Origin: Promicromonospora umidemergens
GTDB taxonomy: Bacteria; Actinomycetota; Actinomycetes; Actinomycetales; Cellulomonadaceae
Length of the DNA stretch: 64,000 nt
Direction of reading: 5' to 3'
Assembly: GCF_024171995.1 (NCBI RefSeq)
Contig: NZ_JAMTCT010000017.1
Coordinates: 62,001-126,000 of the forward strand
The translations under genes were made by a program, and so were the position numbers. The notes beneath the pieces were generated by a model, which made no database searches, was not told where the DNA came from, and worked only from the letters and a program-made list of their open reading frames with translations. Of the stretch, positions 1 to 64,000 are shown piece by piece (within the stretch, counting starts at the first letter, position 1; every line of letters begins with the position of its first letter).

Positions 1-374
1 AGAACATCCTCTTCACGACGGAGCTGCACCGGCGCTACCAGGCCGACGGCCTCTCCGCGGCGTCCTTCTACCCGGGCAACGTCGCTACGAACTTCGCGTC
101 CGACACGACCAGCCCGGTCATGCGGATCATGCGACGCCTCGGCCACTTCCCGGCCCTCGGGCGGTTGCTGCTGACCACGCCCGACCAGGGCGCCGACCAG
201 ATCGTCTGGCTCGCCGAGGGAACCCCGGGGACCGACTGGCAGTCGGGGTCCTACTACTACAAGCGCGAGGCCGGCACGCCGCGCAACCCGCAGGCCGTGG
301 ACGCCGGTCTCGCTCGCAGGCTGTGGGAACGCTCCGAAGAGCTGCTCGCCGGCCGGTTGAAGACTTCGCCCTGA
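1..374 (+). CDS. Short-chain dehydrogenase/reductase, C-terminal part (5' end outside window)
   Basis: The open frame runs in from the left edge (first full codon at base 3) and gives 123 residues. The stretch ending SFYPGNVATNF is the segment that follows the active-site helix in NAD(P)-dependent SDRs of the retinol-dehydrogenase-like kind, where PGxVxT contacts the cofactor. The tail (residues about 65-90, around QSGSYYYKREAG) also resembles that group. The catalytic Ser-Tyr-Lys and the Rossmann glycine motif lie upstream and are not visible, so substrate and exact subfamily cannot be given. An internal ATG at 120 is not the start, because the conserved part begins before it. Confidence 0.8.
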   Translation, partial: NILFTTELHRRYQADGLSAASFYPGNVATNFASDTTSPVMRIMRRLGHFPALGRLLLTTPDQGADQIVWLAEGTPGTDWQSGSYYYKREAGTPRNPQAVDAGLARRLWERSEELLAGRLKTSP

Positions 375-512
375 CGTCGACCAGCCGCCCCGACCGCACT
401 CGAGACGACTCGCGGAACCGAGCGTGGTGAAAAGTGCATCCATACGCGGCTTTTGTCGCTATCGTTCCTGCTGTGTCAGAGGTCCTGGCCGGGCTGATCA
501 TGGAAGAGAACG

Positions 513-1823
513 ATGACCAACTCGACTGCCCCTGCGATGGACCCCGGCTTGACGTTGGCCGGGTCGGGCTTCGGTCGGTCGCCGATGCGCCTGCACGACC
601 CTGCGGACCTCCCGCTGCTCGCCGACGTCCTGGCGGCACGCGACGTCGATGCCGCCTGGTCCGGGCTGCGGGAACGTTGGGGTGACGTCGCCCCGGTCGA
701 TCTGGGGTCGGGCGCACGCGCCTGGCTGGTGACCGGATATCAGACCATCGTCATGCTCGCCCGCGAGTCCGGCATGGTCACGACCGAGACGAGCGCCTGG
801 AACGGTGGGCCGGAGCGGTCCTTGCCCGCACCCCTGCGGTCATTGTTCCGGCCCTGGGCCGGGCAGACCGTCGAGACGGTCTCCGGGCCTGTGCATGCCC
901 GGCTGCGCGTCCCGCTGGACGAGGTGCTCGCTCTGGTCGACGGGGCGGAGATCGGCAGAGTTACGCGAGACGTGTGCGACGAGATCGTCGCCCGGTGGGG
1001 CGACCTGGCCCGCAACGACCCGGCGCACGAGGTCGACCTGATGCGCGAGTACGTGGCACCGGTGACCCATCTCGTCTTCGGCACGGTCCTGGGTCTTGAT
1101 ACCGCGACCGGCCGCCAGGTGTTCGAGCTCGCCGATGCCCTCGCGGCCGGGCAGGGGGACGCCTCGAGCGTCGATGAGCTGAGCTTTCTGCTCGGCGGGC
1201 AGGTGATGGGCCGCGACGCGAGCGGCGGCCTCACACCGGCCGGCCTGCTGGCGCAACATCCGACCTATGAGGGCGCCGACGAGGCGGTGCTGGGCATGCT
1301 GTCCCTGGCGACCGGCGCGAGCCGCGGCCTGCAGGCGTGGCTGGGACAGACGCTGCTCCTCGCCCTGAGCGACGAAGGATTCCTCAGGAGGCTGGCCGGC
1401 GGGAGGCTCGGTACCGACGAGGCGCTGGACGAGGTTCTCTGGAACGCGTCGCCGGTGACCGCCCTTGCGCCGCGGTTCGCCGTCAAGGACGGCCACCTGT
1501 TCGGTGAGTCCGCGTACGTCGAGCGCGGGGACGCTGTGCTCCTGGCGGTCGGGGCGGCCGCCTCGGACCCGAAGATCCGTGGTGAAGGCACCTGGGACGA
1601 GCTCGGCAACCGGGCCCATCTGGCGTGGGGGGCGGGTTCGCACAGGTGCCCCGCACCGGGGCAGGCGCGCCTGATCGTCCGGACCGCGGTCGAGATGCTG
1701 CTTCGCCAGGTGGAACCCGTGCTGGCGACCGGCGTCGAGGAGATCCGCTGGGTGCCCGACTTCCGCTTCCGCCGTCCACAGTCGCTGCCGGTGACCTTCC
1801 GCCCCACCGGCGCCGGCGGCTGA
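513..1823 (+). CDS. Atypical cytochrome P450, CYP157-like, lacking the ExxR arginine
   Basis: A 436-residue protein, normal for a soluble bacterial P450. The heme loop is clear: WGAGSHRCPA with Cys379 as the iron ligand. The K-helix, normally ExxR, reads EVLW at 307-310, so Trp replaces the arginine of the E-R-R triad. The I-helix region near 265-275 (LATGASRG) also lacks the usual acid-threonine pair. Streptomyces CYP157 enzymes are known to show the same arginine-to-tryptophan change, so this is probably a natural variant and not an error. The start ATG follows GGAAGAGAA at 502-510. It is followed by a sulfotransferase in the same direction, suggesting joint tailoring of a lipid, sterol or secondary metabolite (inferred). 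No ferredoxin partner is nearby. Confidence 0.88.
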   Translation: MTNSTAPAMDPGLTLAGSGFGRSPMRLHDPADLPLLADVLAARDVDAAWSGLRERWGDVAPVDLGSGARAWLVTGYQTIVMLARESGMVTTETSAWNGGPERSLPAPLRSLFRPWAGQTVETVSGPVHARLRVPLDEVLALVDGAEIGRVTRDVCDEIVARWGDLARNDPAHEVDLMREYVAPVTHLVFGTVLGLDTATGRQVFELADALAAGQGDASSVDELSFLLGGQVMGRDASGGLTPAGLLAQHPTYEGADEAVLGMLSLATGASRGLQAWLGQTLLLALSDEGFLRRLAGGRLGTDEALDEVLWNASPVTALAPRFAVKDGHLFGESAYVERGDAVLLAVGAAASDPKIRGEGTWDELGNRAHLAWGAGSHRCPAPGQARLIVRTAVEMLLRQVEPVLATGVEEIRWVPDFRFRRPQSLPVTFRPTGAGG

Positions 1824-1891
1824 CCGTCGCTCTTCCGCGCTGCTGAGCGCGGCTGTCGCAGTATCACGTCGATGAGATCCCAGGAGAACTT

Positions 1892-3106
1892 GTGAGTCGC
1901 ACCCCCCGCACGACACGTGTGCTGAACACCGTGCTCGCCCCCGTCGTCAAGGGATATCAGGACCCTGCCCGGTCCTGGGCCAAGGCAGTCGCGCAGGTCG
2001 AGAAGGAGGCCGGCGCCGCCGACCGGCAGTTCGCCGACGACCTCGGCATGGTCGTCGAGGCAGCGGCCGAGATTCCCCGGCTGTCCCCGCTGGGCTGGTT
2101 CCTCATCATGAGCGACGTCAAGGAGAGGTACGCCAACCGGTTGCGGGTCGACCGCGTGCTGTCCGAGCACCCGGAGGTGGCGGACGAGCCGATCACCGCG
2201 CCGGTGATCGTGTGCGGGCTGCCGCGCACCGCGACGACTCTGGCCCACCGGGTCCTGTCCGCCTCGCCCGACCACCGGGCCCCGCTGCTGTGGGAGATGC
2301 AGAAGACCGGCCTGGACGACCCGCAGGCGGCTCGGAAGCAGATCAAGCAGCTGGAGCAGCTCGCCTCCATGATGGAACGGTTCGCGCCCGACATCCCGCA
2401 CATCCACCCGATCAGCATCGACCGGCCGGAGGAGTCGATGTTCCTCCTGCCGCACGGGAGCCACTGGCCGATCCTGCACGGTCTGATGCCGTCCTACAGC
2501 GCCTGGGCGGCCGAGCGTGATGTGACGGGCGACTACGAGTACCTGAAGCGGGGGCTGCAGGTACTGCAGCACGGGCGGCCGCACAAGCGGTGGTTCCTCA
2601 AGTACCCGGCGCACCTGCAGGACATGGACACGATCAAGAAGGTGTTCCCGGACGCCACGTTCGTGTGGACGCACCGCGACCCCGTCACGGTGATCGGTTC
2701 GTTCTGCAGTCTGGTGGAGACCTTCTGGGGGATGTACCAGCACGACACCGACCGCGAGGTGATCGGGCGGTTCGCCCTGGACCACCTGCTCACCCAGGTC
2801 GAGCGTGGCCTGGAGCTGCGCAGGCAGCTGCCGCCGTCCTCGATCGTGGATGTGCCGTACCACCGGCTCAGTGCCGACCCGTTCACGGAGGTTCCCCGGC
2901 TGTACTCGGCGATCGGGGCCACCTGGAGCGCACGCGACCAGGAGCACCTGGCCGAAGTGATCGCCAAGCCGAAGGGCACCCCCTCGCACCGGTACGACCT
3001 GTCCCGCTACCTGGACCCCGCCGACGTCGAGAGGACGTTCGCGCCGTACAACCGCCTGCTGGACCGCCTTGACCTGCGCGACGCGGAGCCCGCCGTCGAG
3101 CTGTGA
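1892..3106 (+). CDS. PAPS-dependent sulfotransferase family protein
   Basis: A 404-residue protein of the bacterial sulfotransferase family (Sulfotransfer_3-like). The 5'-phosphosulfate-binding loop GLPRTATTLAHR lies at 109-120, and the 3'-phosphate-binding region WTHRDPVTVIGSF about 120 residues later. These enzymes move a sulfo group from PAPS to a hydroxyl or amine of a small molecule or lipid; the acceptor is unknown. GTG is chosen as start because CAGGAGAA sits directly upstream at 1881-1888. The gene lies 68 bases after the P450 on the same strand, so one transcript and hydroxylation followed by sulfation are plausible. No signal peptide; cytoplasmic. Confidence 0.82.
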   Translation: MSRTPRTTRVLNTVLAPVVKGYQDPARSWAKAVAQVEKEAGAADRQFADDLGMVVEAAAEIPRLSPLGWFLIMSDVKERYANRLRVDRVLSEHPEVADEPITAPVIVCGLPRTATTLAHRVLSASPDHRAPLLWEMQKTGLDDPQAARKQIKQLEQLASMMERFAPDIPHIHPISIDRPEESMFLLPHGSHWPILHGLMPSYSAWAAERDVTGDYEYLKRGLQVLQHGRPHKRWFLKYPAHLQDMDTIKKVFPDATFVWTHRDPVTVIGSFCSLVETFWGMYQHDTDREVIGRFALDHLLTQVERGLELRRQLPPSSIVDVPYHRLSADPFTEVPRLYSAIGATWSARDQEHLAEVIAKPKGTPSHRYDLSRYLDPADVERTFAPYNRLLDRLDLRDAEPAVEL

Positions 3107-3236
3107 CGCGAGCAGCCGCGGACCGGGTCCGTGTCGGAGATGTTTGTTTTGTGTGGCTTTCGTCGAGCGATGCGGCCGGCGCCCGGGAACCCGTCCGAGC
3201 GCCAGTACGGTTGCGGGCGTGATCAATCGGAGAGCT

Positions 3237-3692
3237 ATGACAACGACCGTCGCGGAAGAGCCGTGGGACAGCGCGGACGGGGTCCTGCTGCGCGACGCCA
3301 TGCAGGCCGAGCTTGCCGTGCGCTATGACATGCCTGACCAGGAGACCGACAAGCCGACGGCGGAGACGGTCAGCGTGTTCCTGGTCGCACGCGACCAGGA
3401 GGGTGCCGCGATCGGCTGTGGAGCCCTACGCCTGCTGGAGGACGGCACGGCCGAGTTCAAGCGGATGTACGTGGATCCGGAGGCGCGCGGCACCGGGGCG
3501 GCCACCGGCATCTTGCGCGCGCTGGAGGACCACGCCAGGCAGCGCGGTGCTGACACGGTCGTGCTCTCGACCGGTATCAAGCAGCCCGACGCGATCCGGT
3601 TCTACGGGCGCGAGGGCTACCAGCTGTTCGACGGCTACGGGCCTTACGTCGGCCACCCGATGGCCAGGTGCTTCACTCGCCGACTCGGCTGA
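3237..3692 (+). CDS. GNAT family N-acetyltransferase
   Basis: A 151-residue single-domain acetyltransferase. The acetyl-CoA-binding motif A is visible as YVDPEARGTGAATGIL (Q/RxxGxG/A type), followed by the motif B region ending FYGREGYQLFDGYG. GNAT enzymes transfer an acetyl group from acetyl-CoA to an amine; the substrate cannot be told. ATG 3237 is preferred, with GGAGAG at 3229-3234; an in-frame GTG at 3219 is a less likely alternative. A hairpin beginning about 60 bases downstream probably ends transcription. No functional link to the P450-sulfotransferase pair is evident. Confidence 0.85.
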   Translation: MTTTVAEEPWDSADGVLLRDAMQAELAVRYDMPDQETDKPTAETVSVFLVARDQEGAAIGCGALRLLEDGTAEFKRMYVDPEARGTGAATGILRALEDHARQRGADTVVLSTGIKQPDAIRFYGREGYQLFDGYGPYVGHPMARCFTRRLG

Positions 3693-3749
3693 CCTGCTCG
3701 GGTCGTGAGTGGCGCCCGGCCGCGCTGGGCGATCAGGAGCCACCGAAAG

Positions 3750-3787
3750 GGGCGACCACCGTGTCGCGTTCTTCGGTGCGGTCGCCC
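3750..3787 (+). terminator. Probable terminator hairpin after the GNAT gene
   Basis: GGGCGACC at 3750-3757 pairs with GGTCGCCC at 3780-3787, and the inner CACCG pairs with CGGTG, giving a strong GC stem. There is no T-run, as is usual in actinobacterial terminators. It sits between the acetyltransferase and the rhamnosidase promoter region. Confidence 0.5.
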
Positions 3788-3858
3788 AGCGTCCCGGTCA
3801 TGGCCTCAATGCCTTGACCGGTGCGACCAGAACTCCTTAGGGTTGCCCTGAACACGAA

Positions 3859-3870
3859 TGAATCGATTCA
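3859..3870. promoter_or_regulatory. LacI-type operator palindrome upstream of the GH106 pair
   Basis: TGAATCGATTCA is a perfect 12-base palindrome with a central CG step, the usual form of LacI/GalR operators (compare TGAAACGTTTCA). It lies about 250 bases before the first GH106-like gene in a 430-base intergenic stretch that otherwise holds only the terminator hairpin at 3750-3787. It suggests sugar-responsive repression. No LacI gene adjoins it, so the regulator is elsewhere. The long distance implies a long leader or another promoter nearer the gene. Confidence 0.5.
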
Positions 3871-4122
3871 CGGATGGACCGGGCAACTCCTGGGAGGAGG
3901 ACGGAAAGCCGATCATGCGACCGTCCGACAACGGCGTCGGGCGCGATCGTGGACGGGCGGCACGGTCGCCGCCACCCATGCCCTCGCGACGCGTCGACGA
4001 TGCCGCCGACCGGGTCTGACGTCGACTGGCGGGCGACCGAGCGACTATCGGGCGACCAAGCAGGGCCAGAGCAACGAAGCCACCGGCCGCCCGGCTACGA
4101 ACCATCACTCAAAGGAGAGCAG

Positions 4123-7100
4123 ATGTTCAAGGAGACGCGCTGGCGCCGAGCCCTGATGACGGGGATCGTCGGCGTCGCCAGCACAGCACTCGTCGTAGCT
4201 GCATCAGGCACGAGCACCTCGGCCGCCACCGACCAGGCCGCCACCGACCCTCCCGCCACCGACCAGGTTGCCACCGCGACGGCTCCGCCCGCCGCAGCCT
4301 CCGCCTTCGCGGAGCGGCTCGAGCGCAGGTACGTCGACCCGGACCGTGCCTACAGCACCGACGTGCGGTGGTGGCTCGGGGACGCGTCGCACACCGACGA
4401 GACCCTGCTGGAAGAGATCCAGGCCCTCTACGACGCCGGGTTCCGCGGCGTCGAGCTGTGCATGCAGAACGACCCCGCTGCCGACGACGGCGACTACGCG
4501 TACGGCTCGCCGATGTGGGCACACAAGTGGAAGCTGATGATGCACACGCTCCTCGACCTGGACATGAGTGTCTATCTCACCTCCGGGACGAACTGGGCGA
4601 CCGCGAACGTGCCCGGGCTGGACCCGACCAGCCAGGCGGCCATGCAGAACCTCACCATGGGCACCGGAACCGTGGAGGCGGGCGAGACCCTCGCGGCGCT
4701 GCCGACGCCGGGGGAGGACGTGCAGCACGACGGCGCGCGGCTTGTCACGGCCTATGCCTACCGAGTCGTCGAGGGTGACGCCGTCGACCCGGACAGCTTC
4801 ATCGACCTGTCCGAGGCGGTCGTCCAGGGCGAGGACGCGTGGGAGCAGCGCCTGGACTGGACCTCGCCGGACGACGGGACCTACCGAGTCTTCGGCATCT
4901 GGACGCAGGGAACGTTCCAGACGTCCGAGCCGTCCGCGGAACCGGCGTACACGACCAACTACTTCGACGAACGGGGCGTCGAGGCGCTCAAGGAGTTCTG
5001 GGAGGAGAACTACCTCAGCGACCCGGAGCTTGCCGCGAAGATCAGGGAGGGTGACGTCCAGCTGTTCATGGACTCGCTGGAGATCCACCCGGGCGGCGGC
5101 AGCGAGTTCCAGGGCCCGATCTCCCACGCGGCCCAGTTCACGTTCTGGTCGGAAGACATGGCCGAGGAGTTCCGGGAGCGGAAGGGCTATGACATCACGC
5201 CCCACCTGTTCCTGATCCGTGGCATCAAGGCCAACGTCTACGACCCGTATCACTCGGTCGCGAAGACCGGGATCTACCGGCTCGACGGCGCGGAGGAGCG
5301 CCGCCAGAAGATCATCAACGACTTCCAGGACGTGCAGACCCAGCTCTATCGCGAACGCATGCTCCAGCCGCTGAAGGAGTGGCTGAGCTCGGTGGGCATC
5401 GAGACCCGGGCGCAGATCTCCTACGGCAAGCCCTTCGAGAGCTCCGAGCCGATCATGGACGTCGACTACCCCGAGGCGGAGAACTTCAACCAGTACAACC
5501 AGGTCGACATCTTCCGCCTCTGGTCGGGAGGCTCAAAGCTCGAGAACAAGGTGCTCTCGACGGAGACCGGCGCGCAGATGCCCGCCTACAACGGGACCGC
5601 GCAGAAGAACCTGCAGGACGCCTACTCCGCGTACGCGGCCGGCTTCCAGCGCGTCGTCTGGCACGTGTGGGCCGCCCAGTACGGGTACGGGAACCACGAG
5701 TGGCCCGGGTACGAGCCGTTCGGTCAGCTCCCGAACTACTTCCGCTACTTCGGGGGCCGGGACCCGGCGGCCGGCGACTACGACGAGCTCAATGCGCACC
5801 TGGGGCGCGTCCAGCAGCTGCTGCAGACGGGCAGGTCCCGCACCGACGTCGGCTTCGTCCACCAGAACTGGTTCCAGGGCGTGCGCTTCGGCGGCGGCAC
5901 GGGGAGCGACAACTCCCAGATGAACTGGCAGCTCGCGCACCAGGGCGTCTACTACCGGTCGACGGAGCTGCAGGACAACGGGTACACCTACGACTACTTC
6001 AGCCCCGCCTTCCTCTTCGACGAGGACGTGTCCTTCGACAGGAGGACGAAGACGGTCGAGCAGGCGGGGTACAAGGCGGTCGTCCTGTACCAGGACCAGC
6101 TGGACCTCGATGCGGCGAAGCGAATCCTGAGCTGGGCGAGAAAGGGGCTGAAGGTCGTCGTCCTGGAGGACGCCGCGTCGCGGACCCCGTTCGCCGACGG
6201 CCAGGACGACAAGCTGCAACGGGTGATGGCGAGGCTGAAGGCACTGGACACCGTCCGGACCGCGCACGTCGAGGACATGCCGGCCGGTGGCTACTTCAGC
6301 AGCGATCCGGGCGGCTACGACGACGACGTCCTGGAGCAGCTGCAGGATCTGGGGGTGGAGCCGTACAGCGGGTTCACGGAGCCGAACCTGCAGCTCCTGA
6401 CGCAGACGCGCCAGGACGACGAGGGCAACCAGCTCGTCTTCGCCTACAACTACGACAACGGGTCGTACCTTGACAGATCGCACAAGGAGAGCGTCCGGAA
6501 CGCCGAGGTGGGCGACAGCATCCAGACCGACATCGTGCAGGACGGCGAGCTCGTGCCGTACCGGATCGACGCGTGGACGGGCGAGGTGACGGAGCTCGCC
6601 GACTACCGCTGGGAGGACGGCAAGACGATCGTGCCGGTTGACATCGCCTACAACAGCGTCGACCTGCTGGCCTTCGAGAAGGCTGACGACGAACGCCTCC
6701 ACATCGCGAGCACGAACGCGAGCTCCGCACACGCGATCCCGGACGGCGTGGCCGTGCGCGCCGTCGAGAGCGGCGAGGTGAAGACGCGGCTCAGCACCGG
6801 CCGGACCCACAACGACAAGGTGACGGTACCTGCACCGTACGACATCCCCGGCTGGCACCTCACGGTCGATTCCTGGCGGCCGAACGCGGAACCGGGCGAC
6901 CTCGTCCGGACGGAGACGATCGACGACGTCACGACCGAGAACCGCAAGACCTCGACCGACATCACACAGATCGAGGTGGAGCTCGACAGCCTCAAGACGT
7001 GGGAGCAGATTCCCGAGATCGGCAGGAAGGTCTCGGGGACCGGGCACTACGAGGCGACGTTCGACTGGGACGCAGGCACGGCCAGCGGCGCGTACCTCGA

Positions 7101-7503
7101 TCTCGGCGACACCCTCCAGTCGACGATGGAGGTCTGGATCAACGGGGAGAAGGTCGGTGGTGACGTCTCGACCACCCCGACGAAGGTCGCGAAGGACGTC
7201 GGCGGGACCGTCGACGACGGCACCGGAAACAGGATCCCCCTCGAAGGAGCTGACCTGTACACCGGCGGCGTCAGCTGGACCGATCCGGTCGCTGACGTCA
7301 GCGACCACCTGGTCGACGGCGAGAACGAGATAGTCATCGAGTACAGCTCGGTGCTGTCGAACGTCCAGCTCGACCGTGGCGTCGTAGCACCCACGCAGAA
7401 CAGTGGCGGCTGGTGGGGCTACGACGCCGAGTACCTGAGCTTCGGCCCGCAGCAGGCGACGCTGATCCCCTTCGTCGAGCTGGCGTACGGCGGCAGCTCG
7501 TAG
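4123..7503 (+). CDS. Secreted GH106-like glycoside hydrolase (alpha-L-rhamnosidase family), copy 1
   Basis: A 1126-residue exported protein. A Sec signal (RRALMTGIVGVASTALVVAA) is followed by an Ala/Thr/Pro-rich linker, then a long catalytic region from about 65. Blocks typical of GH106 are seen: VRWWLGDASHTDETLLEEI and GFRGVELCM near the start of the barrel, and RAQISYGKP plus the PEAEN region further in. A beta-sandwich ends the protein (YLDLGDTLQSTMEVWINGEK, near 1000-1030), as in GH106 and GH2-like enzymes. GH106 enzymes release L-rhamnose from plant polysaccharides or glycosides. ATG 4123 follows AAAGGAGAG; longer upstream frames lack coding character. A closely related gene starts 60 bases after the stop. 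Assignment to GH106 rests on motif recall, so a sister family is possible. Confidence 0.72.
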   Translation: MFKETRWRRALMTGIVGVASTALVVAASGTSTSAATDQAATDPPATDQVATATAPPAAASAFAERLERRYVDPDRAYSTDVRWWLGDASHTDETLLEEIQALYDAGFRGVELCMQNDPAADDGDYAYGSPMWAHKWKLMMHTLLDLDMSVYLTSGTNWATANVPGLDPTSQAAMQNLTMGTGTVEAGETLAALPTPGEDVQHDGARLVTAYAYRVVEGDAVDPDSFIDLSEAVVQGEDAWEQRLDWTSPDDGTYRVFGIWTQGTFQTSEPSAEPAYTTNYFDERGVEALKEFWEENYLSDPELAAKIREGDVQLFMDSLEIHPGGGSEFQGPISHAAQFTFWSEDMAEEFRERKGYDITPHLFLIRGIKANVYDPYHSVAKTGIYRLDGAEERRQKIINDFQDVQTQLYRERMLQPLKEWLSSVGIETRAQISYGKPFESSEPIMDVDYPEAENFNQYNQVDIFRLWSGGSKLENKVLSTETGAQMPAYNGTAQKNLQDAYSAYAAGFQRVVWHVWAAQYGYGNHEWPGYEPFGQLPNYFRYFGGRDPAAGDYDELNAHLGRVQQLLQTGRSRTDVGFVHQNWFQGVRFGGGTGSDNSQMNWQLAHQGVYYRSTELQDNGYTYDYFSPAFLFDEDVSFDRRTKTVEQAGYKAVVLYQDQLDLDAAKRILSWARKGLKVVVLEDAASRTPFADGQDDKLQRVMARLKALDTVRTAHVEDMPAGGYFSSDPGGYDDDVLEQLQDLGVEPYSGFTEPNLQLLTQTRQDDEGNQLVFAYNYDNGSYLDRSHKESVRNAEVGDSIQTDIVQDGELVPYRIDAWTGEVTELADYRWEDGKTIVPVDIAYNSVDLLAFEKADDERLHIASTNASSAHAIPDGVAVRAVESGEVKTRLSTGRTHNDKVTVPAPYDIPGWHLTVDSWRPNAEPGDLVRTETIDDVTTENRKTSTDITQIEVELDSLKTWEQIPEIGRKVSGTGHYEATFDWDAGTASGAYLDLGDTLQSTMEVWINGEKVGGDVSTTPTKVAKDVGGTVDDGTGNRIPLEGADLYTGGVSWTDPVADVSDHLVDGENEIVIEYSSVLSNVQLDRGVVAPTQNSGGWWGYDAEYLSFGPQQATLIPFVELAYGGSS

Positions 7504-7562
7504 TGCGCCGCGTGCTGAGACCGGATCACGCAGCGCACCGCCCTCTACGACGGGAGAACGAG

Positions 7563-10500
7563 ATGTCACACAGGAACGCACAGGTGGTGAGGACGCGTGC
7601 CGGACGGTCGAGGAAGACGCTGGCGCTGCTTCCGATCGTTGCGCTGGCGCTGTCGGCGGGGGTGTCCCTCCCCGCGGCCGCTGGCGACGTGGCCGTGCCG
7701 CCGTCGGCGGTGACAGCAGCGGCGACGGGATCGGATTCCGGTTTCGCCAAGGAGCTGGAGAGCAGGTACATCGACCCCGACCGCGTCTACAGCACGGACG
7801 TGCGCTGGTGGCTGGGCGATGCCTCGCACACGGACGAGACCCTGCTGGAGGAGATCCAGGCGCTCTACGACGCGGGCTTCCGGGGCGTCGAGCTGTGCAT
7901 GCAGGACGACGCAGCGGCCGACGACGCGGACTACGCCTACGGCACCGAGATGTGGGGCCACAAGTGGAACCTGATGATGAACAGGCTCCTCGACCTGGGA
8001 ATGGGGGTGTATCTGACCTCGGGAACGAACTGGTCCACGTCCAACGTCCCCGGGCTGGACCCGACGAGCCAGGCGGCGATGCAGAACCTGACCCTCGGTA
8101 CCGGCACCGTCGAGGCCGGCGGGACGCTGACGTCCCTGGTCGCGCCGGTCGAAGAGGATCGGCACGAGGGCGCCGCGTTCGTCTCCGCGTACGCGTACCG
8201 GGTCGTGGAGGGCAGGACGGTCGACCCGGAATCCTTCGTGGACCTATCGGAGCAGGTGACCCAGGGCGCTGACGTCTGGTCCCAGGAGCTCGACTGGACG
8301 CCGCCCGACGACGGGACGTACCGGGTGTTCGGCCTCTGGACGCAGGGCACCTTCCAGACCTCGACCCCGTCCGCCGAGCCCAGCTATGCGACCAACTACT
8401 TCGACGAGCGCGGGGTGGAGGCCCTGAAGACCTTCTGGGAGGAGCACTACCTCGCCGACCCCGCGCTCAGGGAGAAGATCCTGGACGGGGACGTCCAGCT
8501 GTTCATGGACTCGCTCGAGATGAGCACCGGGGACGGCTTCACCTGGTGGACCGAGGACATGGCCGAGCAGTTCCGCGAGCGCAAGGGGTACGACATCACG
8601 CCGTACCTGTTCCTGATCGAGGGTGTCGGCAACGAGTGGAGCAACCCGTACCACTCGGTGGCGACGGCCGGGACGTACAAGCTGGATGGTGCCGAGGACC
8701 AGCGCCAGCGGGTCATCAACGACTACCAGGACGTCCTGACCCAGCTGTACCGCGAGCGGATGCTGCAGCCGATGAAGACGTGGCTGAACTCCGTCGGCAT
8801 CGAGACCCGGGCGCAGATCTCCTACGGTCAGCCGCTCGAGATGTCCGAGCCGTCGATGGACGTGGACTACCCCGAGACGGAGAACCGCAACCAGTACAAC
8901 CAGGTGGACATGTTCCGCTACTGGACCGGTGGCGCGAAGCTGGAGAACAAGGTGCTCTCCAGCGAGACCACCGCGCTCGAGTTCGGTGCGAACGCCACGC
9001 AGCAGCTGCGTCTGCAGGACGCGTACTCGCAGTTCGCCTCCGGGATCCAGCGCACGGTCTGGCACATCTGGAGCGCCGGCTACGGGTACAGCGGCTACGA
9101 CTGGCCCGGGTACGAGGCCAGCCGCTTCAGAGGGTTCGCGCTGATGGCGGACCGCTTCCCCGCCTCAGAGACCTATGACGAGCTCAACGCGCACCTCGGT
9201 CGCGTGCAGCAGCTGATGCAGACGGGCGAGTCGCGCACGGACGTCGGATTCGTCCAGCAGAAGTTCGTGCACGGCATGGCGTACGGCGGGGGTACCGGTG
9301 ACGACAACCGGGCCATGAACTGGCAGCTCGCGCACCAGGGGCTGCAGTACCGGTCGACCGAGCTCCAGGACAACGGGTACACGTACGACTACTTCAGCCC
9401 CGATTTCCTGTTCGACGACGACGTGTCCTTCGACAAGAAGACGCAGACGATCGAGAAGGCCGGGTACAAGGCCGTCGTGCTGTACCAGGACTGGCTGGAT
9501 GTCGACGGCGCCAAGCGGATCCTGGACTGGGCGCGGAAGGGTCTGGAGGTCGTCGTCCTGGAGGACGCAGGGTCGCGGACCCCGTTCAACGACGACCGTG
9601 ACGGCAAGCTGCGCCGTGTGATGGACAAGCTGAAGGGACTGGACACCGTCCGGACCGCCTCCGTCGCGGACCTGCCCGACGGCGGCTACTTCAGCACGGA
9701 TCCCGGCGGTTACGACGACAACGTCCTGGAACAGCTCCAGGACCTCGGGGTGGAGCCGTACAGCGGCTTCTCGGAGCCGAACCTGCAGCTGCTCACGCAG
9801 ACGCGCCAGGACGACGACGGCAACCAGTACCTGTACGCCTACAACTACGACGACGGCTCCTACGCCCACAACTCGCACAAGGAGAGCGTCCGGAACGCCG
9901 AGATCGGCACGAGCATCCAGACCGACATCGTGCAGGACGGGCTGTTCGTCCCGCACTCGATCGACGCGTGGACGGGCGAGGTGACCGAGCTCGCCGACTA
10001 CCGGTGGGAGAACGGCAGGACGATCGTCCCGATCGACCTGGACTACAACGACATCAGGCTGCTGGCGTTCGAGAAGGTCGACGACGAGCGGTTGCACGTC
10101 GAGGCGACGAACGCCGACTCGGCCCGCGCGGTCTCCGACGGGGTCGTGGTCCGGGCCACGCAGAGCGGAGAGGTCACGACCGAGCTGAGCAGCGGCGCGT
10201 CCTTCGAGGACGCGGTCGAGGTGCCGGCCGCGTACGACATCAGCGACTGGGACCTGACGGTGAGGTCGTGGCGGCCGAACGAGGAGTCCGGCGACCTCGT
10301 CCGCACCGAGACGATCGGCGGACTGACGACGACGAACCGGAAGACCTCGACGGACATCACCCCGATCGACGTGGAGCTCGACACCTTGGCGACCTGGGAC
10401 AAGATCCCCGAGGTCGGGAAGGCGGTGTCGGGGACCGGGCACTACGAGGCCACGTTCGAGTGGGACGCGGACGCCGCCAGCGGTGCCTATCTCGACCTCG

Positions 10501-10937
10501 GGGACACGCTCGAGTCGAGCATGGAGGTCTGGATCAACGGCCGAAAGGTCGGCGGCGACGTCTCCACGAACCCGACCAAGGCCACCCGGGACGTCGGCGG
10601 CGTCGACGGCCCGACCATCGACGACGGGACCGGCCGGCAGGTGCCTCTGGTCGGCGAGGAGCTCTACACCGGCGGCGTCAGCTGGATGCGGCCGCGCGCG
10701 GACGTGAGCGAGTACCTCGTGGACGGCGAGAACGAGATCGTCATCGACTACTACTCCGCGCTGTCGAACGTACAGCTCGACCGCGGAGCGGCGCGTGTCA
10801 CGAAGAACGCCAGCGGCTGGTGGGGATACGACATCGACTACCTGAGCTTCGGCCCGCGGCAGGCGAAGATCGTCCCCTTCGTGGAGGTCCAGTACGACGA
10901 CACCTCCCCTGAGCAGGAGGCCTCCGACCGGTCCTGA
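7563..10937 (+). CDS. Secreted GH106-like glycoside hydrolase (alpha-L-rhamnosidase family), copy 2
   Basis: A 1124-residue paralogue of the preceding gene, collinear over the whole length and with long identical runs (for example VRWWLGDASHTDETLLEEIQ). The signal peptide and linker differ in sequence (LLPIVALALSAGVSLPAAA, with Ala cleavage sites). One clear indel is visible: copy 1 has about 15 extra residues (HPGGGSEFQGPISHA) where copy 2 reads STGDGFTWW. ATG 7563 follows GGGAGAA at 7552-7558; upstream frame overlap with copy 1 is spurious. The two genes form a tandem duplication likely transcribed together, and they may have split substrates or linkages. The same family caveat applies as for copy 1. 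Confidence 0.72.
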   Translation: MSHRNAQVVRTRAGRSRKTLALLPIVALALSAGVSLPAAAGDVAVPPSAVTAAATGSDSGFAKELESRYIDPDRVYSTDVRWWLGDASHTDETLLEEIQALYDAGFRGVELCMQDDAAADDADYAYGTEMWGHKWNLMMNRLLDLGMGVYLTSGTNWSTSNVPGLDPTSQAAMQNLTLGTGTVEAGGTLTSLVAPVEEDRHEGAAFVSAYAYRVVEGRTVDPESFVDLSEQVTQGADVWSQELDWTPPDDGTYRVFGLWTQGTFQTSTPSAEPSYATNYFDERGVEALKTFWEEHYLADPALREKILDGDVQLFMDSLEMSTGDGFTWWTEDMAEQFRERKGYDITPYLFLIEGVGNEWSNPYHSVATAGTYKLDGAEDQRQRVINDYQDVLTQLYRERMLQPMKTWLNSVGIETRAQISYGQPLEMSEPSMDVDYPETENRNQYNQVDMFRYWTGGAKLENKVLSSETTALEFGANATQQLRLQDAYSQFASGIQRTVWHIWSAGYGYSGYDWPGYEASRFRGFALMADRFPASETYDELNAHLGRVQQLMQTGESRTDVGFVQQKFVHGMAYGGGTGDDNRAMNWQLAHQGLQYRSTELQDNGYTYDYFSPDFLFDDDVSFDKKTQTIEKAGYKAVVLYQDWLDVDGAKRILDWARKGLEVVVLEDAGSRTPFNDDRDGKLRRVMDKLKGLDTVRTASVADLPDGGYFSTDPGGYDDNVLEQLQDLGVEPYSGFSEPNLQLLTQTRQDDDGNQYLYAYNYDDGSYAHNSHKESVRNAEIGTSIQTDIVQDGLFVPHSIDAWTGEVTELADYRWENGRTIVPIDLDYNDIRLLAFEKVDDERLHVEATNADSARAVSDGVVVRATQSGEVTTELSSGASFEDAVEVPAAYDISDWDLTVRSWRPNEESGDLVRTETIGGLTTTNRKTSTDITPIDVELDTLATWDKIPEVGKAVSGTGHYEATFEWDADAASGAYLDLGDTLESSMEVWINGRKVGGDVSTNPTKATRDVGGVDGPTIDDGTGRQVPLVGEELYTGGVSWMRPRADVSEYLVDGENEIVIDYYSALSNVQLDRGAARVTKNASGWWGYDIDYLSFGPRQAKIVPFVEVQYDDTSPEQEASDRS

Positions 10938-11044
10938 GCCGCGCCCTAGTTGAAAGTGCAACGGCGTGGAGCCGGACCGGGACCTCGGATGGTTCCAGTT
11001 CACCGACCCCGACGAGCTCGCCTCGTAGGCTCACCGAGCCGGCT

Positions 11045-11087
11045 GAACGCCCTGTCGCCCCCGACGAACCGGGACGCCAGGGCGTTC
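11045..11087. terminator. Inverted repeat between convergent GH106 and esterase genes
   Basis: GAACGCCCTG at 11045-11054 pairs perfectly with CAGGGCGTTC at 11078-11087 (10-base stem, 23-base loop). Its place between convergent genes suits a bidirectional terminator. The rest of the 274-base gap includes a short coding-like patch at about 10964-11027 (reads EPDRDLGWFQFTDPDELAS then stop) that may be the tail of a lost gene. Confidence 0.4.
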
Positions 11088-11211
11088 GGCTCACCCCAGG
11101 ACGTCACCTCGCGGGGAGGCGGCGGTCCGGAGGGGGCACGGCCCACCAGGAGCGGCGGTGCGCCGACGGGGTGGACCCGCCGACCGCACCATGCTCGGCG
11201 CCCCCGCGCCG

Positions 11212-13572
11212 CTATGCGTCGGCACCCTCCGTGAACAGTCGGGGGAGGAAGTCGATGAGCGACTTCTGCCAGACGTCCCAGCTGTGCGGACCCGGGACGA
11301 TGGGCGCGAACTCGTGGTTCACCCCGCGGCTCTCCATGGCCGCGATCAGCTGCATCGTCGCGCCGAAGGTGAAGTCCTGCACGTCACCCGAGTAGACGCG
11401 CAGCAGCTGCGTGCCCTCGTTGATGGCCTCGACGTCCGCGTTGGCCGGCGGCGCACCGAACGCCGACATGGCGCCGATGTAGCCGAACTCGCCCGGGTGT
11501 GCCCAGAGCGTGCTGAGCGTGTGGCCCGAGCCCATCGAGAGGCCCGCCAGAGCGCGCTGGTCACCCTGGGAGCTGACGTTGAACTGTTCCTCGGCGGACG
11601 GCGCGATGCGCGTCGTGATCTCCGTGGGGAAGTCCACGCCGTTTCCGTTGGCCATGACGACCACCATCGGCACGATGTTGCCCCGCAGGTAGTGGTTGTC
11701 GAGGATGCGTTGGACGTATCCCACCTCGACCCAGTCGCTCCACGTCTGCCCGCCACCGTGCTGCAGGTAGAAGACCGGGTACTCCTCGGCACGGTCCGCG
11801 TCATAGTCCGGGGGCGTCCACACGTTCGCCGAGCGCTGCTCGCCGCCGCCTGCGGTGCTCGGGTAGGTCATGACGCTGACCTCGCCGCGTGCCTCGGCCG
11901 GCACCTCCGCGGTGTACTGACCGCGGATCGTGTCGCCCTCGGCGGTGAAGGTGCTCCACATCGGCTCCGAGAGCACCGTCGTGGGGTTGTCGGCGTCCTT
12001 GTGGTCGACGCCGTCGACCACGAACTTGTAGTAGTAGGAGCCGCCCTCGACGGCCAGCGAGAGCCGCCAGGAACCGTCGTCCTGCTTGACCATGTGGGTG
12101 CGCGGCCAGCTTCCGGCCGGGCCGAAGTTGCCCCAGACGGTGATGTTGTTCGCATCGGCAAGCTCCGGGCCGAGCTCGAAGGTGACGACGCTGTTCTCGT
12201 CGACCCACGGCGTCGGGGTCGTGCCCGGCGCCGGCAGCTCGTGCTGCACGAACGGCAGGTGTCCCTCGCTCGGTCCCTCGTCGTCGACCTCCTGGAAGAT
12301 GCGTCCAGCGAAGTCGTGCAGGTTCTTCTGCCACGTGTCCCACGTGCCGCCCGTCACGGGGTCCGACCCGTCGGGCTGGAACTCCACGCCCGCGTTCGTC
12401 AGCGTGTCGGCCAGCGCGACCGTGTCGTTGTACGCGGGGTCGGTGACGTTACCCGCGTACAGGCGGATGACGTCGGTCGAGCCGTTGATCTGCTTGGCCT
12501 TGCCCCGCGAGAGCGCCTTGTCGTAGCCGCCCGAGAACGAGCCGACGCCTCCGAACTCTCGCGGCTTGGCGACCAAGGCGCTCAGGGCCAGCTCGCCACC
12601 GCGGCCGATTCCGGCGATCGCGCGGCCCGACCCCTCGTCGGAGACGTTGAACGCACGCTCGACGGCGGGCAGCAGCTCCTTCGTCACGCCGGCGGGGCTC
12701 GGTGCGTCGGCGTCTCCCATGACGACCACCATCGGCTCGGCGTCCCCGTCGAGCGTGAGGTTGTCCATGATCTGGCCGAGCCGGCCCAGCTCCACCCACT
12801 CGCGGTGGCTCTGCCCCTCGTCCTGCAGCAGGTACAGCACCGGGTACTGCTCTGCGCGTTCCGCGTCGTAGTCCGGTGGCGTCCAGACGAGCGCTTCCTT
12901 CTCGTGCTTCGGTCCCTTGCCGTACTCGACCGTCTCGAGGTCGCCGCCGCCGGCCACGTCGTCGAGCCACTCCGCACCCGGTCCGGGGACGAACATGGTG
13001 CTGTAGGTGGGCTTCGACGTCACTTCCTGGGGCGCGTCGGGGTTGCGGAAGCCGACCGCGTCCTGGTTCGTAGCGGGGCGCGCGGCGTACTGGTAGTAGT
13101 ACAGACCGGGCTCGAGGGGTCCGAGCGTGGCGGTCAGGTTCGACCCGCTGGTCCCCATGTTGAGGTCGGTCCAGGCCTTGCCCGGGCCGAAGTTCCCCTG
13201 CACCGCGACGGGGCCGTCCCCGATGCCGGTCGCCTCGGTCACCGCTGCGCGGGGCACCGTGAAGCGGTAGACATCCGAGATCGGGTTGTTCGGCACCTCG
13301 CTCACCCAGGGGTCAGCGCTGACCGCTTGCGCGGCAGCGGACGGCGCGACGAGCAACGCCCCCGTCACCACCGCGGTCGCGGCCGCAGCCGCGAGCGTTT
13401 GTCGTCCTCGTCGGATCGTGTGGGCCGGCCTTGCCTGAGATTCCATCCCCGTTGGCTTGCCTCTTGCAGGGCTCGCCTGAGCGACGGGTGCCAGGCCTGC
13501 GAGGACGGCGAACGTGGCCGAGGCGACTGCTTCCTGGCCGAGGTGAGCGGCGGTGCGGAACCTTCGAGTCAT
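11212..13572 (-). CDS. Secreted two-copy CE1-type esterase with an inactive first copy
   Basis: A 786-residue exported protein built as beta-sandwich/esterase/beta-sandwich/esterase. Starch-binding-like E-set domains (about 88-185 and 455-545) each precede an alpha/beta-hydrolase unit of the feruloyl/acetylxylan esterase D type (about 200-430 and 560-786). The second unit has GLSMG with Ser679 and GPHSW with His763. At the matching places the first has GIGRG (Gly323 for Ser) and GGTWDTW (Thr410 for His), so it should be dead as a hydrolase. ATG 13572 has AAAGGAG at the right spacing. A second hydrophobic leader begins at an in-frame ATG at 13446 (MESQARPAHTIRRGRQ), so either start could give the exported form. 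Likely removes acyl groups from plant polysaccharide, beside the GH106 pair. Confidence 0.85.
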   Translation of the reverse strand: MTRRFRTAAHLGQEAVASATFAVLAGLAPVAQASPARGKPTGMESQARPAHTIRRGRQTLAAAAATAVVTGALLVAPSAAAQAVSADPWVSEVPNNPISDVYRFTVPRAAVTEATGIGDGPVAVQGNFGPGKAWTDLNMGTSGSNLTATLGPLEPGLYYYQYAARPATNQDAVGFRNPDAPQEVTSKPTYSTMFVPGPGAEWLDDVAGGGDLETVEYGKGPKHEKEALVWTPPDYDAERAEQYPVLYLLQDEGQSHREWVELGRLGQIMDNLTLDGDAEPMVVVMGDADAPSPAGVTKELLPAVERAFNVSDEGSGRAIAGIGRGGELALSALVAKPREFGGVGSFSGGYDKALSRGKAKQINGSTDVIRLYAGNVTDPAYNDTVALADTLTNAGVEFQPDGSDPVTGGTWDTWQKNLHDFAGRIFQEVDDEGPSEGHLPFVQHELPAPGTTPTPWVDENSVVTFELGPELADANNITVWGNFGPAGSWPRTHMVKQDDGSWRLSLAVEGGSYYYKFVVDGVDHKDADNPTTVLSEPMWSTFTAEGDTIRGQYTAEVPAEARGEVSVMTYPSTAGGGEQRSANVWTPPDYDADRAEEYPVFYLQHGGGQTWSDWVEVGYVQRILDNHYLRGNIVPMVVVMANGNGVDFPTEITTRIAPSAEEQFNVSSQGDQRALAGLSMGSGHTLSTLWAHPGEFGYIGAMSAFGAPPANADVEAINEGTQLLRVYSGDVQDFTFGATMQLIAAMESRGVNHEFAPIVPGPHSWDVWQKSLIDFLPRLFTEGADA

Positions 13573-13612
13573 CTGCGTGCTCCTTTGCACGAGTGCGATC
13601 CGGTCGGGCTGG

Positions 13613-13628
13613 ACTTTAACGTTAAAGT
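13613..13628. promoter_or_regulatory. LacI-type operator upstream of the esterase
   Basis: ACTTTAACGTTAAAGT is a perfect 16-base palindrome centred on CG, 41 bases before the esterase start. This strongly resembles a LacI-family operator. It also argues that the coding start is downstream at 13572, not at the longer open-frame start at 13641. The sequence differs from the palindrome at 3859-3870, so a different regulator is likely. Confidence 0.65.
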
Positions 13629-13698
13629 TGAGGCGCGACAAGGCCTCCTCGTCACCAGGCGCGACGTCGGGTTCCAGAGACTGATGGACCTGGCACTC

Positions 13699-14262
13699 CT
13701 ACGAGGAATAGTCGCTCTCGTCGTACTGGTCGAGGGACAGCAGCCGGCGGATCGCGTCCGCAGCGGCCTGATCGTCGTGCTCCAGCGCGGCCAGCACTGC
13801 GGTGACCATGTCCTCGGACGTCGCCGCGATGGTAGCCGCCTCCCACGACGGAACCGCCTGCTTACCCGCGTCGGCCAGGCTCAGGGCGTGCCGCTCGACC
13901 TTGGCCGGCCACCGCGCTCCGCGCAGCACCTTCATCTCCGCGCGCAGCGCTGCCAAGGTCGCTGTCGCGTGCTCCCGCTGGACATCGACGGGTTGCCCCG
14001 TGTTGATCGCCGTCTCCAGCTCCTCGAGCGCCTCGTTGTACGGGCGGACGATCTCCAGGTAGCGGACGGCGGCCTCCTCGGCACCGAGACGCGGCGGCTC
14101 CGACGGCGGCGCGGAGGCCGGACCGGACGTCTGAGGCGTCGGCGTGGCCGGTTCCGCCGTCTGAGCCGTCGGCGCGGCCGGTTCCGCCGCGCCGTCCGCG
14201 GTGCTTGCGCACCCGCTCGCGAGCAGCAGGACCAAGGAGGTGGTGATCAGGCGGCGCATCAT
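13699..14262 (-). CDS. Small lipoprotein of unknown function
   Basis: A 187-residue protein with a clear lipobox, LLLASGC, after an n-region MMRRL, so it is probably diacylated and membrane-anchored outside the cell. Residues 22-60 form a Pro/Ala/Thr/Glu-rich linker. The remainder is predicted largely helical (about 62-187: acidic and alanine-rich, with YLEIVRPYNEALEELE). The fold resembles four-helix extracytoplasmic proteins, but I do not recognise a family. The second ATG at 14259 has better spacing from GGAG than the first. It lies upstream of the esterase on the same strand, but the esterase has its own operator. Confidence 0.75.
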   Translation of the reverse strand: MMRRLITTSLVLLLASGCASTADGAAEPAAPTAQTAEPATPTPQTSGPASAPPSEPPRLGAEEAAVRYLEIVRPYNEALEELETAINTGQPVDVQREHATATLAALRAEMKVLRGARWPAKVERHALSLADAGKQAVPSWEAATIAATSEDMVTAVLAALEHDDQAAADAIRRLLSLDQYDESDYSS

Positions 14263-14345
14263 GCTCCATCAAAAAAGGGGCAGGCAGGACACCGAAACCT
14301 AGCGCAAACCGGCGTCACCGTGGCCCGGGACCGGGCCCCGCCGGC

Positions 14346-15284
14346 TCACACCAGCTCGACACCGTCGGCCTGCGGCCCCCGGTCACTCTGACGCACCTTG
14401 AAGCGGACCCGGTCACCCTCCTCCAGGAACTCGGTGCCCCGCACGACCGAAACGTGGACGAACAGGTCCGCGCCCCCGGCGTCGGGGGTGATGAAGCCGA
14501 AACCGCGCTCCGTGTCGTAGCGCGCGACGGTGCCCTCACCTCCGCGCACAGGCCCGCCGGATGCCGCGGGACGGCCCGATCGGCCGCGGTCCGTGGCCGC
14601 GCGAGCAGTCCCGGAGCCGCGCACGAGCTGCACGTTGCGGGCATTCGGCCCCTTGTCGCCGTCGACGACGTCGTACGTCACGCGTGCACCCTCGGAGAGC
14701 TCGGTCAACCCGGAGCCGAGCGCACGGACGTGGACGAAGACGTCCTCGCCACCCGAGTCGGGAGCGACGAACCCGAAGCCCTTGGTGTCGTCGTACCAGG
14801 ACACCGTGCCGTCGGCGCCGTCCGCGCCGGTGGATGCGGACTTCGCAGCCTCCGCCCCGAGCGGTAGCAGATGGTCCGCCTGCAGGCCCTTCTCCCCGTC
14901 GACGACGAGGAACGCCACCCGCTGCCCCTGCGAGATCACACCGCCCCCGACGATGGCCGAGCTGTGCACGAAGATCTCGCCGCGACCGTCGTCGGGCGTG
15001 ACGAAGCCGTATCCCTTGGCCGGCTCGTACCAGGTGACGGTGCCGAGCACGCCAACGGGCGCGTCAGCGGCCCGGTCGCCCGTGACACGGACGCGGCGCG
15101 CCTGCGGGCCACGCTCACCCTCGCCCACCTCGAACTCGACGGCCTGCCCCTCGCGGAGTAGCTTCGGTCCGTCGTCGCCGACGACCTCGGACGCATGCAC
15201 GAACAGGTCCTCGGCCTCGTTCCCGAGGTCGATGAAGCCGAACCCTCGGTCGGCGTCGAACCATCGGACAGTTCCCTCGGGCAC
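14346..15284 (-). CDS. Protein of four tandem cold-shock domains
   Basis: A 312-residue protein made of four CspA-type OB folds at about 4-67, 81-138, 159-218 and 251-312, joined by short Ala/Gly/Arg linkers. Every copy keeps RNP1 (GFGFI 14-18, GYGFV 91-95, GFGFV 169-173, GFGFI 261-265) and RNP2 (LFVH 27-30, IFVH 104-107, VFVH 182-185, LFVH 274-277). All four should therefore bind single-stranded RNA or DNA. Ordinary bacterial Csps are single domains of about 67-70 residues, so this is a large bead-string version, perhaps an RNA chaperone that binds one long strand. GTG 15284 has AGGAG upstream. Monocistronic; expressed away from the TetR gene tail. Confidence 0.9.
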
Positions 15285-15439
15285 CTAAGACTCCTCATCT
15301 CGCAGACATTGCTGTCTTCCAGTGTCCCTGACAGAACCACAGACGGGTGCGTCCAGCCGTTTCCGGCGTAGCACTCGGCTTGCATCCGCACTTTCCGTAG
15401 GGCGCGCCTGTGGCGCGTGAACCGGGGCGCGCCGCGGCT

Positions 15440-16039
15440 TCACGGAGCGGTTCCCCGGAGGAACTGGTCGACCGCGATCTCGATGAGCTCTTCCAGCCGT
15501 TCGGCGTCGATCAGCCCGTTGTTGACCAGCGTGGCGAGGCCGTTGATCGTCGCGTACAGGATGATGCCGATCTCCTCGATCGATCCGACCCGGAGGAGTC
15601 GCCGCTCCTGTCCTTCGCGGAGCAGGTCGACGAGCGGCTCGAACGCGACCTCGGCCGAGCGAGGCACACCTGTCCCTTCCGGCCGGTGCTTGGCCGCGTT
15701 CATCAGCTCCAGCAGGGCACGGTTCTCCATCGCGAAGTGAGCGAATGCCGATGTCGCCCGCTGGACGCGGGCGGCGAAGTCCGGGTCGCCGCTGGTGACG
15801 GCACGGCGGATTCGCTCGCCCAGGCGGACGTACCCGTTCTCCGCGAGCGCGTCGAGCAGGTCCTGGCGTTCGGGGAAGTGTCGTCGGGGCGCGCCATGGC
15901 TGACGCCCACCTCCCGGGCGAGATCGCGCAGCGACAGCTGCGCTGGGCCGTGGCTGCGCAGGCTGTGCTCGGCGGCTTCGAGGAGTGCGGCGCGAAGATC
16001 GCCGTGGTGGTAGCGGCGCTGCTCGGTCTGCTCGCTCAT
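15440..16039 (-). CDS. TetR family repressor, divergent from SDR-SnoaL operon
   Basis: A 199-residue regulator. The N-terminal helix-turn-helix is seen from YHHGDLRAALLEAAE through LSLRDLAREVGVSHGAPRRHF, matching the TetR_N domain of the YHHGDLR subgroup. The ligand domain (about 85-199) ends in ATINGLATLVNNGLI. ATG 16039 is chosen because -35 TTGTCA (16075-16070) and -10 TACGAT (16052-16047) place the transcript start close to it, so the mRNA is likely leaderless. Upstream ATGs at 16048 and 16114 would lie inside the promoter. It probably represses itself and the divergent SDR gene through the GTAGGC-rich repeats between them. Confidence 0.85.
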   Translation of the reverse strand: MSEQTEQRRYHHGDLRAALLEAAEHSLRSHGPAQLSLRDLAREVGVSHGAPRRHFPERQDLLDALAENGYVRLGERIRRAVTSGDPDFAARVQRATSAFAHFAMENRALLELMNAAKHRPEGTGVPRSAEVAFEPLVDLLREGQERRLLRVGSIEEIGIILYATINGLATLVNNGLIDAERLEELIEIAVDQFLRGTAP

Positions 16040-16046
16040 GGGATTC

Positions 16047-16098
16047 ATCGTAGGTGGACATGTAGGCATTGACAACACAAGTAGGCGATGCCTACATT
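16047..16098. promoter_or_regulatory. Divergent overlapping promoters with TetR operator
   Basis: For the SDR: -35 TTGACA 16069-16074, 18-base spacer, -10 TACATT 16093-16098, then GTG at 16105. For the TetR gene, on the minus strand: -35 TTGTCA 16075-16070, 17-base spacer, -10 TACGAT 16052-16047, then ATG at 16039. The -35 boxes overlap. GTAGGCGATGCCTAC at 16081-16095 is a perfect hyphenated palindrome, and TGTAGGCAT at 16061-16069 pairs with ATGCCTACA at 16088-16096. One bound repressor could shut both promoters. Confidence 0.7.
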
Positions 16099-16104
16099 CG
16101 TGTC

Positions 16105-17031
16105 GTGACCTCATTCACCGCAACAGACATCCCGTCACAGGACGGCCGCACGATCGTCGTCACCGGAGCCAACGGTGGGATAGGTCGCGTCACCGCTTCC
16201 GTGCTCGCCGAGAAGGGGGCGCGTGTCGTCCTCGCGGTCCGCGACGTGGACAAAGGCCTGGCCGCGGCTGCGACGATGGCCGGCAGCCTCGAGGTGCGCC
16301 GTCTCGACCTGGCGGACCTGTCGTCGGTCCGCGAGTTCGCGGGGTCCTTCACGGAGCCCATCGACGTGCTGATCAACAACGCCGGCATCTCGATCCCACC
16401 GCTGACGCGGACCGTGGACGGGTTCGAGTCCCAGCTCGGGACGAACCACCTCGGCCACTTCGCGCTGACGAACCTGCTGCTTCCGCAGGTGAGCGGCCGG
16501 ATCGTCACGGTCGGGTCGCTCGTGCACCTCGTCGGCCGGATCGACTTCGCCGACCTCAACTGGACCGACCGGAAGTACCGCCCCTACGGCGCGTACGGAC
16601 AGTCGAAGCTCGCCAACCACCTTTCGGCCCACGAGCTGCAGCGCCGACTGACAGCTGCCGGCTCGTCGGTCATCTCGGTGGTGGCGCACCCGGGCATCGC
16701 GACGACGAACCTCATGGACGTCGAGGGCCGCGGCCTCCGGCATCGGATCGAGAAGTTCTTCGTCCAGTCGGTCGCCCACGCGGCCGAGGCGGGTGCGCTT
16801 CCGAGCCTCTACGCAGCGACCGCCGACGTCGCCGGCGACAGCTACATCGGCCCGAGCCGGATGATGGGTATGCGCGGTGCTCCTGCACCGGCCAAGCGTG
16901 CGGCGAAGACGAAGAACGCCGGGGACGCGGGGCGCTTGTGGGAGGAGTCCGAGAGGCTCACCGGCACTACTTTCCCGCTTGGGCGCATCCCATACCGACC
17001 AGTGATCGCAACGGAAGGAACATCCTCATGA
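16105..17031 (+). CDS. NAD(P)-dependent short-chain dehydrogenase (retinol dehydrogenase-like)
   Basis: A 308-residue SDR. The cofactor motif TGANGGIG lies near residue 18, NNAG near 90, and the active site YGAYGQSK with Tyr and Lys near 155-163, followed by HPGIATTNL. It should oxidise or reduce an alcohol/carbonyl; substrate unknown. GTG 16105 is taken as the start of a leaderless mRNA from the promoter just upstream; a TTG at 16069 would overlap the -35 box. The last codons overlap the next gene by 4 bases (ATGA), so SDR and SnoaL proteins are translationally coupled and repressed by the divergent TetR protein. Confidence 0.87.
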   Translation: MTSFTATDIPSQDGRTIVVTGANGGIGRVTASVLAEKGARVVLAVRDVDKGLAAAATMAGSLEVRRLDLADLSSVREFAGSFTEPIDVLINNAGISIPPLTRTVDGFESQLGTNHLGHFALTNLLLPQVSGRIVTVGSLVHLVGRIDFADLNWTDRKYRPYGAYGQSKLANHLSAHELQRRLTAAGSSVISVVAHPGIATTNLMDVEGRGLRHRIEKFFVQSVAHAAEAGALPSLYAATADVAGDSYIGPSRMMGMRGAPAPAKRAAKTKNAGDAGRLWEESERLTGTTFPLGRIPYRPVIATEGTSS

Positions 17032-17507
17032 CCCTCGACACCGACCGCGCCGACATCATCGAGCTCTTCGGCCGATACGCCGACATCGCGGACACGAAGA
17101 ACTTCGACGACCTCCCGCCCCTTGTCCACGCCGACCCCTTCACCATGGACTTCGAGTCCGTGACCGGGATGGCACCGCTGCAGACGTCGCTCGACGAGTA
17201 CGTCGCGGCGCTGAGCGGCGCCTTCACGCCGTTCGTCGCCACCCACCACAGCATCTCCGGCCACGTCGTCACCGTCGACGGCGACCGCGCCACCGCCCAC
17301 GCCCACGTCCGCGCCGAGCACTGGGTGCCGGACGACGTCGCAGCAGGTGGCCCGAACCGGTGGCTGGTCGTCGGCTTCTACGACAACGAGGCAGTGCGCA
17401 CCGAGCACGGCTGGCGGTTCAGCAAGGTCAAGCTCACCGCCGCCTACCAGGAGAACACGCACCTCCTCGCCGGAGCGGCCTCCGACGAGTTGGCGGAGCA
17501 GCGCTGA
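17028..17507 (+). CDS. SnoaL-like/NTF2-fold protein
   Basis: A 159-residue cone-shaped alpha+beta domain of the SnoaL_4 type. It begins with a helix (RADIIELFGRYADIADTKNFDDL) and continues with the strand pattern of ketosteroid-isomerase-like proteins (THHSISGHVVTVDGDRATAHAHVRAEHW). Such domains act as isomerases, cyclases or hydrolases on small hydrophobic molecules. The gene starts inside the SDR stop codon with GGAAGGAA at 17013-17020, so the two proteins probably act on the same compound. A 9-base tandem repeat begins 14 bases after its stop. Confidence 0.85.
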   Translation: MTLDTDRADIIELFGRYADIADTKNFDDLPPLVHADPFTMDFESVTGMAPLQTSLDEYVAALSGAFTPFVATHHSISGHVVTVDGDRATAHAHVRAEHWVPDDVAAGGPNRWLVVGFYDNEAVRTEHGWRFSKVKLTAAYQENTHLLAGAASDELAEQR

Positions 17508-17520
17508 CGCGAACCATGCC

Positions 17521-17588
17521 CCCTGTCCACCCTGTCCACCCTGTCCACCCTGTCCACCCTGTCCACCCTGTCCACCCTGTCCACCCTG
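17521..17588. repeat. Tandem 9-base repeat, 7.5 copies
   Basis: CCCTGTCCA is repeated seven times without error, plus a partial copy. It lies just downstream of the SnoaL gene and is not in a supported gene. The period is a multiple of three, so open frames run through it, but they have no other coding support. The remaining gap to 17810 contains an AT-rich patch near 17642-17660 that may hold the promoter of the next gene. Confidence 0.9.
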
Positions 17589-17809
17589 GCGGACATCGCG
17601 GGCACCGGGGTTCAGGCGGTCAGGTCGCATCTTTTGCGCTCTGTTTGTTATAAGTTCGATGGACTCGTATCGTTCCGAGTGCTTCGGCCCGTCGGCTCAC
17701 ACCCAGAGCGCGCAGGTGGTCGGGGTTGGAGCGGGCCGAGGCGACGACGCCTTCGAGCCGGCTCCTTCACAGAACCGGCCGTAGTCTGGCCTCGTGCAGA
17801 GGAGCACAC

Positions 17810-18829
17810 GTGGAGAACACATCGAAGTTGAGTCGGCGCACGCTCTTGACGGCGGGTGCTGCCGCAGCAGGGGTGCTCGCGTCTGCGGGCCCCGCCTCCG
17901 CCGGCACCCTCGAGGGAGCCGTAGCCTCCCGGCGCCGAGGAAACGGATTCGGCATCCCCGAGGAGTCCATCGGGATGCAGATCTTCACCATGCGGAGTCT
18001 CGTCAGCTCTACCCTCGGGCTCGAGGGAGCGCTCGAGATCGCCGCGGACGCGGGCGTGAAGCAGGCCGAGCTGGCCGGCAGCTTCTACGACCGGTCGCCC
18101 GCTGAGCTGCAGCAGATCTTCCGATCCTTCGACATCAAGATCGCGAGCAACCACTTCGGCCCGCGCGGAGGGAGCGAGGTGCTGCCGTGGGCAACGCCGG
18201 AGGGCCGGTCCGAGATCTACCGCGATGCCGAAGCTCTGGGGTTCCCGCTGGTCGGGACCGGCAGCCTGGGCGGAATCATCGCCCCGGACAACCACACCCG
18301 AGATGAGTACCTGCGAGCAGCAGAACTCTTCAACCAGTGGGGCAGGGACGCGAAGCGCAACGGCATGGCCGGGTTCTTCTTCCACAACCACGACAGCGAG
18401 TTCGCGCTGGACGGTCAGGGAACGCCGCTCTTCGACATCTTCATCGAGAACACCGACCCCGAGTACGTGTTCTTCGAGCTGGACCTCGGCTGGGTCGCGG
18501 TGTCGGGCCAGGACCCGAAGAAGTACGTCCAGAGGTACCAGAGCCGCATCCCGTACTTCCACGTCAAGGACGTCAAGTGGGACCCGGCCGGCAACCGCAG
18601 CGCTGCCGCAGGCACCGTCAACGCCGGCCGGAGCTTCCGGTTCACGGATGTCGGCAAGGGCGACATCGACTGGGCGGACGTCCTGTCTCCGATCAGGAAC
18701 TGGGGCAAGCACCGGTTCTTCCTGGAGCACGACGACGCTGGTGACCTTGCCCTCAACCCCGCGGGTTCGGCGAACACCATCTGGCGTGGCTGCTCGCACC
18801 TCCAAGAACTTCCGCGTCGTCGGCGCTGA
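17810..18829 (+). CDS. Tat-exported xylose-isomerase-like TIM-barrel protein (sugar phosphate isomerase/epimerase family)
   Basis: A 339-residue protein. The N-terminus LSRRTLLTAGAAAAGVLASAGPASA is a twin-arginine signal (SRRTLL), so the folded metalloprotein would be exported. The mature part is a PF01261-type barrel: GMQIFTMRSL at strand 1, FFHNHDSEF near mid-barrel, FELDLGWV, FHVKDVKW and FFLEHDD, which supply the His/Glu/Asp metal ligands of this family. It may isomerise or epimerise a sugar, or act as an accessory oxidoreductase partner. GTG 17810 has AGAGGAG at 17797-17803. A hairpin at 18861-18911 follows. It has no operon partner here. Confidence 0.8.
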   Translation: MENTSKLSRRTLLTAGAAAAGVLASAGPASAGTLEGAVASRRRGNGFGIPEESIGMQIFTMRSLVSSTLGLEGALEIAADAGVKQAELAGSFYDRSPAELQQIFRSFDIKIASNHFGPRGGSEVLPWATPEGRSEIYRDAEALGFPLVGTGSLGGIIAPDNHTRDEYLRAAELFNQWGRDAKRNGMAGFFFHNHDSEFALDGQGTPLFDIFIENTDPEYVFFELDLGWVAVSGQDPKKYVQRYQSRIPYFHVKDVKWDPAGNRSAAAGTVNAGRSFRFTDVGKGDIDWADVLSPIRNWGKHRFFLEHDDAGDLALNPAGSANTIWRGCSHLQELPRRRR

Positions 18830-18860
18830 CGCGCGCGAGGTGCCTGAACCCACCTGACAC

Positions 18861-18911
18861 CGCGACACCCTTCCTGGACCCCGCGAGGCGTGGTCCCGGG
18901 AGGGTGTCGCG
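18861..18911 (+). terminator. Terminator hairpin after the exported isomerase-like gene
   Basis: CGCGACACCCT at 18861-18871 pairs with AGGGTGTCGCG at 18901-18911, and the inner GGACC/GGTCC extends the stem. The result is a long, stable hairpin 32 bases after the stop codon. Confidence 0.65.
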
Positions 18912-18960
18912 TTGTCGGTGCTGCCCGCCCGCAGTCCGCCGTCCAGCGTGCGGCTGGAGG

Positions 18961-19253
18961 CTATCGGGCGCGGTCGAACAGCTTCAGCACGCTCTCGGTC
19001 ACGACACCCAGAACGGTGTGGGCGACCAGCCCTCGAACGTGCGCCTGCCACGGCGGCGCTGGGCTGCTCTGCCGGTACCTGCATTCCGGTCACCTCACCG
19101 GCCTGCGCGACCATCGCGTGTGCTACGTCACGGCCACCCGGTCGCACGGTGCTCCTGCGCAAGCGCCGAGGGGTCTTCCCGGTCGTACATGAACCAACCG
19201 AGACGGTCCATCACCCAGATCCCGGCGGCTCCAGCGACTGCGCCCAACACCAT
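18961..19253 (-). pseudogene. Decayed membrane-protein gene (DUF1440/YagU-like), frameshifted and internally deleted
   Basis: Read on the minus strand from ATG 19253, frame one gives LGAVAGAAGIWVMDRLGWF then MYDREDPSALAQEHRA before a premature stop at 19128. The next frame continues the family pattern (VRPGGRDVAHAMVAQAGEV). A third gives a convincing C-terminus, AHVRGLVAHTVLGVV then TESVLKLFDRAR, with a stop at 18961-18963. In intact relatives a longer transmembrane middle part separates these pieces. So at least two frameshifts and a central deletion are present. The family name is from memory; the decay is seen directly. The gap 19254-19395 upstream shows nothing further. Confidence 0.6.
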
Positions 19254-19395
19254 GTCGGCCGCAACCGGTCGCGGTGGACGCGAGGTGCGGACACGTGTTG
19301 CGTCCTGGGGCTGCCTGCACCGGGGTACAGCAGACTGCAGATCTCCCGCCGACGGTCGTGGGTGAGCGCAGCCGGACGTGGCACCATGATAGGTT

Positions 19396-19417
19396 TCATG
19401 ACGACGCGTCGTCATGA
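19396..19417. promoter_or_regulatory. 22-base perfect palindrome, probable TetR operator
   Basis: The half-site TCATGACGACG is followed by its exact reverse complement at 19396-19417, 13 bases before the first gene of a three-gene operon that ends in a TetR gene. The length and symmetry suit two TetR dimers, suggesting autoregulation of the operon. Confidence 0.65.
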
Positions 19418-19429
19418 TGGGAGTGCGTT

Positions 19430-19750
19430 GTGAGTGCAGCGACAAGTGAAGTGGTCTCGACCCGGCCCGCGCGGCTGAGTGGAGTGCGGAACGTCGGTAT
19501 CCGGGGTGTGCGGGCTGCGGCATGGACCGTGATCGGCGCGGCGTGTGCCCAGATCGTGACCGCAGGCTTCAGCCTGTTCGCCTTGGAACGGCTGCCGCTC
19601 GGAGAAGCCTCCAGCCTGGATCCCCACCGGCTGCTGGGGTACGTCTCCGAGACCATCGGTGTGATCCTCGTGCTCCTGCTCATCGTCGGACGCCCGACGC
19701 GGCGTGCTGTGGGCGCCGGGCCGGACCCGGACGTCGGGTCGAGCCGATGA
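19430..19750 (+). CDS. Small membrane protein, DUF6220-like
   Basis: A 106-residue protein with two hydrophobic helices (about 31-50 and 71-90) separated by LGEASSLDPHRLLGYVSE. The pattern of a first helix ending in AGFSLFALE and a conserved HRLLGY resembles the front half of DUF6220-type four-helix proteins, so it may be a shortened member. GTG 19430 is close behind the 22-base palindrome. The stop overlaps the next start (ATGA at 19747-19750), so it belongs to the TetR operon. Function unknown. Confidence 0.65.
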   Translation: MSAATSEVVSTRPARLSGVRNVGIRGVRAAAWTVIGAACAQIVTAGFSLFALERLPLGEASSLDPHRLLGYVSETIGVILVLLLIVGRPTRRAVGAGPDPDVGSSR

Positions 19751-20028
19751 GCCTGGCCGCCGGAATCGGACCGACAGTCGGCGGGGACGGGGAGCGCGGT
19801 GTGTTCGGCGCGGTCCAGGAGCAGATAGCACTGCTGGTAGGGGAGGAACTGCGCCGGCTGGACCGCCGCACGAGCCTCACGCCGACCGAGCGCGCGGAGG
19901 TAGCTGTCGTGCTGCACCGGCTCATCATCCGGTTGGCCCTGCCGACACTCGTCGCACGGAAGCGCGATCCGCGTGTGACAGCCGATCTGCTCGGTCTGTC
20001 CCCTAGCGCCGGAGAGGGCGCCGCATGA
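19747..20028 (+). CDS. Small helical protein of unknown function
   Basis: A 93-residue protein lacking signal or membrane segments. Residues about 20-75 look all-helical (VQEQIALLVGEELRRLD, then TPTERAEVAVVLHRLIIRLALP), with a C-terminus rich in small residues. I do not recognise a family. It overlaps both neighbours by 4 bases, so it is strictly coupled to the small membrane protein before it and the TetR regulator after it. This supports a real gene despite its size. Confidence 0.6.
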   Translation: MSLAAGIGPTVGGDGERGVFGAVQEQIALLVGEELRRLDRRTSLTPTERAEVAVVLHRLIIRLALPTLVARKRDPRVTADLLGLSPSAGEGAA

Positions 20029-20645
20029 GCCCGAAGCTGACTGGGGGAGCCACTCTCGCGGAGCACAAGGCCGCCACGCGCGAGGCGATGATCGACGCGT
20101 TCGCCGTCCTGCTACGTGAGGTGGGCTGGCAGGACCTGAAGCTGCAGGAGGTAGCCCGCTCCGTGGGGGTGGCCCGCACGGCGGTGTACAACTACTTTCC
20201 CGACCGGACCGCCTTGCTGCTGGCCTGGTCCGAGCGGGAGATGGCGCGCTTCATGGAGCTCGCCGAGCGAGAGCTCTCCGACCGCAGCGATCCTGTCGAC
20301 CGCCTGCAAATCCTGGCCAAGCTGGTGCTGACGGAGTTCTCCTTGCAGCGTGGCGCGGGCGCCTCGGTGGCGGCGACGCTGCCACCCGGGGACCGTGCGG
20401 CGTTCTTCGAGCACGTAGCTCCGCTCGCCGCGCTCGTCGAGGACCTGCTGGTGCACGGCATGGACGAGGGCGTGTTCGCCCGGGCCGACCCGGCCGTGAC
20501 CGGGCAGTTCATCATGGCGTGCCTGGAGACCCGGCGCACCGCTCTGCTGGCCGGCGAGAAGGTTCACACGGCCGTCGAGCAGGCGGTGCCGTTCGTGATG
20601 CGCGCGCTCGGCGCACCCGAGGACCGCTGGGCGGCTGGCACGTGA
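20025..20645 (+). CDS. TetR family transcriptional regulator
   Basis: A 206-residue regulator. The N-terminal TetR helix-turn-helix is clear: REAMIDAFAVLLREVGWQDLKLQEVARSVGVARTAVYNYF. The C-terminal part carries the C-terminal TetR helices (FIMACLETRRTALLAGE). It is the last gene of an overlapping three-gene operon, whose promoter bears a 22-base palindrome that is its likely target. The inducing ligand is unknown; the membrane partner suggests a hydrophobic compound or membrane stress. Confidence 0.88.
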   Translation: MSPKLTGGATLAEHKAATREAMIDAFAVLLREVGWQDLKLQEVARSVGVARTAVYNYFPDRTALLLAWSEREMARFMELAERELSDRSDPVDRLQILAKLVLTEFSLQRGAGASVAATLPPGDRAAFFEHVAPLAALVEDLLVHGMDEGVFARADPAVTGQFIMACLETRRTALLAGEKVHTAVEQAVPFVMRALGAPEDRWAAGT

Positions 20646-20703
20646 GCTCCGCCGTGCAGTCCTTCTGTCCGATCCATGAAGCAGTCCCTGAAGGAGTCAC
20701 CGG

Positions 20704-21258
20704 ATGAAGTTCCTGGCTGTTGCGCTGCTGGTCGCCCTGGCGATCTTTCTGGTGCGCTACGTCGCTCGCGTCGGCCCCCGTCGGCTCGCGCAGCGCACCA
20801 CCGACGTCGTGCCGGTCCCACCCCCGGTCCCCGGGTCCGGCCTGGCCGCCGACGGTGTCGCGGGCGAGGCCGGGCCGGCACTGCTCGGCCCCTTCGAAGC
20901 CGTCTACGTCTCCAGCACCCTGCACGGCGACTGGCTCGCCCGCGTCAGCGCGCACGGCCTGGGGGACCGGTCCAGTGCTCGGGTGTCCGTCCATGACAGC
21001 GGCGTCCTGGTCGAGCGCCAAGGTGCCAAGGACCTGTGGCTTCCCGTGGACGCGATCCGCGGCGCCGGTCTGGCGCCGGGCATGGCGGGCAAGTACGTAG
21101 GCGCCGACGGTCTCGCCGTCATCACCTGGGCCGTCCCCGAAGCGGGTGGCGTACCGGAGGCCGTGGTCGACACCGGCCTGCGCACCCGTCGCGCGCGGGA
21201 CCGCGGCGACCTCGTGGACGTCGTCCAGAAGCTGTACACCGCCCGGCGGTCCCGGTAA
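20704..21258 (+). CDS. Membrane-anchored PH-like domain protein
   Basis: A 184-residue protein. It has one N-terminal membrane helix (FLAVALLVALAIFLVRYVA) and a soluble domain starting near GPFEAVYVSSTLHGDWLARV, then DSGVLVERQGAKDLWLPVDAIRGAG and GKYVGADGLAVITW. Actinobacteria have a similar PH-like protein beside the carA/pyrimidine genes, but none of those genes is here. Function is unknown; membrane-associated binding or scaffolding is a guess. ATG 20704 follows GGAG at 20694-20697. It stands alone, after the TetR operon and before the nucleoside locus. Confidence 0.7.
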   Translation: MKFLAVALLVALAIFLVRYVARVGPRRLAQRTTDVVPVPPPVPGSGLAADGVAGEAGPALLGPFEAVYVSSTLHGDWLARVSAHGLGDRSSARVSVHDSGVLVERQGAKDLWLPVDAIRGAGLAPGMAGKYVGADGLAVITWAVPEAGGVPEAVVDTGLRTRRARDRGDLVDVVQKLYTARRSR

Positions 21259-21332
21259 CGAAGCACCCCCGGGTCTCCTCGCCTTGGCGACCCGGGGGAG
21301 GGCAGGAAGAGTTGACTCGCCCGGCGGCGGAG

Positions 21333-21348
21333 TGCAATCGTTTACGCA
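21333..21348. promoter_or_regulatory. LacI-type operator of the nucleoside hydrolase gene
   Basis: TGCAATCGTTTACGCA matches the LacI operator pattern: right half TTTACGCA, left half imperfect. It shares TTACGCA with the perfect operator at 23427-23448, so the LacI protein encoded between them may bind both. It is 34 bases upstream of the start, near a possible -35 TTGACT at 21312-21317. Confidence 0.6.
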
Positions 21349-21381
21349 AAGCACGCCCCGAACCGCCTGCAAAGGAGCATC

Positions 21382-22314
21382 ATGCCTACCCCGATCATCC
21401 TCGACTGCGACCCTGGCCACGACGACGTCTTCGCCCTCTGGCTCGCCGCAGGAAACCCGTCGATCGACCTGCGCGGCGTCACTACCGTGAGCGGTAACGG
21501 GCACCTGGAGCACACGACGCGCAACGCGCGGGTGGCTCTGACCGTCGCCGGAGTCGACGGCGTTCCCGTCGCGGCCGGGGCGGACGCTCCCTTGAAGCGG
21601 GCGCTGACGCCGGCCACCTGGATCCACGGCGAGAACGCCCTCGGCGGCCCGGAGCTGCCGGAGCCGACGGTCCCGCTCGACCCGCGCGGCGCCGTCGAGC
21701 TCATGGCGGACATCCTCGAGGCGTCAGCTGAGGCGGTGACCCTCATCCCCACCGGGCCGCTGACGAACGTGGCCCTGCTCCTCGACCAGAAGCCCGAGCT
21801 CCGCGAGAAGATCAAGGAGATCATCTGGATGGGTGGATCGACCGGGCGCGGCAACGTGGGCGCCTACCCGGAGTTCAACGCCTGGGTCGATCCTGAGGCC
21901 GCGGACATCGTCCTCCGGTCCGGTCTGCCGATCACTATGGTCGGGCTGAACATCTCCCACCAGGCACTCATCACCGAGTCGGTCATCCAGCGGATCGCGG
22001 GGATCGGCAACCGGACGAGCGAGTTCGGCGTCGAGCTGCTCAGGTTCTTCTGCGGCACCTACGACGCCGTCGAGGGGATGCCGGAAGGGCCGTTGCACGA
22101 CCCGATCACCGTGGCGATCGCGATCGACCGAGCGGTGGCGTCCGTCCAGCGCTGCCACGTCGACGTGGAGACGTCGGGCGAGTTCACCTCGGGGGCGACC
22201 TGCGTGGACCTGCACGACATGCTCGGCAAGGAGCCGAACGTGGACGTCGCGATCACGCTCGACGTCGACCGCTTCTGGCACCTGGTGTCGGACGCCGTCG
22301 CTCAGCTCGCCTGA
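21382..22314 (+). CDS. Inosine-uridine-type nucleoside hydrolase
   Basis: A 310-residue member of the nucleoside hydrolase family (RihA/RihB/IunH). The calcium- and ribose-binding motif DCDPGHDD lies at 8-15, and the late active-site segment GPLHDPITVAIA gives the further conserved Asp. It splits ribonucleosides into base and ribose in the cytoplasm. ATG 21382 follows AAAGGAG at 21371-21377. Ribokinase and a transporter lie close by, so released ribose can be phosphorylated. Its end overlaps the convergent LacI gene by 13 bases. Confidence 0.93.
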   Translation: MPTPIILDCDPGHDDVFALWLAAGNPSIDLRGVTTVSGNGHLEHTTRNARVALTVAGVDGVPVAAGADAPLKRALTPATWIHGENALGGPELPEPTVPLDPRGAVELMADILEASAEAVTLIPTGPLTNVALLLDQKPELREKIKEIIWMGGSTGRGNVGAYPEFNAWVDPEAADIVLRSGLPITMVGLNISHQALITESVIQRIAGIGNRTSEFGVELLRFFCGTYDAVEGMPEGPLHDPITVAIAIDRAVASVQRCHVDVETSGEFTSGATCVDLHDMLGKEPNVDVAITLDVDRFWHLVSDAVAQLA

Positions 22315-23360
22315 GCGTCGTCCCCTGCGGGGGCCGGTGTGTCGGGCGGCGCCAGAGGGCGTGCCGTGGACATCGACTCCCGCAGAGCCGGCGCGAGCCG
22401 GCTGTAGATGGCCGGCGCGTCGCGCTGCTTGGTGCGGCGCAGGAGCGCGCGCACCGCCTCGGCGGCGATCTGGTCGAACGGCTGCACCACGGTGGTCAAC
22501 GCCGGGTCGCAGATGTCCGCGAGCATCGTGCCGTCGAAGCCCGTCACCATGACGTCCCGCGGTACCACGACGCCGTGGCGCTTGAGCCCGGTGATCAACC
22601 CGGTGGCGATCAGGTCGTCCCCGGCGACGATCGCGTCCGGCAGAGGGCGGCTGCGAGCGATCGTGCCAGCGGCGGACAGCCCGAACTCGAGGGTGAACCG
22701 GTCGAGGATCGGCTCGAGCACGGGCAGCCCTCGTCGCGCGATCTCCCGGTCGAACGCCGCCCGCCGCTCTCGCCCCGCGGACGTGGTGTCGTCGGAGGCG
22801 ACCAGGACGATCTCGGTGGCCCCCCGTTCGCCGAGGTGGTTGACCAGCAGTGCGATCCCTCGCTCGTTGTCGACGCCCACGAAGTCGGTCGGCGCTTCCT
22901 CGACGCGGCGGTCGAGCTGGACCAGGGGGACGTCGTCAGCAGCCTCGGCCACGGCGTCGAGCGAGGCGGACGCGTCGGACGGGACGATGACGATCCCCTC
23001 GACGCGCCGCTGGACGAGCATGCGCAGGCGTTCGCGTTCTCGGGCGACGTCACCGTGGGAGTCCGCGATGATCAGCTCGAGGGAGTGCTCGCGCAGCTGC
23101 TCTTCCAGGCTGTGGACGAGCTGGCCGTAGAAGGGGTTGCTGATCACGGGCACGATCACGCCGACGGCGCCGTCGGTTCCCTCTCGCAGGGCGCGGCCAA
23201 AGACGTTGACGCGGTAGCCCAGCCGCTCGGCGACCCGCGAGACGTGCGCGGTGGTCGCCTTCGACACGCGGTTCTTGCCCGTCAACGCCCGTGACGCTGT
23301 CGCGATAGAGACGCCAGCGGCGTCGGCGACGTCCCGGAGGGTGACGGTGTCTCGCGCCAT
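22302..23360 (-). CDS. LacI family repressor of the nucleoside/ribose locus
   Basis: A 352-residue regulator. The DNA-binding part is typical: VTLRDVADAAGVSIATASRALTG at about 5-27, with the hinge helix near VFGRALREG. The periplasmic-binding-protein-like core begins at VGVIVPVISNPFYGQLV. ATG 23360 (MARDTVT) has GGGGGAAG upstream and is preferred over the longer frame from 23375. It sits between nucleoside hydrolase and the transporter-kinase pair, and matching operators precede both, so it probably represses all of them until ribose or a nucleoside is bound. Confidence 0.9.
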   Translation of the reverse strand: MARDTVTLRDVADAAGVSIATASRALTGKNRVSKATTAHVSRVAERLGYRVNVFGRALREGTDGAVGVIVPVISNPFYGQLVHSLEEQLREHSLELIIADSHGDVARERERLRMLVQRRVEGIVIVPSDASASLDAVAEAADDVPLVQLDRRVEEAPTDFVGVDNERGIALLVNHLGERGATEIVLVASDDTTSAGRERRAAFDREIARRGLPVLEPILDRFTLEFGLSAAGTIARSRPLPDAIVAGDDLIATGLITGLKRHGVVVPRDVMVTGFDGTMLADICDPALTTVVQPFDQIAAEAVRALLRRTKQRDAPAIYSRLAPALRESMSTARPLAPPDTPAPAGDDAQAS

Positions 23361-23426
23361 GTTCTTCCCCCACATGGTCGACGTCGGCAGAAGGCCCCTT
23401 GCTGGGTGCCGAGCACGAGTGTAACG

Positions 23427-23448
23427 TCTGCGTAATTGATTACGCAGA
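23427..23448. promoter_or_regulatory. Perfect LacI-type operator between the LacI gene and the MFS-ribokinase operon
   Basis: TCTGCGTAAT at 23427-23436, centre TG, then ATTACGCAGA at 23439-23448: 10-base arms with complete symmetry. It lies 41 bases before the MFS start and 67 before the LacI start, suiting control of both. It shares TTACGCA with the site at 21333-21348. Confidence 0.75.
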
Positions 23449-23488
23449 TTGCTTGTCCGAACCGGCTGAACACAACGAAGTGGAAACC

Positions 23489-24934
23489 ATGGAAACCCGC
23501 CCCACCCCCACCACGCCGCCCGTCGAGGCCGCTGCCGACGGAGGTCGTCGGACCGTCGTCACGTTGATGATCGCGCTGCTGTCGGCGTGTCTCGCGTTCC
23601 AGCTCAACGCGAGCATGCTGAGCCCGGCGCTCGTGACGATGGAGCGTGAGCTCCACGCGACCGGCGCACAGATCGCCGCGACCCAGACGGCGTTCTTCAC
23701 GGCCGCGGCCCTGTTCACGCTCTTCCTCCCTCGGCTGGGGGACCTGGTGGGCCGGCGACGAGTTCTCGTCGGCATGCTCCTGGCGATGGCGGTCGGGTGC
23801 GTGATCGCCGCCCTCGCGACGAACGTCACGGTCCTCTTCCTCGGGAGGCTGCTCCAAGGCGCGTCCGGCCCCGTGGTCCCGCTGTGCCTGGTCATGCTGC
23901 GCGTGGTCGTCTCCGAACCCCGGACCTACGGCACGCTCATGGGAGTCGTCACGGCCGTGAACGGCGGCATCGCCGGTGTCGACGCCCTGCTCGGCGGCTA
24001 CCTCGCGACGAATCACGGCTTCGCGTCGATCTTCTGGACGATGGCCGCCGTCGCGATCGTGTCGGCTCTCGTGGTGCGCTTCCTCGCACCGGAGTCGACC
24101 GCGTCCGACCGCCCGCGGATGGACTGGGCCGGTTCCCTGCTCCTGGTGGTGTCGGTCGGTGCGATGCTGGTCGCGGTCAACGAGCTCGGGAAGCTGGGCG
24201 CCGCGAACACCGTGCTCGTGGCGATCCTCGTCGTGGTCTCCGTCGCTTCCTTCGCGTGGTTCTGGCGTACCGAGTCGAAGGGCCGGCACCCGCTGGTCTC
24301 GATCCCTCAGCTGAAGGAGCGGGCCACCTGGGCGCTGGTCAGCACGTCGTTGCTCACGCTCTGCGGAATCTTCGCCATCATGAACGGGATCGTCCCTGCG
24401 CTCGCGCAGGACAGCGCACTGGGGCTGAGGATGAGCGCGGAGGAGGTCTCCTGGTGGGTCCTCATGCCGTACGCCCTCGCCGGACTCCTGATGGGCCCGA
24501 TCAGTGGTCGGCTGGCCGCGACCCTGGGATACCGCACCATGCTGCAGATCGGGGTCGGCGGCACCATCGTCGGCCTCGTCCTGCTCGCCCTCAACGTGGG
24601 CTCCGAGTCGCGGGTGGTCCTCCTCGGCCTCTCGGTCGCCGTCGGCGTCACCTATGCGGGAATCGCGAACATCATGCTGAACGGGCTCGGGGTGACGTTG
24701 TCCCCCAAGGCGCGGCCGGGCTCGCTCCCGGGCCTCAACACCGGCGGGATCAACCTTGGTGCCGGGGTCAGCTTCGTGGTCATCTACGCCGTGCAGACGG
24801 CGTTCGCCTCGACGCCCGGCGGGCCGTCGGCAGGGTATGTCGCAAGCCTTCTCACCGGCGCGCTCATCCTCGTCGGTGCTCTGTTGATGTCTTTGCGCAT
24901 ACCCCGTCCCGTGGAAGCTGAGGTCCAGCGATGA
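23489..24934 (+). CDS. MFS transporter, probable nucleoside or ribose permease
   Basis: A 481-residue membrane protein with about 12-14 hydrophobic helices. The MFS loop 2-3 motif is visible as GDLVGRRRVLVGM. ATG 23489 is preferred because the LacI operator at 23427-23448 lies upstream; a longer frame from 23399 would run through it. The gene overlaps ribokinase by 4 bases. Context suggests uptake of ribonucleosides or ribose. By sequence alone it resembles the DHA drug/proton antiporter group, so the substrate is inferred from neighbours. Confidence 0.8.
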   Translation: METRPTPTTPPVEAAADGGRRTVVTLMIALLSACLAFQLNASMLSPALVTMERELHATGAQIAATQTAFFTAAALFTLFLPRLGDLVGRRRVLVGMLLAMAVGCVIAALATNVTVLFLGRLLQGASGPVVPLCLVMLRVVVSEPRTYGTLMGVVTAVNGGIAGVDALLGGYLATNHGFASIFWTMAAVAIVSALVVRFLAPESTASDRPRMDWAGSLLLVVSVGAMLVAVNELGKLGAANTVLVAILVVVSVASFAWFWRTESKGRHPLVSIPQLKERATWALVSTSLLTLCGIFAIMNGIVPALAQDSALGLRMSAEEVSWWVLMPYALAGLLMGPISGRLAATLGYRTMLQIGVGGTIVGLVLLALNVGSESRVVLLGLSVAVGVTYAGIANIMLNGLGVTLSPKARPGSLPGLNTGGINLGAGVSFVVIYAVQTAFASTPGGPSAGYVASLLTGALILVGALLMSLRIPRPVEAEVQR

Positions 24935-25878
24935 CGTCGCAGCCAGGTACGAGCATGATCGTCGTCGTCGGGTCCATGAATGCCGACCTCAGCGTCCGAG
25001 CCAGCCGGCTGCCGCTCCCGGGGGAGACAGTCATCGGCTCAGATATCGACGTCCGCCCTGGAGGCAAGTCCTCGAACCAGGCCGCAGCCGCCGCGAGGCT
25101 CGGCGCCACCGTGGCGATGGTCGGAGCCGTGGGCGACGACCAGTACGCGAAGATCCTGCTCGACTCCGCTGCTGCGGCCGGTGTCGGCATCTCGGACGTC
25201 GTCACGCTCCCCGGCGCCGCGACGGGCACGGCGATGATCGTCGTCGATGCCGCGGCCGAGAACACGATCGTCGTGTCGCCGGGCGCGAACGACCAGCTGC
25301 GTCCGGAAGACCTTCCCGAGCGCCTTGTCTCGGACGCCTCGGTACTCTGTCTGGCGCTCGAGACCCCGATCGAGACCGTGCTCCGCGCCGCGGAGATCGC
25401 CGAGGAGGCGGGAACCACCGTCGTCCTGAACCTCTCTCCGTACCGCGAGGTCCCGCCGGAGCTTCTGCGTGCGACGACCGTGCTGGTCGTCAACGAGCAT
25501 GAGCTGGCGTGCCTGTCCGGAGCCTCGGAGGACGTGGTGGACGGAGAAGTCGCGCAGCGAGTCCTTGCGGCCATCGGGATCACGAACGCCGTCGTCACGC
25601 TCGGGGCTGACGGCGCTCTCGTGGTGACGCCCGGCGGCGTCACGCACCTCGCGGCCCCCCGGGTCGAGGCCGTCGACACCACGGGTAGTGGTGACGCTTT
25701 CACGGGGGCTCTGGCCACGGGGCTGGCCGAGGGAAGGTCGCTCACCGACGCCGCACGGCTCGGGAACGCCACGGGCGCCTACGCGGCGACCCGCGCGGGG
25801 GCGCAGACCTCTTACCCCAGCCGACGCGAGGCGGAGGAGCTGCTCAGGTCGGCGATGCAAGCGTCACGGCCCGCGTAG
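24931..25878 (+). CDS. rbsK: Ribokinase
   Basis: A 315-residue PfkB-family sugar kinase. The N-terminal signature VVVGSMNADLSVRASRLPLPG and the GGKSSNQAAAAARLG segment are typical of ribokinase. The C-terminal motif DTTGSGDAF at 249-257 holds the catalytic base Asp255 and the anion hole. It forms ribose 5-phosphate from ribose and ATP. Coupled by ATGA to the MFS gene and placed with nucleoside hydrolase, it completes import, hydrolysis and phosphorylation. Related deoxyribokinases cannot be excluded. Confidence 0.92.
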   Translation: MTSQPGTSMIVVVGSMNADLSVRASRLPLPGETVIGSDIDVRPGGKSSNQAAAAARLGATVAMVGAVGDDQYAKILLDSAAAAGVGISDVVTLPGAATGTAMIVVDAAAENTIVVSPGANDQLRPEDLPERLVSDASVLCLALETPIETVLRAAEIAEEAGTTVVLNLSPYREVPPELLRATTVLVVNEHELACLSGASEDVVDGEVAQRVLAAIGITNAVVTLGADGALVVTPGGVTHLAAPRVEAVDTTGSGDAFTGALATGLAEGRSLTDAARLGNATGAYAATRAGAQTSYPSRREAEELLRSAMQASRPA

Positions 25879-25912
25879 CGGGCGCCGATAGCGCCGGCCA
25901 GGTAGGTGAGGC

Positions 25913-26869
25913 TCACTGCTGAGCGGGAGATGCCAGCTCCGGCTTCCGCGCTTGGTTGCGGTACTTCGCGGGTGATGAGCCGACCACGCGGCGGAACGCG
26001 GTGCTGAACGCGCTCTCGGACTGGTAGCCCGTGGCTCGTGCGAGCTCGGAGATCGAGAGCGTGTCGCGGTCGAGGGCGTCGCGGGCGAGGTTCATGCGCC
26101 ATTGGATCAGGTACTCCAGGGGCGGGACCCCGACCTGGTTCTTGAAGGACTGGGCGAACGCGGAACGCGACATGTGGCTGATCTCGGCGAGCTCCTTGAG
26201 GCTCCAGGAGTGGGCCACGTCCGCGTGCACGGCCCGCAGGGCGGTACCGATGCCGTCTTCGTTCAGGGCGCCGAGCCAGCCGGTGGGCCGGTCTGTCTGG
26301 CCGGCGTGAGCGCGCAGCATGTGCACGAGCAGGACCTGCGCGAGGTGGTTCTGCACCAGCGGGCCGCCGGCGGCGGCGACCCCGACCTCGGTCGCCAGGA
26401 GTGCGATCAGCTGCCCGAGTTCCATGCCACGAGGGTCAGCCGCGCGGACGATCACGAGCGGCGGCAGAAGATCGGTCAAGAGGGCCGCGTTGCTGTCGTC
26501 GAACGCGACGTGCCCGACGCAGAGGTAGAGGTCATCCCCGGACTCCTGGCCGATCCGCACGAACCCGTCGTCGGCTTCCGCCAACACCGGCTCCGCAGGT
26601 CGCGGGCTTGCGTCGAGTGTGCCGGCCAGCACGTAGGGCGGCGGGTTGCCCAGCATGAAGGTGTCACCTTCCTGCAGGAGCACCGGCTCGTGCCCTTCGA
26701 GGATCAACCAGCACGTGCCGCGCACGAGGCCGCCGATCCGCACGTGCAAGAACGTGTCGAAGCGCAACGCCCACTCGCCCACGGCCCGGAGGTTGGGCCC
26801 GACCACTGTGCGGGGCTTGAGCAGGCCGATCGCGTCAGCCACTGGATCCCGAAAGCCGAGCACCGACAC
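25913..26869 (-). CDS. AraC family regulator with cupin-type N-terminal domain
   Basis: A 318-residue protein. The N-terminal half is of the AraC cupin_6 type ([13 protein letters not shown] through [18 protein letters not shown]). The C-terminal AraC double helix-turn-helix runs from [20 protein letters not shown] to [22 protein letters not shown]. It is close to regulators that control a divergent oxidoreductase gene. The divergent gene here is an SDR with an internal deletion, so its original target may be lost. The intergenic gap of 113 bases must hold both promoters. Confidence 0.88.
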
Positions 26870-26982
26870 CTCCTGGACGATATGTAAAGAACGGTGGACT
26901 CTGGATTATGGATCCTGCTCCGCTGCTCCCGCAGTATCGATGTTGTAAGGATCGGCGCCGAGAGAGCAACGGAGAGAGACAC

Positions 26983-27418
26983 ATGGGACAGCTTGAGGGC
27001 AAGACAGCGGTCGTGACCGGCGGTAGCACCGGGATCGGTCTGGCCACCGCCGTACGGCTGGCGGACGAGGGCGCGTACGTGTTCGTCACGGGGCGGCATG
27101 GAGGCGTTCGGCGCCTATTCCGCGTCGAAGGCGGCGGTCCGGTCGTTCGCACGGACGTGGTCCAACGAGCTCAAGGGCCGGGGCATCCGCGTCAACGTGG
27201 TCTCGCCGGCGTGGATCGAGACCCCCGGAGGCACCGCCTCCTTCGGCGACGAGGAGACCGCCCGAGCCATGAAGGACCACGTCGCCGCGACGGTACCCAA
27301 GGGTCGTATGGGGCAGCCTGAGGAGGCTGCCGCGGCGGTGGCGTTCCTGGCCTCGGAACAGAGCAGCTATGTCGTCGGCTCGAACCTCTACGTCGACGGC
27401 GGCGCGAACCAGATCTGA
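26983..27418 (+). pseudogene. SDR oxidoreductase with internal deletion and frameshift
   Basis: ATG 26983 opens a normal SDR N-terminus: [21 protein letters not shown] with the cofactor motif. The strand continues to YVFVTGR near 27095, then jumps, in another frame, to [15 protein letters not shown] and the usual SDR end ([14 protein letters not shown] ... YVVGSNLYVDGGANQI). About 100 residues, including NNAG and the catalytic Ser, are missing and the frame is shifted by the join. The second half retains YSASK, so a short protein from 27098 could be made but would lack a cofactor site. Divergent from the AraC gene. Confidence 0.85.
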
Positions 27419-27455
27419 GAAGGCTGGTCGAGCGGATGCTCCGTGGGCTCCTGCG

Positions 27456-27965
27456 CTACACGCCGACGACGAACGTCAGCGCGGCCCACATCGATACTGT
27501 CGAAGCCGTCGTCCAGAGGGCGATCGCCACGCCCTGCCACAGCAGCACCCAGCCCCGCGGCGTTCCGCCGGCGACGAGTAGCGCGGACGTGAACTGGGTC
27601 GGAATCGCCAGCGGGCCGAGGATGCTCGCTCCAGGCACGCCGAACCGCACGAGCCACCTCTTGAACTTCCGCTGTCCCTTCGACTCGGGCTTGGCCGGGC
27701 CACGCGAACCCTTCCGATCCAGCACCGCGGTACGTGCCCGGGAGCTGAGGAACACCACGAACAGCACGCAGACGAAGTTGCCCGATGCGGCAGCTATGGC
27801 AGCGATGACTGGATTGAGCCCGCCGGCGACGCCGATCAGTGCCGCAACCTCCCCCTCGATGAACGGGACCGCGGCGGCGAGCATGATGACCAACGGTTGG
27901 AAGATCTCGGGCACCTGAGCCACAAGCTCGTGAAAACTCCGGACAAGGTCCTCGATGGCGGTCAT
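27456..27965 (-). CDS. Small multidrug export-like membrane protein
   Basis: A 169-residue membrane protein of the PF06695 (putative small multidrug export) type: hydrophobic helices PLVIMLAAAVPFIEGEVAALIGV, then NPVIAAIAAASGNFVCVLFVVF, a charged loop about 80-100, and helices around the reentrant-like GVPGASILGPLAIPTQFTSALLVAGG. The family is related to DedA/VTT proteins; its transport role is not established. ATG 27965 has GAGAGGG about 8 bases upstream. It stands alone and converges with the SDR pseudogene. Confidence 0.75.
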   Translation of the reverse strand: MTAIEDLVRSFHELVAQVPEIFQPLVIMLAAAVPFIEGEVAALIGVAGGLNPVIAAIAAASGNFVCVLFVVFLSSRARTAVLDRKGSRGPAKPESKGQRKFKRWLVRFGVPGASILGPLAIPTQFTSALLVAGGTPRGWVLLWQGVAIALWTTASTVSMWAALTFVVGV

Positions 27966-28146
27966 TGAAGCGTCCCTCTCTACGGTCGGCTCGGTTCGCC
28001 GACATCACCCGTAGTAGAGGCTGTGTTCCTGGAACATGGTCAACCCTGGCTCACTTCGAGCGGCACCCGGTCGTGGCGAACGAGCATTCGTCCATTCGCT
28101 GCGCGATGCGCTTCCGCTCCTGTGCCCCGTCGCTGACTGCGACAGA

Positions 28147-28638
28147 TCAGTTCGCCCCCTGGCGAACGTCCATCCCCTGTTCGGCAAAAGCCTTGAAGTC
28201 CTGCATGTGCTGCCGCGACTGCTTGCGGAACGAGCCAGGCTGGAGCAGCGCCACCAGCCGCATCAGTGGTCCGTCGAACCGGAACTCGCTCTCGCTCTCC
28301 CACAGCGTCTTGTTCGGACCGGCTTCGATGATCCGGTCGCGCTGAGCCTGCCACATGCCTTCGCCCACGATCTCGCGGTCGTAGTGCACGACGACCGAGC
28401 TCGGGATGGCGCGCAGCTCTGCAGGGTCCACGCGTGTGATGGTCTCGGTGGCCTCCATCCTCTGCTTCCCCATCTGAAACACGACTCGCGAGGTGGTCCC
28501 GAGCCGGCCGTGCACCCCGTTCACCGGCTCGTGCAACACCAGGCCCCGCAGCCACTTCGGCATCTGCGCCGGGTCGGCGATCAGCTGGGCCACCTTCTCG
28601 CGGGGCAGGCCGATCTCGATCGAGATGGTGTACTTCAT
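28147..28638 (-). CDS. SRPBCC family protein (polyketide cyclase-like)
   Basis: A 163-residue START/Bet v 1-like domain. It begins MKYTISIEIGLPREKVAQLIADPAQMPKW, the usual opening strand-helix, and ends in the long C-terminal helix SFRKQSRQHMQDFKAFAEQG. Such domains bind a hydrophobic ligand in a deep cleft. It overlaps the preceding SRPBCC gene by 4 bases and is third in an ArsR-SRPBCC-SRPBCC operon. The ligand is unknown. Confidence 0.85.
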   Translation of the reverse strand: MKYTISIEIGLPREKVAQLIADPAQMPKWLRGLVLHEPVNGVHGRLGTTSRVVFQMGKQRMEATETITRVDPAELRAIPSSVVVHYDREIVGEGMWQAQRDRIIEAGPNKTLWESESEFRFDGPLMRLVALLQPGSFRKQSRQHMQDFKAFAEQGMDVRQGAN

Positions 28639-29285
28639 CGCTCGTTGCCTCCGGGGGCGTAGAACGCGGTGGTGGCCTCGACCGCGGCCGCCACGTGATC
28701 CGGATCGCCGCCGCCGGCCAGGTGAGCTTCACCCCATGCCACGGCGCTACGCCTGGCAAACTCGCGGCCCGCGGGCGAGGTCGGGAACTCCTCGTGATCG
28801 GGGGCCTCGCCGTCGGCCAGGAACCGGGCCAGGGTGAGGAGACGCAGGTCCCAGCCCACACCACCGGCACCGGGGCCGTAGGTCGGGAACATAGGCTCCC
28901 CGACTGCCGCTGCATGGACGAGTTCGAGCTCGGTGCCCCCGGTGGGGCCCGGGGACAGGAGCACCTCGACCTCGCTCGTCCCCGGCCACTCGTTGCCCTC
29001 CGGCCCGAAGAGCCAGGACACCCGCAGCCGCCGCGGCGGGTCGCACCGGAGGATCTCGCCGTGCTCACCGCCGTCCAGCTCGAACGACCCGCCGGGCCGC
29101 AGGTTCCCGGTGACCGGCTTCAACCAGCGGCCCAGCCGCTCAGGGTCGGTGATGGCGTGCCACACGTCTTCGACCGGTGCGTCGTAGCGACGCCGCAACT
29201 CCATCGTGTACGCGTCGCCGGCGGGCAGGGTGGCTGTACCCATGGTCCGGCGCGCAGCGGCCAGCTCGTCCAGTACGTCCTTCAT
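28635..29285 (-). CDS. SRPBCC/AHSA1-like protein
   Basis: A 216-residue protein with an AHSA1-type domain at about 25-150 (MELRRRYDAPVEDVWHAITDPERLGRW ... GPEGNEWPGTSEVEVLL). The C-terminal helical extension (about 160-216) is common in actinobacterial members beside ArsR genes. ATG 29285 follows AAAGGAG at the right spacing; the longer frame from 29375 runs into the ArsR gene. It is translationally close to ArsR (1-base gap) and overlaps the next SRPBCC gene. Likely a ligand-binding partner of the ArsR regulator, role unproven. Confidence 0.85.
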   Translation of the reverse strand: MKDVLDELAAARRTMGTATLPAGDAYTMELRRRYDAPVEDVWHAITDPERLGRWLKPVTGNLRPGGSFELDGGEHGEILRCDPPRRLRVSWLFGPEGNEWPGTSEVEVLLSPGPTGGTELELVHAAAVGEPMFPTYGPGAGGVGWDLRLLTLARFLADGEAPDHEEFPTSPAGREFARRSAVAWGEAHLAGGGDPDHVAAAVEATTAFYAPGGNER

Positions 29286-29286
29286 G

Positions 29287-29655
29287 TCATGCTCCTTTCG
29301 CCGGCGAATCGGCCTCGCCAACACTTGGGGCCCTGGATGCACGTCTTCCACGGGCCAGCTCCGTGTCCAGGGCATCGAGCCGCTGTTCCCAGAACCCGCG
29401 AAACCGGTCCAACCACTCGTCGACCTCGCTCAGCGATGTGGGGTCGATGGCGTAGAACCGGCGGGCTCCCTCGGCTCGGACCGACGCGAACCCGTTCTCA
29501 CGCAGAACGCGCAGATGCTGCGAGACAGCCGGCTGGGACAGGGCGAACTCGGCCCGGATCACGTCCGTGATCGCGCCAGAGGTCTGCTCACCGTCGGCGA
29601 GCAGCTCCAGAATGCGCCGGCGCACCGGGTCGCCGAGGATGTCGAACGCGTGCAC
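29287..29655 (-). CDS. ArsR family repressor of the SRPBCC operon
   Basis: A 122-residue winged-helix protein. FDILGDPVRRRILELLADGEQTSG opens the domain, and FALSQPAVSQHLRVLRENGFASVRAEGARRFYAID is the recognition helix and wing. No metal-binding cysteine pair is present, so it is of the non-metal ArsR group often paired with AHSA1 proteins. GTG 29655 is taken as the start of a leaderless mRNA: -10 TACGAT lies at 29667-29662. The longer frame to 29829 would include the promoter. It probably represses its own operon. Confidence 0.87.
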   Translation of the reverse strand: MHAFDILGDPVRRRILELLADGEQTSGAITDVIRAEFALSQPAVSQHLRVLRENGFASVRAEGARRFYAIDPTSLSEVDEWLDRFRGFWEQRLDALDTELARGRRASRAPSVGEADSPAKGA

Positions 29656-29661
29656 AGAACG

Positions 29662-29690
29662 ATCGTAACAGGCGCGGCTTATATAAGTAA
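29662..29690 (-). promoter_or_regulatory. Promoter and operator of the ArsR-SRPBCC operon
   Basis: -35 TTACTT at 29690-29685, 17-base spacer, -10 TACGAT at 29667-29662. The transcript would start at or next to GTG 29655. The palindrome CTTATATAAG at 29678-29687 overlaps the -35 box and is a probable ArsR site. The remaining gap to 30003 holds only the patch described at 29871-29984. Confidence 0.6.
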
Positions 29691-29870
29691 GCGCTGGTAC
29701 TTCTGGTCGGCGACTGCGCGTGCCATCGAGCCGCCCGGAGGTCAGCGGGTACCCATTCACCGTTTGACCATGTGGCAGGAACAGAGGATGGACTTCTTCG
29801 TAACCGCCGGCCTCGTACCGACCGGTCACCGCAACTACGCGGGTAGTGGCGAAGAGGAGAACGAACGTGT

Positions 29871-29984
29871 CTGATAAGCCTCGGCCTCATCGCCATCGCG
29901 GTGGTCGTGTGGATCCGGACCCGGCGCACGGGGCCCGCGAAGACACCGGCTGCCGGAGCGGGGGTTCGTACTTGCGCTCCGTGA
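29871..29984 (+). other. Coding-like patch: single membrane helix without a start codon in frame
   Basis: One frame reads LISLGLIAIAVVVWIRTRR then GPAKTPAAGAGVRTCAP before a stop at 29982-29984. This resembles the membrane end of a small exported protein. A good Shine-Dalgarno and GTG (29868) precede it but in another frame, so a one-base shift would make a short membrane peptide. It may be a remnant or a sequencing shift; the family is not recognised. Confidence 0.25.
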
Positions 29985-30002
29985 GCGCGGAGAGGATGGG
30001 AT

Positions 30003-30794
30003 ATGCCGTGGAGTACGCGCGAGCTAGCAGAGCTAGCGGGCACAACGGTGAACACGGTTCGTCATTATCACCGAGTCGGCCTGCTCGACGAACCTGAGCG
30101 TCGCTACAACGGATACAAGCTGTACGGGGTCGGGCACCTCGTGAGTCTCCTTCGGATTCGACGCCTCGCCGACCTGGGCGTGCCGCTCTCAAGGATTGGC
30201 GATGTCAACGCAGGAGCCGATCACACACCGGATGCTCTCCGTGACCTCGACGCCGAGCTCCAGGCGAGCATCGAACGCTTGACGAAGGCTCGGGGAGAGA
30301 TCGCCGCGATCCTCCGTGAACAGTCTCCCGCGCACACGCCTGCCGGGTTCGCGTCCGTGGCATCGCGGCTGTCCGAAGCGGACAGCTCGATGATCCACAT
30401 CTACACGCAGCTGTACGACGAGGAAGCGCTCGCCGATGTTCAGAAGATGGCTGAGGCCGACTCCGGCGATCTCAGCGCTGACATCGACCAGCTTCCAGCC
30501 GATGCGGACGAGAAGACACGGCGGGCGCTTGTTGAGAGGCTCGCGAGGACCCTTAGACAGAACTTCATCGACTATCCGTGGTTGACCGATCCTGCCGCGC
30601 ACCTCTCCAAGAGCGGACTCGTCACGGCGGAGACGTTCGTGGAGGCGGTGGCGGAGCTGTACAACCCAGCTCAGCTGGATGTCCTCGTCCGCGCCAACGC
30701 GCTCGCACGTGAGCAGCTGCCCGGTGGACAGGCAGACCCGAACAATGCCGACGGTCTGACACAGACGAAGCACCAAGAAGGGATCGAGCAATGA
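30003..30794 (+). CDS. MerR family regulator coupled to a GPP34 protein
   Basis: A 263-residue protein. The N-terminal MerR winged helix is clear: STRELAELAGTTVNTVRHYHRVGLLDEPERRYNGYKLY, followed by the VSLLRIRRLADLGVPLSRIGDV helix and a coiled-coil dimerisation helix. The C-terminal half (about 115-263) is larger than in metal-sensing MerR proteins, lacks their cysteines, and resembles the helical ligand region of actinobacterial MerR regulators. It overlaps the GPP34 gene by 4 bases (ATGA), so the two are co-made. ATG 30003 has GAGAGGATGGG upstream. Confidence 0.87.
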   Translation: MPWSTRELAELAGTTVNTVRHYHRVGLLDEPERRYNGYKLYGVGHLVSLLRIRRLADLGVPLSRIGDVNAGADHTPDALRDLDAELQASIERLTKARGEIAAILREQSPAHTPAGFASVASRLSEADSSMIHIYTQLYDEEALADVQKMAEADSGDLSADIDQLPADADEKTRRALVERLARTLRQNFIDYPWLTDPAAHLSKSGLVTAETFVEAVAELYNPAQLDVLVRANALAREQLPGGQADPNNADGLTQTKHQEGIEQ

Positions 30795-31543
30795 CTGAGC
30801 AACGACCCGCGCGTGCGGCTGCCTCGAACGACTCGAACGACTCTGCCGCGCTCCGGACCCCGACTCTGGCCGAGGACCTTCTCTTGCTTCTCTTCCAGCC
30901 GAGTTCTGGTCGCCAGGGGGGTGCGGGAAACATCGCCGGCGAGGCCACGCTCTACTGGGTTCTCGCTGGCGCAGTGCTCGCAGACCTTGGGCTCGGCGGC
31001 CACGTTCGAACCGGCGCCACGCGGATCGGCACGATGACCGTGGGGGCCGTCGCCGACAACCCCCCATCCGACCAGCTGCTTCGTTCGAGCTGGGAGTATG
31101 TCGCCCGCAAGTCGCGAAGCGTGCAGACGGTCCTCGCTGCGACGGGACCCGCCTTGCGCGAACCGTTGCTGGACCGACTCGTCGAACGCGGAGACCTTCG
31201 CCGCCGCACACAGAAGGCGCTCGGCCTGTTTCAGACCTCAGTGCTCCAGGAGGGGGACACCGGGCGCCGTGACGTCCTGCTAGCTGAGGTCCGCGCGGTG
31301 CTCGTCGACGGCGTGGAACCCACGGAACGCACCGCGGCGCTCGCAGCGCTCCTTTATGGCAGTGGAACACTGCCTCAGTTCGACCGCGATATCCCATGGA
31401 CCTCTCCCGTCATCGCCCGCGCCGAAGAACTCAAGGACGGCAGCTGGGGAGCGGACGCTGCGGCAAAGGCCGTGGCGCGCACCGTCACCGCGACCATCGT
31501 GAACAACGTCATCATCGCCGCGGCTGTCCTACCTCGCGGATAG
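30791..31543 (+). CDS. GPP34 (GOLPH3-like) phosphoinositide-binding-fold protein
   Basis: A 250-residue protein of the GPP34 family (PF05719). Typical elements are TLAEDLLLLLFQPSSGR at the N-terminus, LYWVLAGAVLADLGLGGHV, then LRRRTQKALGLFQTS and, near the end, ARTVTATIVNNVIIAAAV. Yeast and human homologues (Vps74/GOLPH3) bind PI4P and retain Golgi enzymes; bacterial members are largely uncharacterised but probably membrane-associated. Its strict coupling to a MerR gene suggests regulated, not housekeeping, expression. Confidence 0.85.
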   Translation: MTEQRPARAAASNDSNDSAALRTPTLAEDLLLLLFQPSSGRQGGAGNIAGEATLYWVLAGAVLADLGLGGHVRTGATRIGTMTVGAVADNPPSDQLLRSSWEYVARKSRSVQTVLAATGPALREPLLDRLVERGDLRRRTQKALGLFQTSVLQEGDTGRRDVLLAEVRAVLVDGVEPTERTAALAALLYGSGTLPQFDRDIPWTSPVIARAEELKDGSWGADAAAKAVARTVTATIVNNVIIAAAVLPRG

Positions 31544-31735
31544 CGCGGCGAGGTCTACGTCTCGCGTCGACCTGGCGCACCTCGGCACTCGGGTGGGTGC
31601 GCAAGGAGCGAACCGCCCGCGTGGTCGGGAAAGCATGAGGCGCCGGGCGATCCCCGGTCGGACCGCCGTACACACACGCGTCTGCCGTGAGCGAATGTCC
31701 TGGTGTGGGGCATGTCCGCTCGGCACGCTGTGTCC

Positions 31736-32140
31736 ATGATGATCGCCGACCACGCTGACAGCCTCCGTCAAGCCGAGAGGCGCCTGCAGGCCGCCCAGCT
31801 CGCGTCCGACGTCGACGCCCTGGATGGCCTGATCGAGGACATGGCTCTGTTCACCGGGCCGGACGGGAGCGTCCTGTCCAAGCGGGACGACCTGCATGCG
31901 CACGCATCTGGCTATCAGGTGATGAGTCGCGTCGAGGAAGAGGACCTCAGAGTGCTGGTGGCTGCCCGCACCGGGGTCACCTGGTTCCTCGGCACTCTCG
32001 AGGGCACCTTCGGCGGTGAGCGTCTGGCAGCCCGGATGCGCTACACCCGGACCTGGACACACGACGACCGAGCAGGGTGGAAGATCGTCGCAGCGCATGC
32101 CACGATCGTCGCCGACGGCGACGCCCCGGCCGAGGAGTAG
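31736..32140 (+). CDS. SnoaL-like/NTF2-fold protein
   Basis: A 134-residue domain of the SnoaL_3/DUF4440 type: helix ADHADSLRQAERRLQAAQLASDVDALDGLIEDM, then strands GVTWFLGTLEGTFGGERLAARMRYTRTWTHDD and GWKIVAAHATIV. Such proteins bind or isomerise small molecules. The start is uncertain: ATG 31736 is chosen at the domain start, while GTG 31703 and ATG 31712 are possible; no good ribosome site is seen. It stands alone between GPP34 and the MocR regulator. The 192-base gap before it shows nothing else. Confidence 0.75.
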   Translation: MMIADHADSLRQAERRLQAAQLASDVDALDGLIEDMALFTGPDGSVLSKRDDLHAHASGYQVMSRVEEEDLRVLVAARTGVTWFLGTLEGTFGGERLAARMRYTRTWTHDDRAGWKIVAAHATIVADGDAPAEE

Positions 32141-32273
32141 TCCACCACCCGGTCGGGCCTCGCAGGGATGGCGGCCAAGGCCTATCAGGGGCGGTCAAGC
32201 AGACCGCTCAGGCCGTGCAGCTCGTCACCAAGCACCTCGGTACCGAAATCTCCGAGCGGGTCGCGATCCTGAC

Positions 32274-33725
32274 TCAGCCGGTTGTCGGCTGATGCACGGC
32301 TCGGGCGATGGTGCGGATGCCGTGCCTGATCTGGTCCTGGCTGACGTTTCCGAATCCGAGCACGAGGGCGGGCGGTAGCGTATCCGGCTCGGCTGTCGTG
32401 TTCCCGGCCACGACCCGATAGTGACCGAGTCCGTTGACCCGGACGCCCATGGTCGCCGCGGTGGACACGACGGCGCCCTCGGATGTGCCGGCAGGAAGCC
32501 GAAGCAGGGCGTGGCAGCCCGCGGCCAGGCCGCGTAGCTGACCCGGCCCGAACGCGAGCTCGGCCTCGGCTGCCAGAGCGTCCCGGCGCGCCCGGTAGGT
32601 TCCGCGCACGCGGCGCAGGTGCCGGTCGAATCGGCCTGTCTCCATGAGAAGCGCCAGCGCCTCCTGGTCCAGCCCGGGGGCTCCGCGACTGCTGAGCCGC
32701 TTCTCCTTGACGATCCCCGACACGAACCGCCGCGGCGCAAGCACCCAGCCCAGCCGGATGGCGGGTACGAGTGTCTTGCTGACCGATCCCAGAGCGATCA
32801 CCCGACCCGGGTTCAGGCCTTGGAGAGAGCCGACCGGTTGACGGTCGTAGCGGAACTCGGCGTCGTAGTCGTCCTCGAGGACCACTCCGTCGACGTCGTC
32901 CGCCCAGGCGCTCAGATCGCGCCGCCGTGCAGGCGCGAGTGCAACACCGGTCGGGCATTGGTGGGCCGGCGTCACCAGGACAGCTCGTGCTCCGCTCGCG
33001 CGCAGGCGGTCCACGTCGATGCCGTGGTCGTCGACCGCGACCGGCACCGCGTCAAGGCCCGCACGCCGGGCGATGACGTCATGTTCGCGCGGGCCAGGAT
33101 CCTCGAGCGCGATGCGCCGGATGCCATGCTGTGCCAGCGTCGCCAGGGCGAATGCCAGTCCCTGACGGAAACCGGAGACGACGATCGCGTCCTCGGCGAC
33201 CGCGCAGCCCGAGCGGACGCGGCGATGGTAGGCAGTGATGACCTCCCGCAGGTGCATCGAACCGGCCGGGTCCTCGTCACCCAGCTCCGCGGTCGGAAGC
33301 GTCCGCGTCGCCTCCGACACCGCCCAGCTCCAGTCCGTCAGCGGCGCCGAGCCGAGGTCCGGGATGCCGTACTCGAAGTCGACGTCGACCGACCGGCGCG
33401 GGGGCGAGGCCGACGCTGCGCGGGTGTCGGGCGTCTGCCGGCTCGGTCCGCCGGTCGGCATCGCGGCGACTCGCGTCCCGGCGCCTACTGACGCCTCCAG
33501 GTACCCCTCGGCCACCAGCTGCTCGTAGACGTCGACCACCGTGCCGCGCGAGACGGCGAGGAGCTCCGCAAGGCGTCGTGTCGAGGGCAGCCGTTCACCG
33601 GCGGCAAGCCGTCGATCACGGATCGCCGTCCGCAGCTGGTCCTGGATCTGTACTCCGAGCGGGGCTCCGCCGCTCTCCAGCATCACCAGAAGGTCCGGGC
33701 CCCCGCGCGCCCACTCCACCGTCAC
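32274..33725 (-). CDS. MocR-type GntR regulator with aminotransferase-like domain
   Basis: A 483-residue fusion. Residues about 15-80 are a GntR winged helix (LGVQIQDQLRTAIRDRRLAAGERLPSTRRLAELLAVSRGTVVDVYEQL). The rest is a fold-type I PLP domain, with DDYDAEFRYDR and the lysine region GSVSKTLVPAIRLGW, whose Lys should hold PLP. MocR proteins use PLP-linked ligands as signals. The start is placed at GTG 33725, preceded by -10 TACGCT (33737-33732), a leaderless arrangement; ATG 33755 is the alternative. It is divergent from the EamA permease gene, the likely target. Confidence 0.9.
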   Translation of the reverse strand: MTVEWARGGPDLLVMLESGGAPLGVQIQDQLRTAIRDRRLAAGERLPSTRRLAELLAVSRGTVVDVYEQLVAEGYLEASVGAGTRVAAMPTGGPSRQTPDTRAASASPPRRSVDVDFEYGIPDLGSAPLTDWSWAVSEATRTLPTAELGDEDPAGSMHLREVITAYHRRVRSGCAVAEDAIVVSGFRQGLAFALATLAQHGIRRIALEDPGPREHDVIARRAGLDAVPVAVDDHGIDVDRLRASGARAVLVTPAHQCPTGVALAPARRRDLSAWADDVDGVVLEDDYDAEFRYDRQPVGSLQGLNPGRVIALGSVSKTLVPAIRLGWVLAPRRFVSGIVKEKRLSSRGAPGLDQEALALLMETGRFDRHLRRVRGTYRARRDALAAEAELAFGPGQLRGLAAGCHALLRLPAGTSEGAVVSTAATMGVRVNGLGHYRVVAGNTTAEPDTLPPALVLGFGNVSQDQIRHGIRTIARAVHQPTTG

Positions 33726-33731
33726 GCGATC

Positions 33732-33809
33732 AGCGTACCTAAATGGTCCACTCATCAGGTCACCGAGTGGCTCTACGCGCTGGACCGCTCGCATCCTAGG
33801 TTCGATGTT
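33732..33809. promoter_or_regulatory. Divergent MocR-EamA promoter region
   Basis: Toward the MocR gene: -10 TACGCT at 33737-33732, six bases before GTG 33725. Toward the permease gene: -10 TAGGTT at 33797-33802, seven bases before GTG 33810. Both mRNAs should be leaderless. Neither has a good -35, suggesting activator dependence. TGGTCCACT at 33744-33752 and GAGTGG at 33765-33770 are candidate MocR contact sequences. Confidence 0.5.
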
Positions 33810-34649
33810 GTGAACCTCGGAATCCTCCTGGCACTCTCGTCCGCCATCGCATATGGCGCCGCGGACTTCATCGGCGGCGTGGGCGCGCGCCGGCACTCCT
33901 CGTGGCGGATCGTTCTCGTGGGGCAGGCAGCCGGCGCGGTCGTCATGCTGAGTGCCGGCCTGGCGCTGCCCGGCAGCCCGGTTCCGGCGGATTTCGCCTG
34001 GGCGCTTCTGGCCGGGGTCGGGTCGGCGACCGGCAGCATCTTCCTGTTCCGCGGACTCGCACGCGGCCGGATGGGCCTCGTCGCGCCGATCTCGGCGGTC
34101 GGAGCCGCCGCCCTGCCAGTGCTGGCGGGGGTGGCATTCGGTGACCGCCCCAGCTGGCTGGCGTGGGTCGGCATGCTCGGGGCCCTGCCGGGGATCTGGC
34201 TGGTCTCGCGCGAGACCACACTGGATCGGCCGACCCGCGGGCGCGGCGCGCTCGTCGACGGCGCGGTCGCCGGAGTGGGCTTCGGCATCCTCTTCATCGC
34301 ACTTGCTCAGATCTCGGACGACGCCGGCCTCCTGCCGCTCGCCGCCAACCAGCTCATCGGCGCGATCCTGACGGTGGTGGCCGCCGCAAGCCTTCGACAG
34401 CCCTGGCGTCCCCGCCGCGGTGTGCTCGGATGGGGCATCGCGTCCGGTGTGCTCGGCGCCTTTGGCACCCTCGCGTTCATGGTCGCCACCGGTGCGACCA
34501 GCCTCGGGATCGCAGGGGTCCTTGCCTCCCTCTACCCCGCCGTCACCGTGCTGCTCGCGGCCGGCGTGCTCAAAGAGCGGATCGGCTCTGGACAGCGCCT
34601 CGGGATCGGGATCTGCACCCTCGCCGTCGCCACCCTTGCACTCGGCTGA
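33810..34649 (+). CDS. EamA/DMT superfamily permease
   Basis: A 279-residue membrane protein with about ten hydrophobic helices arranged as two EamA halves (about 1-133 and 150-279). Typical DMT sequences are ILLALSSAIAYGAADFIGG at the start, FLFRGLARGRMGLVAPISAVGAA, and ASLYPAVTVLLAAGVLKERIG near the end. EamA permeases usually export metabolites or amino acids. Divergence from a PLP-binding MocR regulator suggests a vitamin B6- or amino-acid-related substrate (inferred). GTG 33810 is likely leaderless. Confidence 0.87.
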   Translation: MNLGILLALSSAIAYGAADFIGGVGARRHSSWRIVLVGQAAGAVVMLSAGLALPGSPVPADFAWALLAGVGSATGSIFLFRGLARGRMGLVAPISAVGAAALPVLAGVAFGDRPSWLAWVGMLGALPGIWLVSRETTLDRPTRGRGALVDGAVAGVGFGILFIALAQISDDAGLLPLAANQLIGAILTVVAAASLRQPWRPRRGVLGWGIASGVLGAFGTLAFMVATGATSLGIAGVLASLYPAVTVLLAAGVLKERIGSGQRLGIGICTLAVATLALG

Positions 34650-34677
34650 ACCGACGACACGACACCAGGAGGAACGA

Positions 34678-34775
34678 ATGAGCGCCGAAGTCAATGTCTG
34701 CTACCGACCCGGGAGGGCATCATGAACACCGTCAAGCCCGTCGCAAGCCACGCGCGAAAGGAGAGCCCATGTTGA
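34678..34775 (+). other. Two overlapping mini-ORFs leading into the MBL gene
   Basis: ATG 34678, with a strong AGGAGGAACGA site, opens a 15-residue ORF (MSAEVNVCYRPGRAS) ending at 34725. ATG 34722 opens a 17-residue ORF (MNTVKPVASHARKESPC) ending at 34775, which overlaps the MBL start at 34769. They may couple translation, be leader peptides, or be scars of a deleted gene. No homology is recognised. Confidence 0.35.
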
Positions 34776-35620
34776 CGCAGGTCGCGGAGGGTGTGCTGGT
34801 CCACCAGAGCGAGCTACTCCTGAACAACACCGTCGTCGTGCGGGGCTCGGCCGGCGTGCTGCTCATCGACGCCGGGATCACCGGCGAGGAGATGGCATGC
34901 CTCGCGAGCGACCTTCGGGAGCTGGGCCAGCCTGTCGTGGCGGGCTTCTCGACGCATCCGGACTGGGATCACGTGCTCTGGGATGCCGCGCTCGGCGACG
35001 CGCCCCGGTACGGCACAGCCCGCTGTGCAGCCATCATGCGAGACCTGCGGTCGAACGGGGACTGGAAGGCCCGCGCTGCCGAAGGGCTGCCGCCGGAGAT
35101 AGCCGAGGACACGCCACTGGACCTCTTCGGCCTGATCACGGGCCTGCCCGCCGGAACCTCGCAGATCCCGTGGGATGGCCCCGAGGTTCGAATCATCGAG
35201 CACCCGGCGCATTCCCCGGGCCATGCGGCGTTGGTGATCGTGGAGCGCGGCGTTCTCATCGCCGGCGACATGCTCTCCGACGTCTTCGTTCCGATGCTCG
35301 ATGAATTCACCAGCACAAATGACCCGGTCGAGGAGTACCTGGTCGGACTGCGGATGCTCGAGGGCGTGGCGGACGAGGCGGATGTTGTCATTCCGGGTCA
35401 CGGCTCCATCGGCGGGGCGGGCCAGGTGCGCGCACGGATCGAGCTGGATCGCGCGTACGTGGACGCCTTGCGCGACAGCCGTGATCCCAGCGACCCGCGC
35501 ATCGGCCCCGCGGCCAAGCCTGGCTGGGAATGGGTGAGCGACATCCACGCCGGCCAAGCCCAGAGCGTCGCTCAGAGAAGCAAGCGCGACGGACTCCCGG
35601 CTAAGAGATCGCGCGGGTAG
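34769..35620 (+). CDS. MBL-fold metallo-hydrolase
   Basis: A 283-residue protein. The metallo-beta-lactamase fold is marked by GVLLIDAGIT, the metal site THPDWDHVLW (HxDxDH, with Asp where most members have His), the later HSPGHAALV, AGDMLSD and the final PGHGS. This supports a dinuclear-metal hydrolase, although the Asp in motif 1 may shift metal preference. Substrate unknown. ATG 34769 follows AAAGGAGAG. Two overlapping mini-ORFs precede it. It is downstream of the EamA gene, but the gap suggests separate control. Confidence 0.87.
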   Translation: MLTQVAEGVLVHQSELLLNNTVVVRGSAGVLLIDAGITGEEMACLASDLRELGQPVVAGFSTHPDWDHVLWDAALGDAPRYGTARCAAIMRDLRSNGDWKARAAEGLPPEIAEDTPLDLFGLITGLPAGTSQIPWDGPEVRIIEHPAHSPGHAALVIVERGVLIAGDMLSDVFVPMLDEFTSTNDPVEEYLVGLRMLEGVADEADVVIPGHGSIGGAGQVRARIELDRAYVDALRDSRDPSDPRIGPAAKPGWEWVSDIHAGQAQSVAQRSKRDGLPAKRSRG

Positions 35621-35681
35621 GGCGAGGGGTGGTGTGGCTGAGAGGTCCCAAGAACTATTGGACAGTTGATTCCGATGATTC

Positions 35682-35796
35682 TTACGCAGCGATATTCGCC
35701 GTGTGCCAGGCTTCTTTGAATTCATTCGATGTTCGGTAACCGAGCGTGGAGTTCCGTGCGCCGATCCTCGGATGACGACGAACGGCTAGAACAGCG
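35682..35796 (-). mobile_element. IS3-family transposase remnant (C-terminal end)
   Basis: On the minus strand a short frame reads ARNSTLGYRTSNEFKEAW then HTANIAA and stops at 35684-35682. LGYRTxxEF is the conserved C-terminus of IS3-family OrfB transposases. Nothing upstream continues the catalytic core, so only the tail remains. The adjoining GGTCCCAAGAACTATTGGACA near 35645-35665 looks like an IS end. From 35797 to 36057 the DNA is less GC-rich and holds only broken frames, probably more of the remnant. Confidence 0.65.
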
Positions 35797-36057
35797 GTGA
35801 CATGGTTTTGGGCAAAGTTCCTTCTATCGAGAACGGCAAGGCGCGGTGCCGGCTACTTCTATATCGGCAATCAATGGTATGTCGTCGAGGGTCGTTGTGG
35901 AGAACCCTGGGTGCTGAATGAAGCATTCCTTCGTGACCGGATCGGGACGGCTCCTTGTAGCTGTCGCGACGCGCCGCGTGGGAGAACACCGAACTTGTTC
36001 GCCACTTCGGCAAACGTCACAGAATGACGGCTGTGGTTGCCCGGCTGGAGAGCTCGT

Positions 36058-36648
36058 TCATTTCCGGGAGGTGGTGCGGGCGCGGATGTGTGCGCGTTCG
36101 CCTTGTCGTCCGATGAGGCAGAGGTATTCCACGGGCTGGGTGGTTGCGGCGCCGAACCAGTGTGGTGTGCGGGTGTCGAACTCGGCGGCTTCACCGGGCG
36201 AGAGGACCATGTCGTGTTCACCGAGCACGAGCCGTAGTTTTCCGTTGAGGACGTAGGCCCATTCGTACCCCTCGTGGGTCTTGGGGGCGGGCTGATCCGA
36301 GGGGCGGCCTCCGGGAACGATGAACTTGTAGGCCTGGACACCCCCGGGGCGCCGGGTCAACGGCAGGACGGTCTGCCCTCCCTTGCAGTGGATGGGGCGT
36401 AGGTGAATACGTGGGTCACCGGTGGCTGGGGCGTCAACCAGCTCGTCGAGCGTGACGCCGTGGGCTCTGGCCAGAGGTAGCAGCTGTTCCAGGGTCGGTC
36501 GCCGGGAGCCGGACTCCAGTCGGGACAGCGTGCTGACGGAGATGCCGGTAGCGGCCGACAGCTCGGCGAGCGTGATCTCACGTTCGTGGCGGAGCCTGCG
36601 CAGCCGGGGTCCGACGGCGTCGAGGCCCTCGCCTTTCTCGTCGTTCAT
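36058..36648 (-). CDS. XRE-cupin transcriptional regulator
   Basis: A 196-residue regulator. Residues about 10-70 form an XRE helix-turn-helix (LRRLRHEREITLAELSAATGISVSTLSRLESGSRRPTLEQLL). About 115-190 form a cupin_2 barrel (KTHEGYEWAYVLNGKLRLVLGEHDMVLSPGEAAEFDTRTPHW). This architecture binds a small ligand and often controls a neighbouring metabolic gene. ATG 36648 is chosen as the domain start; longer frames lack support. It is divergent from the DUF1684-NTF2 gene. A shortened paralogue with the same cupin lies at 60037-60342. Confidence 0.87.
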   Translation of the reverse strand: MNDEKGEGLDAVGPRLRRLRHEREITLAELSAATGISVSTLSRLESGSRRPTLEQLLPLARAHGVTLDELVDAPATGDPRIHLRPIHCKGGQTVLPLTRRPGGVQAYKFIVPGGRPSDQPAPKTHEGYEWAYVLNGKLRLVLGEHDMVLSPGEAAEFDTRTPHWFGAATTQPVEYLCLIGRQGERAHIRARTTSRK

Positions 36649-36669
36649 GGCTGCGAGTTTGCCAGAACA

Positions 36670-36683
36670 GCAACAATGTTTGC
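36670..36683. promoter_or_regulatory. Candidate XRE-cupin operator
   Basis: GCAACAATGTTTGC is an imperfect palindrome in the divergent gap, 22 bases upstream of the XRE-cupin start. It matches 11 of 14 bases with GCAACATTCGTTGC at 60336-60349, which lies before the truncated paralogue. Presence at both loci suggests a shared recognition sequence. Confidence 0.45.
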
Positions 36684-36758
36684 GCATTTCCGCGCGGTCC
36701 TCACAGGGTGGCACCTGAAGGGCGCTCGTTCCGGGCGTCAACAGGAACAGGAGGATCT

Positions 36759-37997
36759 ATGTCCACTGAGGACTCTGGCGACCTGGGTGTACCGGGGGAG
36801 TACGCGACCTGGCGGAAGAACCGTTGGGAGGAGATCGCCGGCCCGGGCGGCAAGGCGGGCACCGTCCAGCTGGCCATGCTCTCGCATCCCGAACCAAGGC
36901 TGCAGGGCCTGCCCGGTCGATGGGAGGTGAGTGCCTCGGGGGTCTTGACCCTCACCGCCACCGCTGCGGACGGAGTGTCGATCGGCGGGCGACCGGTGAC
37001 CGGTGCGGTGGAAGTGACATCCGGCAGCCAGGTGGAGCTTGCTGACGGGCGGGTGTGTTTCGTCCAGGGACGGGGCGGAACCTACGGCATGGTCGTCTGG
37101 GACCCTGCCGCACCGGTTCTCACGAGGCTGCGCGATATCGCGAGCTATCCCTACGATCCGAGCTGGGTCGTCGACGCCGAGTACCGGGCGGTGCCCGGTC
37201 GTACGGTCGAGGTGGGACGACTGACCAGCCCGCGGAGCAAGGAGACCGTGTCTGCCCCGGGCGACCTGGTCGTCGAGCTCGGCGGCCAGGAGCACACCCT
37301 GGTGGTGCTGGAGTCCGTCCCCGGCCTGCGTCTGGCGGTATTCACCGATCCAAGCAGCGGCACCGACACACCCGAGATCGGTCGGTGGTTGACGCTCCCG
37401 CCGGACGGGGGCAGCACCCTCCGGGTCGACTTCAACCAGGTGATCCTGCCGCACCATGTGTTCTCCACGGCGTTCCCGTGCCCGATCCCGCTTGAAGCGA
37501 ACCATCTTCCGGTCGTCGTCGACGCCGGGGAACGTGCACTCGTCCTCGACGAGAACAGCAGGAGCACTGTGACCGAGCCCGACAAGAAAGGACAGGACGG
37601 AATCATGGGACCGGAACTGACCGAGAAGGCGGTCCAGTACCTGCGGCATCTGGAGAAGTTCGACTTCGCGAGCATGCGAGCGATGTGCACGGACACGGCC
37701 ACCGTGTGGCACAACGACGGCAAGGGCGAGCAGACGATCGAGGAGAACCTCGAGCAGCTCGAGCAGATGTCGAGCGGCGGGGGTGTCGTTGCCTTGCGGT
37801 ACGAGATCACCCGTCAGTTCCAGAAGCCCGACGAGGTGCTCCAGCAGCACGTGCTGCACATCAACATGCCCGACGGGTCCGGCACCGAGCTGCCCGTGGC
37901 GATGTACTTCGGTTTCAAGGGCGGTCTCATCGACCGCATCGAGGAGTACGCGAACATGACGTCGCCCAACGAAGGCACTGTGAGCGACGACAGCTGA
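36759..37997 (+). CDS. DUF1684 protein fused to an NTF2/SnoaL-like domain
   Basis: A 412-residue cytoplasmic protein. Residues about 15-265 match DUF1684: WRKNRWEEIAGPGG, a beta-rich middle, then RVDFNQVILPHHVFSTAFPCPIPLEANHLPVVVDAGER. From about 280, after a short linker with Met-Gly-Pro, comes an NTF2-like domain (LTEKAVQYLRHLEKFDFASMRAMCTDTATVWHNDGKGE). Both domains are usually separate proteins, so this is a fusion. ATG 36759 has CAGGAGG upstream. It is divergent from an XRE-cupin regulator that is its likely controller. Function unknown; a small-molecule role is plausible. Confidence 0.8.
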   Translation: MSTEDSGDLGVPGEYATWRKNRWEEIAGPGGKAGTVQLAMLSHPEPRLQGLPGRWEVSASGVLTLTATAADGVSIGGRPVTGAVEVTSGSQVELADGRVCFVQGRGGTYGMVVWDPAAPVLTRLRDIASYPYDPSWVVDAEYRAVPGRTVEVGRLTSPRSKETVSAPGDLVVELGGQEHTLVVLESVPGLRLAVFTDPSSGTDTPEIGRWLTLPPDGGSTLRVDFNQVILPHHVFSTAFPCPIPLEANHLPVVVDAGERALVLDENSRSTVTEPDKKGQDGIMGPELTEKAVQYLRHLEKFDFASMRAMCTDTATVWHNDGKGEQTIEENLEQLEQMSSGGGVVALRYEITRQFQKPDEVLQQHVLHINMPDGSGTELPVAMYFGFKGGLIDRIEEYANMTSPNEGTVSDDS

Positions 37998-38016
37998 TCC
38001 AGTGCTGCGGGATCTC

Positions 38017-38049
38017 CGGCACCTGGGCGCGACCGGCGCCCAGGTGCCG
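38017..38049 (+). terminator. Strong terminator hairpin after the DUF1684 fusion
   Basis: GGCACCTGGGCGC at 38018-38030 pairs without mismatch with GCGCCCAGGTGCC at 38036-38048, plus a closing C-G pair, with a 5-base loop. It starts 19 bases after the stop codon and also faces the convergent membrane-protein gene. Confidence 0.75.
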
Positions 38050-38096
38050 ATGACAATCTTGGTCTGCCGAGAAGCGTTCAGAGACGCCGGTGACCT

Positions 38097-38969
38097 CTAA
38101 CCCACCCGGTGCTGGAAGAGTTGGCACACTCCGCACGCCCGCTGGGCGAACTCGTCGACCGTGACCGGTTCCAGCGACGCGACGAACTCCTCCTGCGGCA
38201 CCCCGAGCAGGTCGGAGCCCTCGACCGTCACATAGGCCCCGTGCACCAAAGGCTCACCCTCGAAGAAGGGACTGCCGGGCGGATCGAGAATGACGAGGAC
38301 CTCCTGGTCCCGGTCGTAACCCGGCCGTAGCGCGATCTGCGCGGAGCCCTCGGAGCAGTCGATCTCGCGAGGCACCCAGGGTGAGTCTTGCTGTGGTGCG
38401 AGGAGCGTGATCTCTGGACAGGCGGCTGCCTGGGCCCGGACGTCGGCGTGATGCAGGACGCCGATGACAGCTCGGTCGGCCACCGTCGTCAGACCCAGGA
38501 GCAGCACCGCAGCTCCGGTGGCGAGCCACCGTGACCGGCGGGCCAGACCTGGCGCGGTCAGCAGGCCGACGATGGCGGGTGCCGCCAGCGCCGTCACGAT
38601 CGTCGGTACGGCCCGGTCCGATCCGGGCCAGGCTCCGGCCCCGGCGAACCACACGCCGGCGATCGCCAGCGGGACCACGGTGAGGGCGTGGACCCATCCG
38701 AGACGCAGCCGTCGGGCAATGACGATGTGCAGGACGAATGACAGGGCCAGAGCTACGAGGAGTCCGAGAAACCAGGCAACCAGGATTCCCCACCCCTCAC
38801 CGGAGCCGGAGTCGTCGATGACGGCGAGCACTCCGAGGAAGGCCCCGTAGACAAGGCCGGGGATGCCGACGGAGATGCCGAACGCGCGATACGCGTCGAG
38901 GAGATGGCGGCCCAGCGTCCGAGTTCCGCCACCGGCCGGATCCTGAGCCTTCACGTCGCTGGTGACCAT
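38097..38969 (-). CDS. Membrane protein of unknown function with extracytoplasmic tail
   Basis: A 290-residue protein with about five hydrophobic helices in residues 30-175 (IPGLVYGAFLGVLAVI, ILVAWFLGLLVALALSFVLHIVIA, VHALTVVPLAIAGVWFAGAG, TIVTALAAPAIVGLLTA, WLATGAAVLLLGL). A soluble C-terminal tail (about 180-290) has cysteines at CPEIT, DCSEG and CGVCQLF that may form disulfides outside the cell. I do not recognise a family. ATG 38969. Convergent with the DUF1684 gene. The 293-base gap to the HAD gene has a coding-like patch but no supported gene. Confidence 0.7.
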   Translation of the reverse strand: MVTSDVKAQDPAGGGTRTLGRHLLDAYRAFGISVGIPGLVYGAFLGVLAVIDDSGSGEGWGILVAWFLGLLVALALSFVLHIVIARRLRLGWVHALTVVPLAIAGVWFAGAGAWPGSDRAVPTIVTALAAPAIVGLLTAPGLARRSRWLATGAAVLLLGLTTVADRAVIGVLHHADVRAQAAACPEITLLAPQQDSPWVPREIDCSEGSAQIALRPGYDRDQEVLVILDPPGSPFFEGEPLVHGAYVTVEGSDLLGVPQEEFVASLEPVTVDEFAQRACGVCQLFQHRVG

Positions 38970-39262
38970 GCCCCGAATTCTTGCGCAGAGATTCGTCTCC
39001 GTCGCGGAAATGTTCGCATTGAACCGCCGCAGCGGGCGCGGATCGTGCTCCTGGCAGATGAGGCCGCTCGAACACGGCTACGGCCGAGCCGAGCCAGCAA
39101 ACGGCGGCCGTACGTCGTCAGGCAGCGGACCTCGAGAAGGAGATCGCCGACCTCGTGGTGCGGCGATGGCGGAGCAGCGTCGGCGAGGTGGTGGCATCGT
39201 GTTGTGGACGCGGAAGATTCCGGCGCCGCGGTTCCAGGACGGGCGGGTAGGAGGAGCAGACG

Positions 39263-39979
39263 TTGAACGTCGCGATCCCCAGCGTTGACCATCCGGTGAG
39301 CCCAGAAGGCCCGCGCAGGCCGCGGCTCCTGGTCTTCGACGTCAACGAGACCTTGTCGGACATGGAGCCGATCGCCGGGAGGTTCGAGGCGGTCGGCGCC
39401 CCGGCGCATCTGGCCAAAGCCTGGTTCGCGGGTCTGCTGCGTGACGGGTTCGCGCTCACGGTCGCCCAGGAGAACCCTTCCTTTGCGCAGCTGGGCGCCG
39501 AGGGACTCCGGTCGGCTCTGGCGGGGATGCCGTTGAACCGCCCGGTGGAGGAGGCCGTGGACCACATCATGGCCGGGTTCTCGAGGCTGACAGTTCATCC
39601 GGACGTACCCGGTGGTGTGCGGGCGCTGGCAGAGCTGGGCATCCGGCTGGTCACTCTGAGCAACGGGTCGGAGTCGGTCGCGCAGCGGCTGTTGTCCGAT
39701 GCGGGGGTGGGCGATGCCTTCGAGGATTTCCTGTCCGTGGAGCAGGCCGGCATCTGGAAACCGGCGCCCGGTGCCTATGCGTTCGCGCTGGAATCCTGCG
39801 GGGTGGACCCGATGGACGCGATGCTGGTGGCTGCTCATGCCTGGGACACCGACGGAGCGCACCGAGCCGGCTTGGCCGCCGCCTGGATCAACCGGACCGG
39901 CGGACGCTACCCGGAGTACTTCCGGCCGCCGGACCTGGAGGCTATCTCGCTGCTCCACCTGGCGGAACAGCTCCGCTAG
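39263..39979 (+). CDS. Haloacid dehalogenase-type HAD hydrolase
   Basis: A 238-residue HAD-family protein of the type II haloacid dehalogenase group. The nucleophile motif is FDVNETLSD, motif II is LVTLSNGS, motif III lies around KPAPGAYAFAL, and motif IV is VAAHAWDTDGAHRAGL, as in L-2-haloacid dehalogenases. Members split carbon-halogen or phosphate-ester bonds. TTG 39263 has GGAGGAG about 8 bases upstream. The gene is independent of the neighbouring sigma-factor locus. Confidence 0.87.
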   Translation: MNVAIPSVDHPVSPEGPRRPRLLVFDVNETLSDMEPIAGRFEAVGAPAHLAKAWFAGLLRDGFALTVAQENPSFAQLGAEGLRSALAGMPLNRPVEEAVDHIMAGFSRLTVHPDVPGGVRALAELGIRLVTLSNGSESVAQRLLSDAGVGDAFEDFLSVEQAGIWKPAPGAYAFALESCGVDPMDAMLVAAHAWDTDGAHRAGLAAAWINRTGGRYPEYFRPPDLEAISLLHLAEQLR

Positions 39980-39994
39980 CCCCAGGCCGAGCCG

Positions 39995-40117
39995 GTGTCC
40001 AGCGAAACCAGGACGACCGACCTCGCGTGCCGCGTCTACCGCGTGGACGGGCGCCTCGCGCCGTACCCCTCGTTGGCGCAGGTCCGCGAGCGGCTCACGA
40101 ACCGGTCCACCGGCTGA
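39995..40117 (+). other. Possible 40-residue protein before the ECF sigma locus
   Basis: GTG 39995 opens a frame with coding-like composition ending at 40117 and containing LACRVYRVDGRLAPYPSLAQ. It lies between HAD and the sigma gene and is too short for automated calling. It may be a true small protein or the tail of a lost gene; no family is recognised. Confidence 0.35.
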
Positions 40118-40135
40118 CCCGCGTAGGTTGGGAAG

Positions 40136-40195
40136 ATGCTGATCGGAATGCCTGCTGACACCGGCTGCCGCGCCGTCCTCGTCGAGCAGCGGTGA
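40136..40195 (+). other. Leaderless 19-residue ORF overlapping the ECF sigma start
   Basis: -10 TAGGTT at 40124-40129 is followed after six bases by ATG 40136, so the mRNA would begin with this ORF (MLIGMPADTGCRAVLVEQR). Its stop (TGA 40193-40195) overlaps the sigma start GTG 40192. It may be a leader that couples translation into the sigma gene. Confidence 0.4.
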
Positions 40196-40770
40196 ACCGG
40201 GCCGGGAACGCTGCCCTGCCCGACGCCGTCCCGGACGGGCCACTGTCACCGTTCGACACGTACGTGGTGCCGGAGATACCGGTGCTCTACCGCGTCGGCC
40301 TCGCGCTGACGCACCAGCACGCCGACGCCGAGGACCTGGTCCAGGAGACCTTGATCCGTGCCTTCCGTGCGATCCACCGGTTCGATGGGGCTCATCCGCG
40401 GGCCTGGTTGCTGACGATCATGCGGCACACGCACCTCAACCGGCTCCGGGTCCGTAGTGCCGTGCTCCTCGCCGACGGTGACGGTGTGGGCGACGGCCTG
40501 GACCGGGTCGGCCCGCCGGTACCGGCGGCGGAGGACGTCGTGGTCAGTGGTCTCTTCGAAGCGGCCACGGAGAAGTCGCTGGCGGCACTGTCGGACAAGC
40601 ACCGGCGGGTCGTGCAGCTCGTCGACCTCGGGGGACTGTCTTACCAGGAGGCTGCGGACGAGCTCGGAGTTCCGCGTGGGACGGTGATGAGCCGGCTGCA
40701 CCGGGCTCGCGCGCGCATCCGGGCGGACCTCGCCACAGCGGGGCTGGCGCCCCGTAGGAAGGGGATGTGA
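40192..40770 (+). CDS. ECF-type RNA polymerase sigma factor
   Basis: A 192-residue group IV sigma factor. Region 2 is seen as HADAEDLVQETLIRAFRAIHRF (the -10 binding part), and region 4 as LDLGGLSYQEAADELGVPRGTVMSRLHRARARI (the -35 reading helix-turn-helix); the linker spans about 100-125. GTG 40192 overlaps a leaderless mini-ORF. Its stop overlaps the start of a zinc-finger anti-sigma gene, so the pair forms one unit. Target promoters are not evident within the window. Confidence 0.92.
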   Translation: MNRAGNAALPDAVPDGPLSPFDTYVVPEIPVLYRVGLALTHQHADAEDLVQETLIRAFRAIHRFDGAHPRAWLLTIMRHTHLNRLRVRSAVLLADGDGVGDGLDRVGPPVPAAEDVVVSGLFEAATEKSLAALSDKHRRVVQLVDLGGLSYQEAADELGVPRGTVMSRLHRARARIRADLATAGLAPRRKGM

Positions 40771-41024
40771 TGATCCGGATGTCGCTTCTTGAGTGCTATC
40801 ACGTGGCCAAGACGCTGCAGAGCTACCTCGATGGTGAGGCGGAGCCGGCCACGTCCGGCGTGGTCGCCGCACACCTCGAGACGTGCCGCCGCTGTGGCCT
40901 GGAGGCGGAGACGTACCTGGCGATCAAGGCGGCCCTCGCGGCAGGCAGCCAGGATCCGCCACCTGTCGACCCGGACGCCGTCGCCCGCCTCAAGCGATTC
41001 GCCGACGGGCTCTCGGCTTCGTAG
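40770..41024 (+). CDS. Zinc-binding anti-sigma factor (zf-HC2)
   Basis: An 84-residue protein. The zinc-binding anti-sigma motif is seen as HLETCRRC (Hx3Cx2C), preceded by helix YHVAKTLQSYLDGEAEPA. There is no membrane helix, so it is a soluble anti-sigma that holds the adjacent ECF sigma factor and could release it on oxidation or zinc loss, as in RsrA-type proteins (by analogy). ATG 40770 overlaps the sigma stop (TGATG). Confidence 0.87.
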   Translation: MIRMSLLECYHVAKTLQSYLDGEAEPATSGVVAAHLETCRRCGLEAETYLAIKAALAAGSQDPPPVDPDAVARLKRFADGLSAS

Positions 41025-41026
41025 CC

Positions 41027-42478
41027 CTACCTCTTGCTCCAGGCTCGCCGCAGTGCGACGAGCCCGGTCAGGAGCCACCGGGTCGTCGGTGCGGCGAGGC
41101 GGTCCTGGACCGCGGAGATCGCCGCGTTCCATACGCCGTCGCCATAGGTGGGGTACGGGTGGGTCGTGCCGGCGAGGTCCGTGGCGGTCAGCCTTTTCCG
41201 GACGGCGAGGGTGACCTCGGCGAGCGATTCCCCCGCGCGAGGACCGACGACGGTTCCGCCCAGGATCCGGCCGCGTGCCCCGAGGGCCAGGCGCGAGAAC
41301 CCATCGGTGCGGCCTTCTGCCTGCGCCCGGTCGACGTCCACGTGCTCGCGCGTGAGCGTCCGCGGGTCCGGACCGCCGTCGTGCGCCCAGGTCGGGGTGC
41401 CGACGGCGGCGACTTCCGGATCGGTGAACGTCACCCTTGGGACAGCCGAGGCGTCCACGCGCCTGCGCACGCCAAGGACGGCGTTGCTCGCCGCGAGGCT
41501 GCCGTGCACACCGGCGACATGCGTGAACTGGGGATGCGGTGTGACGTCCCCCGCGGCCCAGATCCGCGCGCTGGAGGTGCGCAGCTGCGCGTCGACGGTC
41601 ACGTACCCCTTCGGGTCGACGTCGACGCCGGCGGCGTCCAGCCCGAGTCCGCCGGATCCGGGACGGCGTCCTACCGCGACGAGCAGGGCGTCGTAGGAGA
41701 CCTTGCGCTCGCCCGCGCCGTCGTCGACCACGAGCGTGCCGGCGGAACCCGGCTGCCCGTGGGCGGTGACCGCCTGGTGGCCGACCAAGACGTCGACGCC
41801 GTCGTGCACGAGCGCCGCGTGGACCAGTGCCGCAGCGTCCGGATCCTCGCGCGGCAGCAGGCGGGGCGCCATCTCGACGAGGGTCACGTGGGAGCCGAGC
41901 CGGGCGAACGCCTGACCGAGCTCACAACCGATGCTGCCGCCGCCCATGACGGCGAGGCGGCGGGGGAGCGTGTCGAGATCCCAGACGGAGTCGCTGGTCA
42001 GTGGTTCGGCCTCGGCCAGCCCGCGGACCGGGGGTATCGCGGGCTGCCCGCCCGTCGCGATGAGCGCCTGGTGAAAGCTGGTCCGGTGGCCATCGACGTC
42101 GACGGACGTGGGGCCGGTGAACACCGCGTCGCCCTGGATGACGTGCACCCCCGCCGCCGTCAGCGCCTCGGGTGTGTCCTGTGGCTCGATCGCCGCGATC
42201 GCCGAGCGCACGTGGCGCATCACCTCTGCGAAGTCCGACTCGACACCCGACACGTGCACGCCCAGTGTTGCCGCGCGGCGCGCCTCGGCAGCCCGGCCTG
42301 CGGCCGCGAGGAGCGCCTTGCTCGGCACGCATCCCGTCCAGAGGCAGTCTCCGCCGATGCGGTCCCGTTCGACGAGCGCCACCCGGGCACCGAGCCGTGC
42401 GGCGGTCTTGGCCGCCACGATCCCGGCGGTCCCCCCGCCGACGACGAGCAGGTCCCAGGGCTGGTGCGGTGCGGTCAC
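41027..42478 (-). CDS. Mercuric reductase-like FAD/NAD(P)-disulfide oxidoreductase
   Basis: A 483-residue class I flavoprotein. The FAD-binding VVGGGTAG lies near residue 12, the redox pair GGDCLWTGC holds Cys45 and Cys50, the NAD(P)-binding MGGGSIGCELGQAFARLG lies mid-protein, and the second FAD motif is IWAAGDVT. The C-terminal interface domain is present (VTFTDPEVAAVG), but no MerA-type cysteine pair ends the protein. GTG 42478 has GAGGAG at the right spacing; the longer frame from 42523 does not. It leads a flavoprotein/CDP-alcohol/TVP38 group on this strand. TVP38 and such flavoproteins are known to be linked or fused in some bacteria. Confidence 0.85.
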   Translation of the reverse strand: MTAPHQPWDLLVVGGGTAGIVAAKTAARLGARVALVERDRIGGDCLWTGCVPSKALLAAAGRAAEARRAATLGVHVSGVESDFAEVMRHVRSAIAAIEPQDTPEALTAAGVHVIQGDAVFTGPTSVDVDGHRTSFHQALIATGGQPAIPPVRGLAEAEPLTSDSVWDLDTLPRRLAVMGGGSIGCELGQAFARLGSHVTLVEMAPRLLPREDPDAAALVHAALVHDGVDVLVGHQAVTAHGQPGSAGTLVVDDGAGERKVSYDALLVAVGRRPGSGGLGLDAAGVDVDPKGYVTVDAQLRTSSARIWAAGDVTPHPQFTHVAGVHGSLAASNAVLGVRRRVDASAVPRVTFTDPEVAAVGTPTWAHDGGPDPRTLTREHVDVDRAQAEGRTDGFSRLALGARGRILGGTVVGPRAGESLAEVTLAVRKRLTATDLAGTTHPYPTYGDGVWNAAISAVQDRLAAPTTRWLLTGLVALRRAWSKR

Positions 42479-42646
42479 GTGTGGCTCCTCGTCATTCGAC
42501 CCGTCCTGGGCGGACGCGGTCACTGTGGTGGCAACCCGGTCCGGGCGGGCGCCGCTTCCATCAGATCGCGGTAGGAGTGCAGTCGCATGTGAGCAGTGGC
42601 GGGTTTGACGTCACGCTCGTACGACGGCTCAGGCCGGCAGGCTCGC

Positions 42647-43297
42647 TCAGTCCTCGGAACGCTCGGCACCGGCTGCGGGCGCACGCAGGATGCGGTATCC
42701 GGTCACCATGCGGTGGCTGCCGCTGAGCAGCACGAGACCGGCCCATACCCAGGCGACGGGGCCGGCGATGGCCGGCGCCAGGACCCAGAGGCTGTGCACC
42801 AGGATGGTCTCGGTGCCCTCGGCCAAGCCGCCGAGGAACGACAGGGACCGGCCGTCGTCCAGCCGCCGGCCGGTCCGTTCCGCGATCGAGGAGAACGCCA
42901 GGAACGCTGTGCCGTTGATGTAGTAGGCGAGCAGCACGGTCAGGAACGGCAGCACAGAGCCGCCCCAGCCGATCCCGACACCGAGCACGAAGGCGCCGTA
43001 GACCGTGAAGTCGGCGGTGATGTCGAGGAATCCACCGGCGTCGCCCGACGTCGTGCCCACACCACGCGCCCGGCGCCGGCGGGCCAGCGGTCCGTCCAGG
43101 CCGTCGGCGACGCGCGAGACCAGCCAGAGCACCAGCGCGACGGCCCACCAGGACAGCGCGGCGGCCCCTGCTGCCGCGAGGCCGAGGACGAGCCCTGCCA
43201 TGGTGACGCGGTCCGGCGTGATCCATTGCCGGTCGATCCGGGCGGCGACGGCGTCCAGGGGTCCGGCCAGCAGGTTCCGTACGGGAGCGTCGAGCAT
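42647..43297 (-). CDS. CDP-alcohol phosphatidyltransferase family protein (YnjF-like)
   Basis: A 216-residue membrane enzyme with about six helices. The CDP-alcohol phosphotransferase motif is seen as DGLDGPLAR at 65-73 and GFLDITAD at 89-96, retaining all catalytic Asp residues (65, 68, 92, 96). The spacing between AR and the second Gly is about 14 residues instead of the usual 8-9, an insertion in the cytosolic loop. Such enzymes join an alcohol to a CDP-activated lipid. ATG 43297 overlaps the VTT gene stop (TGATG) and has GAGGAG upstream. The E. coli counterpart by context is YnjF; the alcohol is unknown. Confidence 0.87.
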   Translation of the reverse strand: MLDAPVRNLLAGPLDAVAARIDRQWITPDRVTMAGLVLGLAAAGAAALSWWAVALVLWLVSRVADGLDGPLARRRRARGVGTTSGDAGGFLDITADFTVYGAFVLGVGIGWGGSVLPFLTVLLAYYINGTAFLAFSSIAERTGRRLDDGRSLSFLGGLAEGTETILVHSLWVLAPAIAGPVAWVWAGLVLLSGSHRMVTGYRILRAPAAGAERSED

Positions 43298-43980
43298 CAG
43301 GACTCCTCGGTGGAGACGGGCCGTGCGTCGGCATCGGCTTCCTTGTCGCGTCCGGAGTCGGTCCGCGAACGGCGTCGGGCCAGCACAGCACCGCCCACGC
43401 TGAGGACGAGCAGCGCACCGGCGGCCAGCAGGAACTGCCAGGCGCCGGGATCGGTCCCGTAGGCGCCGACCGCGACGTAGGCCACCGTGCCGGGCAGGAT
43501 CCCGACGGCGGTGGCGAGCAGGTAGGCGGTGAAGCTCACCGCCGTCAGCCCGCTGCCGTAGTTGATGGCGGTGAACGGGACCACGGGGATGAGCCGGGCG
43601 ACGAGTACAGCCAGGACTCCGTGTCGTCTGACGAGATCGTCGAGCCGGGCCAGGCGTCGCCCGGCGAGACGTGCCACGCCCTCGCGCCCCAGGGCACGGC
43701 CGAGCCAGAACGACGCGGTAGCCCCGAGCATCGCCCCGGTCCACACGAGCGCGATGCCCAGCGGGAGGCCGAAGGCCAGGCCCGCCGCGCCGGACAGGAC
43801 GTTCTTGGGCAGCAGGAGCAGCGTGGCGACCACGTAGCCAGCGATGAACAGGGCCGGCGCCCAGCCGCCGGCTGCCGCGACCTGACCGTGCAGCTCGGTC
43901 ACCGTGGGCCACGGAACGACGATCAGGAGCAGCACTCCGACGAGCAGGAGCAGCACGAGCCCGGCCAGACGTCCCCACAT
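43297..43980 (-). CDS. TVP38/TMEM64 (VTT/DedA-like) membrane protein
   Basis: A 227-residue membrane protein. It carries the VTT-domain core: GYVVATLLLLPKNVLSGAAGLAFGLPLGIALVW (first reentrant half) and ARLIPVVPFTAINYGSGLTAVSF (second, with conserved Arg and Pro). Homologues are proposed lipid scramblases or transporters. ATG 43980 fits a leaderless mRNA: -10 CATAAT (43993-43988) is followed by seven bases. The 20-base palindrome at 43992-44011 overlaps this promoter. It is coupled to the CDP-alcohol phosphotransferase and divergent from the ABC operon. E. coli YdjX/YdjZ are contextual relatives. Confidence 0.85.
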   Translation of the reverse strand: MWGRLAGLVLLLLVGVLLLIVVPWPTVTELHGQVAAAGGWAPALFIAGYVVATLLLLPKNVLSGAAGLAFGLPLGIALVWTGAMLGATASFWLGRALGREGVARLAGRRLARLDDLVRRHGVLAVLVARLIPVVPFTAINYGSGLTAVSFTAYLLATAVGILPGTVAYVAVGAYGTDPGAWQFLLAAGALLVLSVGGAVLARRRSRTDSGRDKEADADARPVSTEES

Positions 43981-43991
43981 GTTCATGATTA

Positions 43992-44011
43992 TGGAAGCCC
44001 GCGGGCTTCCA
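43992..44011. promoter_or_regulatory. 20-base palindrome between TVP38 and ABC operons
   Basis: The half-site TGGAAGCCCG is followed by CGGGCTTCCA, a perfect 20-base palindrome. It covers the edge of the TVP38 -10 box and the spacer, and lies about 60 bases before the ABC substrate-binding gene. It is a likely operator for both directions. No matching regulator gene adjoins it. Confidence 0.6.
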
Positions 44012-44072
44012 GTTGTGTTCCGTTTCCGACCGGCCAGTCTTGTGTGACCGGCACGACGACGAGAGGTATCGG

Positions 44073-45341
44073 ATGAGGCGCACGACGACCCGGAGAACGC
44101 GCGCACGAGCGCTGGGCACTCTGGCGACTGCGGCAGCGGTAGCACTCAGCGCCTGCGCGGCCCCCGTCAGCAACCGGACCGGCACCGCAGACGACGGGTA
44201 CGCCTCCTGGGAAGACGTCGCGGCCGACGCGCGCGGACAAGAGGTGTCGCTATGGATGTGGGGTGGCGACGAGAAGGGCAACGCGTACGTCGACGACGTG
44301 CTTGCCCCAGCTGCCGCCGACCAGGGCGTCACGCTGCGCCGGGTGCCGGTCGCCGATACCGCTGACGCCCTGAACCGCGTGGTGTCCGAGCTGCAGGCAG
44401 GGCAGGACTCCGACGGCGCCGTCGACCTGGTCTGGGTCAACGGCGAGAACTTCCGCACCGGGCAGCAGGCCGGGGCGTGGGAGTGCGGATGGACCGATCT
44501 GCTGCCCAACAGCGCGTACCTCGACCCGACGGACCCCCTGCTGGCCGAGGACTTCGGCACACCGGTCGAGGGCTGCGAGTCGCCCTGGCACAAGGCCCAG
44601 TTCGCCCTGGCCTACGACGCCGCTGACGTCCAGCACCCGCCCACGTCGCTCACCGAGCTGTTCGACTGGGCCCGTGCGCACCCCGGGCGCTTCACCTATC
44701 CGGCGCCGCCCGACTTCACCGGCTCCGCCTTCCTCCGCCAGAGCCTCTACGAGGTGACCGGTGGCCCGGAGCAGGTCCCGGCAGGCCCCGATGACGACGG
44801 CGCCGCAGGCGCCACCTCGGCGCTGTGGGCCGAGCTGGCCGACCTGGAGCCGTCCCTGTGGCGCGGTGGTGACACGTACCCCCGGGATGCCGCCGCGCTG
44901 GACGACCTGTTCGCCGGTGACCAGGTGGACTTCACGATGACGTACGGTCCCGCTACGCTCGACGCCCGGGTCGCCGACGGCACGTTCCCGGAGACCACCC
45001 GAGTGCTCACCCTCGACGACGGGACCCTCGGGAACGCGAGCTTCCTGGCGATCCCCGCCAACGCCGCTCACCAGGCGGGCGCGATGGTCGTCGCGGACCT
45101 CGCTCTGGCGCCCGAACAGCAGCTCGCCAAGGCCGACCCCGCCGTGTGGGGCCAGTACCCCGTGCTCGAACTGGACCGCGTGCCGGACGACCTCGCCGAG
45201 CAGTTCGCCGACCTGGCGCCGTCCACGGTCGTACCGCCGTTCGACGAGCTGTCCCGTGGAGCCGATCCAGAGCTCTCGGCCGACTGGGTCGCGCCGCTCG
45301 AACGCGGCTGGCGCGACAACGTGCTGACCGGTCAGCGTTGA
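44073..45341 (+). CDS. ABC importer substrate-binding lipoprotein, YnjB-like
   Basis: A 422-residue lipoprotein (lipobox LSAC near residue 28). The mature part resembles extracellular solute-binding proteins of the YnjB kind: VSLWMWGGDEKGNAYVDDVLAPAAADQGVTLRRVPV, DLVWVNGENF, and the later DFTMTYGPATLDARV and FLAIPANAAHQAGA. It should bind a small ligand outside the membrane and deliver it to the two permeases downstream. ATG 44073 follows GAGAGG. The ligand of YnjB-type systems has not been defined to my knowledge; thiamine, polyamine or phosphonate-like compounds are possible by fold. Confidence 0.82.
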   Translation: MRRTTTRRTRARALGTLATAAAVALSACAAPVSNRTGTADDGYASWEDVAADARGQEVSLWMWGGDEKGNAYVDDVLAPAAADQGVTLRRVPVADTADALNRVVSELQAGQDSDGAVDLVWVNGENFRTGQQAGAWECGWTDLLPNSAYLDPTDPLLAEDFGTPVEGCESPWHKAQFALAYDAADVQHPPTSLTELFDWARAHPGRFTYPAPPDFTGSAFLRQSLYEVTGGPEQVPAGPDDDGAAGATSALWAELADLEPSLWRGGDTYPRDAAALDDLFAGDQVDFTMTYGPATLDARVADGTFPETTRVLTLDDGTLGNASFLAIPANAAHQAGAMVVADLALAPEQQLAKADPAVWGQYPVLELDRVPDDLAEQFADLAPSTVVPPFDELSRGADPELSADWVAPLERGWRDNVLTGQR

Positions 45342-45351
45342 GCGGGCGCAG

Positions 45352-46200
45352 ATGAACAGGCGGACGGCCTCCTCCCGGCGGGCAGCGCTCCTCGTCCTGC
45401 CGGCACTCCTGCCCACGGTGCTGGTGCTCGGCGCAGGGCTCGGCGCCGCCGTCATCCAGAGCCTGGGCCTCCTCCCGCTCGTCGGGAAACCCGAGCTGTC
45501 CTCGGCCGCCTACCGTGCCCTCGTCGTGGACGACGTGCTGACCGGCCTGGGAGTCAGTGTCGCGATCGCGGCGGCCAGCACGTCGCTCGCGCTACTGGTC
45601 GGGGCGACGGCCGCCGTGCTCGTCCAGCGCTCGCGGATCGGTGGCCTCGCAGCGGTCGCCGCGGCAGTGGTCCCGATCCCGCACCTGGTCGGCGCGGCCA
45701 CCGTCGGCCTGCTGCTCGCCGACTCCGGGCTCGTCGCGCGGCTCGTCGGAGCACAGCCGGGCACCTTCCCCGCCCTGGTCGGCGGGCCGTGGTGGGTGGC
45801 GGTGGTCCTCGAGCTCGCCTGGAAGGAATCAGCGTTCGTCGCCGTCGTCGTGCTGAGCTCGCTCGCCACGACCGAGCGCGACCTCGACGAGGCCGCGGCC
45901 GGCCTGGGCGCGGGGCCCTGGCAGCGGCTACGCCGCGTCACCCTGCCCCTGGCGGCACCCGCGCTCGTCGTCTCGGGCACCATCTCCTTCGCGTACGTCG
46001 TCGGCTCCTACGAGGTCGCCTGGCTCCTCGGACGCACCTACCCGGAACCGCTGGCCGTCCTGGCATTCCGACTGTTCTCCGACACCGACCTGACCATGCG
46101 CCCGCAGGCGCTCGCGGTCGCGGTACTCACGGTCGCCGTCGCCGCGGGCGCCCTGGTGGCCGGCGCGGCACTGCTCCGACGCGTGGCGGTGCTCCGATGA
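45352..46200 (+). CDS. ABC importer permease 1, YnjC N-half-like
   Basis: A 282-residue inner-membrane protein with about six helices. The coupling motif of importer permeases is visible near LDEAAAGLGAGPWQRLRRVTLPLAAPAL (EAA loop). It forms a heterodimer with the next permease. In E. coli ynjC encodes both halves as one protein; here the two halves are separate genes. The start is ATG 45352, 10 bases after the substrate-binding gene, and the stop overlaps the next gene by 4 bases. Confidence 0.85.
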   Translation: MNRRTASSRRAALLVLPALLPTVLVLGAGLGAAVIQSLGLLPLVGKPELSSAAYRALVVDDVLTGLGVSVAIAAASTSLALLVGATAAVLVQRSRIGGLAAVAAAVVPIPHLVGAATVGLLLADSGLVARLVGAQPGTFPALVGGPWWVAVVLELAWKESAFVAVVVLSSLATTERDLDEAAAGLGAGPWQRLRRVTLPLAAPALVVSGTISFAYVVGSYEVAWLLGRTYPEPLAVLAFRLFSDTDLTMRPQALAVAVLTVAVAAGALVAGAALLRRVAVLR

Positions 46201-47048
46201 CCGCGCTCGTGACGCCCGCCCCTCATGGTCGCTCGGGTCGCCGCGTCCTGCGTGCACGGGTCGAAGCCCGTGCGGCGAAGTGGGGTCGTCGCGCCGGGAC
46301 CGTCGCCGTCACCGCCCTCCTGCTGGTCCCTTTCCTGCCGATCCTGCTCTGGGCGTTCGCGGACCGGTGGCCCTACCCGGAGCTCGCTCCCACCGTCTGG
46401 GGCGTGGGTGGCTGGCTGACCGCGACCGCCCAGGGCGCCTGGCCCGCGCTGACCCGCTCGCTCCTGCTCGGACTGACCGTCAGCGCCATCGCCACGCCCC
46501 TCGGCGCGATGGCCGGCCGCGCCCTGGCGCGGGGCCGCGTCCCGTACGGCAAGATGGTCACCGCGCTCCTGCTCGCCCCGGTCGCGGTCCCACCGTTCGC
46601 CGTCACGATGGGGCTGACCACGGTGGCGCTACGACTCGGCGTCCCCGGAGTGGTCGCGCTGGTCGCCGTGCTCGTCGTCGCGGCCGTCCCATACACCACC
46701 TACATCATGCGCGCCGCCTACGCCGGGTACGACGAAGGCTTCGAGGAGACGGCACGCACCCTCGGCGCAGGGTCTAGGCACGTCCTCCTTCGCGTGCACC
46801 TGCCCCTGGTCGCACCTGCCCTCGCCGCGGCAGCCTTCCTCGCCTTCCTCGTCGGCTGGAGCGACTACGTGGTCACCCTGCTCATCGGCGCCGGCCGGAT
46901 CGTCAGCCTCCCGCTGCTCCTGGGAGCCTCGGCCTCAGCCAGCGGCAACGACCCGACCATCGCCGTCCTGGCCCTGCTGGCCACGATCCCACCCGTGCTC
47001 CTCCTGACCGCGGTGACCGTACTGTCCAGACGAAGGACGCAGCGATGA
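46197..47048 (+). CDS. ABC importer permease 2, YnjC C-half-like
   Basis: A 283-residue membrane protein with about six helices. The EAA loop is seen as FEETARTLGAGSRHVLLRVHLPLVAPAL. The first 35 residues form a basic cytosolic extension (RSGRRVLRARVEARAAKWGRR). It pairs with the preceding permease. It overlaps both neighbours by 4 bases, showing a tightly coupled operon. ATG 46197 is chosen, since the longer frame overlaps the first permease. Confidence 0.85.
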   Translation: MTALVTPAPHGRSGRRVLRARVEARAAKWGRRAGTVAVTALLLVPFLPILLWAFADRWPYPELAPTVWGVGGWLTATAQGAWPALTRSLLLGLTVSAIATPLGAMAGRALARGRVPYGKMVTALLLAPVAVPPFAVTMGLTTVALRLGVPGVVALVAVLVVAAVPYTTYIMRAAYAGYDEGFEETARTLGAGSRHVLLRVHLPLVAPALAAAAFLAFLVGWSDYVVTLLIGAGRIVSLPLLLGASASASGNDPTIAVLALLATIPPVLLLTAVTVLSRRRTQR

Positions 47049-48151
47049 GCGCAACCCTGACCATCACCGGACTCACCCGGTGGTACCCCGCCACCGGCGC
47101 CCCCACCCTCGACGCCATCGACCTCACCGTCCCCGCCGGAGGCTGCGTGGCACTCCTCGGTCCCTCCGGATCCGGCAAGAGCACCGCACTGCGTCTCGTC
47201 GCCGGACTCGACACCCCCGATTCCGGCACGGTGCTCATCGACGGACGCTCCCTTGCCGGCATCCCGCCCGAACTACGGCACACCGTCCTGGTCTTCCAGA
47301 GCCCTCGCCTGTTCCCGCACCTGAACGTGCTCGACAACGTCGCCTTCCCGCTCCTCGTCGCCGGCTCACCCCGCGGCCAGGCCCGCGACGACGCCGCACA
47401 GTTCCTCGACCTCGTCGGCCTGACCTCCCTCGCACACCGCCGCCCCGCAACCTTGTCCGGAGGACAGGAACAGCGCGTCGCCCTGGCACGCGCGCTCGCC
47501 GCCCGTCCGGACGTGCTGCTGCTCGACGAGCCGTTCAGCGCGCTCGACCCCACGGTCCGGGCCGAGATGCATACCCTGCTGGTCGAGCTGCGGGCTGCCG
47601 TCGAGCCGACGATCCTGCTGGTCACGCACGACCAGAACGAGGCGGCGGTGCTCGCCGACACCACCGCGGTCCTGCTCGATGGCCGCATCGCGCAGCACGA
47701 CCGCATCGATCAGCTCTACGCACGGCCGGTCTCGCTGGCAGTGCACGGCTTCCTCGGCGGGCGCAACGCCGTCGCCGGGCGGGTGGACGACGGCGCGCAC
47801 CACTCCAGGCTCGGGACGCTAGAGCTCCCGGCCGACGTCGTGGTACCTCGAGGACCGGCCACCCTGGTCGTCCGCCAGGAGGCTATCAGGCTGGTGCCGA
47901 CCGACCGCCGGGCGGACCTGCTCGGGGTGGTGTCAGCGGTGACCGCCAGGGGCGCCCGGGCACTGGTCGAGGTGACGGTCGCCGGGATGAGCCTGACCAC
48001 GGAGTCCGGACCGGGGGAGAGGTTCGAGCCGGGGGACCGGGTGGGGGTCGTCCTGCCGCTCGATCAGCGGCACGCAGTGCCGCCCGCTACGTCGATGCGT
48101 TCGGGAGAGTCGGGTTCTTCTCGGGATGTCTTACGGCGGGCGACCACGTGA
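47045..48151 (+). CDS. ABC importer ATPase, YnjD-like
   Basis: A 368-residue nucleotide-binding protein. Walker A GPSGSGKST lies at 39-47, the Q-loop near FQSPRLF, the signature LSGGQ at 137-141, Walker B at LLLLDEP, and a switch His in LLVTHDQNEA. The C-terminal part from about 270 carries a TOBE-like regulatory barrel (VVPRGPATLVVRQEAIRLVP), as in MalK/PotA-type importers. It completes the four-gene importer. Its end overlaps the convergent radical SAM gene by 21 bases. Confidence 0.9.
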   Translation: MSATLTITGLTRWYPATGAPTLDAIDLTVPAGGCVALLGPSGSGKSTALRLVAGLDTPDSGTVLIDGRSLAGIPPELRHTVLVFQSPRLFPHLNVLDNVAFPLLVAGSPRGQARDDAAQFLDLVGLTSLAHRRPATLSGGQEQRVALARALAARPDVLLLDEPFSALDPTVRAEMHTLLVELRAAVEPTILLVTHDQNEAAVLADTTAVLLDGRIAQHDRIDQLYARPVSLAVHGFLGGRNAVAGRVDDGAHHSRLGTLELPADVVVPRGPATLVVRQEAIRLVPTDRRADLLGVVSAVTARGARALVEVTVAGMSLTTESGPGERFEPGDRVGVVLPLDQRHAVPPATSMRSGESGSSRDVLRRATT

Positions 48152-49558
48152 CGGGCTCGAGGTGACGTCCACCAGGGGCAGGAGCCGCCGCAGCGCGACG
48201 TTCTCGCCCGGATCGAGCACGCCGTGCTGGACGCAGGCCGGGACCAGCCGGTCGGTGTCGGGGTGGGCCATGGTGTACGAGCAGGCACGGAGCCGGTCCT
48301 GCGTGGCGCGCACGCCCGGGTCGGCGCTGAGGACGCCCTGTTCAAGCAGCTCCCAGGCGGGCGCGACGTCGGCGGCGTCCATGAAGTTGTGCATGACGAA
48401 GGTCAGCGGGCGTGGCAGGTTCCGCGCGACGGCGACCGGCCCGCCCGAGCGTCGCACCGCACGCCGGGCCCAGCCCAGAGCTCCCGCGAAGAGAGCCGGG
48501 TTGGCGGCGAGGGCGCGCAGCAGCCGGGGTACGAGCACTCGGGCAGGCGTCGCGCCGACCTGCATCCCGCCCAGGCGCTCGAGGAAGGCGTCCCGGACCG
48601 CCAGGTCCGCTGGGTCGGTGTCGTCCAGGAGCGGCACCCAGCGCTCGCCGACGCGCCACCCGTAGGCCGTGCGGTTGCATCGTGGGTCGCCGAACTGCAG
48701 TACCTGCCAGGGCAAGCGCGCACCAGCTCCGCGCTCGATCTCGGACCAGACGGCGTCCGGTGTCGCGGAGCGCAGGTCCTCGCGCCACCGGCGCGAGTCC
48801 CCGAGGTAGGCCGCGGGCTGGAACGAGAGCATCGAGAACCCGAGGGGCCGGCACTGCCGCACGACGTCGGCCACCTCGTCGAGGTTCGCCGGGGTGACAG
48901 TCATGTTGTGAGCGAGGTAGGACCGTACCCCGAGGTCGCGCCGGAGCCGGCTGAACATCTCCGTGAACTCGCGGCGGAACGGCGCGAGCTCGGCCTCGCT
49001 GCGCGGCCGTGGCAGGCCGCGGCGACCTCGCATGAGGGAGTCGAAGTGCCCGGCGAAGGACACCCGAGGAAGCCGCACGGTGCCGTCGGCGGACCGGACG
49101 AGCTTGCGCAGGTAGTCCTCGTCGACGTCGCCGTGGGTGAAGCTCATCGGCTCCCGACCGTGCCGGCGCATGATCAGCAGCGCCTCGGCGTGCGTGTCGG
49201 GGTCGAGCAGCGTGACCTCACCGCCGATGAGCTGGGTGTGGGCCCTGGGGCCGCGCTCCCGCCGGAGGTAGGCGAGCTGTGCCTCGACGTGGGTCAGCGT
49301 GTGCTCGGCGTCGATCCGAACCTTGTTGGCGTCCGCCGAGTGGTAGCAGGGGGTGCAGGTCAGGTTGCACTTCGGGAAGACGCCGTGCGTGCCTTCGCAC
49401 CCCACGGCGTGCCGGCCGAGCAGCTGAGCAGGTGTGCGGACGTCTTCGGGCAGCCTGGCCCACCGCTCGGCCAGGACTGCTCGGCTCTCCACCGATACCG
49501 GGCGCGTGCTGGTCCACCAGTGGGCGAGCCGATCGAGCAGGGAATCCCGGTCGGTCAT
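48131..49558 (-). CDS. Radical SAM enzyme
   Basis: A 475-residue protein. The iron-sulfur cluster motif CNLTCTPC provides Cys64, Cys68 and Cys71 (Cx3Cx2C), followed by YHSADANKV and the GGE-like segment LIGGEVTLLDPD. The remainder forms a partial barrel and a C-terminal extension of about 150 residues with a few cysteines (CNRTAYGW, CSYTMAH, CVQHGVL) that might hold a further cluster. Radical SAM chemistry here could be methylation, ring closure or bond formation on a lipid or small molecule. It lies 69 bases after a SAM methyltransferase in the same direction and converges on the ABC ATPase. ATG 49558. Confidence 0.87.
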   Translation of the reverse strand: MTDRDSLLDRLAHWWTSTRPVSVESRAVLAERWARLPEDVRTPAQLLGRHAVGCEGTHGVFPKCNLTCTPCYHSADANKVRIDAEHTLTHVEAQLAYLRRERGPRAHTQLIGGEVTLLDPDTHAEALLIMRRHGREPMSFTHGDVDEDYLRKLVRSADGTVRLPRVSFAGHFDSLMRGRRGLPRPRSEAELAPFRREFTEMFSRLRRDLGVRSYLAHNMTVTPANLDEVADVVRQCRPLGFSMLSFQPAAYLGDSRRWREDLRSATPDAVWSEIERGAGARLPWQVLQFGDPRCNRTAYGWRVGERWVPLLDDTDPADLAVRDAFLERLGGMQVGATPARVLVPRLLRALAANPALFAGALGWARRAVRRSGGPVAVARNLPRPLTFVMHNFMDAADVAPAWELLEQGVLSADPGVRATQDRLRACSYTMAHPDTDRLVPACVQHGVLDPGENVALRRLLPLVDVTSSPSRGRPP

Positions 49559-49627
49559 GTCTTCGTCCTCTCGTCACGGTGTCCGATGAGCTCGACGCAC
49601 GGGCAGGTTCGTGGTCTTCCGAACGTC

Positions 49628-50401
49628 TCATCCCGGCTTGCGGGCCACCACCCGGAGCAGCGGCAGCGGCAGCTCCCGCCCAGGTCCCGCGATCCCCGCC
49701 AGCGCGGCTTCGGCGGCCATCAGCTGTTCAGGGCTTCGGCCGGGTGTGTACAGGGACTGCACCGCGAGGCGTGCGTCAGAGGGTGTCCGTAGGTGGAACG
49801 GAAACCGATGGGTCGTGGCCTGCGTAACCACCAGACCTGCCTGTTCCAGGAGCGCGGTGATCCGACGTCGGCCGACGTGCTGCGGCATCGAGCCAGGCCC
49901 ACGGAGGTGAAGGCTGAGCAGGGCGAGCGGCCGTAGGTCCGTCAGGCGCAGCGGGGCCCGGGCGGGCAGGAGGAACGCGGCCGTTCCGTTCGGGCGCAGC
50001 ACCCGTGCCACCTCCTCGATCGCTGTGGCAAGAGGCTGGACGAGCATGAGCCCCATCGCGGAGACGACGACGTCGACCGAAGCGTCGGACACAGGCAGGG
50101 CGCGTGCATCGCCGGTTACCACTGGACCCCGGCCAAGGGCCTGGGCTGCTCGTACCTCGGCCTCGGAGAGGTCGACACCAAGATAGGTCTTGGCACCGGA
50201 CAGCCGTGGTCGCAGGGGAGCGTTGCCACAGGCGACGTCGAGCACGCTACCTGGCCGGTCAGCCAACGCGGCGGTGAGCCAGTCGTGGGGCGACCCGAGG
50301 AGAGGGTCGCAGGCGCGCTCGAACGCGGCCTCGGTGATGCCCGGTCGCTGTCCGTGGTAAGCCCCAAGATAGGCCGACCACGGTGTCGGGTCCGCGGTCA
50401 C
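49628..50401 (-). CDS. Class I SAM-dependent methyltransferase
   Basis: A 257-residue Rossmann-like methyltransferase. Motif I is VLDVACGNAPLRPRL, the acidic loop is GVDLSEAEVRAAQ, motif II is VTGDARALPVSDASVDVVVSAMGLML, and EEVARVLRPNGTAAFLLPA follows, as in ubiquinone/menaquinone-type (UbiE/COQ5-like) enzymes. GTG 50401 begins directly before the conserved WSAYLGAYHGQRPG; longer frames look non-coding. It precedes the radical SAM gene on the same strand, and the two enzymes could modify the same product. Confidence 0.83.
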   Translation of the reverse strand: MTADPTPWSAYLGAYHGQRPGITEAAFERACDPLLGSPHDWLTAALADRPGSVLDVACGNAPLRPRLSGAKTYLGVDLSEAEVRAAQALGRGPVVTGDARALPVSDASVDVVVSAMGLMLVQPLATAIEEVARVLRPNGTAAFLLPARAPLRLTDLRPLALLSLHLRGPGSMPQHVGRRRITALLEQAGLVVTQATTHRFPFHLRTPSDARLAVQSLYTPGRSPEQLMAAEAALAGIAGPGRELPLPLLRVVARKPG

Positions 50402-50481
50402 GGTCGCGCCCCGGAGAGGTCGTCGGCAACAGCGCGCAAGCGCTCGACGGTGTCGTCGGAGTCCGAGCCGCCTGCCCGGTG

Positions 50482-50758
50482 ACACTCGGCAAGAGACCGC
50501 ATCGACCGCAGCATTGGTTCCACCCTTCGTCGAGCTGCGCGGGCCGTCTCCGAGTCGGCAGAGGCTCCGATCGAGGTTTTGTACGGCGCCCGCTACCCCT
50601 GGAAACCCTTCCGCACGGCCGCCGATTCCACCGCCAGGGCCCGGAGCACGCTGAAGGACTGGCGACGGATCCCGCCGGGGCGCACGCACGCCCAGGTCGT
50701 GGAAGGGCTGGCTGATCGTGGTCAGCGGGGGAGGGGCGCTCCGGCTCAGTCGAACTGA
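50482..50758 (+). pseudogene. Coding-like fossil without a start codon
   Basis: After an in-frame stop near 50482, one frame on the plus strand runs to a stop at 50756-50758 with GC-rich third positions and no obvious start: SAEAPIEVLYGARYPWKPF then RTAADSTARARSTLKDWRR. It looks like the end of an unrecognised gene that has lost its beginning. It spans most of the 344-base gap between the methyltransferase start and the flavin monooxygenase stop. Confidence 0.35.
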
Positions 50759-51852
50759 CCCGGCGTGCCTGTCTGGTGTCCCTCGACGTGTGGGCACCGT
50801 GCCTGGATGGTCGCGGCCAGGTGGGCGGCGTCGCGCCAGACGAAGCCGAGCAGCGCCGAGCCCGTGGTGTGCATCCACGGTAGGCCTAGGAAGTAGAGGC
50901 CGGAGATGGTGCTGACGCCACGGTGGTGGGCGGGGCTGCCCGACTCGTCCAGGGCGCCCGGTATCTGGATCCACGAGAAGTCGGTGAGGAATCCCGTGGC
51001 CCAGACGACTGCGTCGACATTCAGAGTGGTGTCGTCGGCGAATCGGACCGACTCACCTTCGGCGTATGTGACCCGCTCGTGCAGTGCGACGCCGGCGGCG
51101 GTGAGCCGGCGCAGCGGTAGGCCGATCACGGTGCTGTCGTTGGCGCGCATCCGGCGACCGCGCCAGCTCTCGCCCGGGATGTCGAGGACACCGAGAACGT
51201 CCTGCCACCAGAAGAGGTCGCGGCCCAAGGGGCGCTGCGGCACGCTGACGTTGTGCTGACCCCGTGACAGGTGCACGTCACGGCCGCTGTGGACCAGCTC
51301 CAACGCGATCTGATAGCCCGAGTTCCCGCCACCGACAACCAGGATGGTCCCGTCGGGCAGCTGTGCCGGTCGCAGATACTCACTGCTGTGGAGCTGGGCG
51401 ACATGGCTCGAGAGGTCGTCGGATGACGCCGGGACGGACGGGGTCTGGAACGGACCAGTGGCCACCACGACGTGAGCGGCTTCCCATGGTCCCGCGGTCG
51501 TCTCCGCGCTGAACCCGCGTCCTGTCCGGCGCAGTGCCGTGACCCGCGTGCCGACCTCCACCGGGAGGTGCAGCTCAGCGGCGTACTCTTCGAGGTGGTG
51601 GGCGATCGTCTCCTTGCCGGGATAGGACCATGGCGGTACTGGCAGCGGCATACCGGGCAGGTGCGCGTAACGCGCAGGGGTGAACAGCCGCAGCGAGTCC
51701 CACCGCGATCGCCAGCTGTGCCCGACGCGGTCGCCCGCCTCCAGGATGGTGAACTCGCGGCCGGTGCGTCGCAAGCGCTCGCCCATCGACAGGCCTGCCT
51801 GGCCACCGCCGATGACCAAGACGTCGACCGTGCGGGTGACGGGGCGGGTCAC
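50746..51852 (-). CDS. Flavin-containing monooxygenase-like NAD(P)/FAD oxidoreductase
   Basis: A 368-residue flavoprotein of the CzcO/FMO-like group. The FAD motif VIGGGQAGLSMGERL lies near residue 14, the linker GHSWRSRWDSLRLFTPARY is typical of this group, and the NADPH-binding motif VVGGGNSGYQIALEL is mid-protein. ATGFLTDFSW is the late FMO/BVMO-type ATG motif. It may hydroxylate or oxidise a small organic substrate with NADPH and O2. The start is placed at GTG 51852; a TTG at 51915 is possible. It lies 150 bases downstream of an ECF sigma gene in the same direction. Confidence 0.85.
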   Translation of the reverse strand: MTRPVTRTVDVLVIGGGQAGLSMGERLRRTGREFTILEAGDRVGHSWRSRWDSLRLFTPARYAHLPGMPLPVPPWSYPGKETIAHHLEEYAAELHLPVEVGTRVTALRRTGRGFSAETTAGPWEAAHVVVATGPFQTPSVPASSDDLSSHVAQLHSSEYLRPAQLPDGTILVVGGGNSGYQIALELVHSGRDVHLSRGQHNVSVPQRPLGRDLFWWQDVLGVLDIPGESWRGRRMRANDSTVIGLPLRRLTAAGVALHERVTYAEGESVRFADDTTLNVDAVVWATGFLTDFSWIQIPGALDESGSPAHHRGVSTISGLYFLGLPWMHTTGSALLGFVWRDAAHLAATIQARCPHVEGHQTGTPGQFD

Positions 51853-52001
51853 GGTGCCGACAACCGTTCCATCACGCTTTCTGCCGTCTGTGCTCGGCCA
51901 CCGCAAGAGAAGCAACGGCCCAGCAGGCGGTCAAGACATCCCTGTGCCGAGATCATCGAGTACAAAGTACGCGGATTTTCGCTGGTGGGCCCGGAACGTC
52001 G

Positions 52002-52694
52002 TCAGCCACGGGACAACCCCAGCGATTCGCGCAGGCGGCCGAGGCCGTCGCGGATGTGGGCCGTGATGGTCGGGAGCCCTGCGTCGAGATGCTCGGCGAT
52101 CTCGCGGTAGGTGAGGCCGCCGTAGTATGCCTCGACGATGGCCGCGCGCTGTGTCGGGGCCAAGGAGTCGAAACAACGGCGCACGGATTCGCCCTCGGGC
52201 CGGCGCTCGAGCTTTTCGGCGGCGTAAGCATGAGCCACGTCCGCGACGGTCGCGTCGAGCTTGGGCTGGTTCATGTCCTGCCAGGACCGCTCGGCACGGA
52301 CGCGGTCCACCGCCCGCTGGCGAGCGATCATCGCGACCCAGGTGCTAGCAGAAGTGCGCGCGGGGTCGAACTGAGCAGCGGTCTGCCACACCTCCACCAT
52401 CACGTCCTGCGTCACCTCGGCAGCGTGATTCGGATCGGGCAGCACGCCGAGCGAGACGCCGAAGGCAAAAGGGGCCAGCGCGTCGTAGACCGGGCCGAAG
52501 ACCGCTGGGTCTGCGCCGGCGCACGCCACCAGGGCGGAGTCGACGGAACCCGGGGCCGGCGGGACCGGTGGCCTTCTGGATCGTTGCTTGACGCCCCGAG
52601 CGGTCCGTCGTACGGCCCGCCAGTACAGGCCTGTGAACTCGCTCAGGTCCGTCCTCCTCTTCGTGGCGGTGGGTGATGCTCTCCGATGCTGCAC
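52002..52694 (-). CDS. SigK-like ECF sigma factor
   Basis: About 230 residues. Region 2 is seen as FAFGVSLGVLPDPNHAAEVTQDVMVEVWQTAAQFD, and region 4 as FDSLAPTQRAAIVEAYYGGLTYREIAEHLDAGLPTITAHIRDGL. These match the SigK/ECF19 group. The anti-sigma RskA gene that usually follows is absent; a flavin monooxygenase follows instead. The start is uncertain: GTG 52694 is in frame, but GAGGAGGACGG lies just before a CTG at 52646 (LSEFTGLYW), which may be the true start. The longer frame to 52853 lacks coding support. Confidence 0.85.
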   Translation of the reverse strand: MQHRRASPTATKRRTDLSEFTGLYWRAVRRTARGVKQRSRRPPVPPAPGSVDSALVACAGADPAVFGPVYDALAPFAFGVSLGVLPDPNHAAEVTQDVMVEVWQTAAQFDPARTSASTWVAMIARQRAVDRVRAERSWQDMNQPKLDATVADVAHAYAAEKLERRPEGESVRRCFDSLAPTQRAAIVEAYYGGLTYREIAEHLDAGLPTITAHIRDGLGRLRESLGLSRG

Positions 52695-53006
52695 CGTCGA
52701 GCGAGACCGCGCATCTGGGCGAGCGCTCCGTTCCTGTCCGCCTCCGCCCGCCGCCCACCGGGGAGGAGCGAGGCCGTGGACGTCAACGAGCTGCTGGACC
52801 CTGCGCCCGAGCGGGGAACCGCCCAGGTCAGCCGTGTGTCGGTGTCGCGTCACACACGACCTGCTTCGGCGTCATACCGACCTCCATACGGAAGCGGTCA
52901 CCCTGGTGCCGTCGACTCCACCCGAGCTCGGCCGCCAGGAACCCGATCTCGACCTGACCGCGGTGAATGTGAGCCGCGAAGGGCTCGGTTCACATCCACC
53001 AGAGAT

Positions 53007-53981
53007 TCAGACAATGGTGTAGGCCTCCGCCAGCTCCGAGACGGCACGCGCCATCTCCGTGCGGGCTTCCGGAGGCCCAGCCACCTGGACATCGGCGCCG
53101 AACTGGAGCAGGTGACGGACGGCCTCCACGACGGGATAGAGCATCTCGACCTGTAGCCACTCCGTGTCCGGCTCCGTGTCCGGCTCCGAGACCGGTGGCC
53201 CGGTGAAGTAGGTGCCGGCGATGCGAGTCACCATGTCCAGGCGCGTGCGCCGCAGCCGGACGGCGACCCGGACGCCGCCACTTCGATCCTCGACCTCGCG
53301 GCGCAGATCCTGCCAGACATGGACCAGCTCAGTTCCGGGCCGGCGGCGCGCCTCGGTCTCGGCGACGCTGACCGCTGACAGCCGGTCGGTGCGGAAGAGC
53401 CGCGGCGTGCCGCCGTGGTCGGCGACCAGGTACCAGGTGCCGGCCTTGGCCACCAGCCCGTAGGGGTCCACTGTGTACGAGCGGAGCACGGCCTGGCCGC
53501 TGTGGCGATAGCGGATGCGTAGCCGACGATCGCTCAGGACCGCGGCGTACAAGGCTTCCAGGTCGGTCTCGTGGCTGGCGGGGGCGTACCAGCGGTCAGG
53601 GTCGACAAGGATGCGTCGCCTGGTCAGCTCAGCCACTGGACGGTGCGGTGCGGGTAGTGCGGCCATCACTTTGCGCAGCGCGGAGCCGAGAGCCTGGTCG
53701 AGCCCGAGTGCTGAGTGGGCGCTCTGCGAGGCCAGCACGAACAGCGCACGTGACTCGTCGGTCGTCAGACCGGTGACGTCGGTCCGGAACCCGGCCAGGA
53801 GCCGGATGCCGCCGGCTCTGCCCCGCTCCGCATACACCGGGACACCAGCCGCCGACAGCGCTTCGACGTCGCGGTAGATGGTGCGCTGCGAAACCTCCAG
53901 CCGCTCGGCCAGCTCCTTCGCGGAGACCTGGTCACGGTGCTGGAGCAGCAGCATGATCGACAGAAGGCGGTCGAACTTCAC
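53007..53981 (-). CDS. WYL-domain transcriptional regulator
   Basis: A 324-residue regulator. An HTH_11 winged helix opens it (DRLLSIMLLLQHRDQVSAKELAERLEVSQRTIYRDVEALSAAGVPVYAE). The WYL ligand domain follows from about 135 (SYTVDPYGLVAKAGTWYLVADH), then the WCX-like C-terminal domain. Near residue 275 the motif EPDTEPDTE comes from a short tandem repeat. GTG 53981 fits a leaderless mRNA from -10 TATTAT (53993-53988). It is divergent from a flavoprotein gene and probably controls it through the palindrome at 53990-54012. Confidence 0.88.
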   Translation of the reverse strand: MKFDRLLSIMLLLQHRDQVSAKELAERLEVSQRTIYRDVEALSAAGVPVYAERGRAGGIRLLAGFRTDVTGLTTDESRALFVLASQSAHSALGLDQALGSALRKVMAALPAPHRPVAELTRRRILVDPDRWYAPASHETDLEALYAAVLSDRRLRIRYRHSGQAVLRSYTVDPYGLVAKAGTWYLVADHGGTPRLFRTDRLSAVSVAETEARRRPGTELVHVWQDLRREVEDRSGGVRVAVRLRRTRLDMVTRIAGTYFTGPPVSEPDTEPDTEWLQVEMLYPVVEAVRHLLQFGADVQVAGPPEARTEMARAVSELAEAYTIV

Positions 53982-53989
53982 CCGCACAT

Positions 53990-54012
53990 AATATGACAGC
54001 AGGCGTCATATT
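53990..54012. promoter_or_regulatory. WYL regulator operator and divergent promoter
   Basis: AATATGAC at 53990-53997 and GTCATATT at 54005-54012 are perfect 8-base arms around a 7-base spacer, matching TGAC-n-GTCA sites of YafY/WYL regulators. The site overlaps the regulator's -10 box TATTAT, so autorepression is likely; it is 46 bases before the flavoprotein start. Confidence 0.68.
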
Positions 54013-54057
54013 TGCGCTCCATGCTCGCTCCTGTCGGCACTACCAAGGAGCGGAACT

Positions 54058-55791
54058 GTGGAACGTCATCTCATCAACACCCTTGCCGCAGCAATCGAGG
54101 GCCCCGTGCTGTTGCCGGGCCAGGACGGCTACGACGAGGAACGGACAGGCTTCAACCTGGCCGTGCGGCACCACCCCGACGTGATCGTCGGGGCCACGCA
54201 GACGAAGGACGTGGTCGCAGCCGTGGCCTTCGCTGCCGAGCAGGGTCTGCCGGTAGCCGTCCTGGGCACCGGACACGGCTCCTCGACGGCTGCCGAGGGC
54301 GGGCTGCTCATCACCACGCGACGGATGTCCACCGTCCACGTCGACCCGGAGACCCGCCGCGCACGCGTCGGGGCCGGCGCCCGTTTCGAGCATGTCGTGC
54401 CTGAGGCGGCCCGGTACGGACTGGCACCCTTGAACGGATCGGCCCCGCACGTAGGGGTGGTCGGCTACACCCTCGGCGGAGGGCTCCCGCTGCTCGGACG
54501 CAGCCACGGCTGGGCGGCAGACCAGGTGGCAGCCATGGACGTGGTGACCGCCGACGGACGGCTGCACCACGTCACCCCGGCCGGCGAACCGGACCTGTAC
54601 TTCGCGCTGCTCGGGGGGCGGGACAACTTCGGCGTCGTCACACAGATGGAATTCGGCCTGGTCCCGGTCGCTCGGCTCTTCGGCGGCGGGCTCTTCTTCG
54701 ACGCCGGACAGACGCCCGGCCTGCTGGCGGCGTACCGGGAGTGGGCCGCCACCGTGCCGGACGAGATGAACTCGTCCGTCGCGCTCATTCCGTTCCCCGA
54801 CGACCCGCAGGTGCCCGAACCCCTGCGCGGGCGGCACGTCTGGCACCTGCGGATCGCCTTCACCGGTTCCCCCGAGGACGGTGCCCGCATCGTCGCGCCG
54901 CTCCGCCAGGTCGGCTCGCTGCTGCTGGAGACCCTGCACGACATGCCCTACGAGCAGAGCGCCGAGATCCACGACGACCCACCGGTGCCCATGCCGTGGG
55001 CGGCCGACGACGCCCTCTTGTCGGACCTGGACGACGACGCGGTCCGGACGATCCTCGAGCACGCAGGCCCCGGAGCGGACCTGCCCGTCATCGTGGAGCT
55101 CCGCCACCTCGGCGGCACGCTGGCCCGCCGAGCCGAGCACCCGAACGCCGTCGGCCACCGCGAAGCGCGCTTCATGCTGGCCGCGCTGGTCCCCTTGACC
55201 GGCGTCTCTCCCGCCGACGCACAGGCCCACCTCGAGCGCCTGTTCACAGACCTGGAGCCTTGGACGAGCGGCCGGTTCCTCAACTTCATGGGCCACGGCG
55301 CCGCCGCCCGTCAGGACCTGGTCGCCACCGCGTACACCTCGGCCGACCACAGGCGGCTCACCGCCCTGAAGGAGGAGTACGACCCCGGGAACGTCTTTCG
55401 CCTCAACTACAACATCCCGCCGCGCGCCCCCGGCCCAGACCTGCCCACGACCACGACGGAGCAGTCCGTCACGTTCATCAACATCTTCGAGATCTCGGCG
55501 GAGCATCACGACGCGTTCATCGCCCAGTGGGAGCGACGCGCCGCGCTCATGAGCACCAAGCCAGGATTCATCGACTCCCGGCTCCATCGGGCTCGTTCGT
55601 CGCAGACCCGGTTCCAGCTCGTCAACGTGTCCCACTGGGCAAGCCAGGAGGCCCTCGACGCCGCCGGTACGGACCCTGAGTTCCGTGAACGCACCCAGGC
55701 CGCGCGAGAGAGCTCGGACACACCGGTCATCTCGAGCCCTGGCCTGTACGACGTCGCGGTCGCGCTCTCCCCCGCGGAGAACCCGACGTAG
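54058..55791 (+). CDS. Berberine-bridge-type FAD oxidoreductase fused to an ABM monooxygenase domain
   Basis: A 577-residue two-part protein. Residues about 30-200 are an FAD_binding_4 (PCMH/VAO) domain (VAVLGTGHGSSTAAEGGLLI, APHVGVVGYTLGGGLPLLGRSHG), with a substrate domain after it and the BBE tail YDPGNVFRLNYNIPP near 440-455. This portion is a complete BBE-like oxidase. From about 475 to 570 follows an antibiotic biosynthesis monooxygenase fold (TFINIFEISAEHHDAFIAQWERRAALMSTKPGFIDSRLHRA). ABM proteins are usually independent cofactor-free monooxygenases, so the fusion suggests two oxidation steps on one substrate. GTG 54058. Controlled probably by the divergent WYL protein. Confidence 0.87.
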   Translation: MERHLINTLAAAIEGPVLLPGQDGYDEERTGFNLAVRHHPDVIVGATQTKDVVAAVAFAAEQGLPVAVLGTGHGSSTAAEGGLLITTRRMSTVHVDPETRRARVGAGARFEHVVPEAARYGLAPLNGSAPHVGVVGYTLGGGLPLLGRSHGWAADQVAAMDVVTADGRLHHVTPAGEPDLYFALLGGRDNFGVVTQMEFGLVPVARLFGGGLFFDAGQTPGLLAAYREWAATVPDEMNSSVALIPFPDDPQVPEPLRGRHVWHLRIAFTGSPEDGARIVAPLRQVGSLLLETLHDMPYEQSAEIHDDPPVPMPWAADDALLSDLDDDAVRTILEHAGPGADLPVIVELRHLGGTLARRAEHPNAVGHREARFMLAALVPLTGVSPADAQAHLERLFTDLEPWTSGRFLNFMGHGAAARQDLVATAYTSADHRRLTALKEEYDPGNVFRLNYNIPPRAPGPDLPTTTTEQSVTFINIFEISAEHHDAFIAQWERRAALMSTKPGFIDSRLHRARSSQTRFQLVNVSHWASQEALDAAGTDPEFRERTQAARESSDTPVISSPGLYDVAVALSPAENPT

Positions 55792-55820
55792 TCGCAGCAC
55801 CAGGACCTCGCTCACGTAGC

Positions 55821-57074
55821 TCAACTCTTCGATGCATGCCGATCACGCTCTGGCGCGGGCCCCGTCGCGGCACGGTGGCGCTCCTGGGGGCCCGACGTGG
55901 GGAACACCAGTGCGAAGGTCGCGCCGGACCCGGGAGCGCCGTCGATCGTCAACGTACCGCCGTGGGCGCTGATGATCTCGTTGACGAGTGCGAGGCCGAG
56001 TCCGAGGCGTATCCTGCCCGCTTCCTTCTTCGATCCGCGGCGGAACCGTTTGATCAGCTCACGCGCGAGAGCTGGGTCGAGACCTTCGCCGTCGTCGATC
56101 ACGGCGAGGCCAACCTCGGTGCTGCGTGATCGCAGGGCGATCACGACTCGGCCGCCCGGGCGCACGTGTGCCAACGCATTGTCGACGAGGGAGGAGACCG
56201 CGCGTCGCAGGGCGCTGGTGGTGCCCTTGACGACGTAGCTGGTGTCGGGTCGGGCGTCGACAAGGAGCTCGACGCCCGCGAGCTCGGCCCGGGCGGCGAA
56301 CGAGGCTCGCACCTCCTGCGCGAGAGCGTTCAGGTCGACGGGCACCCGGGGGAGCGGCCGGTGCTGGATCTCCGCGGTGAGAAGAAGGTCGTCGACGACC
56401 TCTGCAGCGATCTTGGCGTCCTGGGCCAGCTGCTCCAGCTCCAGCCGCTGTGCCTGGTCGGCCGCCGATCCGCGGAGCAGAAGCTGGGCGCGGGTCAGCA
56501 CGATGGCCAGTGGAGTCCGAAGCTCGTGGCTGACATCGGAGACGAAGTGTCGTTGCGACGCCAAGGCCTCGCCCAGCGAGCGGACGGCACGGCGGCCGAA
56601 TGCCCAGCCGAGCGCCGCGGATGCCAGGACGCCGAGGGCGCCGGCTGCCAGGGAGAACCGGGCGAGCCGTTCGGTCTCCTCCTGCTGTTCGACGAAGTTC
56701 ATGATGGCGGTGACGCGGGTGCCGTCGGCCGCTTCTCCGACATAGGCGAGGAACGGGTTGCCACAGATATCGACGCGCGACTGCCCGTCGGGCAGGCGTG
56801 CTGCGGTCTCGCGCACGTGGCGCTCCGGGCAGCTGGTGGGCATGCCGTCAAGGACCACGGTGTCGGTGCCGTCCAGGGTGACGTGGTGACTCCCGGCCTC
56901 GGCGACCTTGGCGTGCAGCTTGTTCTCGGACGCATCGCGCCGAGCCTCGAGACCGACCACGTACACCAGGGCGATCACCGCGGACACCACGATCGCGACC
57001 GCTGCGCCGGTCTGGAGCGCGACGGCCAGTGACGCCCTGCGCAGCAGCCTACGGTCGCTGATCGCAGCGCTCAC
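55821..57074 (-). CDS. Sensor histidine kinase
   Basis: A 417-residue membrane kinase. Two membrane helices (about 15-41 and 140-160) enclose an extracytoplasmic sensing loop of about 100 residues with two cysteines (SCPERHV, DICGNPF). The phosphoacceptor box is FVSDVSHELRTPLAI with His183. The ATP-binding lid is seen as LVDNALAHVRPGG and GEGLDPALARELIKRF. There is no obvious HAMP domain. GTG 57074 overlaps the response-regulator stop by 4 bases. The signal is unknown. Confidence 0.9.
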   Translation of the reverse strand: MSAAISDRRLLRRASLAVALQTGAAVAIVVSAVIALVYVVGLEARRDASENKLHAKVAEAGSHHVTLDGTDTVVLDGMPTSCPERHVRETAARLPDGQSRVDICGNPFLAYVGEAADGTRVTAIMNFVEQQEETERLARFSLAAGALGVLASAALGWAFGRRAVRSLGEALASQRHFVSDVSHELRTPLAIVLTRAQLLLRGSAADQAQRLELEQLAQDAKIAAEVVDDLLLTAEIQHRPLPRVPVDLNALAQEVRASFAARAELAGVELLVDARPDTSYVVKGTTSALRRAVSSLVDNALAHVRPGGRVVIALRSRSTEVGLAVIDDGEGLDPALARELIKRFRRGSKKEAGRIRLGLGLALVNEIISAHGGTLTIDGAPGSGATFALVFPTSGPQERHRAATGPAPERDRHASKS

Positions 57075-57739
57075 GCAGGCCCGAGCCGGTAGCCAAGGCC
57101 GCGTACCGTGCGGATCATGCCGTGGCCGAGCTTGCGTCTCAGGTAGTAGATGTAGGTGTCGACGGCGTTCGGGCTGTCCGCGTTCTGGAAGACCCGCCGG
57201 TGGAGCTCCTCACGGCTACGGACGCGGCCCGGGTTGGCGGCGATGACGCGCAGCAGCGCGCACTCCTTGGCGGACAGCTCGACGGGTTCGGCGCCGGGGG
57301 ACAGCACCCGGCGGGTCGAGACGTCGAGTGTGCGGCCGCCGAGATCGATCATGGGCGACGTGTCGGTGTGCCGGCGCAGGAGGGCGCGCAGGCGCGCCAA
57401 GAGCTCGTCGCTGTCGAAGGGTTTGACGACGTAGTCCTCAGCGCCGGAGTCGAGACCCTCTACCCGGTCCTCGGTGGTACCTCGTGCGGTGAGCAGCATC
57501 ATCGGCGTCGTGATCCCACGGCTGCGGAGGCGGCGGACCAGATCGACCCCCTCCATCGCGGGAAGCGTGCGATCGATGACCAGGGCGTCCCACCGGCCGG
57601 TCAGCCCGTTGTGCAGCCCGGCCTGGCCGTCGAAGACGGGTACCACCTCGTAGCTCTCCGCGGTGAGCAAGCGGACGAGCAGCTCCGAGAGGCGTCTGTC
57701 GTCCTCGACCAGCAGCACACGGCGAGCGTCGAGGTCCAT
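57071..57739 (-). CDS. OmpR/PhoB-type response regulator
   Basis: A 222-residue regulator. The receiver domain (1-115) has the acidic pocket VEDDRRL, phosphoacceptor Asp56 in VIDRTLP, and the conserved Lys in YVVKPF. The winged helix (about 130-222) includes ELSAKECALLRVIAANPGRVRSREELHRRVF and the recognition helix near NAVDTYIYYLRRKL. It leads the operon, with the kinase overlapping its end. It is divergent from the SulP locus, so that promoter may be a target. Confidence 0.92.
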   Translation of the reverse strand: MDLDARRVLLVEDDRRLSELLVRLLTAESYEVVPVFDGQAGLHNGLTGRWDALVIDRTLPAMEGVDLVRRLRSRGITTPMMLLTARGTTEDRVEGLDSGAEDYVVKPFDSDELLARLRALLRRHTDTSPMIDLGGRTLDVSTRRVLSPGAEPVELSAKECALLRVIAANPGRVRSREELHRRVFQNADSPNAVDTYIYYLRRKLGHGMIRTVRGLGYRLGPA

Positions 57740-57921
57740 GCGCCGATCGTCTCACCCGCGCTCTGAGGTTGCTCTGAGATTTGGTGCAGAGACTTGATCA
57801 CAGCCGGGACTTGTCGGTTCCCGGTCGCGATCCGTCGCGGGTCGCCGTGCACCTCACCTACCCAGCGTTTCGCACCACCGTTGACGACCGATGCGCTCAG
57901 GGGGCGCACAGGGGGTATCTG

Positions 57922-58002
57922 ATGCAGCATCTTCTCGACCACGCCCGTTCCTTCCCGAACCAGGTCGCCCAGCAGCGCGACCACGTCGAGGTGCTCGGGT
58001 GA
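57922..58002 (+). pseudogene. Possible truncated beta-carbonic anhydrase N-terminus ahead of SulP
   Basis: ATG 57922, after GGGGG at 57911-57915, opens 26 residues (MQHLLDHARSFPNQVAQQRD ... HVEVLG) whose stop overlaps the SulP start at 57999. The sequence resembles the opening helix of beta-carbonic anhydrases that are often linked to SulP bicarbonate/sulfate transporters. The rest, including the zinc site, is absent. It could also be a leader peptide that couples translation. The identification is from memory and weak. Confidence 0.35.
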
Positions 58003-59492
58003 GCGCCCTTCGGAGCGCGGCGGCGCACGCGCCGTCGTCGAGGCGCGGGACGTTCCTGGCCGACCTGACCGCGTCATTCGTGGTCTTCCTGGTCGCGGTG
58101 CCGCTGTGCGTGGGGGTGGCCGTCGCCTCCGGCGTACCGGCCGAGCTGGGCCTGGTTACCGGCATAGTCGGTGGCCTGGTCACCGGGTTCCTCCCCGGCA
58201 GCAGCCTGCAGGTCAGCGGCCCGGCTGCCGGACTGACGGTGCTGGTCTACCAGGCGGTGCAGCAGTTCGGCATCTCGGCGCTGGGGGTCCTGGTGCTCGC
58301 CACCGGGCTGCTCCAGCTCATGATGGGTGCGCTCCGTCTGGGCCGCTGGTTCCGGGCCATCTCGGTCTCCGTCGTCGAGGGGATGCTCGCGGGGATCGGG
58401 CTGGTGCTGATCGCCGGTCAGCTCTACGCCATGGCGGGGCTCAGCGCGCCCAGCGAAAGTCTCGCGAAGATCGTCGGACTTCCCGGCATGCTCGTCGACA
58501 CGTGGGGCTCCGGGACCGCACTGACGTCGTTGGTGCTCGGCCTGGGCACGATCGTCGTGCTCGTCCTGTGGAAGAAGATGCCACAGCGGTTGCGGGCCGT
58601 ACCCGCGCCCCTGGCCGCGGTCGGGTTGGCGATCGTCGCCGGCGCGCTGCTCGGGCCGTCGGTGGACAAGGTAGAAGTCCATGGTCTGCTGGATTCGATC
58701 CAACCGCCCGGCCTCAGCGACTTCAGCCGGCTCGCCGAGCTCGGAGTGATCGGCACGATCCTCGCCTTCACGCTGATCGCCTCGGCCGAGAGCCTGTTCA
58801 GCGCCGCCGCCGTGGACCGCCTCCACGACGGGCCACGGACGCGGTACAACCAGGAGCTCATGGCGCAAGGAGCAGGCAACGCCGTATGCGGTGTGCTCGG
58901 TGCCTTGCCGCTCACAGCGGTCATCGTCCGCAGCGCGGCCAACGTTCACGCCGGTGCGAGGACAAAGGCCTCCCGGGTGCTGCACGGGGTCTGGCTGCTG
59001 CTCTTCGCCGCTCTGGTGCCTGCGGCTCTCGGCCTCATCCCTGTTGCGGCTCTGGCTGCGGTGCTGGTGCACGCCGGGATCAAGCTGATCCCGCTGGCGG
59101 AGATCCGTCAGCTGTGGCGTACGCACAGGGGCGAGGCGCTCGTCCTCATGGCGACCGCGCTCGCGATCGTCTCGGTGGGCATGTTCGAAGGGGTGCTGGT
59201 CGGACTGGCTCTTTCGGTCGTCAAGACCGCCTGGGACACCTCCCGCGTGCACCTGGAGGTGAGCGACGAAGGCCACGACCCGCTCGTCGCGCGTCTGAGC
59301 GGCAGCGCGACGTTCCTGCGCCTGCCCAAGCTGCTCGACCAGCTGGAGGCCCTGCCTCAGGACCGGCCCGTCGAGGTCGATCTGTCCGGCCTGCACCATC
59401 TCGATCATGCCTGCCGCACCTCGCTGGAGAACTGGGCTGCGCGACACAGCGCCGAGAGCGTCCAACCGGTGCGGTTCGCTCGGGAGCTGTGA
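57999..59492 (+). CDS. SulP family anion transporter
   Basis: A 497-residue membrane protein with about 12 helices. SulP features are clear: LVAVPLCVGVAVASGVPAELGLVTGIVGGLVTG, SGPAAGLTVLV, and ASAESLFSAAAVDRLHDGPRTRYNQELMAQGAGNAVCG (helices 8-9 and the sulfate-permease-type loop). A STAS-like domain ends it (about 425-490). It should move sulfate, bicarbonate or another anion; the possible carbonic anhydrase stub before it favours bicarbonate, but this is weak. GTG 57999 has GAGGTG upstream. Divergent from the two-component system. Confidence 0.88.
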   Translation: MSALRSAAAHAPSSRRGTFLADLTASFVVFLVAVPLCVGVAVASGVPAELGLVTGIVGGLVTGFLPGSSLQVSGPAAGLTVLVYQAVQQFGISALGVLVLATGLLQLMMGALRLGRWFRAISVSVVEGMLAGIGLVLIAGQLYAMAGLSAPSESLAKIVGLPGMLVDTWGSGTALTSLVLGLGTIVVLVLWKKMPQRLRAVPAPLAAVGLAIVAGALLGPSVDKVEVHGLLDSIQPPGLSDFSRLAELGVIGTILAFTLIASAESLFSAAAVDRLHDGPRTRYNQELMAQGAGNAVCGVLGALPLTAVIVRSAANVHAGARTKASRVLHGVWLLLFAALVPAALGLIPVAALAAVLVHAGIKLIPLAEIRQLWRTHRGEALVLMATALAIVSVGMFEGVLVGLALSVVKTAWDTSRVHLEVSDEGHDPLVARLSGSATFLRLPKLLDQLEALPQDRPVEVDLSGLHHLDHACRTSLENWAARHSAESVQPVRFAREL

Positions 59493-59607
59493 GCGAGCGC
59501 CGGCGCGGAGCACACCGAGGTCGAGACGCTCGTGGTCTTGACCGGGTCGGGAGAGCAGGTCGCCGTCAGCACACCAGGAGTGGTGCTTGTCGACAACGCG
59601 GTGTCAG

Positions 59608-59958
59608 CTAGCCGGCGGCGGCGCAGCCGATGCAGGTGCGGGCCGTGGGCCGGGCCAGCAGGCGGTCACCTGCGACTGCTCGTCCGCAGCGTTCGCAGTA
59701 GCCGTAGCTGCCGGCGGCGATCCTCGCGAGCGCGGCGTCCACGTCGGCCAGGTGGTCTCTGGCCGCAGCGAGCAGCGTGCTCGCCTGTGAGCGTTCGAAG
59801 GCGATCGTCGACCCTTCGGGGTCGTGCTCGTCGTCGGACGCGGTGAGCTGCGACGCCTCCACCATCGAGGCGATGTTGCCGGAAAGCGAGGAGATCAGAT
59901 CGGTCGTGCGCTCGCGGTCGGCGATCAACAGCCCATGGATCTCGGTGATCGGAGGCAT
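59608..59958 (-). CDS. DksA/TraR-type zinc-finger protein
   Basis: A 116-residue protein. An N-terminal coiled-coil-like helical part precedes a C4 zinc finger of DksA/TraR form: YCERCGRAVAGDRLLARPTARTCIGCA. Such proteins enter the RNA polymerase secondary channel and modulate initiation, though actinobacterial small members are little studied. The typical catalytic DxxDxA tip is not evident, so the action may differ. ATG 59958; alone in its operon. Confidence 0.85.
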   Translation of the reverse strand: MPPITEIHGLLIADRERTTDLISSLSGNIASMVEASQLTASDDEHDPEGSTIAFERSQASTLLAAARDHLADVDAALARIAAGSYGYCERCGRAVAGDRLLARPTARTCIGCAAAG

Positions 59959-60036
59959 TCTCCCGCCGCCTTCCTGACGAATCTCGGGCCTGTTTCCTCT
60001 CGCAGGCTACCGGTGACGGTGGCCCGCCAGGATCTC

Positions 60037-60342
60037 TCAGCGGGTGGGCTGGGCCCTGATGTGGACTCGTTCTCCTTGGCCGCCGAAGATGCTGAGGACT
60101 TCGACCGCACCAGCGCCGGTGGAACCGGACCAGTGGGGGTGTTGGGTGTCGAACTCGGCGACTTCGCGGGGCCCGAGTGTGGCGTCGTAGTCACCGAGGA
60201 CGAGGCGCAGGCGGCCGCTGAGCACGTAGAGCCATTCATGACCAGGGTGCGTGCGGGTGAGCGGGTCTGATTCGTTCGTCGGGATGGTCAGCTTGTACGC
60301 CTTGGGTTCCGCCTGTCTCCGGCGGCGGCCATTCAGCAACAT
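60037..60342 (-). pseudogene. Truncated XRE-cupin regulator (cupin domain only)
   Basis: About 101 residues from ATG 60342 give only a cupin_2 barrel (THPGHEWLYVLSGRLRLVLG, EVAEFDTQHPHWSGST, GGQGERVHIRAQ). This closely matches the C-terminal half of the XRE-cupin gene at 36058-36648. The helix-turn-helix is missing: just upstream lies a palindrome resembling the operator of the intact copy. A deletion has probably joined operator and cupin. It may still make a small cupin protein, but it cannot act as the original DNA-binding regulator. Confidence 0.7.
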
Positions 60343-60353
60343 TCGTTGCTGAA
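60332..60353. promoter_or_regulatory. 9-base-arm palindrome at the truncated XRE-cupin gene
   Basis: TTCAGCAAC at 60332-60340, ATTC, then GTTGCTGAA at 60345-60353. The core GCAACATTCGTTGC resembles GCAACAATGTTTGC at the intact XRE-cupin promoter, supporting an operator role. Confidence 0.5.
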
Positions 60354-60443
60354 AGCGGGACGACCTGCTGTGGATGCAGGCCGACAACGGGGGAGGTCAG
60401 CTCACGATGCTCTGGGCCGCATGGAGGTCCGTCGCGATGCGGA

Positions 60444-60929
60444 TCAGCTGGGCCAGATGTGAGGCCCGGGGGCGAGGAGGCGCCGGTTGCGTTCGGGGAT
60501 CTCTGCCGGGAGCGACCCGACGAGCTCGGCCACGCTCACGGACCGAAGGCTGTCCTGCCAGGCGGTGTGCGCGGCGTCCATGGTCGCGGCCAGCGCGCAC
60601 CGTTTGCCGCACTCCTCGGCTGGAAGCGCACCGCGCCCCTGCCGACGGATCTCGCGGCACTGGTAAGGGTTGCCACGACCCTCGATCGCCTCCACCACGT
60701 CGAGCACGGTGATCCGTGCCGGCGGACGCCCGAGACGGAACCCGCCGCGTGGACCGGTCGTACCCGAGAGGACCCCTGCCCGGACGAGCCGTGCGAGCTG
60801 CTTCGCAAGATACGCGGGTGGCAGATCGAAGTGTTGGGCGAGCTGCGCCGTGCTCACCGTGGTGCCGGGCACCTGCGCGAGAAGCGTCGTGCAGTGCAGC
60901 GCCCACTCCAGGCTCTCCGGCAGCTTCAT
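60444..60929 (-). CDS. Rrf2 family regulator
   Basis: A 161-residue winged-helix protein. STAQLAQHFDLPPAYLAKQLARLVRAGVLSGTTGPRGGFRLG is the Rrf2 DNA-binding part. Three cysteines lie in QCREIRRQGRGALPAEECGKRCAL (about 92, 108, 112), the usual place for a [2Fe-2S] cluster or redox/NO sensing. ATG 60929 starts directly at the domain. It is divergent from an NmrA-like gene, which it probably controls, as with Bacillus YwnA/YwnB. Confidence 0.88.
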   Translation of the reverse strand: MKLPESLEWALHCTTLLAQVPGTTVSTAQLAQHFDLPPAYLAKQLARLVRAGVLSGTTGPRGGFRLGRPPARITVLDVVEAIEGRGNPYQCREIRRQGRGALPAEECGKRCALAATMDAAHTAWQDSLRSVSVAELVGSLPAEIPERNRRLLAPGPHIWPS

Positions 60930-61041
60930 GCCGCAAGACTAACGAGCAGCACGGCCCGGCCGAACCCGCGCACGCAGCAGCCCTCGACCATATTTACGCT
61001 ATTGTCGCGCTCTAATATCCATAATTGCGAGAGGGGTCGCC

Positions 61042-61842
61042 GTGCGCATCGCAGTCGTCGGAGCCACCGGCAACATCGGAAAGCTCACCCGGAGCGCCTT
61101 GGAGCGCGCTGGCCACGACGTCGTACCCATCAGCCGGAGCCATGGGGTCGACGCGTTGTCGGGCGCCGGCCTGGCGGGCGCGCTGGCCGGCGTGCACACC
61201 GTCATCGACGCCACGAACTGCACCGCGAGCCTGGAGTCGGAGAACGTCCGCTTCTTCACCACGGTGACCGAGAACCTGCTGGAGCAGGGACACCGGGCCG
61301 GCGCCGGGCACCACGTCACACTGTCGATCGCCGGGGTCCAGAAGGTCCGCGGCAACGCGCACTACGCGGGCAAGCGTGCACAGGAGGCGGCGGTCGAGGC
61401 CGGGGACGTCCCTTACACGATCGTGCCGGCCACCCAGTTCCACGACTTCGCCGCGATGGCCGCCTCCTGGTCCGAGCGCGACGGCGTGGCCGAGATAGCC
61501 CCGCTCCTCATCCAGCCGGTCGCACCCATCGAGGTCGCCGCCGTGCTCGCCGACGTCGCGACAGGCACGCCGCAGGGCCGGCACGTCGACGTCGCCGGCC
61601 CGGACCCGCACGACCTCGTCGACATGGCCCGCCGCACCTATGCCGCGCGCGGGGTACCCATCCGTCTGGTGCCGACGTGGGACGGCGGCATCTTCGACTC
61701 GACCATGGCGGGCGACGTGCTCCTGCCTGGTGCGGACGCGAGGATCACCTCGACGTCGTTCGACGACTGGCTTGCCGAGGAGCGAGCGCGGCGGCACCGG
61801 ACGGACCGACCCCCGTCCCGGCACGGCTCCCGGGTCAGGTGA
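61042..61842 (+). CDS. NmrA-like NAD(P)-binding protein
   Basis: A 266-residue atypical SDR. The cofactor motif GATGNIGKLTRSALE is at residues 8-22, followed by HTVIDATNC and SIAGVQKVRGNAHYAGKRAQE. The later part is of the NmrA/NAD(P)H-binding type, with no canonical YxxxK triad, so it may be a redox sensor or quinone reductase-like protein. GTG 61042 has GAGAGGGG upstream. The AT-rich gap (60950-61030) with TATT/AATA motifs is likely the Rrf2-controlled divergent promoter. Confidence 0.85.
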   Translation: MRIAVVGATGNIGKLTRSALERAGHDVVPISRSHGVDALSGAGLAGALAGVHTVIDATNCTASLESENVRFFTTVTENLLEQGHRAGAGHHVTLSIAGVQKVRGNAHYAGKRAQEAAVEAGDVPYTIVPATQFHDFAAMAASWSERDGVAEIAPLLIQPVAPIEVAAVLADVATGTPQGRHVDVAGPDPHDLVDMARRTYAARGVPIRLVPTWDGGIFDSTMAGDVLLPGADARITSTSFDDWLAEERARRHRTDRPPSRHGSRVR

Positions 61843-61854
61843 CGACGGCTGCCA

Positions 61855-62000
61855 GGAGCCGGTCGAGCACACGGTGCGCACCGATCGCGGTGGCGACCTT
61901 CCATCGGCGTGGCCCTCGATGTAGGCCACTCGGGAGCGGTCACCGATCACGGTGTGCAGGTGCCGGTTGCCAGGCTGGGTCGTCGTCAGTGGGCTCTGCC
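61855..62000 (-). mobile_element. IS481-family transposase remnant
   Basis: On the minus strand one frame reads HLHTVIGDRSRVAYIEGHAD, the central DDE-domain motif of IS481 transposases (LHTVIDDHSRVAYAEIHDD in the family). A one-base shift continues with KVATAIGAHRVLDRLLAAVV and a stop. The N- and C-terminal portions are not found. The 381-base gap from 61843 to 62223 holds only this remnant; the promoter of the lipase gene must lie in its right part. Confidence 0.65.
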
Positions 62001-62223
62001 TGACAAGCGCTTCCTCGACGGGCCCATGAACAAGGCCACGAGCGAGGTTGTGCCGGGCTGTCCGCCACGCGGGCCATAACCTCGCCAGGTCCACCGTCGC
62101 CGCAGGTCACCGACCTGATCTACCGCTGCGGTGTGACAAGACGCCGGTGGTGGGGCTACCCCACGATGCGTTCGGAGGAACACACCATGTCGGCGGCCCG
62201 AGGCCGCGCGGAAGGCTGTTCGC

Positions 62224-63462
62224 ATGTTCTTCAGACGAGAAAACCGATCCACGTCCCGCGCCTTTGTGGCTCTGACCTCCATCGTCGCAGTGGGCCTGAG
62301 CGCCGCGTGCAGCACGGCCCCTGTTGCGGTCCCGCCCGCGTCCAACCAGGAGCCGGAGTCGGCGTCACGCGGTGCCGTGCTCTCCGTGACGCAGGTGGCT
62401 GACCTGAATCCTGCCGAGGTCACGGCGCACCTGCGCCAGGCCGAGATCGACGCCAGCGCGGTGCGTCACGGCGTCACGGCGTACCGCGTGGTGTACAGCA
62501 CGATCGATGTCGGCGGTGAGCCCACGACAGCAAGCCAGCTGGTCGCGTTCCCCCAGACCGAGGAGAGCGATCTGCACGTGGTGTCGTGGCTGCACGGCAC
62601 CACGGTGTACCGGCGTGACGTCGCCTCGATGAACGACGCGTCCACCGACCGGGCTGCGGCACTGCTGTTCGCCTCGACCGGACGCGCCGTGTCCGCCCCG
62701 GACTACCTGGGACTGGGCGAGAGCCCGGGCACCCATCCCTACGGGCACCCGGAAGCGACGGTCTCCGCGTCGCTCGACGCACTGCGGTCGGCCAGGGAGC
62801 TCGCTGGCCGGCACGATCGGACGTTCGACGAGGAGGTGCGGATCAGTGGGTTCTCTCAGGGTGGACCGGCCACGATGCTCCTCGGGCGCGCGCTGCAGGA
62901 GGGCATCGACCCGTCGTTCGAACTCGGCGCGCTCGCCCCGATAGCCGGTCCCTTCGACCTGAGCCAGTTCGAGGCCGACGCCGCCGACGACAAGATCACC
63001 ATGGCCTCGCTCTACCTGGCCTACTTTTCCATCGCGTGGGACCGTATGTACGACCTGTACGACACACCGGAGAAGGCATTCCGTGCGCCGTATGCAGCGC
63101 AGGTGGAGGAACTTCTCAACGGCGACCACAAGACGCAGGAGATCGCCGGTGCGCTGCCGCCGAGGTCCGAGGACCTCTTCACCGAGAAGTTCCTCGACTC
63201 GGTGCGTCACCCGCGCGGGGACCTGCGGGAGAAGCTCCGCACGATGGACACCACCTGCGACTGGCGCCCCGACGTCCCCGTGCACATCTTCCACGCCACG
63301 GGTGACCAGGACGTTGCCTTCGAGCATGCCAGGCACTGCCAGCGGCAGCTGGTGTCCAACGGCGCCGAGCAGCGGCTGACCGACGTCGGTGACGTCGACC
63401 ACAACGGCACCGTGCGGGCCGCACTGCTGCAGGTCGTACGAGAGTTCAGCCGCGGAGACTGA
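62224..63462 (+). CDS. Secreted lipase-like alpha/beta-hydrolase lipoprotein
   Basis: A 412-residue exported protein. A signal sequence with lipobox (LSAAC near residue 29) suggests lipid anchoring. The hydrolase core resembles secretory lipases (LIP family): VSWLHGTTVYRRD, SAPDYLGLGESPG, nucleophile elbow GFSQGG, and acid/His motifs GDQDVAF and GDVDHNG. It probably hydrolyses lipids or esters at the cell surface. ATG 62224 follows GGAAGG. Monocistronic; its promoter lies in the IS481-remnant gap. Confidence 0.85.
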   Translation: MFFRRENRSTSRAFVALTSIVAVGLSAACSTAPVAVPPASNQEPESASRGAVLSVTQVADLNPAEVTAHLRQAEIDASAVRHGVTAYRVVYSTIDVGGEPTTASQLVAFPQTEESDLHVVSWLHGTTVYRRDVASMNDASTDRAAALLFASTGRAVSAPDYLGLGESPGTHPYGHPEATVSASLDALRSARELAGRHDRTFDEEVRISGFSQGGPATMLLGRALQEGIDPSFELGALAPIAGPFDLSQFEADAADDKITMASLYLAYFSIAWDRMYDLYDTPEKAFRAPYAAQVEELLNGDHKTQEIAGALPPRSEDLFTEKFLDSVRHPRGDLREKLRTMDTTCDWRPDVPVHIFHATGDQDVAFEHARHCQRQLVSNGAEQRLTDVGDVDHNGTVRAALLQVVREFSRGD

Positions 63463-63581
63463 CCGCCTCCACGGACGCTCGAAGAGAGCCGATCTGGCGG
63501 GTCCGCCGTCGCACTGTGCGTGACAGCGGACCCGCCCTAGCCGGAACCGGCCGCCGCCCACCACCCGGGACGGGTCGGGCG

Positions 63582-64000
63582 TCAGGTACTGCTCTTCGGC
63601 ACGATGCTGATGCCGCCGGAGGCTTCCAGGACGGCCCACTTGATCTGGTCCATCCGCTCCAGGCCCTGCGACGCCCGAGCCGCGCTGAGCACGTCGTCGG
63701 TCGTGATCTGCTCCTTGGTCATGGCCTCCTGGAGCGGTCGGCCGTTCTCGACGACGATCACCGGGAGGCCCTCGGCGACGCGCTTGAACCGGGGTAGGCG
63801 CCACGAGGCGTAGTCGAACAAGCGCTCGAGCAGGACAAGAGTGGCGATGACCAGGGCGGCTTGCGTGATGGAGAAGTCCTCGCCGAGAAGCGCTTGCTGG
63901 GTCGCCTCGCCGACGATGAGCAGGATGATGAAGTCGAACGTGGTCACCTGGGCCATCGACCGCTTGCCGGTCAAGCGGAAGATGACCAGCAGGACCACGT
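63582..64000 (-). CDS. DUF421 (YetF-like) membrane protein, partial
   Basis: The gene enters from the right edge on the minus strand; about 138 residues are present. FRLTGKRSMAQVTTFDFIILLIVGEATQQALL is the conserved DUF421 opening, and helices follow to about residue 65. The C-terminal part LPRFKRVAEGLPVIVVENGRPLQEAMTKEQIT has the YetF-type cytosolic domain. The N-terminal helix and start lie outside the window. Function unknown; homologues occur in spore-formers and other bacteria. Confidence 0.8.
   Translation of the reverse strand, partial: VVLLVIFRLTGKRSMAQVTTFDFIILLIVGEATQQALLGEDFSITQAALVIATLVLLERLFDYASWRLPRFKRVAEGLPVIVVENGRPLQEAMTKEQITTDDVLSAARASQGLERMDQIKWAVLEASGGISIVPKSST

Follow-up and report, generated by a model that had tools for sequence, protein, structure and literature searches.

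What task brings a YnjBCD-type ABC importer together with a CDP-alcohol phosphotransferase, a TVP38 membrane protein, a flavoprotein, a radical SAM protein and a methyltransferase, and do these genes form a unit at all? Family-model searches of the window (the whole 64-kb stretch of DNA that was analysed) recover every gene family named in an earlier, sequence-only reading, each where that reading had placed it. It had counted eight genes where nine are present, and had overlooked an ECF sigma factor, a zinc-finger anti-sigma factor and a haloacid-dehalogenase-like gene. Rfam and tRNA scans of the 64-kb window return no matches. The features are listed below, with model scores against model cut-offs.

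39263..39979, + strand: haloacid dehalogenase type II-like hydrolase (accessory); TIGR01428, 175.2 bits vs 125.4
40192..40770, + strand: ECF sigma factor; TIGR02937 (sigma70-ECF), 78 bits vs 42.9
40767..41024, + strand: zinc-finger anti-sigma factor with HLETCRRC (Hx3Cx2C); zf-HC2, 31 bits vs 22.2
41027..42478 (start assumed), - strand: MerA/dihydrolipoamide-dehydrogenase-like flavoprotein (core); Pyr_redox_2, 213.2 bits
42647..43297, - strand: CDP-alcohol phosphotransferase, YnjF-like (core); PF01066, 28.5 bits vs 22
43297..43986, - strand: TVP38/VTT-domain membrane protein (core); PF09335, 98 bits vs 33.9
43993..44021, + strand: putative ECF promoter GGAAG-N19-GTTCC; pattern match, 51 nt upstream of the YnjB start
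44073..45341, + strand: YnjB substrate-binding lipoprotein (core); NF008633/PRK11622, 464.8 bits vs 203
45352..46200, + strand: ABC importer permease 1 (core); BPD_transp_1, 46.2 bits vs 26.4
46197..47048, + strand: ABC importer permease 2 (core); BPD_transp_1, 62.5 bits vs 26.4
47045..48151, + strand: ABC importer ATPase with TOBE domain (core); ABC_tran, 121.4 vs 25; TOBE_2, 21.8 vs 21
48131..49558, - strand: radical SAM protein of an unnamed family (actinobacterial accessory); PF04055, 26.8 bits, just under the cut-off of 29.5
49628..50401, - strand: SAM methyltransferase (accessory); Methyltransf_11, 64.4 bits vs 21.2

The genes are closely packed: the TVP38 gene end overlaps the start of the phosphotransferase gene, and the anti-sigma gene ends 2 bp from the flavoprotein gene. 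The substrate-binding protein belongs to the YnjB family, as it scores above the curated NF008633/PRK11622 cut-off, and its C28 is invariant (alignment A4). Its predicted fold (mean pLDDT 90.7) matches iron, polyamine, dinucleotide, thiamine and sugar binding proteins, among others, and does not point to a single ligand class; a sequence search of solved structures returns an agropine permease (E 0.0081). To our knowledge, neither a ligand nor a lipid nor a lipid change in a mutant has been described for the system. The phosphotransferase is assigned to its family by the PF01066 score and by the catalytic motif DxxDGxxAR...GxxxDxxxD, which is present in 48 of 48 aligned rows, including that of the window; it falls below all specific NCBIfam subfamily cut-offs (archaetidylinositol phosphate synthase, PC synthase and others; best 40.5 vs 180). 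TVP38 family membership is given by PF09335, and a UptA-type undecaprenyl phosphate transporter is rejected (NF052604, 25 vs 250). The flavoprotein shares the Pyr_redox fold and a redox CxxxxC with MerA and dihydrolipoamide dehydrogenase. Its earlier description as mercuric-reductase-like is sound as a likeness, but it is not a MerA by the family model (TIGR02053, 377.7 vs 454.45), nor a lipoamide dehydrogenase (338.8 vs 408.8). Among 41 aligned rows, to which some loci contribute more than one, 40 have the CxxxxC, and 33 have, by pattern, an H-x-YPT tail where the usual enzymes of the two types have a His-Pro-Thr base.

Neighbouring genes were counted around the best 80 of at least 578 confirmed YnjB candidates, a selection that biases the locus set towards the query. 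Three partners were considered, and the CDP-alcohol phosphotransferase occurs in 34, TVP38 in 30 and the flavoprotein in 29 of these best 80; at least two of the three occur in 31 loci and all three in 23. The partner-bearing loci span Actinomycetota, Bacilli and Chloroflexota. In the 54 of the 80 loci that are at least 19 kb long, the phosphotransferase is found within 6 kb of YnjB in 29 loci and only at 6–10 kb in none, TVP38 in 26 and none, and the flavoprotein in 24 and one, respectively. All three partners are absent from 41 of the best 80 of 578 (some of these are short contigs), so YnjBCD alone is no marker of the system; it also occurs without partners on a Deinococcus plasmid, and at least two partners are present in only 13 of 30 further YnjB loci. 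Gene orders vary, and the genes interleave in three loci (L136, L142 and L143). In a mirror-tree test, which left out L133 because it apparently duplicates L037, the partner protein distances correlate with r of 0.61–0.86, values to which common descent may contribute since the species tree was uncontrolled. The linkage is established: YnjBCD, the CDP-alcohol phosphotransferase, TVP38 and the flavoprotein are a recurrent core that occurs in several phyla and in many gene orders, the kind of repeated linkage across phyla that the sequence-only reading had named as support for its proposal. The flavoprotein is the most tightly linked partner. Because the importer, lipid enzyme, membrane protein and flavin enzyme are grouped in very different bacteria, they can be regarded as a unit, and the whole cluster is almost certainly one functional module. 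Other members are less widespread: among the same best 80 of 578, an ECF sigma homologue occurs in 10 loci, haloacid-dehalogenase-like homologues in 7 (and on a plasmid transposon), and methyltransferase homologues above 300 bits in 3 (L016, L018 and L044).

The radical SAM protein is an actinobacterial add-on outside the cross-phylum core. It is assigned to its superfamily by the CX3CX2C motif (C64, C68 and C71), with PF04055 just short of the cut-off, and these cysteines and C54, C294, C426 and C442 are invariant in 18 of 18 aligned sequences. The window protein reaches no NCBIfam curated cut-off; TrsS (27.1 vs 490) and Tes (20.1 vs 450) are rejected, as is ArsS, which none of the 18 members matches at E 0.01. 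Its predicted fold (mean pLDDT 83.1) is closest to generic barrels such as SkfB, viperin-like proteins and DesII, and its sequence is weakly similar to a solved tetraether lipid synthase (E 0.26). The gene is located near partners in five of nine other genomes, and in three of these five no YnjB is found; in L134, L135 and L139, it stands near the phosphotransferase, TVP38 or flavoprotein gene, and no YnjB was found. The earlier inclusion of the radical SAM gene in the system is upheld for Actinomycetota, where this gene is linked to the partners; the cross-phylum core contains neither it nor the methyltransferase gene.

Many Actinomycetota loci carry an ECF sigma/zinc-finger anti-sigma pair and a conserved promoter-like site. 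In the window, the pair matches the sigma70-ECF and zf-HC2 models and is encoded by adjacent overlapping genes. Downstream of the sigma gene, seven of the eight loci compared (L011, L012, L015, L016, L018, L019 and L044) have a small frame with HL..C..C, and L047 has HTHLCPKC instead. Upstream DNA was scored in 48 loci, leaving out those without the anchor motif or with short or duplicate upstream DNA. The promoter-like motif, probably the one recognised by the sigma factor, is present upstream of YnjB in seven of the nine sigma-bearing loci (sigma score at least 170; window included) and in none of the remaining 39 without sigma; L012, outside the scored 48, also has such a site. The window's own candidate site is the sole match in 64 kb, with 0.12 expected, and alone is not significant, as one or more matches also arose in 11 of 100 shuffles; a pattern one base longer has nine matches in the whole genome. 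SigR/RsrA-type pairs share the ECF sigma factor, the zf-HC2 protein with Hx3Cx2C and a GGAA...GTT-like promoter, but the window sigma factor scores below the actinobacterial SigH model (89.9 vs 251.55). A 20-bp palindrome (43992–44011) overlaps the site in the window and has no counterpart in the other upstream regions compared.

The likeness to Escherichia coli that the sequence-only reading drew is borne out. The ydjXYZ-ynjABCDEF operon holds, in one stretch, YnjBCD, two DedA/TVP38-family proteins and the CDP-alcohol phosphotransferase YnjF, and the window likewise combines YnjBCD, TVP38 and a YnjF homologue. The E. coli operon additionally encodes YdjY, YnjA (AhpD-like) and YnjE (sulfurtransferase), for which no profile match is found in window positions 30001–60000 (30 kb). 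In turn, it lacks a flavoprotein of this kind, the radical SAM protein, the methyltransferase and the sigma pair; its YnjC is a single long permease protein, and it is listed in the FNR regulon. A plasmid transposon cargo (pKP403-1 type), known from Klebsiella, Salmonella, Providencia, Escherichia and Citrobacter, carries the flavoprotein, TVP38, YnjBCD, the phosphotransferase, a sigma factor and a type II haloacid dehalogenase. It differs in that TVP38 is fused to the flavoprotein and in the presence of a second flavoprotein (TIGR03169-like) and an AhpD-like protein; radical SAM and methyltransferase genes are not annotated in it. Although E. coli is the best-studied bacterium, the portions of the literature on YnjBCD, YdjX/YdjZ, YnjF or the cluster that were available to us give no function. 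Through the cross-phylum module, this little-studied operon becomes testable: once YnjBCD, YdjX/YdjZ and YnjF are taken as its reduced form, the fuller versions, with the flavoprotein and, in Actinomycetota, the sigma factor and radical SAM protein, supply specific partners, a probable logic of induction and easy genetics with which to search for the substrate.

The job of the cluster is probably the alteration of a membrane lipid under stress. A specific mechanism, to which we assign a probability of about 0.4, comprises stress-induced import of a solute, CDP-based lipid building, movement of the lipid and redox treatment. We infer that under stress the Hx3Cx2C anti-sigma factor would release its sigma factor and that a small hydroxyl-bearing, alcohol-like solute would enter via YnjBCD. 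The phosphotransferase would couple the solute or its phosphate to lipid through a CDP intermediate, and TVP38 would carry the resulting lipid to the other side of the membrane. The flavoprotein may sit at TVP38 and, using NAD(P)H, carry out redox chemistry on either the head group or an oxidised form of it, and in some lineages the radical SAM protein and methyltransferase may tailor the lipid. A kinase-like gene after YnjBCCD in L053 and L060 (of the APH family in L060) and a lysophospholipid acyltransferase gene that overlaps the YnjB start on a Deinococcus plasmid, all single cases, count for an alcohol and a lipid. The pathway of the sequence-only reading (import, CDP attachment, flipping and modification) is compatible with this mechanism, but it omits the tightly linked flavoprotein, which is fused to TVP38 on the plasmid, and the sigma/anti-sigma control. 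Several observations argue against the lipid mechanism: the partner-less loci and the low share of partners in the 30 further loci, a YnjB fold that singles out no ligand class, the failure of the phosphotransferase and TVP38 to reach the specific models, an E. coli locus that keeps the importer, TVP38 and phosphotransferase without flavoprotein or radical SAM protein, and promoter sites that come from pattern matching alone. If the lipid mechanism is true, bacterial TVP38 proteins gain a role and a further lipid pathway under regulation becomes known.

Chance adjacency in this genome has a negligible probability and is rejected. Neither YnjB nor the radical SAM gene is present in the other 12 searched genomes of the genus, which would suit chance, but the grouping recurs far above chance in many genera from several phyla, its distance dependence is sharp and the partners co-diverge. 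Background matches are also few: the 6.6-Mb genome of the window has four PF01066 and five PF09335 matches (four above cut-off), those of the cluster included. Against the cluster profiles, the phosphotransferase paralogues elsewhere score 54.5, 42.2 and 25.1 bits vs 253.6 for the cluster gene, and those of TVP38 score 50.5, 30.2 and 22.6 bits vs 199.2; one weak VTT match elsewhere does not match the cluster TVP38 profile. It is also unlikely that two modules, an importer for a nutrient and a set for membrane maintenance (phosphotransferase, TVP38 and flavoprotein) unrelated to it, share one stress regulon, joined by the regulator or by mobile DNA. The 41 partner-less loci of the best 80 of 578, some with nucleoside hydrolase, nucleoside phosphorylase or DhaK-type genes nearby, would fit such an arrangement, as would the radical SAM genes near partners without YnjB, the carriage on a plasmid transposon and the rarity of the cassette among relatives (YnjB in 2 of 59, radical SAM in 1 of 59). 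However, the Bacilli and Chloroflexota loci examined retain the set and have no well-matching sigma gene, and the interleaved genes and correlated protein distances also argue against two modules.

Redox or metalloid detoxification is a possible but somewhat doubtful alternative, in which TVP38 and the flavoprotein would together act at the membrane as a reductase of an oxidant or metal(loid). A protective ligand or lipid would come from the importer and phosphotransferase, and the radical SAM protein and methyltransferase would alkylate the element. This alternative is consistent with the zinc-finger anti-sigma factor, with plasmid-borne TVP38-flavoprotein fusions beside a DUF2282/MbnB-type RiPP gene set and adjoined by carboxymuconolactone-decarboxylase-family (AhpD-like) and haloacid-dehalogenase-like genes, and with MsrA/MsrB adjoining the cluster in Metabacillus. 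The extra flavoprotein FAD2 resembles the SelD-associated TIGR03169 (284–287 bits vs 310), and in a Klebsiella record selD and the E. coli-type gene set are about 5 kb apart. On the other side, the window proteins match the ArsM and ArsO models without reaching the cut-offs, the MerA and ArsS models fail as described, and arsenic, mercury and tellurium resistance genes are not named in the annotation tables compared, as judged by annotation names only.

Arsenosugar-type biosynthesis (ArsM, ArsS and TIGR04282/TIGR04283) shares a radical SAM protein and a methyltransferase with the cluster but differs in that the cluster radical SAM has no ArsS match. TIGR04283 occurs in 31 of 396 genomes of the phylum, in 11 of 37 with YnjB and in 3 of 10 with the radical SAM gene; the association with YnjB is confounded because 10 of the 11 genomes are of one family (f34). 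The window's genome has 13 weak TIGR04283 matches and none above cut-off, which speaks against detoxification, and arsenosugar synthesis is rejected as the general function. Genes for the lipid-forming step of arsenosugar phospholipids are not found in the parts of the literature available. In a conjecture that we consider quite improbable, a head group akin to that of these phospholipids would arise from the imported precursor via radical-SAM, methyl-transfer and flavin chemistry, YnjF-type enzymes would form the lipid, TVP38-flavoprotein would export or redox-treat it, and the E. coli operon would be a pared-down form linked to FNR. Also consistent with detoxification, glycosyltransferases of TIGR04282/04283, which NCBIfam describes as arsenosugar-type, are located near the radical SAM gene or YnjBCD in six loci (L016, L053, L060, L135, L139 and L150), and in L016, L135 and L139 they adjoin the cluster-type radical SAM gene.

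The gene set proposed by the sequence-only reading, an importer of the YnjBCD type beside lipid enzymes, is borne out. All nine genes (flavoprotein, CDP-alcohol phosphotransferase, TVP38, the substrate-binding protein YnjB, two permeases, ATPase, radical SAM protein and methyltransferase) read as open frames and match their expected families. The two transcripts described in that reading are indeed divergent, with TVP38 starting at 43986 and YnjB at 44073, separated by an 86-bp gap. The phosphotransferase gene overlaps that of TVP38, and there are likewise overlaps among both permease genes and the ATPase gene; the importer set runs 21 bp into the radical SAM gene, which converges on it. Three genes that the reading did not mention lie to the left of the cluster:

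39263-39979, type II HAD hydrolase
40192-40770, ECF sigma factor
40767-41024, zinc-finger anti-sigma factor (85 residues, HLETCRRC), overlapping the ECF sigma gene

Only 2 bp separate the end of the anti-sigma gene from the flavoprotein gene. Downstream of the methyltransferase, an FMO-like flavoprotein (window 50746-51852) resembles the MSMEG_0569 and ArsO families, under both cut-offs, and a second ECF sigma-like gene lies near the cluster (window 52002-52853).

The linkage of YnjB with its three partners (phosphotransferase, TVP38 and flavoprotein) recurs across genera, and the partners cluster within 6 kb of it. Eight aligned YnjB proteins served as the query, and of 578 confirmed candidates among the matches listed the 80 best were taken as named loci. 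Profiles of the partners, derived from genes of the window, E. coli and plasmids, were searched against open frames of at least 80 residues. These frames came from the 80 loci, from 30 kb of the window and from seven annotated records. The phosphotransferase is found in 34, TVP38 in 30 and the flavoprotein in 29 of the 80 loci; 31 carry at least two partners, 23 all three and 41 none. In the 54 loci spanning 19 kb or more, the distance from YnjB is at most 6 kb for the phosphotransferase in 29, TVP38 in 26 and the flavoprotein in 24; the respective partner is present solely at 6-10 kb in 0, 0 and 1. As background, the window's genome (6.6 Mb) holds four PF01066 and five PF09335 matches (four of the latter over the cut-off), cluster genes counted, and the paralogues outside the cluster have far lower cluster-profile scores. 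Taxa with all three partners include Rhodococcus, Streptomyces, Salinispora, Kineosporia, Arthrobacter, Ornithinimicrobium, a Thermoleophilaceae genome, Planococcus, Planomicrobium, Chengkuizengella, Bacillus, Salipaludibacillus and a Chloroflexi genome; annotated records add Metabacillus and enterobacterial plasmids. Gene order varies by lineage, with interleaved genes in three loci (L136, L142, L143). Pairwise protein distances of YnjB, the three partners and the radical SAM protein correlate (r 0.61 to 0.86, 11 to 47 loci), a measure that ignores shared genome descent.

A less biased sample of the phylum gives weaker linkage. YnjB occurs in 37 of 396 Actinomycetota genomes, the window's included, and loci from 29 of the other 36, together with one from a relative outside the 396 (G043), make up 30 loci. 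At least two partners are present in 13 of these (7/13 in the first batch, 6/17 in the second, which contains G043), a count lowered by several short contigs. Fourteen loci have no partner, ten of them in a single family (f34). Annotated YnjBCD genes without partners also occur on Deinococcus and Sinorhizobium plasmids (the Sinorhizobium table is incomplete). Because many loci lack partners, and because partner-bearing and partner-free loci are each spread over several branches of the YnjB tree, YnjBCD has at least two lives. In eight loci (L033, L055, L058, L061, L076, L080, L085, L090), partner-free YnjBCD stands near genes for nucleoside hydrolase, nucleoside phosphorylase and DhaK/DhaL-type proteins, in subsets that differ between loci; one hydrolase and one phosphorylase were confirmed as members of their families, DhaK was recognised by eye, and this neighbourhood suggests a different substrate.

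On plasmid pKP403-1, a single protein of 714 residues joins a VTT domain (68-184) to a Pyr_redox flavoprotein (239-685), which is good evidence for joint action of TVP38 and the flavoprotein as a single unit. The other frames profiled yielded no fusion of this kind. Together with genes for a second flavoprotein, YnjBCD and the phosphotransferase, the fusion gene makes up a 7.3-kb stretch with ≥99% identity to 24 plasmid records, 21 of them over ≥80% of its length (Klebsiella, Salmonella, Providencia, Escherichia, Citrobacter); the stretch is also present, plasmid-borne, in 3 of 5426 complete E. coli genomes. It adjoins a recombinase and a Tn3-family transposase, and DUF2282, MbnB-type, DoxX, sigma, carboxymuconolactone-decarboxylase-family and HAD type II genes lie beside it. 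Locus L173 (NZ_CP089960.1 144113-173204) is a Tn3-family transposon-like region in which a DUF2282/MbnB-type RiPP gene set adjoins the fusion; it occurs on plasmids from five genera of enterobacteria, and several of the sources listed are milk, mastitis, veal or cattle.

The radical SAM protein exceeds 300 bits in 10 of the 396 phylum genomes (any match, 13), and YnjB is present in six of these ten versus 37/396 overall. YnjB or a partner lies near it in 5 of the 9 genomes other than the window's (L133, L134, L135, L136, L139), although in L135 the sole partner is a flavoprotein about 5 kb away; YnjB was not found in the genomes of L134, L135 and L139. In three genomes (G195, G343, G424) the partner cluster and the radical SAM gene are on different contigs, and in G198, where YnjB is absent, no partner occurs in the 20 kb fetched around it. 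The gene is directly 5´ of YnjB, on the same strand, in L037 (apparently the same contig as L133) and L059. Eighteen aligned members share CX3CX2C and four further invariant cysteines. The window's protein scores under every NCBIfam cut-off, the remaining members have only weak matches to the same families, and the top matches of the predicted fold are generic radical SAM barrels only. We regard these proteins as an unnamed family of radical SAM proteins tied to the module in Actinomycetota. The methyltransferase is less tightly linked: 3 of the best 80 loci have a homologue above 300 bits. A TIGR04283 gene and an Rv1681-type metallophosphatase-radical SAM fusion adjoin the radical SAM gene in L016:245-3366, L135:1883-4401 and L139:7262-9624.

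A putative promoter, GGAAG-N19-GTTCC (43993-44021), lies 51 nt 5´ of YnjB and is the sole such site in the window; by itself it is not significant (0.12 expected; at least one site in 11/100 shuffles). A like site precedes YnjB in 7 of 9 scored loci with a sigma gene versus 0 of 39 without, including 0/18 GC-rich sigma-less loci (compared with these 18, Fisher p 4e-5; shuffling gives an expectation of 0.012). Sites of this type also stand before the sigma gene in L012 and L015, the flavoprotein gene in L016 and L044, a more distant methyltransferase gene in L012, and the radical SAM gene in L134. Overall, 613 kb hold 35 matches, with near-palindromic sites scored on both strands and some inside genes, versus ~7 by a uniform-base estimate that leaves out GC bias. 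Since promoter-like sites accompany the sigma-bearing loci, the sigma factor is most likely the regulator of the cluster. A perfect 20-bp palindrome, TGGAAGCCCGCGGGCTTCCA (window 43992-44011), in the gap separating TVP38 from YnjB, overlaps the putative promoter. In E. coli, the ydjXYZ-ynjABCD operon is listed in the FNR regulon (PMC3688515), and FNR binding is shown for targets including ydjX (PMC2690998).

The established components are a binding-protein-dependent importer, a phosphotransferase, a TVP38-coupled flavoprotein and a sigma/anti-sigma pair. The catalytic motif of the phosphotransferase is intact in 48/48 aligned rows, and the redox disulfide of the flavoprotein is present in 40/41. 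CDP-alcohol phosphotransferases couple alcohols to lipids via CDP intermediates, and VTT-domain proteins include lipid carriers or scramblases. In Desulforhopalus (L053:9890-16318) and a Desulfobulbaceae genome (L060:2589-8980), YnjBCCD is immediately followed by a kinase-like gene, of the APH family in L060, and by TIGR04282/TIGR04283 glycosyltransferases, which is consistent with an imported hydroxyl compound that gets phosphorylated. On a Deinococcus taeanensis plasmid (L171:8054-10140), the YnjB gene overlaps at its start with a gene for a lysophospholipid acyltransferase. From these components, enzyme roles and neighbours, and from the neighbours of the radical SAM gene, we infer a lipid pathway; the main rival is that the cluster serves detoxification. 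The predicted YnjB fold is nearest a broad group (4r6y, FutA1, and dinucleotide-, polyamine-, thiamine- and sugar-binding proteins) and, because these relatives bind many ligand types, indicates no single ligand.

YnjB and the radical SAM protein are absent from all 12 other genomes of the genus searched, and among 59 relatives the radical SAM protein occurs in the window's own genome alone. The sole other YnjB among them, 66% identical and from another family of the order, has the phosphotransferase, TVP38, flavoprotein and sigma genes nearby and lacks the radical SAM gene. Probably, the window's genome gained the cluster as a unit or retained it where relatives lost it. The open-licence papers of PubMed Central, a collection with few subscription journals and including PMC7818093 and PMC3836016, yielded no function for YnjBCD and no description of the cluster. 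YnjBCD is termed uncharacterised in PMC9207381, a table in PMC9397018 lists a polyamine-type binding protein with YnjB as its E. coli homologue, and a ynjB mutant is among the hits of a ciprofloxacin-tolerance screen (PMC13131330).
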